From: Candidatus Acidiferrum typicum
GTDB lineage: Bacteria; Acidobacteriota; Terriglobia; Acidiferrales; UBA7541
NCBI GenBank assembly: GCA_025463055.1
Contig: JAOAPV010000089.1
Location: 1-36,006, forward strand
Length of the DNA: 36,006 nt
Direction: 5' to 3'
Below the pieces are notes generated by a model that was not told the DNA's origin, ran no database searches, and was given only the letters and a program-made list of their open reading frames with translations. The position numbers and the translations under genes are program-made. Below, piece by piece: positions 1 through 36,006 of the stretch (the stretch's first letter is position 1; each line of letters begins with the position of its first letter).

Positions 1-560
1 CGGAGAGCGTGGCGTCGCTCGTGCGCAAGATGATTGCGCTGATTGGGGAAGATCCAGAGCGCGAAGGGTTGAAGAAGACACCAGAGCGGTATGAGAAGGC
101 GCTGAAGTTCCTGACCAGCGGCTATCACCAGAACGTCGATCATCTGCTGAATGGGGCGACGTTCAGCGTCTGCTATGACGAGATGGTAGTCGTGAAGGAC
201 ATCGAGTTTTTCAGCTTGTGCGAGCATCACTTGCTGCCGTTTTTTGGCAAAGCGCACGTGGCGTACTTGCCGAGCAAGAAAGTGATCGGGTTGAGTAAGG
301 TGGCGCGGCTCGTGAACATGTTCGCGCGGCGACTACAGATTCAGGAACGGATGACCAGCCAGATTGCGCAGGCTCTTGAGGAGAAGATCGCGCCGCAGGG
401 AGTGGGAGTGATTATTGAGGCGCGCCATTTGTGCATGCAGATGCGCGGTGTCGAGAAGCAGCACGGGCAGGCCGTGACGAGCGCGATGCTAGGTGCGTTC
501 CGAGAAAATAAGCAGACCCGCGATGAGTTTTTGGCCTTAGTCGGGAAAAAGGGACAGTAA
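1..560 (+). CDS. folE: GTP cyclohydrolase I (5' end outside window)
   Basis: Converts GTP to 7,8-dihydroneopterin triphosphate, the first step of tetrahydrofolate (or related pterin) synthesis, as a cytosolic oligomer. The family signature is clear: [20 protein letters not shown] near the N-terminus, the zinc/active-site segment [18 protein letters not shown], then GLSKVARL and [15 protein letters not shown]. Counting from the GTG at 9, the expected zinc ligands are Cys71 and Cys142, with His73/His74 beside them. The frame is open to the window edge and the protein is slightly short against the usual 185-220 residues, so the true start probably lies upstream; GTG 9 is only the first in-window candidate. 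A small stem-loop follows the stop codon directly. Another folate-related gene (CADD type) lies 5 kb downstream, but they are not one operon. Identity is very secure. Confidence 0.96.
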
Positions 561-581
561 CTAGCCAGGCAGTGAGGCTAG
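561..581 (+). other. Stem-loop directly after folE
   Basis: CTAGCC (561-566) pairs perfectly with GGCTAG (576-581) around a 9-base loop, starting on the base after the folE stop codon. No T-run follows, so it is not a standard intrinsic terminator; it could protect the 3' end of the mRNA. The rest of the gap to 791 holds no gene I can name. Confidence 0.35.
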
Positions 582-791
582 AGTTTGCCGCATCACCTCT
601 CGCGTGCGCGTGGGTGATACCCAAAGGTCGCACCAGCGCATCAAACGCGTCGGAGCAAAGTTCAAAGACCAGCCGCACGTCATTGCACGCATGTCGAATC
701 ATGATGCGTGGATGACCTTCTTCCCGGGACCCGGGAAAAATCTGCTCGCGATTGATTGCGATTGATCCGCGAAACCTGTAAAGGACAGTCA

Positions 792-1792
792 ATGAACACT
801 CGAAAACTTGGAGCAGCAGGACCAGTCGCTTCCGAAATCAGTTTAGGTTGCATGGGAGTGTCCGGGATGTATGGACGGTCGGACGATAACGAATCGATCG
901 TGACGATTCACGAAGCCATCGACCAAGGAATTACCCTGCTGGACACCGGCGATTTTTATGGCATGGGTCACAACGAAATGCTTGTGGGCAAGCGCCATTG
1001 AGGGCAGGCGCGACAAGGTATTGCTATCCGTAAAGTTTGGCGCGATGCGGTCGCCATCGGGTGCTTTCATCGGCATGGATGCGCGACCGGTCGCGGTGAA
1101 AAACTTCGCGGCATACAGCTTGCGCAGATTGGGAGTCGATCATATCGATATTTACCGGCCTGCGCGTCTCGATCCGAAAGTACCGATTGAGGAGACCGTT
1201 GGAGCCATCGCCGAGCTTGTAAAAGAGGGCTACGTGCGCTACATCGGGCTTTCCGAGGCGTCGGCGGAAACGGTGCGGCGCGCGAATGCAGTCCATCCGA
1301 TTCGTGGATCTGCAGATCGAGTACTCGCTCGTCTCGCGCGGCATCGAGGCCAACATCCTGCCGGTATTGCGCGAGCTGAAGATTGGAGTCACAGCTTACG
1401 GAGTGTTGTCGCGCGGATTGCTGAGCGGTTCGAAACCCACAGGCGCCAATGATTTTCGCGCGCATCTTCCGCGGTTTACCGGAGAAAATCTGAAGCGCAA
1501 CGAGCACTCGGTAGAGATGCTGGGTCGAATCGCCGCGGAGCACAAGGCGACGCCATCGCAGCTTGCCATCGCGTGGGTGCTGCACCAAGGGAAGGACATC
1601 GTGCCGCTGGTCGGCGCGCGCACGCGAAACCAGCTTAGCGAAGCGATTGCCGCATTAAATGTCAAACTCTCGCAAGAGGAATTGAGGCGGATTGCCGAGG
1701 CAGTTCCGGCAGATCGCGTCGCGGGATCGCGCTACGACGAAGGGCAAATGGCAATGCTAGATAGCGAGCGCGCGGCGAAGACCGCCGCATAA
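792..1792 (+). pseudogene. Aldo/keto reductase, broken by two frameshifts
   Basis: Three successive frames join into one aldo/keto reductase of about 332 residues. Frame 1 runs from ATG 792 (RBS-like AAAGGAC just upstream) with RKLGAAGPVASEISLGCMG and DTGDFYG, and stops at 999-1001. The homology continues one frame later with [18 protein letters not shown] to HPI near 1302, then shifts again to [15 protein letters not shown] and runs to 1792. Both shifts are explained by a single extra C, at about 993 and 1303. The catalytic Asp, Tyr (DTGDFYG) and Lys (SVKFG) remain, but where the family has a catalytic His (YYQHR-type) this copy reads IYRPARLDP. Loss of that residue supports real decay rather than only sequencing error. 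It would have been an NADPH-dependent carbonyl reductase. Confidence 0.88.
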
Positions 1793-1804
1793 AATCCACA
1801 CTCC

Positions 1805-1834
1805 AAGTGGGACAGCCATTTCTGCCTGTCCTGT
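1805..1834. repeat. REP-like 30-bp repeat, copy 1
   Basis: This 30-bp element matches 5402-5431 at 28 of 30 positions and begins AAGTGGGACAGCCATTTCTG. It can fold as GGACAG ... CTGTCC around a CCATTTCTGC loop. It lies in a convergent gap, between the 3' ends of the reductase pseudogene and the DUF2911 gene, the usual setting for REP elements. Confidence 0.7.
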
Positions 1835-1886
1835 CTGCCCTTCTGCGCCGCCGACTTTGAACTTTGATAGCTCGGAGCGGCCGGAA

Positions 1887-2429
1887 TTATTTCGGGGTGA
1901 TTTCGACAGAGGCGCGGGTATTTTCCCACTCCATGCGCATGGTGCATCCGTTGCCGGTTTGATCGAAGGCGATGGTGAAGTTCTCGACGGGCGCCGACGT
2001 CTTCGAGACTTTCATGTCAATGCGAGCGAGGTCGTTTTCGGGACCCGGGTAGGCAGTGCCCCACTCACCAGTTTTCTTGCTGATGACGAGGGTCCATTTA
2101 TCTTCGGCTGGAATGGCGAACATGGTGTACTTCCCGGCGGGAACGGTTTTGCCGCCGACATTGATGTCACCAGTGGTGACGAAAGTGGTCGATTCATTAG
2201 CTCCGGCGCGCCAGACTTGCCCGTACGGAACCAGACCGCCGAAAATTTTCCGTCCCTTAGCGCGCGGGCTGGAGTAATCGACAGTGATGCTCTTACCGTT
2301 GGCGAGCTTGCATTCGGCCTTGGCGGGCGGGCTGGGTCGAGACCCTTTGTCTTGTTGAGCAAGAAGTGTGACGCTGGCGAGTGCGAGAGTTGCGATCGAA
2401 AGGCTGCCGATGACGATAGGTTTACGCAT
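1887..2429 (-). CDS. Secreted DUF2911-family protein
   Basis: A 180-residue exported protein. The N-terminus MRKPIVIGSLSIATLALASV followed by TLLAQQ is a Sec signal peptide. The mature part has the DUF2911 pattern: DYSSPRAKGRKIFGGLVPYG, VWRAGANESTTF, a GGKTVPAGKYTMFAIP segment and a C-terminal beta-rich half. The family is common in Acidobacteriota and Bacteroidota; its biochemical role is unknown to me. The start is well supported: GGAGG lies seven bases before ATG 2429. It is transcribed away from rpsO and converges on the reductase pseudogene. Confidence 0.88.
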   Translation of the reverse strand: MRKPIVIGSLSIATLALASVTLLAQQDKGSRPSPPAKAECKLANGKSITVDYSSPRAKGRKIFGGLVPYGQVWRAGANESTTFVTTGDINVGGKTVPAGKYTMFAIPAEDKWTLVISKKTGEWGTAYPGPENDLARIDMKVSKTSAPVENFTIAFDQTGNGCTMRMEWENTRASVEITPK

Positions 2430-2615
2430 GTCGTATCCTCCGGGGGAACTTTATCACGGGCGGAAGAGGTTTGGACCGAGCGTTTGATTCGGTTTAACCG
2501 CGAGATTCGGGCCTCGGGTGAGGGTTCTGATTGCTTTACAGTTTTGTTTGTATTGTGTTAGCCTTGATTGGTCGAAGAGAAGAGGAAAAATTCAGGGGAC
2601 GACGGAGAGGGGCAC

Positions 2616-2876
2616 TTGAGCGAAGCCAAGGCAGTGTTGATCGAACAGTTCCGAGCTCATATCAAGGATACGGGCTCACCAGAAGTGCAGATCGCGCTTC
2701 TGAGCGAGCGGATCAACTACCTGACGACGCACCTCAAGTCCCACGTAAAGGACCACGCATCCCGCCGCGGGTTGATCATGATGGTAAACAAACGTCGGCG
2801 TTTGCTGGACTATCTCAACCGCCGGGACCCGGATCGGTACCGCGAGATTGTTGAACGCCTTAGCCTGCGCAAGTAG
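2616..2876 (+). CDS. rpsO: 30S ribosomal protein S15
   Basis: Primary 16S rRNA-binding protein of the 30S platform. The S15 pattern is complete: [66 protein letters not shown] and a C-terminal ERLSLRK. I place the start at TTG 2616, with GGAGAGG at 2604-2610 as its ribosome binding site. This gives 86 residues, close to the usual 88-89. The frame is open further upstream (TTG 2568), but the extra 16 residues are polar and unlike S15. It precedes pnp, the widespread rpsO-pnp order, with a terminator-like hairpin between them. Confidence 0.95.
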
Positions 2877-2962
2877 CTGCCTCGGTAGGTGGCATCCACT
2901 AGTGGAAAATCAGAGTGGAAGTGTGTCGGCGGAGGTTTGGCCGGCAGGGTAGTGAAAAGCGA

Positions 2963-2988
2963 CCGACTGTAGCTTGGTCGGCGTTTTT
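2963..2988 (+). terminator. rpsO-pnp intergenic terminator or attenuator
   Basis: CCGAC (2963-2967) pairs with GTCGG (2977-2981), followed after CG by TTTTT (2984-2988). An alternative register pairs CGACC with GGTCG. The stem is short, so partial read-through into pnp is plausible, as with the terminator between rpsO and pnp in enterobacteria. Confidence 0.55.
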
Positions 2989-3058
2989 CGTGGTGTAGTC
3001 CGGCATTAACGTTAGCGCTTGCAACCCCTCCGTCTCTTCTTTTTCAATTTACAAATGA

Positions 3059-3101
3059 GCGAAGGCAGAGTCTTCGCAGAAGTGCTCCGCTGAGGCGGAG
3101 C
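3059..3101 (+). promoter_or_regulatory. Tandem hairpins in the pnp leader
   Basis: Two perfect stem-loops sit just before the pnp ribosome binding site: GCGAAG (3059-3064) with CTTCGC (3072-3077), and GCTCCGC (3084-3090) with GCGGAGC (3095-3101) around a TGAG loop. The second ends 17 bases before ATG 3119. In E. coli, a pnp leader hairpin processed by RNase III mediates PNPase autoregulation; a similar role here is inferred from position only. Confidence 0.5.
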
Positions 3102-3118
3102 CAAAAGGAAAATGAGTT

Positions 3119-5311
3119 ATGTCTGAAAAGAATGTTACGCCTGCTCCACATCAAGTCACGGTAGAGGTCGGCGGACGTCCGCTGATTCTGGAGACCGGCA
3201 AAATTGCCAAGCAGGCGAATGGCGCCATTGTGGCGCGATACGGGGATACGGTGGTGTTGACCACGGCTTGCATGGCGCCGACGGCGAATGACCGCGATTT
3301 CCTGCCCTTGACGGTCGACTATCGCGAGAACACGTATTCAGCGGGAAAAATTCCCGGAGGATTTTTCAAGCGCGAAGGACGGCCCTCGGAAAAAGAGATT
3401 TTGACCTCACGCCTGATTGACCGGCCGATGCGCCCGCTGTTCCCCGAATCATGGCGCAATGAAACACAGATCGTAAGCATGGTCCTGTCCGCGGACAGCG
3501 ACAATGACCCGGATGTGATCGCGGTTACGGGAGCTTCGGCAGCCTGCTATATGTCAGACCTGCCATTCGAGAAGCCGATTGCCGCGGTACGCGTGGGATT
3601 GCTGGATGGGCAGTTGGTGGCGAATCCGACCGTGGCGGACCAGAAGAAAAGTTTGTTGAACATCGTGATCGCGGGTACGGAAGACGCCATCGTGATGGTG
3701 GAGTCCGGCGCACTGGAAGTCTCTGAAGAAGCGGTGGTGGACGCGCTGGAGTTTGGGCACGCGCAGATCAAGAAAATCGTCGGCGCGATCAAGGAGTTGT
3801 TCAAGAAGATTAATCCGACAAAGGTGAAGGTCGAGCCGCTGCCGTTTGATGAGGGATTGTACAAAGAGATTTCGAAGAAGTATGGCGATCGACTACACGA
3901 TGCGATAGATACCCAGAAGCATCCGAAGAAGGAAAGCTACCACCTGGTGGATGCGCTCAAGGAAGAGATTCTCAAGGCCATTCCCGAGGATGACGAAGAG
4001 AAGCGCACCCTGGCGAAACGCGCTTTTGAGCGGTTGCGCGAGGAATTTTTCCGCGACGACATTTTGAACAAGCGGCGGCGTCCGGATGGGCGCGCGTTTG
4101 ATCAGATTCGGCAGATTACCTGCGAAGTCGGATTGCTGCCACGCGTGCACGGTTCAGCGCTGTTTACGCGCGGCGAGACGCAAGCGCTCGCGACACTAAC
4201 ATTGGGAACTAAAGAAGACATGCAACGCCTGGACTTGCTGTTTGAGCAAGATCAGTTCAAGCGCTTCATGCTGCACTACAATTTTCCGCCGTTCAGCGTC
4301 GGCGAAGTGAAGTTTTTACGCGGACCCGGACGGCGCGAGATTGGCCACGGCGCATTGGCGGAACGTGCGCTTCTGAATTTGTTGCCACCGGAAGCGGAAT
4401 TCCCGTACGCGATGCGGCTTGTCTCCGACATTTTGGAATCGAACGGCTCGTCGTCGATGGCTACGGTCTGCGGAGGTTCGCTGGCGTTGATGGATGCTGG
4501 CGTGCCGATGAAGGCGCCTTGCGCGGGCATTGCGATGGGCTTGGTGGTCGCCGATGAGAAGAAGTATTCGATTTTGACGGACATTGCCGGAGCGGAAGAT
4601 CACTACGTCGATATGGACTTCAAGGTGGCCGGAACGCGCGCGGGAATCACCGCGTTGCAGATGGACATCAAGGTTCTCGGCATCAGCATCGGCATGATGC
4701 GCGAGGCTTTGGCGCAGGCGAAAAAGGCGCGGCTCGAGATTCTCGATACGATGGATAAGGCGCTGCCGGAAGCGAGGACTCAGATTTCGGCGTACGCTCC
4801 GCGTCTTTACAAGCTGCACATTCCTACGGACAAAATTCGCGATTTGATCGGTCCGGGCGGTAAGAAGATCAAGTCGATCATCGAAGCCACCGGCGTCAAG
4901 ATCGACGTATTGGAAGACGGCACGGTGCACATTTTCTCGACTAGCGGCTCGGGTGGCGATTCGGCGCTGCAGATGGTGCGGGAAGTCACTGCATCTGCGG
5001 AAATCGGTAAGACGTATCTCGGAAAGGTTGTGAGGCTAGCGGAGTTTGGCGCTTTCGTCGAACTTTTCCCGGGAACCGATGGCTTGCTGCACATTAGCGA
5101 AATTTCGGAACATCGCATTCGCGATGTTCGCGATGAGCTGAAGCTGGGCGACCAAGTCCTGGTGAAGGTGCTATCGATTGAGGGCAACAAAGTGCGGCTA
5201 TCACGCAAGGCGCTGATTCGCGAAGCCCGCGAAAAGCAACAGAAGAAAGAAGCAGCTGGGACTGGCGGCGGTGGAAGTACCGGCGGCGCGGCCAGCAGCG
5301 CTTCGGAGTAA
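3119..5311 (+). CDS. pnp: Polynucleotide phosphorylase
   Basis: Phosphorolytic 3'-5' exoribonuclease of RNA decay, normally a trimer and often part of a degradosome. The 730-residue protein shows the full order: first RNase PH-like domain (from VTVEVGGRPLILETGKIAKQ), an all-helical linker near 230-310, the second catalytic RNase PH domain (from RRRPDGRAFDQIR) with DILESNGSSSMATVCGGSLA and the Asp-containing DIAGAEDHYVDMDFKVAGT, then a KH domain (IRDLIGPGGKKIKSIIEATG) and an S1 domain (LGKVVRLAEFGAFVELFPGT ... GLLHISEIS). It ends in a low-complexity Gly/Ser tail. ATG 3119 follows an AAAGGAAAA ribosome binding site; the nearby ATG 3112 meets a stop at once. A strong terminator follows. Confidence 0.98.
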   Translation: MSEKNVTPAPHQVTVEVGGRPLILETGKIAKQANGAIVARYGDTVVLTTACMAPTANDRDFLPLTVDYRENTYSAGKIPGGFFKREGRPSEKEILTSRLIDRPMRPLFPESWRNETQIVSMVLSADSDNDPDVIAVTGASAACYMSDLPFEKPIAAVRVGLLDGQLVANPTVADQKKSLLNIVIAGTEDAIVMVESGALEVSEEAVVDALEFGHAQIKKIVGAIKELFKKINPTKVKVEPLPFDEGLYKEISKKYGDRLHDAIDTQKHPKKESYHLVDALKEEILKAIPEDDEEKRTLAKRAFERLREEFFRDDILNKRRRPDGRAFDQIRQITCEVGLLPRVHGSALFTRGETQALATLTLGTKEDMQRLDLLFEQDQFKRFMLHYNFPPFSVGEVKFLRGPGRREIGHGALAERALLNLLPPEAEFPYAMRLVSDILESNGSSSMATVCGGSLALMDAGVPMKAPCAGIAMGLVVADEKKYSILTDIAGAEDHYVDMDFKVAGTRAGITALQMDIKVLGISIGMMREALAQAKKARLEILDTMDKALPEARTQISAYAPRLYKLHIPTDKIRDLIGPGGKKIKSIIEATGVKIDVLEDGTVHIFSTSGSGGDSALQMVREVTASAEIGKTYLGKVVRLAEFGAFVELFPGTDGLLHISEISEHRIRDVRDELKLGDQVLVKVLSIEGNKVRLSRKALIREAREKQQKKEAAGTGGGGSTGGAASSASE

Positions 5312-5355
5312 CGAGTAACGCGGACATAATTAGCTGAGACTCGCAAAAACTGAAA

Positions 5356-5382
5356 GGCCCGGCAATCTGCCGGGCCTTTTTT
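5356..5382 (+). terminator. Intrinsic terminator of pnp
   Basis: GGCCCGGC (5356-5363), loop AATCT, GCCGGGCC (5369-5376), then TTTTTT. This is a perfect 8-bp GC-rich stem with a U-tract, 45 bases after the pnp stop. The preceding AAA could also let it work weakly on the other strand for the convergent CADD gene. Confidence 0.93.
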
Positions 5383-5401
5383 CATTTCAAGTTAGCTGCC
5401 T

Positions 5402-5431
5402 AAGTGGGACAGCCATTTCTGGCGGTCCTGT
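5402..5431. repeat. REP-like 30-bp repeat, copy 2
   Basis: Second copy of the element at 1805-1834, differing at two positions. It folds as GGACAGCC ... GGCGGTCC with one mismatch. Like copy 1 it occupies a convergent gap, here between pnp and the CADD gene. Confidence 0.7.
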
Positions 5432-5444
5432 GTAAACACGGGCT

Positions 5445-6110
5445 CTAGTTGCGTGTGTGGTGGACCGCGTCGAGCGCACCCCAGAGGGCGCTTAGCGCTT
5501 TTTTGGCTGTGTCTACGACTTCATCGTTGCTGGTGATCTCGGCATGTTCGTCGAGCCACGCACGCCAAGCTTCGCGATGAGCTTTGTCAGCTTCTTCATG
5601 TATGGCGAAGTAAGCGAGGGCGGCGGGTTTTTCGATGTTGTAAAATTTGCGCAGGCCATCAATTTTAGTGCTGGCGATTTCGGGAACTTGCGCTTCGTAC
5701 GCGTAGAGAGCAGCCACGGCTTCGGCTACGGGGCGGTCGCCGCAGATTTCACGGAAAGTCGCCACCACCGTTTGCGTTCCGGGCAGCGCAGGGCAGCAGG
5801 TGATGTCATCTTCGCCGACTCCGACCGCGGCGGCGAAATCGCGCCAGAGCTTTGGGTGCGGAGCAGTGGGATTCTCTTCTTCAGCAAGATTTTCCAGAAC
5901 GGTGTCCCGTAGGGCGCCTTCCGTGCGCGCAGCTAAAACCCGAAGATGCTTAGGGAAGGCTTCAACGTGACGGTAATACTGGGCGGCATAAAGTTGAAGA
6001 TCTTGGCGGCTGAGCTTGCCCGCTTGCCAGTCCTGATAGAACGGATGCTTCAGTAGATTTTTCTCGGCGATTGCGGCGTCCAGCCGGTCGAGCAATTCGG
6101 TGTTGGCCAT
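5445..6110 (-). CDS. CADD-family diiron protein, probable p-aminobenzoate synthase
   Basis: A 221-residue TENA/PqqC-fold protein of the CADD putative folate-metabolism family. Chlamydia trachomatis CADD makes p-aminobenzoate by oxidative cleavage of its own tyrosine at a dinuclear metal site. From memory its key residues are Glu81, His88, Glu142, His174, Asp178, His181, Lys152, Tyr27 and Tyr43. Here the equivalents are Glu78, His85, Glu139, His171, Asp175, His178 and Lys149 at a constant offset of 3, and Tyr25 and Tyr41 at an offset of 2. Motifs visible are ENLAEEENPTAPHPKLW, YAYEAQVPEIASTKIDG and HEEADKAHREAW. The start ATG 6110 has GGAGG five bases upstream; the longer open frame to 6143 is unlikely. 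Function is inferred from residues and family. It is transcribed alone, towards pnp. Confidence 0.88.
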   Translation of the reverse strand: MANTELLDRLDAAIAEKNLLKHPFYQDWQAGKLSRQDLQLYAAQYYRHVEAFPKHLRVLAARTEGALRDTVLENLAEEENPTAPHPKLWRDFAAAVGVGEDDITCCPALPGTQTVVATFREICGDRPVAEAVAALYAYEAQVPEIASTKIDGLRKFYNIEKPAALAYFAIHEEADKAHREAWRAWLDEHAEITSNDEVVDTAKKALSALWGALDAVHHTRN

Positions 6111-6259
6111 GAGTACCTCCAGCCACGTAGACAGCGCGGCCACAGTCGAGCCGCGAAGTGTAGCAGATTCGCGCTGATTTTGCTGGCGCCCCTTGTCACG
6201 ATTCTGGACGCGCCCGCAATAACGCCGAGGCTAGCCTTGCCCTGGTCAGCTCGAAGGAA

Positions 6260-7543
6260 CTAGGTGCTGGGCGCGTGAATGCGCGTGATGTCGGCGCCTA
6301 CGCTGCTGAGTTTTTCTACGATGCCTTCGTAGCCGCGGTCTATATGGTAGACCCGGTCGATCAGGGTTTCGCCGCTCGACACGAGGCCGGCGAGGACGAG
6401 GCCGGCGCTTGCGCGGAGGTCGGACGCTTGCACGGTGGTGCCGGAGAGTTCTGCGGGGCCGCGGACCACGGCGCGACGGCCGTCGACGGAAATGTTCGCG
6501 CCCATGCGGACCATTTCGCTGGCGTGAAGGTATCGGTTCTCGAAGATGGTTTCGGTGATGACCGACGTGCCCTCGGCTTGCGTGGCGAGGGCCATGTATT
6601 GCGCCTGCATGTCAGTGGCGAAGCCGGGGTATTCTTCGGTCGTGACGTCAGCGCCAGCGAGTTTTCTTGCCGGCCGGACACGCAGCGTGGATTTGTCGAC
6701 TGTTTCGGTCTCGACTCCTGACTGCTGCAGCTTGGCGATGACCGCGCCGAGATGGCCCGGGTCGCAGTTGGCGACGGTCAAGTCGCCGCCAGTGATTGCG
6801 CCGGCGATCAGGAAAGTTCCCGCTTCGATGCGATCGGGAATTACGGTGTGCTCGGTACCGTGAAGCTCCTTCACGCCGCGGATACGGAGCGTGGAGGTGC
6901 CATCTCCAGTGATGCATGCGCCCATCTTACGAAGCATGACGATGAGGTCGGTGATCTCCGGCTCGCGGGCCGCGTTCTCAAGAATGGATTCGCCGTCGGC
7001 GAGGACGGCGGCCATCAAAATATTTTCAGTACCTGTCACGGTGATTTTATCGAAGATGATGTGCGCCCCCTTGAGGCGGCCACGGTTCGGCACTTTCGCT
7101 TCGATATAGCCATGCGAAATGGTGATCTCGGCGCCCATTTTCTCGAGGGCAGCCAGATGAAGATCTATGGGGCGGGCCCCAATGGCGCAGCCACCCGGAA
7201 GCGAAACGTGAGCGATGCCGAGTCGAGCCATGAGTGGGCCGAGAGTAAGGATGGAGGCGCGCATTGTTTTTACGAGTTCATACGGGGCTTCGGCGTGATT
7301 CAGCGTGGGAGTGGAAATTGTGTAATCGCTGGCGGGGATTTCGGTGATGGAGACGGTGGCGCCCATGAAGGCCAGAAGCTTGCTCATGGTAATGAGGTCG
7401 CGGACCTTGGGGATGTTGTGCACGGTCACTTGGTCCGCGGTCAGCAGAGTGGCGGCCATCACAGGCAGCGCGGAATTTTTCGCGCCGCTGACGCTTACAG
7501 TGCCGCGTAGCGGGTTGCCGCCTTTTATTAAAAATTTGTCCAT
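6260..7543 (-). CDS. murA: UDP-N-acetylglucosamine 1-carboxyvinyltransferase
   Basis: Transfers enolpyruvate from PEP to UDP-GlcNAc, the first committed step of peptidoglycan synthesis in the cytosol. The 427-residue protein has the normal length and motifs: GAKNSALPVMAATLL with Lys22, LVKTMRASILTLGPL, and the catalytic loop LPGGCAIGARPIDLH with Cys119. Further on are TGTENILMAAVLADG, EEYPGFATDMQAQYMAL and IFENRYLHASEM. Cysteine rather than aspartate in the loop predicts fosfomycin sensitivity. Start ATG 7543 begins the canonical MDKFLIKGGNPLRGTVSVSG; no strong ribosome binding site is visible. It lies 60 bases downstream of murQ on the same strand and may be co-transcribed with it. Confidence 0.97.
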   Translation of the reverse strand: MDKFLIKGGNPLRGTVSVSGAKNSALPVMAATLLTADQVTVHNIPKVRDLITMSKLLAFMGATVSITEIPASDYTISTPTLNHAEAPYELVKTMRASILTLGPLMARLGIAHVSLPGGCAIGARPIDLHLAALEKMGAEITISHGYIEAKVPNRGRLKGAHIIFDKITVTGTENILMAAVLADGESILENAAREPEITDLIVMLRKMGACITGDGTSTLRIRGVKELHGTEHTVIPDRIEAGTFLIAGAITGGDLTVANCDPGHLGAVIAKLQQSGVETETVDKSTLRVRPARKLAGADVTTEEYPGFATDMQAQYMALATQAEGTSVITETIFENRYLHASEMVRMGANISVDGRRAVVRGPAELSGTTVQASDLRASAGLVLAGLVSSGETLIDRVYHIDRGYEGIVEKLSSVGADITRIHAPST

Positions 7544-7603
7544 GTCATTTTAATGGCAAAGAAGGATAGCGCACGGACGCAACAAGGTTGTGCAAAGAGT
7601 TCC

Positions 7604-8515
7604 TCAACCTGCCGACTCGCCGAGCGCTTCACGCAGATCTCCCTTTGTTTCGCGCAGCTTCTTTTTCCCTTCTTGCAAGCTCGCGCGCAGTTTCAGCATC
7701 ACTAAAGCAAGACGCAAATTGTGTCCCGACTGACGCAGGGCGTGTTCGGACGCAGACACACTCTTGCCGCTAGCTTCGGCCAGGATGCGCACAATTCGGT
7801 CCGAAACTTTTTGATTTGAAGGTCTTACGTCGATCATCAAATTCTCATAAACATGTCCCAGTCGCGCCATCGCAGCGGTAGAGAGCATGTTCAGAACCAT
7901 CTTCTGTGCTGTGCCGGCCTTCAGGCGGGTTGAGCCAGTCAACACTTCGGGCCCGACTTTAGGGGCGATCAGAATTTTGGCTAGCCGCGCCACAGGAGTC
8001 TGTGGGTTCACCGTGATGGCCACAGTTGTTGCACCATTTCTACCTGCATATTTGAGGGCTGATAGCACGTAGGGCGTTGTGCCACTTGCGGTGATCCCAA
8101 CCACGACATCGCGGCGAGTCAGCTTGTTTGCGCGCAAATCGCGCTCACCATTTGCCCGCGAATCCTCTGCGCCTTCCACTGCGCCGGTCACTGCGGGTCT
8201 GCCGCCCGCAATCAATGCTTGCACAAGTCTTGGCGAAGTCCCAAAAGTCGGCGGGCATTCCGCGGCATCCAGCACAGCCATACGACCGCTCGAGCCTGCC
8301 CCGACATAGATCAGCCGCCCTCCGCTACCAATGCTGTTCACGATTGCGTCAACCGCGCGCGCTATGGCGGGAAGCTCGCGGGCGACCGCGGCCGCGACCT
8401 TGCGATCTTCGCGATTCATCAGTCGCACGATTTCTTTCGCAGTCATGCGATCAAGGTTTTTCGACGAGGCGTTGCGATGTTCCGTGCGCCTGTGCTCTTT
8501 TGGCCGGGAGGGCAT
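7604..8515 (-). CDS. murQ: N-acetylmuramic acid 6-phosphate etherase
   Basis: Cleaves the D-lactyl ether of MurNAc-6-phosphate to give GlcNAc-6-phosphate, a cytosolic step of wall recycling. The 303-residue protein carries the MurQ signature throughout: TEHRNASSKNLD, GGRLIYVGAGSSGRMAVLDA (SIS sugar-phosphate site), ECPPTFG, ALIAGGRPAVTGAVEGAEDS, ITASGTTPYVLSAL and GPEVLTGSTRLKAGTAQKMV. Glu86 and Glu117 match the acid/base glutamates of E. coli MurQ by position. The Ser/Arg-rich first ten residues are an ordinary extension, and no clear ribosome binding site precedes ATG 8515. It is divergent from the kinase-RapZ gene and upstream of murA. Confidence 0.96.
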   Translation of the reverse strand: MPSRPKEHRRTEHRNASSKNLDRMTAKEIVRLMNREDRKVAAAVARELPAIARAVDAIVNSIGSGGRLIYVGAGSSGRMAVLDAAECPPTFGTSPRLVQALIAGGRPAVTGAVEGAEDSRANGERDLRANKLTRRDVVVGITASGTTPYVLSALKYAGRNGATTVAITVNPQTPVARLAKILIAPKVGPEVLTGSTRLKAGTAQKMVLNMLSTAAMARLGHVYENLMIDVRPSNQKVSDRIVRILAEASGKSVSASEHALRQSGHNLRLALVMLKLRASLQEGKKKLRETKGDLREALGESAG

Positions 8516-8709
8516 CTGAGAATTATAACTGTGCGCTGAAGCTCACCGGAAATGCACCAACGAAACAGGACCGACCCTGCCAACAAGTCGTTAACAGCTT
8601 TTTGAACCGTCATGCCTCCAATTAATGGGGCCTGACCGAGAATCAGCTATCATGGAAAACGGTCTCGATACGGTGATTGTGCACAGCCGCACAGACGGAA
8701 ATTAGGTCG

Positions 8710-10137
8710 ATGGACGTTCTCAACAGGCTTTTTGAGGAGCATTTTCGCTCGCCCGTGAAGCGGGTTCAGCCGCTGCAGGGAGATCTCGGCGGCTCTGGCC
8801 GTAAGATTATCCGGCTTTCCAATGAAAAGGCCAGGGCGATCGGAGTTCTCTACGGCGTGCGCGAAGAGAACGTGGCTTTCCTGGAGTTTTCAAAACATTT
8901 TCGCCGGCACCGGCTGCCGGTACCTGAAATTTATGGTGAAGACTTGGACCAGGGCGCTTATCTCGAAGAGGACCTTGGGGACACGACTCTTTTCGAGTTT
9001 CTCTCGAAAAATCGCAAGGGCGAGAATATCGCCGCGCCGGTGGTGGAAGCCTACCGCAAATCTGTGGAAGTGTTGCCGCGATTTCAGGCAGATGCCGGCT
9101 GCGACTTGAATTATGAGGTGTGCTATCCGATCGGGAGCTTCGACCGGCAGTCCATCGCGTGGGACCTGAACTACTTCAAATATTATTTTCTTCGGCTTGC
9201 GGGCATTCCTTTCAACGAACAGGCGCTTGAAAACGATTTTGGCCGATTGGCGGATTTTCTGCTAAGCGCACCTCGCGATTATTTCCTGTATCGGGATTTT
9301 CAATCGCGCAACATTCTGCTGCGCGACGGCGAGCCGTTTTTTGTGGATTATCAGGGCGGCCGCAAAGGCGCACTGCAATACGATATTGCTTCTCTTTTGT
9401 ACGATGCCAAGGCGGACCTGCCCCCGGAACTGCGCCAGGAGTTGCTCGATCATTATCTCGACGCGCTTGGCCGGTACATAAAGGTCGATCGCGAAGCTTT
9501 CATGCGCCACTACTACGCTTATGTTTATGTGCGCATCATGCAGGCCTTGGGCGCGTATGGATTTCGCGGATTTTACGAGCGCAAGGCGCATTTTCTGCAA
9601 AGCGTGCCGTACGCGCTGAAAAACCTGCGTTGGCTGTTGCACCATGTCGAGCTGCCGATTGAGTTGCCGACATTGATGGGCGCGTTCCGTAGCATGCTCG
9701 CGTCGGAGAAATTGCAGGGATTGGCGAGCGAAGCGGACAACCTGGTGGTGCGGATTTTCAGCTTTTCATTTCACGTTGGATTGCCGAAGGACGAGAGCGG
9801 GAATGGCGGTGGATTTGTTTTCGATGGGCGGAGCTTGCCGAATCCGGGCCGCGAAGAGCGATTCAAAGCGCTGACCGGCAAAGATGCACCGGTGATCGAT
9901 TACCTGAATCAGCAGGAGAGCGTGCATCAGTTTCTCGCCAGCGTGATGTCGCTGGTGGATGCCAGCGTCGGAAGTTACAAGGAACGGGGATTCAAGAATT
10001 TGATGGTCTCGTTCGGATGCACTGGCGGACAGCATCGATCTGTGTTCTTGGCGGAGCAGTTGGCCAAGCGACTGCGCGCGAAAAATGGAGTTGAGGTCGC
10101 GGTGCGGCATCTAGAGTTGGAGAAAATCGGCAAATGA
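8710..10137 (+). CDS. AmgK-like sugar kinase fused to a RapZ C-terminal domain
   Basis: A 475-residue two-domain protein. Residues 1 to about 330 form an aminoglycoside-phosphotransferase-type kinase with a catalytic loop FLYRDFQSRNILL (Asp196, Asn201) and a metal-binding DYQGG (213-217); Tyr stands where the loop usually has His or Gly. Residues about 344-472 are a RapZ C-terminal domain: VRIFSFSFHVGLP, FVFDGRSLPNP, LTGKDAPVIDYL and VSFGCTGGQHRSVFLAEQLA. AmgK phosphorylates MurNAc/GlcNAc at C1. The RapZ C-terminal domain of E. coli binds sRNA and glucosamine-6-P. The P-loop N-domain of RapZ is absent and replaced by the kinase. ATG 8710 starts MDVLNRLFEEHF; an in-frame GTG at 8677 is possible. 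The MurU-like gene follows after 24 bases, which supports an AmgK role rather than antibiotic resistance. Confidence 0.85.
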   Translation: MDVLNRLFEEHFRSPVKRVQPLQGDLGGSGRKIIRLSNEKARAIGVLYGVREENVAFLEFSKHFRRHRLPVPEIYGEDLDQGAYLEEDLGDTTLFEFLSKNRKGENIAAPVVEAYRKSVEVLPRFQADAGCDLNYEVCYPIGSFDRQSIAWDLNYFKYYFLRLAGIPFNEQALENDFGRLADFLLSAPRDYFLYRDFQSRNILLRDGEPFFVDYQGGRKGALQYDIASLLYDAKADLPPELRQELLDHYLDALGRYIKVDREAFMRHYYAYVYVRIMQALGAYGFRGFYERKAHFLQSVPYALKNLRWLLHHVELPIELPTLMGAFRSMLASEKLQGLASEADNLVVRIFSFSFHVGLPKDESGNGGGFVFDGRSLPNPGREERFKALTGKDAPVIDYLNQQESVHQFLASVMSLVDASVGSYKERGFKNLMVSFGCTGGQHRSVFLAEQLAKRLRAKNGVEVAVRHLELEKIGK

Positions 10138-10161
10138 AGGCGCCCCGATGAAAGCCCCGCA

Positions 10162-10908
10162 ATGAAAGCCATGATTCTGGCCGCCGGGCTGGGCACGCGC
10201 TTGCGCCCACTGACGGACGGGCGCCCGAAAGCCTTAGTCGAGATCGCGGGCCGCACGCTGCTAGAGATTACACTCGCGCGATTGCGCTCGTTCGATGTTC
10301 GCGAGGTGATTGTCAACGTGCACCATTTTGCGGATCAAATCGTCCAGTATCTTAAAGCGAACACGAATTTCGGGATGCGCATCGAAATTTCGCGCGAAGA
10401 GATTTTGCTTGATACAGGCGGCGGCATGAAGAAGGCCGCTTGGTTTTTTCTCGAGGATGCTGCCAGCAGAGATGAGCCGTTTATCCTGCACAATGTGGAT
10501 GTCATCAGCACCATCGATTTGGTAAAGATGGTCGAAGCCCACGAAGCGAGCGATGCGTTAGCCACTCTCGCGGTGCAGAGGCGCGAAAGCAGCCGCCAAC
10601 TCCTTTTCGACCGGCATCTGCAACTCTGCGGTCGCCGCGCCGGCCGCGATCACGAACCCGAAATTGTGCGCCAATCGCCGCGTCTGGAGCCGCTAGCCTT
10701 TTCCGGCATCCACGTCATCTCTCCGCGCCTTCTCCCCATGCTCACGGAGGAGGGCGTCTTTTCCATCATCGCGCCATACCTGCGCCTTGCGGGGCAAGGT
10801 GAGCAAATCCTGGGCTTCCGCGCGGACGAATACTACTGGCGCGATTTAGGGAAGCCCGCCGACCTACTGCAAGCTTCGCGGGACTTAGAGCAAGGAATTC
10901 TCGTATAG
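10162..10908 (+). CDS. MurU-like sugar-1-phosphate nucleotidyltransferase
   Basis: Predicted to join a nucleotide to a sugar 1-phosphate; next to an AmgK-like kinase the best guess is N-acetylmuramate-1-P uridylyltransferase, giving UDP-MurNAc and bypassing MurA/MurB. The 248-residue protein has the Rossmann-like signature MILAAGLGTRLRPLT-DGRPKAL (residues 4-24), EVIVNVHHFADQI, a LDTGGGMKKA segment, HNVDVIST at the metal-binding Asp, and a late FRADEYYWRDLGKPADLL. Length and C-terminus fit MurU better than the longer glucose-1-P or GlmU enzymes. The start ATG 10162 is the first that gives the complete glycine motif. UDP versus other nucleotide, and MurNAc versus another sugar, cannot be settled from sequence. 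Confidence 0.82.
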   Translation: MKAMILAAGLGTRLRPLTDGRPKALVEIAGRTLLEITLARLRSFDVREVIVNVHHFADQIVQYLKANTNFGMRIEISREEILLDTGGGMKKAAWFFLEDAASRDEPFILHNVDVISTIDLVKMVEAHEASDALATLAVQRRESSRQLLFDRHLQLCGRRAGRDHEPEIVRQSPRLEPLAFSGIHVISPRLLPMLTEEGVFSIIAPYLRLAGQGEQILGFRADEYYWRDLGKPADLLQASRDLEQGILV

Positions 10909-10927
10909 CTCGGCTTGGAATTAGCTG

Positions 10928-11527
10928 ATGAAAGACACGATTCTGACGGTTGTAGCCATCCTGTCCTTGACGGTCCTTTTGCCCCTAGTTCTTTTGCGGA
11001 TCAGGGATCGGTTTCGGGCCCGAAGGCGCGGATTCGACGAACAAATCCCCGCTCATATTGTTGCCTATCGCGAACGCCTTCTTCGCCCTGATCCGGCCAC
11101 TGTTGAGAAGCATATCGGCAGTCTGCTATCCGAGCGGCTCATCCGAATGTATGAAGGGCAAGAAGCAATACTTAGCAGAAATATTGAACTCCAATCATCG
11201 GGGCTGAGTCGGAAAGCACGCGGCAGAAGAATTGAAAGATTCCTCCCACTCGATATCGAGAGCCAACATGAGACGTGTGACTTGCAGGAGGCAGGCTGGG
11301 GACGAGGCTTTTGTTTTGCCGCGGACGGCGCGGGTAATTTCTATTGGCAGCCTGTTAGTGCCGCGCGCCAGCTCGATGCCCCAGTCTTTTTCGCTTGTCA
11401 CGATCCGTGGGGGAACGAAAAGGTAGCGGACAGCCTTGAAGAGTTCCTTTCGTGGCCTCGCATACCGTACAACGGGCGAACGAGAAGCAATTTATTTCGC
11501 TGGGGCGGCTGCGGTGGCGAATCCTAG
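10928..11527 (+). CDS. SMI1/KNR4 (SUKH)-like protein with N-terminal membrane anchor
   Basis: A 199-residue protein. Residues 4-24 form one transmembrane segment (TILTVVAILSLTVLLPLVLL), followed by the basic RIRDRFRARRRG, so the rest should face the cytosol. The C-terminal half has the SUKH pattern: IERFLPLDIES, RGFCFAADGAGNFYWQPV, DAPVFFACHDPWGNEKVADS and LEEFLSW. SUKH proteins are often immunity proteins of polymorphic toxins but also occur as general regulators. No toxin gene is adjacent; the nearest Rhs piece is about 6 kb away. It starts 19 bases after the MurU-like gene, so it is probably co-transcribed. Its last 36 bases overlap the end of the convergent NagZ-type gene. Confidence 0.72.
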   Translation: MKDTILTVVAILSLTVLLPLVLLRIRDRFRARRRGFDEQIPAHIVAYRERLLRPDPATVEKHIGSLLSERLIRMYEGQEAILSRNIELQSSGLSRKARGRRIERFLPLDIESQHETCDLQEAGWGRGFCFAADGAGNFYWQPVSAARQLDAPVFFACHDPWGNEKVADSLEEFLSWPRIPYNGRTRSNLFRWGGCGGES

Positions 11528-14461
11528 CGCTTGCATTACGGCATCATGGAAGGCGGGGCGAAGTTGCGCGATTTTTTGGTTTTCGCGGGTGGGGTGGACT
11601 CGATTGGTGAGTAGCACGACGAAGAGCTGGCGGTCGGGATCGATCCAGATCGACGTGCCGGTGAAGCCGGTGTGGCCGAAGGCGTGCGACGAAAAATAAT
11701 GGCCGCTGGAGCCGCCTTCGGTTGGCACTGCCCAGCCGAGAGTGCGCGTACCGCTCGAGAGTTGCTGCGGCGTAGTGAATTGCGTGATTGTCGCGCGGCG
11801 CAGGACACGATGGTGCGCGTAGGCGCCGCCGTTCAGCAGCATCTGGCAGAAGGCGGCGAGATCGGGGGCGGTGCTGAAGAGGCCGGCGTGACCGGAAACG
11901 CCGCCGATGGCGAAAGCGTTCTCATCGTGAACTTCGCCATGCACCAGGCGGTGCCGCAGGTTGTTGTCGATCTCCGTCGGCGCGATGCCGGGCCACAGTT
12001 TCTTTGGCGGGCGGAACATCGAGTCTTTCATGGCGAGCGGAGTGAAGATGTAGGTTTTTGCGAGGTCGTCGAGCGTGCGGCCGGTTAGGCGCTCGATGAT
12101 TTCCGCCATCAGGATGATGCCGAGATCGGAGTAGATTTCTTTTGTGCCGGGCTCGTATTCGAGCGGCTCGGCGAAAATTTTGGTGAGCGTGTCCTGCTTA
12201 TTTTTTGAGGTGCGCCAATATTCCTTGAACGCGGGCAGGCCCGACGTGTGCGTGAGCAAGTGGCGGACGGTGACCTGGTGACGCCACTCTTGCTGCGGGC
12301 CGGTGGTCCATTCGGGCAGATAGCGCTCGATGCGGGCATCGAGGTCTAGCGGAACAGCAAAGTCTCCTTCGGCGAGTTTGGCTACTAGCGTTGTGGTGGC
12401 GACTACTTTTGTGAGCGAGGCGATGTCGTACATCGTGTGCGTGTCTACAGCGGGCGAGTTCGCGGTGTAGCTCAGATTTCCGAACGCGTGCAGCGAAACT
12501 TTGCCGCGATAGCCGATGGCGACGGCGGCGCCGGGGAAGGCCTTGTCCGCGATGGCGCGCTCGATGACTTGGAATGCAGGTTGGAGCTGGGCTTCGCCGC
12601 GGACGTCCGCGGGCTGGAGCGTCATGGGATTTTCCGGCAGCTCGAGGCCGTAACCCAATTTCATGTCGACGCCGGGAATGGTCACGGGCAAATGCCCGCG
12701 GACAGGAATTTGGCCGAAGAGCGCGCGAGCGAGGGAAATTTGCGCAACATCGCTGATGCCGAATGCGGCGAGCCACGTTTGCGATTGTGGGAAACGCTCG
12801 ATCAAATAGGGGCTGCCGAGGCATAGCGTCACGACCGGCTTGCCGGTTTTGAAGAGTTGGTCGGCGAGCGCTGCCTGCTCCGCGGGGACGTCGACATTGC
12901 CTTTGCGATCGCTCACTCGAACGAAAAGCGCGAGTAGGGCGACGTCGTAGCCGTCGGCCGGAGGCAGCTTGAGCGTGTCGGCTTTGACGAATTTGGTATC
13001 GGCGCGCAGCGTGGTGAGCGAATCGAAGCGGGAGCGTAGTTCGCGCTCCAAATCTTCGCCGGGGTAGGGCTCGGGATCGGCGTAAAACGCGAGCAGTAGG
13101 GCGCGCGTGGGCTTGGTGGCGTCGAGCGGCAGGCGATGCGGTGTGTCGCGAAGCAGAGTTACGCCACGGTCGGAGATATCTTGCGCTTCGGCTTGCCAAG
13201 CGGTGCGGCCAAATTTCTGATTGATGGCATTGATGTCGACGAGGCGATTTTTGTCGAGGCCAAGTTTGGCTTTTGCCTGCAGGATGCGGCGCACGGAAGC
13301 ATCGAGGCGTTCGCGGGAAATGCGGCCGGATTTAACGGCGACTTGCAGGCCTTCAAAGGCGGCGTCGGGAACGGGCGGCATGAGCAAGGCATCCGCGCCG
13401 GCCTCGAATGCGCGGACGGCGGCTTCGCCGGGTGCGTAGCGAACGGTGATGCCACCCATGTCCATTGCGTCGGTAACGACGAGCCCTTCAAAGCGAAGCT
13501 CTTTGCGCAAGAGATCAGTGAGAATTTTGGACGACAAAGTTGCGGGCGTGTTCGGGTCGGGCTCTAGCGCGGGGACAGAAAGATGACCGGTCATGATGCT
13601 GCTGGCTCCGGCGGCGATTGCGGCGCGAAACGGAACTAGCTCGAGATGGTCGAGGCGGTCGCGATTGGCTTGTATGACCGGGAGGTCGATGTGCGAGTCG
13701 CTGGCTGTGTCTCCGTGGCCAGGAAAATGTTTTGCGGTGGCGAGCGCGCCATTTTCTTCGACGCCGCGGATGAATTCCTTTACGAATTCGGAGACGCGGG
13801 CAGGATCTTCGCCGAAGGAGCGCGTGTTGATTATCGGATTGCCGGGATTGTTGTTGACGTCGGCATCGGGCGCGTAGACCCACTGAATGCCGACGGCGCG
13901 AGCTTCGAGCGCGGTGACTTTGCCCATGGTGTAGGCGTCGCGGGGATTTCCGGCGGCGGCGAGAGCCATTGCGGTGGGAAAGGAAGTGCCCTCATCCAGG
14001 CGCATGGCGGCGCCGCGTTCAAAGTCTGCGCCAACGAGCAGCGGCAATTTTGATTTGGCTTGCAGTTGATTGGTGAGCACGGCGGTGGGATAGGCCTGGC
14101 TTTTTACGATGCCGAGCGGCGAGCCTTGTGTGATGTTAATGAAGCCGCCGACGTGGAGATCGTTAACACAATGCAGCATCTGTGCGTAGGCCGCGGCGTC
14201 GGTGGAGGTGAAACTGCCGTGATAGGTTGCGAAGAGAACCTGGCCGATCTTTTCGTCGACGCTCATTTTGCGCAGCGTGGACTCGACCCACTGCGATGCC
14301 GCGGGCGAGAGGCGGCGGGCCGTTTTCCCCGGAGCGGCCTTTTTTTCCGCGGCGGCGGGCTTGCTGACAGACGAGCGGCTTTGTGTTCGTGCGGTATGAG
14401 CCATAAGAAAAATGATTGCGGCGGGAATTACGAACAGAACGCCAAGGCGTCCTTTCCTCAA
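11492..14461 (-). CDS. Exported NagZ-type beta-N-acetylglucosaminidase fused to a beta-lactamase-fold domain
   Basis: A 989-residue exported protein. Residues 1-28 form a signal peptide. About 55-400 is a GH3 NagZ-like domain: GADFERG, the His loop KHFPGHGDTASDSH (244-257) and nucleophile Asp331 in VVTDAMDMGG. Residues 430-605 resemble the alpha/beta second domain of GH3. About 625-985 is a serine beta-lactamase/penicillin-binding fold with SLTK (Ser682, Lys685), YSD (777-779) and HTG (930-932). It should remove GlcNAc from wall fragments outside the cytoplasm, while the second domain could act on stem peptides or esters. The start is TTG 14461 with GGGGGAG eight bases upstream. Similar fusions are annotated in Bacteroidota. 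It is divergent from namZ. Confidence 0.92.
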   Translation of the reverse strand: MRKGRLGVLFVIPAAIIFLMAHTARTQSRSSVSKPAAAEKKAAPGKTARRLSPAASQWVESTLRKMSVDEKIGQVLFATYHGSFTSTDAAAYAQMLHCVNDLHVGGFINITQGSPLGIVKSQAYPTAVLTNQLQAKSKLPLLVGADFERGAAMRLDEGTSFPTAMALAAAGNPRDAYTMGKVTALEARAVGIQWVYAPDADVNNNPGNPIINTRSFGEDPARVSEFVKEFIRGVEENGALATAKHFPGHGDTASDSHIDLPVIQANRDRLDHLELVPFRAAIAAGASSIMTGHLSVPALEPDPNTPATLSSKILTDLLRKELRFEGLVVTDAMDMGGITVRYAPGEAAVRAFEAGADALLMPPVPDAAFEGLQVAVKSGRISRERLDASVRRILQAKAKLGLDKNRLVDINAINQKFGRTAWQAEAQDISDRGVTLLRDTPHRLPLDATKPTRALLLAFYADPEPYPGEDLERELRSRFDSLTTLRADTKFVKADTLKLPPADGYDVALLALFVRVSDRKGNVDVPAEQAALADQLFKTGKPVVTLCLGSPYLIERFPQSQTWLAAFGISDVAQISLARALFGQIPVRGHLPVTIPGVDMKLGYGLELPENPMTLQPADVRGEAQLQPAFQVIERAIADKAFPGAAVAIGYRGKVSLHAFGNLSYTANSPAVDTHTMYDIASLTKVVATTTLVAKLAEGDFAVPLDLDARIERYLPEWTTGPQQEWRHQVTVRHLLTHTSGLPAFKEYWRTSKNKQDTLTKIFAEPLEYEPGTKEIYSDLGIILMAEIIERLTGRTLDDLAKTYIFTPLAMKDSMFRPPKKLWPGIAPTEIDNNLRHRLVHGEVHDENAFAIGGVSGHAGLFSTAPDLAAFCQMLLNGGAYAHHRVLRRATITQFTTPQQLSSGTRTLGWAVPTEGGSSGHYFSSHAFGHTGFTGTSIWIDPDRQLFVVLLTNRVHPTRENQKIAQLRPAFHDAVMQALGFATAAAPAK

Positions 14462-14500
14462 ATGTTGGTCTCCCCCGGTTCACTCCGGATGCAAACTTTG

Positions 14501-14529
14501 TATATAACACACGCACATCGAGCGAACAA
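14501..14529 (-). promoter_or_regulatory. Possible promoter of the NagZ-type gene
   Basis: On the minus strand TTGTTC (14529-14524) is followed after 17 bases by TATATA (14506-14501), about 40 bases before the TTG start. The -35 match is weak; the spacing and the position in a divergent gap are the main support. Confidence 0.3.
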
Positions 14530-14612
14530 CGCGAGCGCAAAGAGGAAGTTCCACAATATGATTGGTGTTTGCACAAGGGGATTCAGCACTTGTCTCAACA
14601 GGCTAACTTCTG

Positions 14613-15848
14613 ATGCGCATCGCAAGCTTGGCTATTGGCCTCCTTACCGTGGCGTTCTGTGCCGGACCTACGTTTGCTAGCAAACGCCATGGCAGCACTA
14701 AACATTCGGGTCGGCCAGGACGCGTGCAGACGGGGCTCGATATTTTAGAGGTGCAAAAATTTGCGCCGTTACGCAACAAACACGTCGGCCTCATCACGAA
14801 TCACACCGGACTTGATTCACAGGGCCGCAGTACCGCGGACCTGCTTTCGCATGCCGCGGGCGTGCATCTCGTGGCGCTGTTCAGTCCGGAGCATGGGCTT
14901 GCGGGGCGCAACGATGAAAAGGTTTCGTCGACTAAGGATGCCGCTACCGGGCTTCCGATCTTCAGTCTTTACGGAGAGAATCTCCGCCCTACGGACGAGA
15001 TGCTTCGCGGAATCGACACGCTTGTGTTCGATATTCAAGATGCTGGGGTGCGCTTCTATACGTATACGGCGACGATGGCTTACTGCATGGAGGAAGCGGC
15101 CAAACGCAAGATCGCTTTTTACGTGCTTGATCGGCCGAATCCAATAGGCGGCAACATCGTGGAGGGGCCGATGCTCGACGCCGACAAAACGAATTTCGTC
15201 GGCTACTTCCCTCTTCCGGTGCGCTACGGGCTTACCATCGGCGAACTGGCGCAATTTTTCAACTCGGAAAATCATATCAATTGCGACCTGCACGTAATCG
15301 CGATGAAGAATTGGCACCGGAACTATTTTTTTGAAAGCACCGGCGCGCGCTGGATTCCGCCTTCGCCCAATTTGCGGACGTTGAAGGGCGCGGTTTTGTA
15401 TCCGGGAATTGAGATTTTGCAGAACGCGGGCATTTCCGTGGGCCGCGGGACAGAGACACCCTTTGAGGAATTCGGTGCGCCGTGGATCAACGGGGAGGAA
15501 GTTGCGTCGGCGCTGAACGACCGGCATTTGGCGGGTTTGCGGTTTGCGAACCAGCCGTTTATTCCGGTGACTGGATTGTATTACGGGCAACGCTGCGGCG
15601 GGGTGGCAGTGCGGATTACGGACCGGCAAGCGGTGCGCGCGATGCGAATGGGGATGGAGATTGCGACCGTTCTCAAGAAATTGTATCCGGAGAAATTCGA
15701 TCCCGAAAAAATATCAGCGCTTGTCGGGAACGCGGAAACTATACGCGAGCTGCAAGCTGGCACGTCCCCAGAGAAGATCGTGGAAGGCTGGAATGGCGAC
15801 CTAAGTACGTTTGAATTGCTGCAAAAGAAGTATTTCCTCTATAAGTAG
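14613..15848 (+). CDS. namZ: Exo-beta-N-acetylmuramidase NamZ (DUF1343, GH171)
   Basis: Releases MurNAc from the non-reducing end of wall glycans; the founding member is B. subtilis YbbC/NamZ, encoded with murQ, nagZ and amiE. The 411-residue protein has a signal peptide (MRIASLAIGLLTVAFCAGPT then FAS) and the family motifs: LRNKHVGLITNHTGLD, LFSPEHGLAG, PIFSLYGENLRPT, LVFDIQDAGVRFYTYTATM, VLDRPNPIGG and GRGTETPFEEFGAPWI. Start ATG 14613 gives an ideal signal peptide though only a weak AGG precedes it. It is divergent from the exported NagZ-type gene, so the two complementary exo-glycosidases share one control region. Identity is secure; substrate follows from the family. Confidence 0.94.
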   Translation: MRIASLAIGLLTVAFCAGPTFASKRHGSTKHSGRPGRVQTGLDILEVQKFAPLRNKHVGLITNHTGLDSQGRSTADLLSHAAGVHLVALFSPEHGLAGRNDEKVSSTKDAATGLPIFSLYGENLRPTDEMLRGIDTLVFDIQDAGVRFYTYTATMAYCMEEAAKRKIAFYVLDRPNPIGGNIVEGPMLDADKTNFVGYFPLPVRYGLTIGELAQFFNSENHINCDLHVIAMKNWHRNYFFESTGARWIPPSPNLRTLKGAVLYPGIEILQNAGISVGRGTETPFEEFGAPWINGEEVASALNDRHLAGLRFANQPFIPVTGLYYGQRCGGVAVRITDRQAVRAMRMGMEIATVLKKLYPEKFDPEKISALVGNAETIRELQAGTSPEKIVEGWNGDLSTFELLQKKYFLYK

Positions 15849-15948
15849 TCAAAGGCCAAAAAAAAGATAACGCAGAGGGCGCCGAGTCGCGCCGAGAAGT
15901 GCCCGGCTTCTTTCCGTCTCTTATACTTGCGTGTGGTACATTTTGGTT

Positions 15949-16890
15949 ATGCGGATTGTTTCGCTGCTGCCATCGGCTACGGAGATTCTGTTTGCGCTGG
16001 GCTTCGACCGCGAAGTGGTCGGAGTTAGCCACGAGTGTGATTTCCCGGAACAAGCTCGCAAGAAGCGCGTCGTCATTCAGTCGCGCATTCCGCACGATGC
16101 AGCGCCGGCGGAAATTGACCGCCTTGTTCGGGAATATGTCTCACGAGGCGAGAGCCTCTATGCCGTGGATGCGCAAGCACTGGAAGAACTCGCTCCCGAC
16201 CTGATCATCACGCAGGATCTGTGTCACGTGTGCGCCGCGTCGCCCGATGATTTGGGAGCGGCGTTGGCACGGTTTGCCGAGCCGCCTGAAGTGCTGTGCC
16301 TTAATCCGCAGGACCTCGGCGATGTATGGCGCGATATTCTTTGGGTTGGCGAACAGACGCGACGTGGCCGGGCGGCGGAGGCGCTGCTGGAAAGAATCGG
16401 GGAGCGATTGGGAGCGCTCGAGCGGATAGTCGCTGATACCGCTGAGCGACCGCGCGTTGCGTTTCTCGAATGGCTGCAGCCGTTTTATGTTGGCGGACAC
16501 TGGGTTCCGGAAATGATTGAGTTGGCTGGAGGGCGCGACGTTTTGGGGCGGGTACACACGCCTTCGTTTCGCGTGACGCTCGAGGACATTGTGGGTGCCG
16601 CGCCAGAGATCATTATCGTGTCGCCTTGCGGCTATAGTGCGGACCAGGCTCGGAACGAATATCTGACAATGGTGCACAGCCACGAATGGAACACGATCCC
16701 CGCGGTGCAGAGCGGGCGCGTGTTTGCGCTGGAAGCGAATAGCTATTTCTCGCGGCCTGGCCCGCGGCTGATCGCGGGTATCGAGGCGCTGGCGGGGCTG
16801 TTCCATCCCGGAGTCTCGGTCGGCGAAGAGGCGCGACGGGCGGCAACGCGCATTTCTGCGCGAGCGGGCGCTCATGCTGCCGCAGTTTGA
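15949..16890 (+). CDS. Cobalamin-binding-type substrate-binding protein (BtuF-like)
   Basis: A 313-residue member of the periplasmic-binding-protein family of B12/iron-siderophore receptors: MRIVSLLPSATEILFALGF, VVGVSHECDFPEQA, LIITQDLCHVCAAS, FLEWLQPFYVGGHWVPEMIE and a C-terminal NSYFSRPGPRLIAGIEALA. There is no signal peptide from ATG 15949, and the short extension from 15931 does not add one. Such leaderless forms are common and are usually labelled cobalamin-binding proteins, with unclear localisation. No ABC permease or ATPase gene is adjacent. It begins 100 bases after namZ on the same strand and could be read through from it. Confidence 0.82.
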   Translation: MRIVSLLPSATEILFALGFDREVVGVSHECDFPEQARKKRVVIQSRIPHDAAPAEIDRLVREYVSRGESLYAVDAQALEELAPDLIITQDLCHVCAASPDDLGAALARFAEPPEVLCLNPQDLGDVWRDILWVGEQTRRGRAAEALLERIGERLGALERIVADTAERPRVAFLEWLQPFYVGGHWVPEMIELAGGRDVLGRVHTPSFRVTLEDIVGAAPEIIIVSPCGYSADQARNEYLTMVHSHEWNTIPAVQSGRVFALEANSYFSRPGPRLIAGIEALAGLFHPGVSVGEEARRAATRISARAGAHAAAV

Positions 16891-16940
16891 GGCTTTCCGA
16901 AGTCGAGAAAACATCAGTCGGTGGCTACCCCCTCCCCGTT

Positions 16941-17131
16941 TTTGCATAAGTGTTCATTCTAAAGAGACTTAAAGTCCTTTGTTTTGATACACTTTTGCAA
17001 GTGTTCATTCCACAGGTACTTAGAGGAATCGTGATTCTTCACCCCCACACCCCAGTGATTTTCATAAAAGCGGATTCTAAAGGGGTTGCGAGCGCATTCG
17101 GCGTAAAAGCGGTAGATAAAGGACTTACGGG
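16941..17131. repeat. Degenerate tandem repeat of an intergenic family
   Basis: Four related units of about 34 bases start near 16941, 16994, 17059 and 17098. Units 1 and 2 share TTTGCA(T)AAGTGTTCATTC followed by an A-rich stretch and ACTTA. Units 3 and 4 share ATAAAAGCGG or GTAAAAGCGG followed by TAAAGG and TT(A/G)CG. I recall such TTCATTCTAAAGGACTTA blocks scattered between genes in Acidobacteriota genomes. An 84-codon open frame across it (16950-17204) has no protein character. With 17132-17411 this gap of about 520 bases holds no gene. Confidence 0.6.
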
Positions 17132-17259
17132 CGCGTTTTTCGTCTCCCTCATCCTAAGCTGGAACAAAAAAGAGGGGGCACGCACGGCGTATTTTAGAGG
17201 GTGAAGGGCGACGTTCACGGCTCATGATAGCAGCGGGGGTACGCGGGGACAACTGGTCG

Positions 17260-17337
17260 GAGGGACGGTTGCGGGACAGGTGATCGAGTTCCCAAACTAA
17301 TAGAAAACGTCCCGTCTGTCCCTCGACGCCGTCCCTC
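17260..17337. repeat. Nested inverted repeat (long hairpin)
   Basis: Outer arms GAGGGACGG (17260-17268) and CCGTCCCTC (17329-17337) are perfect complements. Inside them GGGACAG (17273-17279) pairs with CTGTCCC (17316-17322). The loop is 36 bases. This could be a structured RNA, a small non-autonomous element, or a terminator-like barrier after the Rhs-tip pair, whose last gene ends 75 bases away on the minus strand. Confidence 0.6.
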
Positions 17338-17343
17338 GACGCC
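17318..17343. repeat. Perfect 13-bp tandem duplication
   Basis: GTCCCTCGACGCC occurs twice back to back (17318-17330 and 17331-17343), overlapping the right arms of the nested inverted repeat. It looks like a recent slippage duplication within the element. Confidence 0.75.
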
Positions 17344-17411
17344 GGTGAAGCGAGATGCACAAACTTGAAAGACTGTCGTACATATACTCGTGTCTGTCGT
17401 AGCCGTATTCA

Positions 17412-17786
17412 TTACGTAGCAATGCTGAGATGGATCGTCAGTTCCGGAGGACCTTGCTTCCGAATGCGAACTCGAAGCTGGTACGGATTGATTCCAGGCG
17501 CTGACAGCCGGATGTAAAACAGCTTTCCAGCCGCAGGCTTCTCAAGCGAGAAATACCCGTGATCGTCGGTCTTTGCCGAAGCGATCACGGTTTGCCAGTC
17601 CGGACTACAGAGTTCAACCGTCACTCCTTTGGCCGGTTCATGGGCCGTGCCGACGTTCACATGGCCTGCGAGTGCTTGGCTGACAGACACCTTCTCTTGC
17701 ACGATAAGGGTCGCTTGTGCGTGCCCATAACCTGCAAAAAGTAGGCAGAAAACACCGAGGACGAGAAACAACCGTAACGATTTCAT
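17412..17786 (-). CDS. Exported small beta-sandwich protein coupled to the Rhs tip
   Basis: A 124-residue protein with a clear signal peptide (MKSLRLFLVLGVFCLLFAGY then GHAQA). The mature 100 residues look like a carboxypeptidase-regulatory/CnaB-type domain: GHVNVGTAHEPAKGVTVELC, a DDHGYFSLEKPAAGKLFYIR turn and a final beta strand LTIHLSIAT. Its ATG shares four bases (ATGA) with the Rhs-tip stop codon, so translation is probably coupled. That position is where immunity genes of Rhs toxins normally sit; an exported inhibitor is possible, but the fold is also common in unrelated secreted acidobacterial proteins. Function unknown. Confidence 0.75.
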   Translation of the reverse strand: MKSLRLFLVLGVFCLLFAGYGHAQATLIVQEKVSVSQALAGHVNVGTAHEPAKGVTVELCSPDWQTVIASAKTDDHGYFSLEKPAAGKLFYIRLSAPGINPYQLRVRIRKQGPPELTIHLSIAT

Positions 17787-19033
17787 TTCTTTATGATGAT
17801 CTTTCCCTGGGGATTTGGAGAGTTCGCTGGTCCTCCAGCACCGGTGTTGTATTCCTTGAGGTAGGGACGCTGATCTCTCAACCGCATTTCTCGTTGCAGG
17901 GCCGCATTGTGACCCCCTGCGTAGCTCCCGCCGTTTCCACCGTCAATCTTCTCGTAAGCCTCAGCAAGCTCGTGAAAAGCAACTGTCCATTCTGGAGATA
18001 CTTTCAGATTAGTGTTCGATCCTCGCGTCACGTTCGGATTGTTGAAATAGAGACCGACGATGTCACTGACGCCAGCCGGAGGATTGCCCCCTTTGGGTTG
18101 GTCGCCAAATGTCGGTAGGTTCGCAATGATGTAATCGATTTTGACGAGTCCCTTATCCGTCATAACCGTGGGCCCGACACTAAAGTCGTAGGTATTCTTG
18201 CTACCGACGGCATCCATAGAGAGTCGATTTGCAGCGTCTCCAGCGATTTGCTGCAAGTCTGCAAAACATTGCTTTTGTGAATCGCGATCGCCTGCGGATT
18301 GCAAGATTTCGCCTGTTGGATCGATATAACGCAACGGATTATTCGCGACATAAGCGTAAAGATTGAGCTGCTGGGGGTTTTGCAAGCGTTCTGTTGTGAT
18401 TACGACGGGGTCGGGCGACATGAACCGCCCCATTGAACTTCCGAAGTAGCGAGCGCCGAAGTAATCATTGCCTGATTCTGTGTCCCTTTCTTTGCCGGTG
18501 AATTTGAAATGAGAGGTTTCGTCGGACTGTATGACTCTCTCGCCGCCGAAGGGGTAGTAGTCGGAACGATTCCAGCCGCCGTCGCCGTCCCACTGCCAGT
18601 AGAAGCGCGTGCTTCCGAGGGGGTCGGTGAAGTACCAGGCGACTTCGCATGCGGCATTGAGATTGTTGTAGTTGCCCACGCGTTTGCCATTGAAGAAGAA
18701 GTAGAAAAACTGTTCGTAGCCATTGCTCAGGGCGCTTTCCATAAGAACGTCGCCGCTGGGGAGATACGAGTAAATAGTGCCGTTGGATTTCGTAACGCGG
18801 CGGCCGTCGCCGTCGTAGGTATAGGTCACTCCGCCAGTGGAGACGAGGTGGTTCTCCGCATCGTAGGTGTATGTGGTACCAGTGGGAGGGGCGGCGATGA
18901 GGTTGCCGGCAGCGTCGTAGGCGTAGCCGGATGCGGCGATCTGGTTCTTGGTGTTGACGGAGCCGGTGAAATTGAAGCCGCTTTCTTGCAAGCACCCAGT
19001 GTAGTTCGATGAGGAACCACGGGCTGAGGGCAT
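17783..19033 (-). CDS. Orphan Rhs tip with unfamiliar C-terminal domain
   Basis: A 416-residue C-terminal piece of an Rhs/YD-repeat protein. YD repeats appear at 38-110 (YAYDAAGNLIA, YTYDAENHLVS, YTYDGDGRRV). The Rhs core end covers 137-241: DPLGSTRFYW, YYPFGGERV, FTGKERDTESGNDYFGARYF, GRFMSPDP, NLYAYVANNPLRYIDPTGE. Residues 242-416 replace the usual variable toxin. They contain FHELAEAYEKIDGG (His354, Glu355, Glu358) and GGHNAALQRE (His375, Glu382), which resembles a metal site but is not a standard HExxH. The frame stays open only to a stop at 19094-19096 and lacks the large N-terminal shell and any signal, so this is a displaced or truncated tip. Start ATG 19033 is uncertain. Confidence 0.85.
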   Translation of the reverse strand: MPSARGSSSNYTGCLQESGFNFTGSVNTKNQIAASGYAYDAAGNLIAAPPTGTTYTYDAENHLVSTGGVTYTYDGDGRRVTKSNGTIYSYLPSGDVLMESALSNGYEQFFYFFFNGKRVGNYNNLNAACEVAWYFTDPLGSTRFYWQWDGDGGWNRSDYYPFGGERVIQSDETSHFKFTGKERDTESGNDYFGARYFGSSMGRFMSPDPVVITTERLQNPQQLNLYAYVANNPLRYIDPTGEILQSAGDRDSQKQCFADLQQIAGDAANRLSMDAVGSKNTYDFSVGPTVMTDKGLVKIDYIIANLPTFGDQPKGGNPPAGVSDIVGLYFNNPNVTRGSNTNLKVSPEWTVAFHELAEAYEKIDGGNGGSYAGGHNAALQREMRLRDQRPYLKEYNTGAGGPANSPNPQGKIIIKK

Positions 19034-19211
19034 GAAGACTCCACGGCTGTGAGTCCACGAACCGTTGGGGGGAGAACGGCGAGTGGCTCGGATTTAATGC
19101 GACGCGGGCCGATCCGCCGACTCAAAACTGGCAGGATGGTAGGGGTTAATAGGGTAAGGTACGTACCCAGGTCAATACAGTGATTATGGTATAGATGTAC
19201 CTGGCTTGTTA

Positions 19212-20672
19212 TCACAAGGAAGAGTCTTGCGGCGTTGCGGTGCGGGAGTGCCAGTGGCGGTAGAAGGGGAGGCCGGCGAGGATCAGGAGGAGGCCGATGG
19301 AGCAGCGGACTGGGCTGTTGATCCAGATGTTTACGGTGAGGGCGAGCGCGCCTGTTACGAAGATGCCGGGGACCCAGGGGTAGCCCCAGCAGCGATAGGG
19401 GCGCGGGAGGTTAGGCTCGGTGCGGCGCATGCGGAAGAGCGCGACTACCGCTAGGCCGTAGAAAATCCAGCCGGCGAAGATGAAGAGATTGGTTAGCTCC
19501 TCGAAGGTGCCGGTGAGGGCCATTAGGCTGGCGAGGACACCTTGAAAGATTAGTGCGCGGGCGGGCGTGCGATATTTCGGGTGGATGCCGTCGGCAATCT
19601 TGAAAAAGATGCCGTCGCGGGCCATGGCGTAGGGGACGCGCGCGCCGCTTAGGATAGAGGAGTTCATGGAGCCGATTGCAGAGATGACCATGGCCAGAGT
19701 GATCCATGTTGCCGCGCCACGGCCAGCGACGTGCGCGACTACATCGGATGCGATGTGCTGCGATGACGCTACGGCGTTAAAGGGCAGCACCTTCAGGCAG
19801 GCGGCGCCGAACAGCAGATAGATGATCGCTACGAGTGAAACGCCGCCGACTAGCGCGCGGGGGAAATTGCGTTGCGGGTCCTTAACTTCCGAGCCGACGA
19901 GATTTAGGTCTTCCCAGCCGTCGTAGGCCCACAATGCGGCCGCCAGAGCGGCGAGAAACGCACTAAACACACCGGCATTGAGCGAGGCTGGCCAGATTGG
20001 ATCGGGCGCGTTCGAGGACACTGGCGCAAAAAGCGCGACGCCGATCACAATCACCACGGAAATGATTTTGATGGCGGTAAGAAATACCTGGACTGCGCCG
20101 CCGAGGCGCACGCCGAGATAATTCACGCCAGTCATGATGGCAAGCCAGAGCACGGCCACGGGCTGGCCCCAGGTGAAAACGAAATCGTATGGCTTCACCC
20201 AACTTGTAAGCCCGGGGAGCGCGATATGGAGCGTGAAAATCGGCGTGGTTACGACCGGCACAAGGAATCCGAGAAAGCGCACGAGTCCTGCAGCGATGGA
20301 AGAGGCGGATGAAGGGCGCCCGACGATAGAGTGCATCCAGCCGAAGAGAAATCCCCACACGGGGCCGAAGCCGCGGCGCAGGTAGGCGTATTCTCCGCCG
20401 GCCTCTGGAATCATCGCGCCCAATTCCGCATAGGAGAGCGCGCCGAAGAGGGAAAGAATTGCGCCTACGATCCAGGCCGCAAACACCACGGAAACGAAGC
20501 GGCCCTCGCGAGCCATTTCGGAGGGCTTGAGAAAGATTCCGGTGCCGATCATCGTGCCTACGACGATTGCGCCGGAGGCCCATGCGCCGAGGCCTCGAAC
20601 GAGATCGATTCTCTTCTCTGCCGGTGTTTCCGCTAGCGCTTCTCTGGTTGCCACAATTCCCTTCTGTCGCAA
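19212..20672 (-). CDS. APC-family amino acid permease
   Basis: A 486-residue integral membrane transporter with about twelve hydrophobic segments. The APC signature is at the first helix, GAIVVGTMIGTGIFLKPSEM, followed by SYAELGAMIPEAGGEYAYLR, PIWPASLNAGVFSAFLAAL with the helix-6 WAYDGWEDLN, and SGARVPYAMARDGIFF. It resembles LAT/SteT-type exchangers or permeases; the substrate cannot be predicted. The start is a TTG at 20672 with GGAG twelve bases away; GTG 20654 with AAGGGA close by is an alternative. It lies 15 bases downstream of the symporter gene on the same strand, so the two form an operon. Confidence 0.92.
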   Translation of the reverse strand: MRQKGIVATREALAETPAEKRIDLVRGLGAWASGAIVVGTMIGTGIFLKPSEMAREGRFVSVVFAAWIVGAILSLFGALSYAELGAMIPEAGGEYAYLRRGFGPVWGFLFGWMHSIVGRPSSASSIAAGLVRFLGFLVPVVTTPIFTLHIALPGLTSWVKPYDFVFTWGQPVAVLWLAIMTGVNYLGVRLGGAVQVFLTAIKIISVVIVIGVALFAPVSSNAPDPIWPASLNAGVFSAFLAALAAALWAYDGWEDLNLVGSEVKDPQRNFPRALVGGVSLVAIIYLLFGAACLKVLPFNAVASSQHIASDVVAHVAGRGAATWITLAMVISAIGSMNSSILSGARVPYAMARDGIFFKIADGIHPKYRTPARALIFQGVLASLMALTGTFEELTNLFIFAGWIFYGLAVVALFRMRRTEPNLPRPYRCWGYPWVPGIFVTGALALTVNIWINSPVRCSIGLLLILAGLPFYRHWHSRTATPQDSSL

Positions 20673-20687
20673 AATAATTCTGAACTC

Positions 20688-22127
20688 CTAATGCGCAGCC
20701 TCGGCCTGAGCCGTAATCCGGCTAATGATAGACCCAACGGCGAACGTCACGCTTGCTCCGATCATGACGTACCACGTAAACGCAACGGTGGTAAATCGGA
20801 ACACGCAGAGAATCGTTGCTAGTCCAGCGAACATGCCGATGAGCGCGCCACGTGCGTTTGCGCCACGATCAAGCGTGCCGAGGAGAAAGAGCCCGAGCAA
20901 ACTGCCGAACGGGAGCGAGGCTATCGTCAATCCCGCTTCGAGCAGCGGTCCCCATTTCATGAGGCCGAAAGCCATTAGCACGATTCCCCAAGCGAGGGTC
21001 AGGCGTCGCGAAAGTTTCAGGAAACTTACGGAATCGGCCGATTTCCCACGCAGGCGGGAAAAATCGAGGACGCTGGAAGCGGCGAGAGAATTCAGCGAGC
21101 CGCTGGCGTTGGACATAGCCACGGCGATGATGGAGGCGAGCAGCAGTCCCGCGAGTCCCGGCGGCATCTCGCGCACGAGAAAAAGCGGAAGAATGCGATC
21201 GGTGCGTTCGCCGGGCGCGAGCAGGGGCGTGTGTTGGGCAAACACGAAGAGCAGGACGCCGATTAACAAGAAGACGGTGAACTGCACTAGGACGATGACG
21301 CCACTGGTCAGGAGGGCGCGGCGGCTATCGCGTTCGCTGCGCGCGGCGAGCAGGCGTTGCACGATGGTCTGGTCGGTGCCATGACTTGCCATGGTAAGGA
21401 ACGCGCCGCCGATTAGGCCGGACCAAAATGTGTACTTCGTCGACCAATGAAATGAAAAGTCCAAGACTTGCAGTTTGTGACCGGCGGCGGCTGCTACTTG
21501 CGTGACTTCGCTCCATCCGCCCGGAATGCGATGGAGGAGGACGAGCAGGGTGACAGCGCTGCCGGTTAGATACAGCAGGAGTTGCGCGACGTCGGTCCAG
21601 ATCACCGCTTTCATTCCGCCTTCGAGGGTATAGAGGATAGTCAACGCGATGACCACTACTACCGCAAATTTCTCCGATGTCCCCAGGACGACGCTGATTA
21701 CCAGGGCGATTGCTGAAACGCGAACGCCCTCGGCCAGAGCGCGAGTAATCAAAAACGTGCTCGCTGCCACGGCGCGCATTTTCTGGCCGAAGCGCTTTTC
21801 GATCAGCGCGTAGGCGGTGAAGAATTCTCCACGAAAATATCCGGGCAGCAGAAGGAGCACGATCAGCACGCGTCCTACCAAATACCCGAACACCAACTGA
21901 AGAAACGTGAGATTGCCAGCGTAGGAAATGGCCGGGGTTCCGATGATGGTGAGCGTGGAGGTTTCCGTGGCAACAATCGAAAAAGCCAGCGCCCACCAGG
22001 GTGCCGTGCGTCCGCCAAGAAAATAGTCGCGCGCGCTTTGCTGCTTGCGGCGGAAGCGCATGCCGAGGGCCGTGACGGCGAGCAAGTAAGCGATGACGAT
22101 TACTAAATCGACCGGATGGATGCGCAT
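20688..22127 (-). CDS. Sodium:solute symporter (SSS family)
   Basis: A 479-residue membrane protein from ATG 22127 with about thirteen predicted helices. Typical SSS features are an early DLVIVIAYLLAVTALGMRF helix, SARDYFLGGRTAPWWALAFS, IVATETSTLTIIGTPA, YTLEGGMKAVIWTDVAQ, GTDQTIVQRLLAARS and AVAMSNASGSLNSLAASSVL. The open frame continues to 22196 but the added residues are unlike the family. Members carry sugars, sialic acid, amino acids or acetate. Here it is divergent from a BadF-type amino-sugar kinase gene 170 bases away, which makes an amino sugar a reasonable guess. It probably heads an operon with the APC permease. Confidence 0.92.
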   Translation of the reverse strand: MRIHPVDLVIVIAYLLAVTALGMRFRRKQQSARDYFLGGRTAPWWALAFSIVATETSTLTIIGTPAISYAGNLTFLQLVFGYLVGRVLIVLLLLPGYFRGEFFTAYALIEKRFGQKMRAVAASTFLITRALAEGVRVSAIALVISVVLGTSEKFAVVVVIALTILYTLEGGMKAVIWTDVAQLLLYLTGSAVTLLVLLHRIPGGWSEVTQVAAAAGHKLQVLDFSFHWSTKYTFWSGLIGGAFLTMASHGTDQTIVQRLLAARSERDSRRALLTSGVIVLVQFTVFLLIGVLLFVFAQHTPLLAPGERTDRILPLFLVREMPPGLAGLLLASIIAVAMSNASGSLNSLAASSVLDFSRLRGKSADSVSFLKLSRRLTLAWGIVLMAFGLMKWGPLLEAGLTIASLPFGSLLGLFLLGTLDRGANARGALIGMFAGLATILCVFRFTTVAFTWYVMIGASVTFAVGSIISRITAQAEAAH

Positions 22128-22298
22128 TCTTTTGGGATGCCACGCAAAAAAGCGCCCTGACAGTAGCACAGGCACTTCAAGCGCGCAGTAGCGCACGCTC
22201 TGCCTTACGTGCTTCCTCGAAGGGGCAGGTTTAGTTTTCGCTGCATGGGGCTAAATTGCGGGGGGAATTTGAATCCGCAAATCGCTTATCCTTTTTAC

Positions 22299-23210
22299 AT
22301 GCGCTACATCCTGGGCTTCGACGGGGGTGGGACGAAGACGGAGTGCGTGTTGATGAACTCCGCCGATCAGGCTTTGGCGCGGACGTTTGCTGGGCCGTCG
22401 AACCCCTCGCGAATTGGAGTGGAGCTGGCTGTGCGTGCTATCGAGGAGAGCGCAGATTTGGCGCTGCGAGACGCGGGACTGGAGCGAAGCGTGATTTCGG
22501 CGGTTGGCGCGGGCCTGGCGGGTACGGCTAAAGCTGATATGAAGGAGAGGATGGGCTGCGCGCTGCAGGAATGTTTCCCTGGAGCCGCGATAACGGTGCT
22601 GACCGATCTTGATGCGGCGCTGGCGGCTGCGGGTGAAGGGCCTGCGATTATTCTCGTGGCGGGAACGGGTTCGGCGGCGTTCGGACGAAATGCCGAGGGT
22701 GAAATTGCACGCTCCGGTGGATACGGCCCGTCGTCGAGCGATCAAGGCAGCGCGTACGACATAGGCCGGCGTGCTATTGCCACTGCTATGCAGGCGCGTG
22801 CTGGCGGAGCGGACTCCGTGCTAGGTAAGGAGATTTTGGCGCAGCTTGACTGTACGGACTGGGATGTAGTGCAGCATCGCGCGCAGACGATGCCGGATGA
22901 GATTTTCCCGCCTGTTTTCCCCGTGGTTGCCGCTGCGGCTGATGCCGGTGACGCTGCCGCGCAAGAAATTCTGCTGAGTGCCACGCAAGACCTGGTTGCT
23001 TTGGTCGCCGACGTTGCTGGTCGGCTACATCTAAATAATAAGGAGTTCTTGTTGGTGCGGATGGGAGGCACGATGGGGCGCTCGCGCTTTTTTGATGCGA
23101 ACATCGATGCCGCGTGGAAGACAGTGGTTCCCAATGCGCAAATCGGCAAATTGCGCGTTTCTCCGGCCGAGGCCGCGGCTTTGGTCGCGAAGGAATCAGA
23201 TGCCGGATAA
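22299..23210 (+). CDS. BadF/BadG/BcrA/BcrD-type kinase, probable N-acetylglucosamine/MurNAc kinase
   Basis: A 303-residue ASKHA-fold kinase. The phosphate-1 loop is YILGFDGGGTKTECVLMN at the N-terminus, followed by SNPSRIGVE, GAGLAGTAKADM, the LTDLDAALAAA strand with the catalytic Asp, the phosphate-2 loop IILVAGTGSAAFGRN and GGYGPSSSDQGSAYDIGRRA. This is the pattern of eukaryote-type GlcNAc kinase and of MurK from Clostridium acetobutylicum, which phosphorylates MurNAc and GlcNAc at C6. ATG 22299 is chosen because the kinase fold starts there; the frame extends upstream without homology. The C-terminus is a little short and lacks a long final helix. Product GlcNAc-6-P or MurNAc-6-P would feed MurQ. 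Its end overlaps the next gene by 11 bases. Confidence 0.87.
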   Translation: MRYILGFDGGGTKTECVLMNSADQALARTFAGPSNPSRIGVELAVRAIEESADLALRDAGLERSVISAVGAGLAGTAKADMKERMGCALQECFPGAAITVLTDLDAALAAAGEGPAIILVAGTGSAAFGRNAEGEIARSGGYGPSSSDQGSAYDIGRRAIATAMQARAGGADSVLGKEILAQLDCTDWDVVQHRAQTMPDEIFPPVFPVVAAAADAGDAAAQEILLSATQDLVALVADVAGRLHLNNKEFLLVRMGGTMGRSRFFDANIDAAWKTVVPNAQIGKLRVSPAEAAALVAKESDAG

Positions 23211-24027
23211 CGTACTAAATTGCGACCGGGCGCGCACCGCTACAGGCGAAGAGCTGGCATCGCTGCTGCACCATCATTCGCCAGATGTACTTTTTGCGCT
23301 GCTCGATAATCCCGCGCTCGACGAGACGCAGCTCTGCTTGCTGCTGGACCGCAAGGATCTGCCCGCCGAGCTTCTGGAGGAAGTGGCTCGTCGTAAGCCC
23401 TTGATGAAGAATTATCGTGTGAAGCGCGCGCTGGCTTTTCATCCGCGCACGCCAAGACTCGCGAACCTGCGGCTGATGCGGGAGCTGTACCTGATGGATT
23501 TGGTGCAGCTCACGCTCCTGCCCGGCACTTCTGGGGAGCTAAAGCGCATTGCGGAGGAGCAGCTCGTCGCACGGCTGCCACAATTGCCGCTTGGGCAAAA
23601 AATCACATTGGCGCGCAGGGGCACGGCGCGCGTTGCTGGCGCGCTCCTTGCCGAGGGTCATGCTCAGGTGTTGTCAATTGCTCTGGATAATCCGGGTCTT
23701 ACGGAAGCGCAGGTTTTGAAGGCGCTTTCGCGGGAGCGCCTTCCCGTCGGAGTGGTGAAAGCTATAGCGCAGCATCGCAAGTGGTCACACACGTACAACG
23801 TGCGGTTGGCGCTCGTGCGGCATCCTGGCGCAACGCTCTCAACGATTCTCGCGTATCTGCCGGAGCTGACGGTTTCGGATCTGCGGGAGTTGGCGGCTCC
23901 GGGGATCGTCTCCGAAAGTCTTCGCAAGTATCTGCTGGCCGAGATTCAACAAAGAATGCGCAAGAGTGAAAAATCTGCGCAGATCGTCGACACCACGGGC
24001 GAGCCGGGCGCGTCTAAGTCGGATTGA
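23200..24027 (+). CDS. Helical-repeat protein with internal duplication
   Basis: A 275-residue cytosolic protein made of two related halves, about 30-128 and 157-253. Each half has a VL(F/S)xxLDNPxL(D/T)E(T/A)Q start, a R(K/E)xLPxxxxxxxA segment, a NYRVKRALAFHPRTP-like or YNVRLALVRHPGATL-like turn and a final L..DL..L helix pair. This is a HEAT-like alpha-alpha repeat of a type seen in Acidobacteriota and Deltaproteobacteria with no set function. ATG 23200 is preceded by AAGG and lies inside the kinase gene, overlapping it by 11 bases, so translation is coupled. A longer in-frame start at 23092 would only copy kinase DNA. A role as a scaffold is a guess. Confidence 0.78.
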   Translation: MPDNVLNCDRARTATGEELASLLHHHSPDVLFALLDNPALDETQLCLLLDRKDLPAELLEEVARRKPLMKNYRVKRALAFHPRTPRLANLRLMRELYLMDLVQLTLLPGTSGELKRIAEEQLVARLPQLPLGQKITLARRGTARVAGALLAEGHAQVLSIALDNPGLTEAQVLKALSRERLPVGVVKAIAQHRKWSHTYNVRLALVRHPGATLSTILAYLPELTVSDLRELAAPGIVSESLRKYLLAEIQQRMRKSEKSAQIVDTTGEPGASKSD

Positions 24028-24246
24028 GTCCGAATTGTTTCAAGTTTTCTGCAGTCGCGCAGTGGATTAATACGAGCGTCACAGAAGTAATGCTAGGGTT
24101 GCGAGACAACAGTTTACGAAACAACTACAGCTTGCTCCGGGATGAGTGTGCGCAAAAGCGGAGCGGCGATATTCTTGGCTCAGGCAAGCGGCGAGCATAT
24201 CCGGCACGGCAGCTTGGGATCTCTGGCGGGGGGTTCGTTCAGGTCG

Positions 24247-24585
24247 ATGACTTCAGTGGAGCATACTCCGCGGCATTTGGAGCGGCGCTGGGCAACGCGT
24301 TATTCCTTTCGCGCCGAACTGGAAATTGAATGGGGCTCGGCGGTGTTGCGCGGGAAAACCAGGGACATTAGCGCAAATGGCATGTTTATTGAATCCGCCG
24401 ACACGCTGTGGGTCGGGGCGGGCTTCACGGCGCGCCTGGCGCTCGACAGGCCCGTACAGATGGATTGTTCGGTGAAGCGCGTTGAGCCCGGAAGAGGCAT
24501 GGCTGTCACTGTGACGGTGTCAGAAGAGCAGCACCAGCGGCGTTATCAGGATTTGATCGCCTCGCTTACTCGCCCTCAGCCGTAA
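24247..24585 (+). CDS. PilZ-domain protein
   Basis: A 112-residue single-domain PilZ protein. The c-di-GMP-binding elements are visible: ERRWATRYSFRAELEI supplies the RxxxR box (Arg-Arg ... Arg) and TRDISANGMFIES gives the D/NxSxxG box, followed by a beta barrel to about residue 100. It probably reads c-di-GMP and modulates a partner. The frame is open back to ATG 24142, adding 35 Gly/Ser-rich residues; I prefer ATG 24247, but both starts have poor ribosome binding sites. It is separated from the helical-repeat gene by about 220 bases that hold no other gene. Confidence 0.82.
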   Translation: MTSVEHTPRHLERRWATRYSFRAELEIEWGSAVLRGKTRDISANGMFIESADTLWVGAGFTARLALDRPVQMDCSVKRVEPGRGMAVTVTVSEEQHQRRYQDLIASLTRPQP

Positions 24586-24695
24586 TCGCGTCTGCTGCGC
24601 GGGCATGCACCTCGTTCTATACTAAATAGGATGTCTTCGTCAGGTTTGCCCGGGGGAACTGGAAGCCGTTCCGGTCATCTACTGCGGCTCATTTC

Positions 24696-25289
24696 ATGAC
24701 GCGATGCCTTGATTGCGGCTCAGAACGCACCACGGACCAATGCCCTTCCTGCGGCCTCACCACCGCCGCTGCTGAATTGATGTTTCGCCGCCGATTGATG
24801 CGGCAGACCGGAATTTTTCTGCTGGGTTCGCTGGCGTTTCCGTACATCAGCCAGATTTATCCTCCGCTGGATCTTGACCTGATTCTTGTGTTTTTTGGAC
24901 TGATTTTCTTTGGCGCGCTCACGTTGGCCGTTATTTTGGAGCGGCGGGCGCGGAATCATCAGGAAATCGAGCTGCTGAAGCGCGTTTACAACGGATTTGT
25001 GCCACTGCCTTGGATTTTGGCGGCTACGCTGTTCGCTAATGGGCGGCTGGATTCGCAGAAAAATGTCGTCTACTACCCTACTGTGGTTGTGGGCCGCTTT
25101 AACATGAAGGGGATTGTGAAAGGGAGTCGGCGATTGATGGTGCGTTCCTGGCGTGAAGGGCAGCGGGTTGAGCGACTTGCTGTCGATTTGGATGACTTCG
25201 ATCGCTTTCATGAAGGCGATTCCATTGTGGTCGGGGTTGGGCCGGGGGCGTTGGGAATTCCGTGGTATTACGGCGTGTATCGTCGCTGA
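24696..25289 (+). CDS. Zinc-ribbon membrane protein, unknown function
   Basis: A 197-residue protein. The N-terminus is a zinc ribbon (CLDCGSERTTDQCPSCG: CxxC-x8-CxxC). Two adjacent transmembrane segments follow at about 37-56 and 63-82. Residues 95-197 form a soluble domain with PTVVVGRFNMKGIVKGSRRL and HEGDSIVVGVGPGALGIPWY, a beta-rich pattern that I do not recognise. A ribbon plus hairpin anchor suggests a cytosol-facing membrane protein. It stands alone, with the next gene convergent after 19 bases. Confidence 0.78.
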   Translation: MTRCLDCGSERTTDQCPSCGLTTAAAELMFRRRLMRQTGIFLLGSLAFPYISQIYPPLDLDLILVFFGLIFFGALTLAVILERRARNHQEIELLKRVYNGFVPLPWILAATLFANGRLDSQKNVVYYPTVVVGRFNMKGIVKGSRRLMVRSWREGQRVERLAVDLDDFDRFHEGDSIVVGVGPGALGIPWYYGVYRR

Positions 25290-25308
25290 AGGCGGGTAGC
25301 AAATTGCG

Positions 25309-25743
25309 TTAATACGCTGGCTCGCGATTGCGCAGTAGCGGTATCTGAATGTCGAGATAGCTGCCGTCTTTTCCGAACCGGAAACGGACACGTTCCATTG
25401 GGCCGACATCGCGGATTTTCCAGTCGGACGTCTCGACCGGTTGGTCGGAAATATCGGCGGGAGACCACTCTACGTTCGCTCCTTGGAGTTTCACTTTTGT
25501 CGGGTCGACCTCGTAGACCTCTTGCTCCTTTACATCCACGAGCATGTAGCGCTTCCAGAGGCGTACCAGGAGCACGCCGCGCTTTTCACCGTGATAGATA
25601 TTCCAGGATGCGGGGGCGTCGTCGTTGAAGCGCACGATCGCAAATTCGACCGGCTTCCACAAGTGTTTTTCGGCGCTGTACAGCGAAGACGCAGCAAGCG
25701 TTGAAGTCAGGACTACCGTGATGAAGAAGTTTCTAAGGAGCAT
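25309..25743 (-). CDS. Small exported protein, unknown function
   Basis: A 144-residue protein with a signal peptide (MLLRNFFITVVLTSTLAASS then LYSA). The mature part is charged and beta-rich, with KHLWKPVEFAIVRFNDDAPA, VLLVRLWKRYMLVDVKEQEV and a C-terminal RVRFRFGKDGSYLDIQIPLL. I do not recognise the family. It reads away from the aminotransferase gene's 3' end and converges with the zinc-ribbon gene. Confidence 0.68.
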   Translation of the reverse strand: MLLRNFFITVVLTSTLAASSLYSAEKHLWKPVEFAIVRFNDDAPASWNIYHGEKRGVLLVRLWKRYMLVDVKEQEVYEVDPTKVKLQGANVEWSPADISDQPVETSDWKIRDVGPMERVRFRFGKDGSYLDIQIPLLRNREPAY

Positions 25744-25796
25744 GTGGCTTTAGCGCAGATGTCCGTGTTTGCTGGCGCAAAAATTTGCTGCAAGTC

Positions 25797-27119
25797 CTAG
25801 TTTCTTACTTCACCGAAGGCTTTGTCGAGGAGGCGAACGCCTTCGTCGACGTCTGCTTTGGAAATGTTCAGCATCGGCGACAGGCGAAGGACATTGCCGA
25901 AGAGGCCGCCTTTGCCGATGAGCAGGCCGTTGTCGCGGGCGCGCTCCATCACTTGCGCGGTGGCTTCCGGCGCAGGTTCTTTCGTCTTACGATCTTTGAC
26001 TAACTCAAGCGCTTGCATTAACCCCATTCCGCGAACTTCGCCGATGAGGGCGTACTTGGCTTGCAGTTCTTCGAGCTTGCCTCGGAAATACGAACCGACG
26101 CTGTGCGCGTTTTCGAGCAGATTCTCTTCTTCGATAAAGTCGATCGTTGCCTTCGCAGCCACGCTCGTAACCGGATTGCCTCCGAACGTGGAAATGTTTA
26201 GTCCCTGAAAGCTCGAAGCAATTTCGGGCGTCGTGACCGTCAAGCCGATTGGCACGCCGTTGCCTAGGCCCTTCGCGCTGGTCAGGATATCGGGCGTCAC
26301 TTCCCACTGCTCGATGCCGAACCACTTTTTGCCGGTGCGTCCCCAACCCGTTTGCACTTCGTCGGAGATGAACAGGCCGCCGTACTTCTTCACAATTTTG
26401 AAAACGATTTTGAAATATTCCTTTGGTGGTGTGATGAAACCGCCCACGCCTTGGATCGGCTCAGCGATAAAGGCGGCGATGTTTCCGCTTGTGCCGGTCT
26501 GAATCAAGTTCTCCACATCATTCGCGCAGGCGACTTCGCAGGATGGGTAAGTCAGGTGCAGGGGGCAACGATAGCAATACGCGTTCACCGCGTGCGAAAT
26601 GCCGACGCTAATTACACCGCTCTTGCGGTACGGCGCGTGCGCAGTCATTGCTTTCGCGACGGCGGAGCTGCCGGAATAGGCATGGCGCAACGCAACCACG
26701 TCATAACTACCGGTGGCCATGCGAGCGATCAGGACGGCCGCCTCATCCGCCTCCGTTCCGGAGCTGGTGAAGAAGCTTTGTTGCAGATTTCCAGGTGTAA
26801 TCTGCGCAATTTTTTCCGCGAGTGCGACGATGTGTTCGTTGGGATAGAGCGTGGAGGTGTGCTGCAACTTGTTGACCTGCGCATTGATCTTGGTGGTCAC
26901 TTTGGGATTGCAGTGGCCGACCGAGACCGTCAAGATGCCGCCGAAGAAATCGAGGTACTTGCGGCCCTCCAGGTCCCACAAATATTGCATCTCACCGCGA
27001 TCCGCGACCAGCGGGCGCTGATAGTAGTTGGTCACCGACGGCCAGAGATACTTTTTGTGCTTAGCGACAACCTCGTCGCTGCGCGTCGTAGTCGGCATTG
27101 GCGTGGCAGGAGTCGTCAC
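25797..27119 (-). CDS. Class III PLP-dependent aminotransferase
   Basis: A 440-residue fold-type I aminotransferase of the omega-amino/AGXT2 group. It shows LDFFGGILTVSVGHCNPKV, SSGTEADEAAVLIAR (phosphate binding), AEPIQGVGGFITPP, the cofactor Asp253 in ISDEVQTGWGRTG, and the Schiff-base Lys283 in TSAKGLGNGVPIG. A distinctive insert holds four cysteines, CYRCPLHLTYPSCEVAC (Cys182, 185, 194, 198). Candidate reactions are alanine-glyoxylate, 4-aminobutyrate or aminoisobutyrate transamination; sequence alone does not choose. The start is GTG 27119, with GAGG seven bases upstream. It is divergent from the large Asp-box protein. Confidence 0.9.
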   Translation of the reverse strand: MTTPATPMPTTTRSDEVVAKHKKYLWPSVTNYYQRPLVADRGEMQYLWDLEGRKYLDFFGGILTVSVGHCNPKVTTKINAQVNKLQHTSTLYPNEHIVALAEKIAQITPGNLQQSFFTSSGTEADEAAVLIARMATGSYDVVALRHAYSGSSAVAKAMTAHAPYRKSGVISVGISHAVNAYCYRCPLHLTYPSCEVACANDVENLIQTGTSGNIAAFIAEPIQGVGGFITPPKEYFKIVFKIVKKYGGLFISDEVQTGWGRTGKKWFGIEQWEVTPDILTSAKGLGNGVPIGLTVTTPEIASSFQGLNISTFGGNPVTSVAAKATIDFIEEENLLENAHSVGSYFRGKLEELQAKYALIGEVRGMGLMQALELVKDRKTKEPAPEATAQVMERARDNGLLIGKGGLFGNVLRLSPMLNISKADVDEGVRLLDKAFGEVRN

Positions 27120-27258
27120 GGTTGGTCCTCACTAGCTCGGTAGGATGCACTGAGTTTAGCGGAAAGAGGTCGCGGCAGTCGAATGCCATTGTGGCCTGCA
27201 AAGCTATGCCGAGTTGCGGAGGAATCGCCCGCAGGATATCCTCCTGCACTTCAAGCTG

Positions 27259-27273
27259 CACCTCGAGGAGGTG
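27259..27273 (+). promoter_or_regulatory. Hairpin covering the ribosome binding site of the Asp-box gene
   Basis: CACCTC (27259-27264) pairs with GAGGTG (27268-27273) around a GAG loop, so the strong Shine-Dalgarno GAGGAGGTG just before ATG 27278 is mostly inside a stem. A second hairpin, GCAGGA-TATCC-TCCTGC, lies at 27231-27247. The stems suggest translational control or just a self-complementary ribosome binding site. Confidence 0.4.
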
Positions 27274-27277
27274 ATGA

Positions 27278-30200
27278 ATGCAGTTTCGCGCATGCAAAAT
27301 TCTGGTGGCCGGGGTTCTTGCCGTATTGGCGGTAGCGAATCCGGGATTGGCGCAACAATACGACCAGAAACTCTTCTCTGAGATGCGCTGGCGCTGCATC
27401 GGGCCCTTCCGCGGCGGCCGAACCGTCGCCATCACTGGCGTGCCGCATCAGCCGAATATTTTCTATATGGCCGCTGTGAATGGTGGCGTTTGGAAGACCA
27501 CGGACTTTGGACATACTTGGGAGCCAATTTTTGACGACCAGGGCACGGGCTCCGTTGGGGCCATCGCGGTCGCGCCTTCTGATCCGAACATAATTTATGT
27601 TGGCAGCGGTGAAGGCTTGCAGCGGCCCGATCTAGCTACCGGCGATGGCGTTTACAAGTCGACGGATGCGGGGAAAACGTGGACGCATCTCGGGCTTCGC
27701 GACGCGCAGCAAGTCACCGCGATTCTGGTGGACCCGAAAGATCCCAATCGGCTTTTCGTGGCGGTAGAAGGTCATCCGTACGGGCCGAATGCCGAGCGCG
27801 GAGTGTTTCGCTCGTTTGATGGTGGGCAATCTTTTCAGAAGAGCTTGTACAAGGATGAAAATGTCGGCGCCGCAGATCTCGCTTTTGATCCCAGCAACAC
27901 GCAAACAATTTATGCAGTGTTGTGGGCGGCGCGGGTCGCTCCTTGGGAAATCCGCAGCGGCGAGTCATTTGTTGCACCGGGCAGTGGGCTTTACAAGTCG
28001 ACTGATGGCGGGAATACCTGGCATCAGGTGACGAAGGGCTTGCCGTCTTCGGATGATGGTGGCCTCGGGCGAATTGGCGTCGCAGTCGCCCCGAGTCAGC
28101 CAGGGCGGGTGTACGCCACGGTGGAAGCCAAAAAGGGAGCGGGAGTTTACCGTTCTGATGACGCGGGAGAATCCTGGAAGCTGGTCAACACAGACCGGCG
28201 CATCGGCGGCCGCGGGCCGGGTGCCATGGGCATTGCCGTCTCGCCCGATAATCCGGATTTGATCTACGTCGCGAACACTACAACCTGGAAATCCAGCGAC
28301 GCGGGAAAAACATTCGTGGGATTCAGGGGCGCTCCTGGCGGCGACGATTATCAGCGCATCTGGATCAGCAGTGAGAACCCTGAAACGATCGCGCTATCGA
28401 GTGATCAAGGCGCGGTGATTACCGTAAATGGCGGCGCCTCCTGGAGCACTTGGTACAACCAGCCGACGGCGCAGTTCTATCACGTCACTACTGATAACCG
28501 GTTTCCTTACTGGGTGTACGGCGCGCAACAGGAGAGCGGCTCTGCCGCGACGTTGAGCCGCAGCGACTACGGCGAAATCACGTTTCGCGAGTGGCACCCG
28601 GTTGGCGTGTTCGAATATGGCTATATCGCTGTCGATCCGCTCGACTCTAATCTTGTCTACGGCGCTCGCCTGACGCGCACAAACCAAGCCTTGGGCGAAG
28701 TGGCCGATGTGACACCGGAGCCGGTGCGCCGAGGCGAGTACCGATACGACCGGACGCTGCCAGTGGTTTTTTCGCCTGTCGATCCCAAAGCGCTGTATTT
28801 CGCGGCCAGCGTGCTGTTCAAGTCCAGTGACGGCGGAAATAGCTGGAAAGTGATCAGCCCCGATCTTGCGCGGCCTTCCTACGATACGCCGCCAAACCTC
28901 GGGGCGTTCGCTGCCTATGATCCGGAGAAGGGCAAGCACCGCGGTGTGATTTACGCGGTCGCGCCGTCGTTCAAGGATGCGAATACGATTTGGACCGGCA
29001 CCGACGACGGGCTGATTTACGTCACGCAGGATGGAGGAAAGTCGTGGCAAGACGTCACTCCACCGGAGCTCAAACCCTGGAGCAAAGTATCGATTATTGA
29101 GGCTTCGCACTTCGACGCAGGCACCGCATACGCTGCGATCAACGGCTTTCGCCTGGATGATTTGGGCGCGCACATCTATCGGACTCGCGATTTCGGCAAG
29201 TCTTGGACCGAAATCACGCACGGCATTCCTGCCGGTGGGGCGAGCAATGTGGTGCGCGAAGATCCTGAGCGCAAAGGTCTGCTCTTCGCGGGTACGGAGG
29301 GTTCGGTCTACGTTTCGTTCAACGATGGCGACAACTGGCAGCCGCTGCAACTCAATCTGCCACACACTTCCATGCGTGACCTCGCCATTCATAGAGACGA
29401 TCTCATCGTCGGCACGCACGGCCGGTCGTTCTGGATTCTCGACGACATTACTCCGTTGCGCCAGGCGAGCGCGGAGATCGCGAAAGCTCCCGCGAGTTTG
29501 TACACGCCACAAGAAGCGATTCGTTTCCGGTGGAACCGCAATACGGACACGCCGCTGCCGCCGGACATTCCGGCTGGGAAGAATCCGCCCGACGGCGCGA
29601 TTATCGATTACTACCTGACCGCCGCGTCCAACAAACCTGTCACGCTGGAAATTTTTGGTGCGGACAATCATCTCGTCCGCAGCTACTCCAGTTCCGACAA
29701 GCCTGAGGCTCTCGAGAAGATCGCGGCCTCCAATCCGATTCCCATGTACTGGGTGCGCTCCGAGAAAATCCTCTCCAGTGAAGCCGGCATGCATCGTTTT
29801 GTATGGGACATGCACTACCCGGCGCCAGAAGCGCTCAACCGTGAATTCCCGATCTCCGCGATTGTGCACGATACGCCGCAGTTGCCAGTGGGCGCGTGGG
29901 CGTTGCCGGGGAAATACACCGTCAAGCTAACCGTGGACGGCAAAAGCTACGCCCAGCCTCTCACTGTTCGGATGGACCCGCGCGTCAAAACATCGGAAGC
30001 GGACCTGCGGAAACAATTCGAGATGGAAGCTGGGCTTGTGAAAGGCATGAACGAGACGTATGAAGCTCTTCAGCAAGTTCGCTCCTTGCGGCCTCAAGTG
30101 ACCGATCGCGCCGGAAAAACGAAAGGCGCGCTTGCCGATTCTCTGAACGAGCTCGACAAGCAAGCTGGGGACCTCGAGGGCACATCGCAAGGCGCATTCT

Positions 30201-30499
30201 TCGGTGTTCCCCCAAGCGGTAAGCAGGCGGAGAATCTTTCTACGCTCAATCAGCATTTCGGCCAGCTTCTGAACGTAGTGGATAGCGCTGACGCTGCGCC
30301 GACAACGCAAGCCGCGGCTGTTTATCTGGAGCTCCAAGGCTCGCTCGGCAAGTTATTAGCTCAATGGAAAAAGGTGCGAGAGTCAGACTTGGCATCACTC
30401 AATGCGTCATTGAAAAAAGCCCACATCGAGGAACTGGATCCTAATAAGGGAACGGCGGCAGCCCCTGCCGGAGATTCGGACCAGGACGATGAGCCGTAA
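27278..30499 (+). CDS. Large secreted Asp-box (BNR/sortilin-like) beta-propeller protein
   Basis: A 1073-residue exported protein. The signal peptide ends at NPGLAQQ near residue 26. Residues 30-730 hold about eleven Asp boxes of the S-x-D-x-G-x-T/S-W/F type (for example KTTDFGHTWEP, KSTDAGKTWTH, KSTDGGNTWHQ, KSSDGGNSWKV, VTQDGGKSWQD), consistent with two sortilin/VPS10-like propellers. The last 330 residues include a beta-sandwich region and a helical tail ending in an acidic DSDQDDEP. Such proteins are often annotated as glycosyl hydrolases, but no catalytic residues can be assigned, and binding or peptidase-associated roles are equally possible. The start has an excellent ribosome binding site, GAGGAGG. 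It stands alone. Confidence 0.9.
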   Translation: MQFRACKILVAGVLAVLAVANPGLAQQYDQKLFSEMRWRCIGPFRGGRTVAITGVPHQPNIFYMAAVNGGVWKTTDFGHTWEPIFDDQGTGSVGAIAVAPSDPNIIYVGSGEGLQRPDLATGDGVYKSTDAGKTWTHLGLRDAQQVTAILVDPKDPNRLFVAVEGHPYGPNAERGVFRSFDGGQSFQKSLYKDENVGAADLAFDPSNTQTIYAVLWAARVAPWEIRSGESFVAPGSGLYKSTDGGNTWHQVTKGLPSSDDGGLGRIGVAVAPSQPGRVYATVEAKKGAGVYRSDDAGESWKLVNTDRRIGGRGPGAMGIAVSPDNPDLIYVANTTTWKSSDAGKTFVGFRGAPGGDDYQRIWISSENPETIALSSDQGAVITVNGGASWSTWYNQPTAQFYHVTTDNRFPYWVYGAQQESGSAATLSRSDYGEITFREWHPVGVFEYGYIAVDPLDSNLVYGARLTRTNQALGEVADVTPEPVRRGEYRYDRTLPVVFSPVDPKALYFAASVLFKSSDGGNSWKVISPDLARPSYDTPPNLGAFAAYDPEKGKHRGVIYAVAPSFKDANTIWTGTDDGLIYVTQDGGKSWQDVTPPELKPWSKVSIIEASHFDAGTAYAAINGFRLDDLGAHIYRTRDFGKSWTEITHGIPAGGASNVVREDPERKGLLFAGTEGSVYVSFNDGDNWQPLQLNLPHTSMRDLAIHRDDLIVGTHGRSFWILDDITPLRQASAEIAKAPASLYTPQEAIRFRWNRNTDTPLPPDIPAGKNPPDGAIIDYYLTAASNKPVTLEIFGADNHLVRSYSSSDKPEALEKIAASNPIPMYWVRSEKILSSEAGMHRFVWDMHYPAPEALNREFPISAIVHDTPQLPVGAWALPGKYTVKLTVDGKSYAQPLTVRMDPRVKTSEADLRKQFEMEAGLVKGMNETYEALQQVRSLRPQVTDRAGKTKGALADSLNELDKQAGDLEGTSQGAFFGVPPSGKQAENLSTLNQHFGQLLNVVDSADAAPTTQAAAVYLELQGSLGKLLAQWKKVRESDLASLNASLKKAHIEELDPNKGTAAAPAGDSDQDDEP

Positions 30500-30562
30500 G
30501 TGCTAGCGAAGCGTCCCAGCGCGGACCGTTTACTCTTCGTTCTTCCTTTTGATTTGGCGGCG

Positions 30563-31117
30563 CTACTTGGAGGATGTGGCGCCTTGCAATTGTGAAAGGG
30601 CGGCCAGTACTTCTTCGCTGTGCTTATCGGGTTTTACTTCGAGCCAGACCTTTTGCACTTTGCCTTGCGGATCAATCAGAAAAGTATGGCGCGCTGAAAA
30701 CTTCGCGTCGTTGTAAGTCATCACGGAATCATACTCGGTGGAAACTTCCTGTTTCGTGTCGGCTAGCAGCTTGAAGCTGAGCCCTTCCTTGGTGCAAAAC
30801 TTCTGGTGCGAGTCTTCGTCCTGCACGCTAACGCCGACAATCACCGCATTCTTCTGCTCATATTGCGCCAGGTCGCGCTGGAAGTTGTGCGCTTCTACCG
30901 TGCAGCCGGTAGTGAAATCCTTTGGATAAAAATACAGCACTACCCACTTGCCTTTAAAATCGTGCAGGCTGACCGCCTTGTTCTCCTGTGAATTGAGAGT
31001 GAAATCAGGCGCCGCAGTTCCCACGGTGGGCGCATTGCTTGCAGCCGCCGAAAATCCGATCGCGGACACAATCGCGAGAACAGCAATTGCTACACACGTC
31101 TTTGAGAGCAGCTTCAT
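30563..31117 (-). CDS. Exported peroxiredoxin (BCP/PrxQ type)
   Basis: A 184-residue thiol peroxidase with a signal peptide (MKLLSKTCVAIAVLAIVSAI then GFSAAASNA), so it should act in the periplasm. The AhpC/TSA core starts APDFTLNSQENKAVSLHDFK. The peroxidatic site is YPKDFTTGCTVEAHNF with Cys72, and a likely resolving Cys108 lies in HQKFCTKEGLSF, the alpha-3 type seen in many PrxQ proteins. FLIDPQGKVQKVW follows. ATG 31117 is preceded by GAGGTGGAAA; the longer start at 31138 adds only seven residues. Reduction outside the cytosol would need an exported thioredoxin-like donor not present here. Confidence 0.9.
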   Translation of the reverse strand: MKLLSKTCVAIAVLAIVSAIGFSAAASNAPTVGTAAPDFTLNSQENKAVSLHDFKGKWVVLYFYPKDFTTGCTVEAHNFQRDLAQYEQKNAVIVGVSVQDEDSHQKFCTKEGLSFKLLADTKQEVSTEYDSVMTYNDAKFSARHTFLIDPQGKVQKVWLEVKPDKHSEEVLAALSQLQGATSSK

Positions 31118-31224
31118 TTTCCACCTCATTTTCCGCACTCGTGCCGAATATCTTGCTTTACGCTCTCGATGGTAGTGCGATGCTCATCGAAACGCCAGCC
31201 TTCACAGGCCTGGAGACAATTATT

Positions 31225-31818
31225 TTACTTTGACTGCGTAAAGCGTCCGAAGCCTATGCGCACCTGAAGGGTGTTGATCCCTGGATTCGGCGTCGCTAAG
31301 CCGGCATTGGAAATATGCATGAAGCGCACTTCCGCGCTCCAATTGTACTTGGTGCGTGGAAAATGCACTCCGACAGCACCTTGAGGCGTAAAGTTCACGC
31401 GAGAGGTTCCCGGCGGAACCTGCGTATTGGTGAAAAGTAAGCCACCGCCAAGTTCAACATAAGGAGTCACACGGCGGCGGCTTGCGAAATTCCATTTCAG
31501 TGCGACCGGGTTCAATCCCAAGCCATACGCCGTGTTGGTGGGCTGCGTGAGCAAAAAGACCGGCACCACATCTACCGCACACTCAAATCGTCCCCGCAAC
31601 GGACCTGGTCCAATAGCGTCGGTCACCACCCAGCCATAGCGGACTCCCAAATTCCACACGCCGGTATCCGAGGTGCTGCCGTTTAGCCCGTGCCCGCCGC
31701 CAGTCCAAACCTGCAACTCGCGCCCGCCATTTTCCGGCCCGGCCTGCGCACGGGTTGCCGGCGGTGCGAACACGAAAAAAAGGCCGATGGCCGATAACGC
31801 TGCTAGAAACGTTTTCAC
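31225..31818 (-). CDS. PagL-like lipid A 3-O-deacylase / acyloxyacyl hydrolase family
   Basis: A 197-residue outer-membrane beta-barrel protein with a signal peptide (MKTFLAALSAIGLFFVFAPP then ATRAQA). The PagL active-site region is near the C-terminus: EVRFMHISNAGLATPNPGIN, with the conserved His and Ser of H-x-S-N and a nearby Glu, and a terminal LQVRIGFGRF strand. PagL removes the 3-O acyl chain of lipid A. The start is a GTG at 31818 with GAGG upstream. It supports a Gram-negative envelope with lipid A. It is a single gene, downstream of the regulator on the same strand. Confidence 0.85.
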   Translation of the reverse strand: MKTFLAALSAIGLFFVFAPPATRAQAGPENGGRELQVWTGGGHGLNGSTSDTGVWNLGVRYGWVVTDAIGPGPLRGRFECAVDVVPVFLLTQPTNTAYGLGLNPVALKWNFASRRRVTPYVELGGGLLFTNTQVPPGTSRVNFTPQGAVGVHFPRTKYNWSAEVRFMHISNAGLATPNPGINTLQVRIGFGRFTQSK

Positions 31819-31895
31819 GGGAATGCCTCGAAGCTTTACGCCGAGACACTATACTCCGGCGAGCACCCCGTAACATACATCAGCGCGCGGGCGAC

Positions 31896-32162
31896 TCACT
31901 TCAAGTATGTTCTTACGATCTGGATCACGTCATCCGCGGCTTCGGTCGACGACTTCGAGTTGCGCGGCATATGGTTGCGAATGTGATCTTCCATTAGCTC
32001 TGCCATCAAGCTATTGATGGCACCCCGTGCCGCGGATAGACGCTGGAGGACGTCAGCGCAGGGTTCATCCTGATTCAAAGCGCGCAGCACGCCCTCAAGC
32101 TGTCCGACGACTTTCTTCGTGCGGTTCACCAAGTCCAATTTTTCTCGCGAAGTATGTGACAT
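31896..32162 (-). CDS. RcnR/CsoR/FrmR-type metal-sensing repressor
   Basis: An 88-residue all-helical DNA-binding repressor: VNRTKKVVGQLEGVLRALNQ, EPCADVLQRLSAARGAINSL, MAELMEDHIRNHM. The metal-site fingerprint is His3, Cys35, His60, His64, the set used by the Ni/Co sensor RcnR, rather than the Cys-His-Cys of the copper sensor CsoR. FrmR-type formaldehyde sensing shares Cys35 and cannot be excluded. No metal exporter gene is in the window. A perfect operator-like inverted repeat lies 11 bases upstream of the start, so autoregulation is likely. No Shine-Dalgarno precedes ATG 32162. Confidence 0.9.
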   Translation of the reverse strand: MSHTSREKLDLVNRTKKVVGQLEGVLRALNQDEPCADVLQRLSAARGAINSLMAELMEDHIRNHMPRNSKSSTEAADDVIQIVRTYLK

Positions 32163-32167
32163 TATTA

Positions 32168-32196
32168 TTGACTACCCTATGGGGGTATGGTATCAA
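32168..32196 (+). promoter_or_regulatory. Plus-strand promoter enclosing the RcnR/CsoR operator
   Basis: TTGACT (32168-32173), a 17-base spacer and TATCAA (32191-32196) form a good sigma-70-like promoter pointing right. The spacer contains the operator, so bound repressor would block it. On the minus strand TTGATA (32196-32191) could serve as a -35 element for the repressor gene itself. Confidence 0.5.
32173..32187. promoter_or_regulatory. Operator for the CsoR/RcnR-family repressor
   Basis: TACCC (32173-32177), TATGG, GGGTA (32183-32187) is a perfect inverted repeat with a G/C tract, the shape of known CsoR/RcnR family sites. It sits between the repressor gene and rightward genes and could control both. 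Confidence 0.7.
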
Positions 32197-32238
32197 GATT
32201 TTGGCCGGAAAGAAAGGCCCTGAAGGAAACTAGAGTCC

Positions 32239-32319
32239 ATGGCCGTACAACAACCAGAACCGGAACCTCCGGGTAGTCCGAATCTTCCGGAACCCCGTGA
32301 ACTGCGACGTATGGACTAG
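32239..32319 (+). CDS. Possible 26-residue proline-rich peptide
   Basis: ATG 32239 opens a 26-codon frame rich in Pro and Glu (MAVQQPEPEPPGSPNLPEPR then ELRRMD), about 40 bases after the operator-controlled promoter. An AAGGA lies ten bases upstream, a poor distance. It may be a real small peptide, a leader peptide, or the remnant of a lost gene. No family is recognised. Confidence 0.25.
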   Translation: MAVQQPEPEPPGSPNLPEPRELRRMD

Positions 32320-32340
32320 GCGCCTTTAGCCCCCCCTACT

Positions 32341-32375
32341 GCTCGCTGTCACGGGAAAAGAAAACCCGAGCGAGC
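32341..32375 (+). other. Stem-loop in the leader of the 79-residue gene
   Basis: GCTCGCT (32341-32347) pairs perfectly with AGCGAGC (32369-32375), and inside it CGGG (32352-32355) pairs with CCCG (32365-32368) around an A-rich loop. No U-run follows. It could be a structured leader or an incomplete terminator between the operator and the next gene. Confidence 0.45.
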
Positions 32376-32462
32376 GGGTCCTTCGACTCTTGGCAAAGAT
32401 CCCGTGCGGAAAGCTAATCAAGACGTGGTGCATCGGTCTTCATTCGCTCGCGGGGAGGAAAA

Positions 32463-32702
32463 ATGTTCAAGAGCGTGAACGAATTGCAGATTACAAAACA
32501 AGAGCTGACCTGTGTATGGATTCGCGCAAATGAGAATCCTGACGCGCCTCTGGTGTGTATTTGGATGGATGAGAAGATGCGCGCCTTCGAACAGCCGGAG
32601 CCGGGTAGGGTGGAGGCTACCGTCGATTCGGTTCCAGCAAAAGAGGGCCCCGGAGACTGGTTATGTGCGTTGACAGCGGAAGATGTTAAGCATAGTGTAT
32701 GA
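32463..32702 (+). CDS. Small protein of 79 residues, unknown function
   Basis: A short acidic protein: MFKSVNELQITKQELTCVWI, then ENPDAPLVCIWMDEKMRAFE, ending GPGDWLCALTAEDVKHSV. It has three cysteines and no signal or membrane segment. The ribosome binding site is strong (GGGGAGGAAAA before ATG 32463), which supports it as a real gene despite its size. It lies downstream of the RcnR/CsoR operator and could be part of its regulon; this is position only. Family not recognised. Confidence 0.6.
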   Translation: MFKSVNELQITKQELTCVWIRANENPDAPLVCIWMDEKMRAFEQPEPGRVEATVDSVPAKEGPGDWLCALTAEDVKHSV

Positions 32703-32862
32703 CGGCAATTAAACAGAGTTAATATCAATGACTATAAAGCGCTGCCCAGGGACAAAGAACGAGCAGCGTTCATCGTTTCGTAATCGTTAGCAGCTTACGC
32801 TGGTTAAATTTAGCAGCGTGGTGGACGACCTGGGCGAGCCGGACGAGGGGATCGGAAATTCG

Positions 32863-34293
32863 ATGCAACGATGGCGGTCACAATTTTGTGGTCTGTTGTT
32901 CGTTGCTCTCATCGGACTATTGTCGCCGGCGGGTCTGGTCTTCGGTGCGCAACAGGAGGCACGACCTGCTCAGGTTCCTTCCGATCCACCCGACCCGCCC
33001 GCCGAGGAGACCGATCCAATTCCTGTGATGTTCCCACATTCGGAGACCGACCGTTTGTGGGTCTCTGGGCAAGCCAATTTCATTTCGCAGTGGCATCCGG
33101 CATTTCATTCGCCTTACCATGGCCCAAACAGCCTTTCCCCTGAGGCGCAGGATGCCACGTCGCGCGTCCTCACTTTATATACGGGCCTGCGCCTTACCGA
33201 CACGACGGAGTTGTTGTGCGATATACAGGAAACTGGCGGCCACGGAATCGGCGAAGCGCTGGGCGTTGCCGGGTTCACAAACCTCGATGTCGTGCGGAAC
33301 CCTACGCTCAGCAAAGCGCCTTATGTTGCGCGCCTGATGTGGCATCAGATTATTCCTCTTAGCTCGGAAGACGCGTTCTCTGTGCGCACGCCATTTTCCC
33401 TTTTCAGCCGGCTGCCGGTGCGCCGCATCGAGATTCGTTTCGGTAAATTCAGCGTCGCCGACTTCTTCGACTTCAATAACTACGGCACGGACTCCAATTT
33501 GCAGTTCATGAATTGGACGGTCGACAACAACGGCGCTTACGATTACGCGGCCGACACCCGCGGCTTTACGTTCGCCGCCATGTTTGAGTATCACGACCGT
33601 CATTGGTCCGCCCGCTTTGCGGAAGCATTGATGCCGAAAGTCGCAAACGGAATTCATCTCGACGCGGACCTCAGTCGCGCGCACGCCGAGAATGTTGAAT
33701 TCGAGATCCGCCGTGCCGTCATTCCCAGATACGAAAGCATCTTGCGCCTTCTCGCTTACGTAAATCACGCGAACATGGGCAGCTATCGTCAAGCAATCGA
33801 CAATTTTCTTGCCGGGGTCACGCCAGTCCCCGAAATCACTGCGCATCCGCTGCAGACAACGATCAAGTACGGCTTTGGCGCAAATTTCGAGCAGCCTTTC
33901 AACGATTGGCTCGGCCTATTCGGGCGCTGGGGCTGGAACGAGGGCCGACACGAATCGTATGCCTACACCGAAGTTGATGAAACCTTCGAGCTCGGACTTG
34001 GCGCCAGCGGCGCACGTTGGGGGAGAAAATTCGATCGTGCCGGTGTGGCCTTGGTCTCGAACGGAATCTCGCGCGATCATCAACAATATCTCGCGCTTGG
34101 GGGACTTGGTTTTCTTCTTGGTGACGGCCGCCTCAACTACGGCCGCGAAAACATCGTTGAAACGTACTACACGCTGCACGCTTGGCGCGGCGTTTACCCT
34201 GGTTTGGGGTTCCAGTATGTGGCGAATCCGGGCTACAATCGCGACCGCGGCCCGGTTCTGGTGCCGTCGTTACGTTTGCATTTGGAGTTCTAA
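32863..34293 (+). CDS. OprB-like carbohydrate porin
   Basis: A 476-residue outer-membrane protein. From ATG 32863 the signal peptide MQRWRSQFCGLLFVALIGLL continues to VFGAQQ, followed by a Pro-rich stretch (DPPDPPAEE). The barrel part has alternating beta strands and porin-type motifs: FGKFSVADFFDFNNYG, NGAYDYAADTRGFTFAAMFE, EIRRAVIPRYESILRLLAY, GRWGWNEGRHESYAYTE and a C-terminal strand ending in Phe (LRLHLEF). This matches acidobacterial carbohydrate porins of the OprB type. An upstream GTG 32818 would spoil the signal peptide. The deacetylase gene starts four bases after its stop. Confidence 0.83.
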   Translation: MQRWRSQFCGLLFVALIGLLSPAGLVFGAQQEARPAQVPSDPPDPPAEETDPIPVMFPHSETDRLWVSGQANFISQWHPAFHSPYHGPNSLSPEAQDATSRVLTLYTGLRLTDTTELLCDIQETGGHGIGEALGVAGFTNLDVVRNPTLSKAPYVARLMWHQIIPLSSEDAFSVRTPFSLFSRLPVRRIEIRFGKFSVADFFDFNNYGTDSNLQFMNWTVDNNGAYDYAADTRGFTFAAMFEYHDRHWSARFAEALMPKVANGIHLDADLSRAHAENVEFEIRRAVIPRYESILRLLAYVNHANMGSYRQAIDNFLAGVTPVPEITAHPLQTTIKYGFGANFEQPFNDWLGLFGRWGWNEGRHESYAYTEVDETFELGLGASGARWGRKFDRAGVALVSNGISRDHQQYLALGGLGFLLGDGRLNYGRENIVETYYTLHAWRGVYPGLGFQYVANPGYNRDRGPVLVPSLRLHLEF

Positions 34294-34297
34294 CCGC

Positions 34298-35218
34298 ATG
34301 CACAGAGCGATTGTGTTCCGCTTGCTTGCCCCTCTGCTCGTTTCGGTCGCGGTATATGGGCAGAGCGCGCCCCCGCCCAAATCCGTTGCGGAGCGCCTCG
34401 GTTATCCGGCGAATGCGCGCTTGCTGGTTATTCACGCCGACGATTTTGGCATGTCGCACTCGGTAAACCGCGCTATTGAAGAAGCGCTCGAAAAGCACTG
34501 GGTCACTTCTGCGAGCATCCTCGTGCCCTGTCCGTGGTTTCCGGAAGCTGCGCGCTGGGCAAAAGCTCATCCCGATGCCGACCTTGGCATCCATCTCGCG
34601 CTAAATTCAGAGTGGACGACTCTGCGCTGGGGACCGGTGTCCGTGCAGCCGAAAGGGTCGAGCTTGCTTGATGCGGACGGCTACCTGCCGCTCACGACGG
34701 ACTACGTTGCGAGCCACGCAAAGATCAGCGATGTGGAAACCGAAACGCACGCACAGATTGATAAAGCGAAAGCCGCGGGCGTCAATCTCACGCATCTCGA
34801 TGCGCACATGGGCGCGATCGTTACCACGCCCGATTTGTTAAAGGCTTATCTCGGCTTGGGCCAAGCCTACAAGTTGCCATTGCTGCTCGATAGCCGCGCA
34901 GAAGCCTCCGCGCCAGGCTCCGTGCTCCTGAATCAGCTTCTGCAAATGAATCGGGGAACACCGAAATCCGAATGGCTCGACGCCTACAAGAAAATGCTCG
35001 CCCCTCTTCCGCCCGGCTCTTATCAATTGATCGTGCATCTCGCTTACAACGACGACGAGATGCAAGGCGCAACCTTCGATCATCCCGATTGGGGTGCAGA
35101 GTGGCGACAGAGCGATTTCGACCTGGTCCGTAGCGCGGAGTTCCAGAAATTTCTCAAGGACCAGGGATTCATTCTTGTCGCGTGGAAAGATCTCGCTCGA
35201 GCGCTGCCTTCACACTGA
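34298..35218 (+). CDS. Exported YdjC/ChbG-like carbohydrate deacetylase
   Basis: A 306-residue protein of the YdjC family. The N-terminus (MHRAIVFRLLAPLLVSVAVY then GQSA) is a signal peptide. The metal and catalytic motifs are LLVIHADDFGMSHSVNRAIE (Asp-Asp), DLGIHLALNSEW and NLTHLDAHMGAI. E. coli ChbG removes an acetyl group from chitooligosaccharides in the cytosol; this copy should act outside it. Length, start (ATG 34298, four bases after the porin stop) and tight spacing suggest an operon with the porin. The frame is open far upstream inside the porin gene, which is coincidence. Substrate could be chitin or another acetylated oligosaccharide. Confidence 0.87.
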   Translation: MHRAIVFRLLAPLLVSVAVYGQSAPPPKSVAERLGYPANARLLVIHADDFGMSHSVNRAIEEALEKHWVTSASILVPCPWFPEAARWAKAHPDADLGIHLALNSEWTTLRWGPVSVQPKGSSLLDADGYLPLTTDYVASHAKISDVETETHAQIDKAKAAGVNLTHLDAHMGAIVTTPDLLKAYLGLGQAYKLPLLLDSRAEASAPGSVLLNQLLQMNRGTPKSEWLDAYKKMLAPLPPGSYQLIVHLAYNDDEMQGATFDHPDWGAEWRQSDFDLVRSAEFQKFLKDQGFILVAWKDLARALPSH

Positions 35219-35390
35219 AATAGGTAGGTGAGTGGATTAGAAGCTGGATCGGGGCATGGCGCGTCTTTCCGGCCAAACGACACGAGTCCCTGCATAAACT
35301 CGCCAGACACGAAAATGTTCCAGTTTTTTCTTACTCAGCACAGGAATAAACCACCAGGAAACGTAGTTACTGCCATTAGACCGCCCTGAT

Positions 35391-35407
35391 TGTGTGTTGC
35401 GCACACA
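35391..35407 (+). other. Hairpin in the haloperoxidase upstream region
   Basis: TGTGTG (35391-35396) pairs with CACACA (35402-35407) around TTGCG. It lies about 105 bases before ATG 35512. The rest of the 35219-35511 gap shows short GC-rich self-complementary stretches but no gene and no riboswitch class I can name. Confidence 0.3.
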
Positions 35408-35511
35408 GGCGACGGCAATAAAAAAAGCGAAGTGTCGTGAGGCGTGCCGCCGAGGCATTTGTCTTGCGACCTGCGCCGCCACCTCGTGTCAGAAATGAAA
35501 GGAAACCTCTT

Positions 35512-36006
35512 ATGTCCAGACTCGTGATTGTTTTCGCCCTCGTCTGTGCCGGTTTTTCGGTACTGGCGGGTGGCTCGTTCAGTGCTACGTCCAATAACGA
35601 GCACCAAGATGTGCTCAACTCCTCTGCTGGGCCAGTCAACCTAGTTGTGCAGTGGAATAGAGTACTTCTCTTGATTATTCGCACCCCCAAGGCCCAGCCA
35701 CCAACTATCCACCCCACCCGAAGCTTCGCTATCATGCACGCCGCGATCTACGATGCGGTGAACGCGATCGACAGGACCCATAAACCGTATTTGGTTCAGC
35801 TCACGGGAGTATCGCGTTTTGCTTCCCAGGATGCGGCGGCCGATGCGGCAGCACACGCAGTTCTGTTAGCGCTATATCCAAATTTCCAAACAACGCTTGA
35901 TGCGCAACTTCAACAGTTGCTGGCACAAATTCCAGATGGAGCAGACAAGGCCGAAGGGATCAGTATTGGTCAAACCGTTACGGATCGCATTTTAGCTCTG
36001 CGAAGC
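35512..36006 (+). CDS. Vanadium-dependent haloperoxidase / PAP2-family protein (3' end outside window)
   Basis: The first 165 codons of an exported enzyme. ATG 35512 is preceded by AAAGGAAA. The signal peptide is MSRLVIVFALVCAGFSVLAG, followed by the family's N-terminal helical region: VVQWNRVLLLIIRTPKAQPP, IHPTRSFAIMHAAIYDAVNA, IDRTHKPYLVQL, AADAAAHAVLLALYPNF. This is the start of vanadium-dependent haloperoxidases of the acid phosphatase superfamily. The catalytic PAP2 motifs lie beyond the window, so activity cannot be judged. Frame remains open to the last base. Confidence 0.85.
   Translation, partial: MSRLVIVFALVCAGFSVLAGGSFSATSNNEHQDVLNSSAGPVNLVVQWNRVLLLIIRTPKAQPPTIHPTRSFAIMHAAIYDAVNAIDRTHKPYLVQLTGVSRFASQDAAADAAAHAVLLALYPNFQTTLDAQLQQLLAQIPDGADKAEGISIGQTVTDRILALRS

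Follow-up and report, generated by a model that had tools for sequence, protein, structure and literature searches.

An AmgK-like kinase fused to the RapZ C-terminal domain: a probable sugar-phosphate module beside a MurU-like gene

The fused gene and its neighbours

The window, i.e. the whole stretch of 36,006 nucleotides of Candidatus Acidiferrum typicum that was analysed (contig JAOAPV010000089.1), holds a gene in which an AmgK-like kinase of the APH type and the C-terminal domain of RapZ (RapZ_C) share a single frame (Table 1). Its translation gives 475 residues with no internal stop, and the frame is open already from a TTG at 8677. Two Pfam families match the product, the APH kinases (PF01636, residues 55-255, E 3.3e-10, 40.6 bits for a cut-off of 23.2) and the RapZ C-terminal domain (PF22740, residues 346-470, E 6.4e-35, 120.4 bits for a cut-off of 27), and a sequence search of the PDB brings up an APH-type kinase (3csv) as well as the E. 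coli RapZ entries 5o5s, 5o5o and 5o5q. The original prediction had seen here one frame joining an APH-type kinase to a full RapZ C-terminal domain; the matches in Pfam, NCBIfam and the PDB bear this out, and the three motifs on which it relied, YRDFQSRN, DYQGG and GCTGGQHRS, are all present. Prediction of the structure of both domains, which it had proposed as a check, agrees with it: the RapZ_C model takes the RapZ fold (Z 20.4, rmsd 1.5, with 123 residues aligned to the E. coli RapZ C-terminal domain, 5o5s), and the best Foldseek match of the kinase part is again 3csv (E 9.0e-14). The AF2 model of the entire protein, for which 80 fused rows were the input, reaches a mean pLDDT of 91.5 and a pTM of 0.70, with a weak linker at residues 340-342, so that the contact between the domains in the model is not reliable. 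In the fused protein of another genome (G257, L009 1495-3009) the stretch that links kinase and RapZ_C is longer by an insertion of some 18 residues, a hint that this linker is loose.

The kinase part, the end of which at residue 330 is our own choice of boundary, matches two NCBIfam kinase models alone, both for AmgK, at 56.3 and 47 bits, and misses both of their equivalog cut-offs (500 and 550 bits) by a wide margin. The residues that serve in APH kinases as catalytic Asp, Asn and metal Asp (D196, N201 and D213) are found in 53 of the 54 non-redundant rows, the remaining cells being a gap or an X; the last of the three opens D-Y-Q-G-G, which we take to be the DFG-like motif of the kinase. 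For the product of the gene that follows, the best NCBIfam model is MurU (NF045761), at 125.7 bits where the cut-off is 250, and the best PDB entry is 4y7t, followed by 8hhd, which is named MurU. With the equivalog cut-offs of AmgK and MurU so widely missed, a different sugar is possible as the substrate. The product of the kinase would be an amino-sugar 1-phosphate.

Table 1. Features of the locus, with positions in the window, strand and basis of assignment
Feature	Position	Strand	Basis
MurQ, MurNAc-6-phosphate etherase, divergent neighbour	7604..8515	-	TIGR00274, 366 bits, cut-off 302
Fused protein, AmgK-like APH kinase + RapZ C-terminal domain, 475 aa	8710..10137	+	Open frame, Pfam
Kinase part, residues 1-330	8710..9699	+	Matches to PF01636 (55-255) and to the AmgK models (56-310, 68-307)
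Catalytic loop Y-R-D-F-Q-S-R-N, residues 194-201	9289..9312	+	R195-N201 identical in 53/54 non-redundant rows, 1 gapped
D-Y-Q-G-G, residues 213-217	9346..9360	+	D213 in 53/54 non-redundant rows, one row X
RapZ C-terminal domain, residues 345-472	9742..10125	+	PF22740; domain model vs 5o5s
Hallmark insert of the fused subfamily, Gly-rich G-N-G-G-G, residues 364-368	9799..9813	+	Alignment
N-P-G-R, residues 378-381; G380 at the place of E. coli pocket His190	9841..9852	+	Alignment
Phosphate loop C-T-G-G-Q-H-R-S (C-x5-R-S), residues 437-444	10018..10041	+	Alignment of fused and canonical domains
MurU-like sugar-1-phosphate uridylyltransferase	10162..10908	+	Starts 24 bases past the fused gene; NCBIfam MurU best
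199-aa protein after the MurU-like gene	10928..11527	+	Sub-threshold SMI1/KNR4 (SUKH-1), 23.1 bits, cut-off 25.4
GH3 (NagZ-type) + beta-lactamase-family domain, one 989-aa protein	11492..14461	-	PF00933 E 7.8e-87, PF00144 E 1.3e-68
NamZ, exo-beta-N-acetylmuramidase	14613..15848	+	PF07075 E 1.3e-84, PF20732 E 3.1e-40

The MurU-like and MurQ genes that had been predicted as neighbours of the fusion are thus both confirmed by their family matches. An EPSP synthase-family protein, presumably of the MurA type, is encoded nearby on the strand opposite to that of the fused gene. Further along, at 17783-19033 on the minus strand, lies a 416-residue RHS repeat-associated core domain protein that scores above the TIGR03696 cut-off.

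It is the MurU-like gene that accompanies the fusion. Among 80 loci, three of which end too soon, it stands 3' of the fused gene, in the same orientation, in 70 of the 77 that leave room for it, and in 27 of these 70 its listed start precedes the end of the fused gene by 3 bases; the seven loci that lack it next to the fusion are all titled Bacteroidota. When the neighbours were clustered, over 79 loci of which 53 have at least 5 kb downstream, the MurU-like family came out as the sole widely shared one, the next cluster being present at 8/79 loci. MurQ together with MurA occurs near the fusion at three of the 80 loci only (L034, L035 and L043; several contigs end early), a NagZ-type protein is strong in L034 and L035 and weak in L041 (E 1e-12, 7 kb off), and NamZ is found in L035. 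A general link of the fusion with MurQ, NagZ and NamZ was therefore rejected, and the peptidoglycan setting of the window is a local one.

An APH-type sugar kinase that adjoins a MurU-like uridylyltransferase is also what we see in the AmgK-MurU pair of Pseudomonas and Caulobacter, from which the fused family differs in that its kinase has, or precedes, a RapZ_C domain, in that the MurU-like gene comes after the kinase, and in that the NCBIfam cut-offs are unmet. AmgK and MurU have been treated in Tannerella forsythia as well (PMC7670621). Of the best 24 unfused loci of Acidobacteriota (L010-L033), 21 have a MurU-like gene next to the AmgK-like kinase, which it precedes in 19 and from which it diverges in 2; the usual order there is thus MurU-like gene first, unlike that of the fused family, where it follows.

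Distribution, split versions and relation to RapZ

Within the 297 genomes of the phylum of the window, the full-length fusion occurs in at least six (G000, G073, G084, G121, G171 and G257), that of the window being one of them and the other five belonging to the same class. AmgK-like kinases without RapZ_C are the rule in this set, and the separate ones listed in the phylum are at most 37% identical to the window protein. A scan of the GTDB species genomes, using two patterns that both sit in the kinase part, brought at least 578 confirmed relatives, of which we examined the best 80, i.e. those most like the window protein. Their titles, which are those of the MAG records and were not re-classified, name nine phylum-level groups, Acidobacteriota, Calditrichota, KSB1, Deferribacteres, Elusimicrobia, Neomarinimicrobiota, Bacteroidota, Ignavibacteriales and Opitutia, some giving no group. 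Over the full length of the 80-row alignment, identity to the window protein is 58-85% for those titled Acidobacteriota and 50-59% for the others. A recent fusion private to the genome or to the phylum was consequently rejected, fused relatives being found far beyond Acidobacteriota, and chance or artefact is ruled out by the Pfam matches, the survey of the phylum and the distant fused relatives. The survey of kinase-RapZ fusions and their neighbours that the original prediction had suggested has thus given a positive answer, in its phylum and in many groups beyond, with the MurU-like gene as a recurrent partner. The fusion of kinase and RapZ_C is real, widespread and conserved, while as an instance of domain shuffling it is ordinary.

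Fusion is not the only state in which these parts are met. Among 247 genomes of Bacteroidota, 28 have a kinase of the fused-protein family and another 53 one that is AmgK-like but distant, a division that we placed at the gap between E 1.5e-37 and E 1.1e-27. Three of these genomes (G534, G336 and G419) carry, as consecutive genes, a kinase of 338-343 residues, a RapZ_C standing alone with 135 residues and a MurU-like protein of 237 residues. A fourth (G504) has the kinase and a 133-residue RapZ_C on separate contigs, and in a fifth (G333) the kinase adjoins a MurU-like gene and no RapZ_C of the family was matched. PF22740 was matched in both of the two stand-alone proteins that were scanned, and in all four the phosphate loop is retained along with the GNGGG insert and the NPG[RK] motif. 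The three-gene split versions indicate that RapZ_C is a partner of the kinase and MurU-like pair for which covalent joining is not required; the seven Bacteroidota loci without a MurU-like neighbour, and G333 without RapZ_C, tell us in turn that the parts are not strictly tied.

How, then, does the fused domain relate to RapZ itself? Elsewhere in the genome of the window, on contig C117, a frame of 298 codons also matches RapZ_C (164.6 bits) and is canonical by comparison with E. coli RapZ. In the 28 genomes that were reached through relatives, ten combine the fused protein with at least one further RapZ_C frame, nine of the ten being titled Acidobacteriota or Elusimicrobia; each of the other 18 shows one RapZ_C match only, and the frame that holds it counts 476 codons or more, hence is fusion-like in length. 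A tree of 67 RapZ_C rows (53 fused ones, after thinning of close relatives, and 14 canonical ones, E. coli being present twice) places fused and canonical domains on opposite sides of one branch with a support of 100/100. The RapZ model NF003828 covers the fused protein over its positions 152-276 of 278 only, at 113.8 bits for a cut-off of 244, and the P-loop N-domain is absent. The original prediction had the kinase replace this N-domain, as though a RapZ had exchanged one half for another: this has to be given up, because a separate RapZ is kept in the genome, because the fused domains form a clade of their own, and because RapZ_C also exists as its own gene. What the fused protein shares with RapZ/YvcJ of E. 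coli and B. subtilis is the C-terminal fold and the C-T-G-G-x-H-R-S loop; it differs from them by the missing P-loop N-domain, the replacement of His190 by Gly, the G-x-G-G-G insert, the loss of several RNA contacts and its place in a separate clade.

A kept phosphate loop in a remodelled pocket

For the comparison of individual positions, 85 distinct fused proteins were collected, that of the window included, from which two that lack the loop were dropped (L069, cut by a contig end, and L076, the frame of which leaves the RapZ_C domain), so that 83 remain; the canonical set is small, with 13 domains from Acidobacteriota, Elusimicrobiota, G307 (two rows) and E. coli. In the phosphate loop, C437, T438, G439, G440, H442, R443 and S444, corresponding to E. 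coli 247-250 and 252-254, are each found in 83/83 fused and 13/13 canonical domains, the fifth letter of the loop being variable. After removal of redundancy at 80% identity, C437 and R443 are kept in 54/54 fused domains. Outside the loop, D372 and H467 are likewise invariant across fused and canonical domains. Of the 32 best-kept positions of RapZ_C in the 54 non-redundant rows, 21 fall within 361-381 and 435-445.

The pocket of E. coli RapZ has been described as made of H190, T248, G249, H252 and R253, with C247 near (PMC5737377, PMC9841335), and it was found occupied by sulfate or malonate (PMC5737377). The C-terminal domain is reported to bind GlcN6P with a KD of 10 nM (PMC7073468). The changes H190A, G249W, R253A, C247A and C247S are each reported to abolish the activity of RapZ (PMC5737377, PMC9841335); the authors had not expected C247S to be inactive, and they weighed a catalytic part for the SH group (PMC9841335). 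Four of the five lining residues (T248, G249, H252, R253), together with the adjacent C247, are kept in 83/83 fused domains. The fifth is not: at the position of His190 there is Gly in 83/83 fused domains, while the 13 canonical ones have His (9), Tyr (3) or Asn (1), and the residue that follows this Gly is Arg in 77 and Lys in 6 of the 83. The glycines of the insert, G364, G366, G367 and G368, are present in 83/83 fused domains, and the five G-x-G-G-G columns are gapped in 13/13 canonical ones. In our reading, the phosphate grip would be unchanged and the sugar side remodelled; the additional Arg beside G380 could suit a carboxylate, for example that of the lactyl group of MurNAc. With His190 always changed to Gly, GlcN6P is not simply transferable as the ligand and that of E. 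coli may not apply. The original idea that recycling and amino-sugar sensing sit in one protein stands accordingly in part: the salvage-type kinase, the pocket of an amino-sugar-phosphate type and the MurU-like operon speak for it, but GlcN6P as the substance that is sensed cannot simply be assumed. An alignment with the ligand residues of E. coli RapZ, which had been named as a possible refutation, is similarly divided between the four that are kept and the one that never is.

The RNA-contact positions have fared less well. Basic contacts of E. coli RapZ have been placed at K170, R184, K194, R196, R211, R238, K251, K270, K281, R282 and K283 (PMC9841335, PMC7073468), and the domain of the window has Lys or Arg at four of these eleven (R184, K194, R196, K281). 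Position 238 is Phe in 83/83 fused domains and Lys or Arg in 13/13 canonical ones; position 170 is His (46), Lys (30), Arg (6) or Gln (1) in the fused set and Lys or Arg throughout the canonical one; position 251 is Gln (72), Arg (10) or Leu (1) in the former and Gln (6), Arg (5) or Lys (2) in the latter. The basic tail is not kept in fused domains, and it is gapped at 282 in 10/13 canonical ones, where most of the tail is missing as well. The loss at 251 and that of the tail are therefore not special to the fusion, as canonical domains from non-enteric bacteria share part of it. Net charge of RapZ_C has a median of +1 among 54 non-redundant fused domains (range -3 to +11), with +4 to +10 for the 13 canonical ones, and the two ranges overlap. 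An Rfam scan of the window returned no family at or above threshold. The original prediction had added that regulation might act perhaps through RNA: seven contacts out of eleven that are no longer basic, the invariant Phe at 238, the lower charge and the empty Rfam scan make RNA binding by the fused domain unlikely.

Sensing, hydrolysis and other roles for the domain

We consider it probable, judging from family matches and conserved positions, that the fused protein is a salvage kinase coupled to a sugar-phosphate module, with no part for RNA. The AmgK-type kinase would make the 1-phosphate of MurNAc or GlcNAc, and the MurU-like uridylyltransferase of the next gene would then return these cell-wall sugars to the UDP-sugar pool. 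The C-x5-R-S loop of RapZ_C would meanwhile grip the phosphate of an amino-sugar phosphate belonging to the same pathway, and binding of this ligand, possibly accompanied by slow turnover, would set the flow through the kinase towards UDP-MurNAc and UDP-GlcNAc, in the way RapZ senses GlcN6P, and without any action on RNA. This specific form, where the pocket senses an amino-sugar phosphate and tunes the kinase, is a tentative proposal, its substrate, its ligand and the direction of control all being presumed. It has a weakness: a pocket that only binds leaves the never-varying cysteine unexplained.

It is precisely this cysteine that invites an enzymatic alternative. The pattern C-x2-G-x2-R-S is the loop signature of the PTP/DSP phosphatases, and the C-x5-R-S loop, found in 83/83 fused domains, follows a strand and precedes a helix in the structure models, as in those phosphatases. 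RapZ_C could then be a cysteine-dependent phosphatase that takes the 6-phosphate off MurNAc-6P or GlcNAc-6P, after which the kinase would add the 1-phosphate and the MurU-like enzyme would make the UDP-sugar; C437 would attack, R443 and the loop amides would bind the phosphate, and D372 and H467, as invariant as the Cys and the Arg in both fused and canonical domains, might provide acid and base. A cysteine that is always kept, together with the inactive C247S, favours chemistry, and the existence, in four genomes, of a free-standing RapZ_C of 133-135 residues is in keeping with an enzyme. A 6-phosphatase also finds support in AnmK, the enzyme that makes MurNAc-6P: 33 of the 34 fused genomes chosen for this search have it above cut-off, although in two of the 33 only fragments at the ends of contigs represent it. 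The homology of the RapZ loop to phosphatase loops has indeed been noted by Khan and Gorke, who suggested hydrolysis of GlcN6P (PMC7199280); the likeness, already published, stays at the level of the loop, however, for no overall fold or sequence match to the PTP/DSP family appeared among the matches listed: there was no PTP-fold chain among the 50 rows of either of two listings (the second being Foldseek's own list) and no PTP sequence in the PDB profile search. No general acid has been identified either. It also tells against a 6-phosphatase that AnmK, in Bacteroidota, is present in 18 of the 28 genomes with a kinase of the fused family, hence rarer than in those without any such kinase (153/166), and that MurQ, a competitor for MurNAc-6P, is above cut-off in 22 of the 34 fused genomes and just below it in five more. 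Over the same 247 Bacteroidota genomes, AnmK (E up to 1e-10) is found in 0/53 of those with a distant separate AmgK-like kinase, as against 153/166 of those with neither kind.

A phosphatase role would reproduce the three steps of the MupP-AmgK-MurU route, with the difference that MupP is a HAD phosphatase (PMC5371407), of a family distinct from RapZ_C. The same work argued that MupP would be lacking in organisms with murQ, a point that, with MurQ in most fused genomes, also counts against a 6-phosphatase here. A search with NF009696 (MupP) at E 1e-30 found it in 0/34 fused genomes and equally in 0/14 controls, Caulobacter included, so that nothing follows on MupP. In the genome of the window itself there are ten HAD_2 matches, and among the nine that were scanned (L151 was left out) none reaches the 359 bits required for MupP; the highest-scoring one (L145) has 107 bits with that model and is better matched by phosphoglycolate phosphatase models. 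On balance, hydrolysis by the fused domain seems to us unlikely, if worth keeping in mind, and about as doubtful is its extension, that RapZ_C is at root a small cysteine-dependent amino-sugar-phosphate phosphatase which, joined to the kinase or encoded between it and the uridylyltransferase, completes in many phyla a line of 6-phosphatase, 1-kinase and uridylyltransferase from sugar-6-phosphate to UDP-sugar, and that E. coli RapZ would be a regulator derived from this domain. We lean towards the sensor.

RapZ_C might also do no more than help the kinase to fold or to oligomerise, in keeping with the dimers formed by the E. coli domain (PMC5737377) and with the many AmgK-like kinases of the phylum that have no RapZ_C; this is improbable, as the best-kept positions cluster in the pocket loops and the stand-alone domains retain the whole loop, the insert and the NPG[RK] motif. 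That the domain binds a small RNA and couples the kinase to RNA control, as its homology to the domain with which E. coli RapZ binds GlmZ and a conserved loop that in E. coli also touches RNA phosphate might lead one to think, is very improbable indeed, given Phe at 238, Gln mostly at 251, the missing tail, the lower charge and the empty Rfam scan, and given that the RNA-binding part of RapZ has been described as confined to Enterobacteriaceae (PMC7073468).

As far as our searches reach, the architecture that unites the kinase and RapZ_C is unstudied, although databases probably carry automatic annotations of it: in the open-licence text of PMC we found neither a kinase-RapZ_C protein, nor a RapZ_C gene within an operon with MurU, nor a paper containing both 'AmgK' and 'RapZ'. 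The architecture is informative because it shows the RapZ pocket away from its RNA setting, in or beside the kinase of a probable sugar-salvage operon, in many phyla. The weaker RNA features of the fused domains and their salvage context suggest that a sugar phosphate, rather than RNA, may have been the older business of RapZ_C, and this bears on the role of the pocket of E. coli RapZ and of its essential Cys247. The 135-residue stand-alone RapZ_C of some Bacteroidota offers, in this respect, a small and simple subject for tests of binding and hydrolysis.
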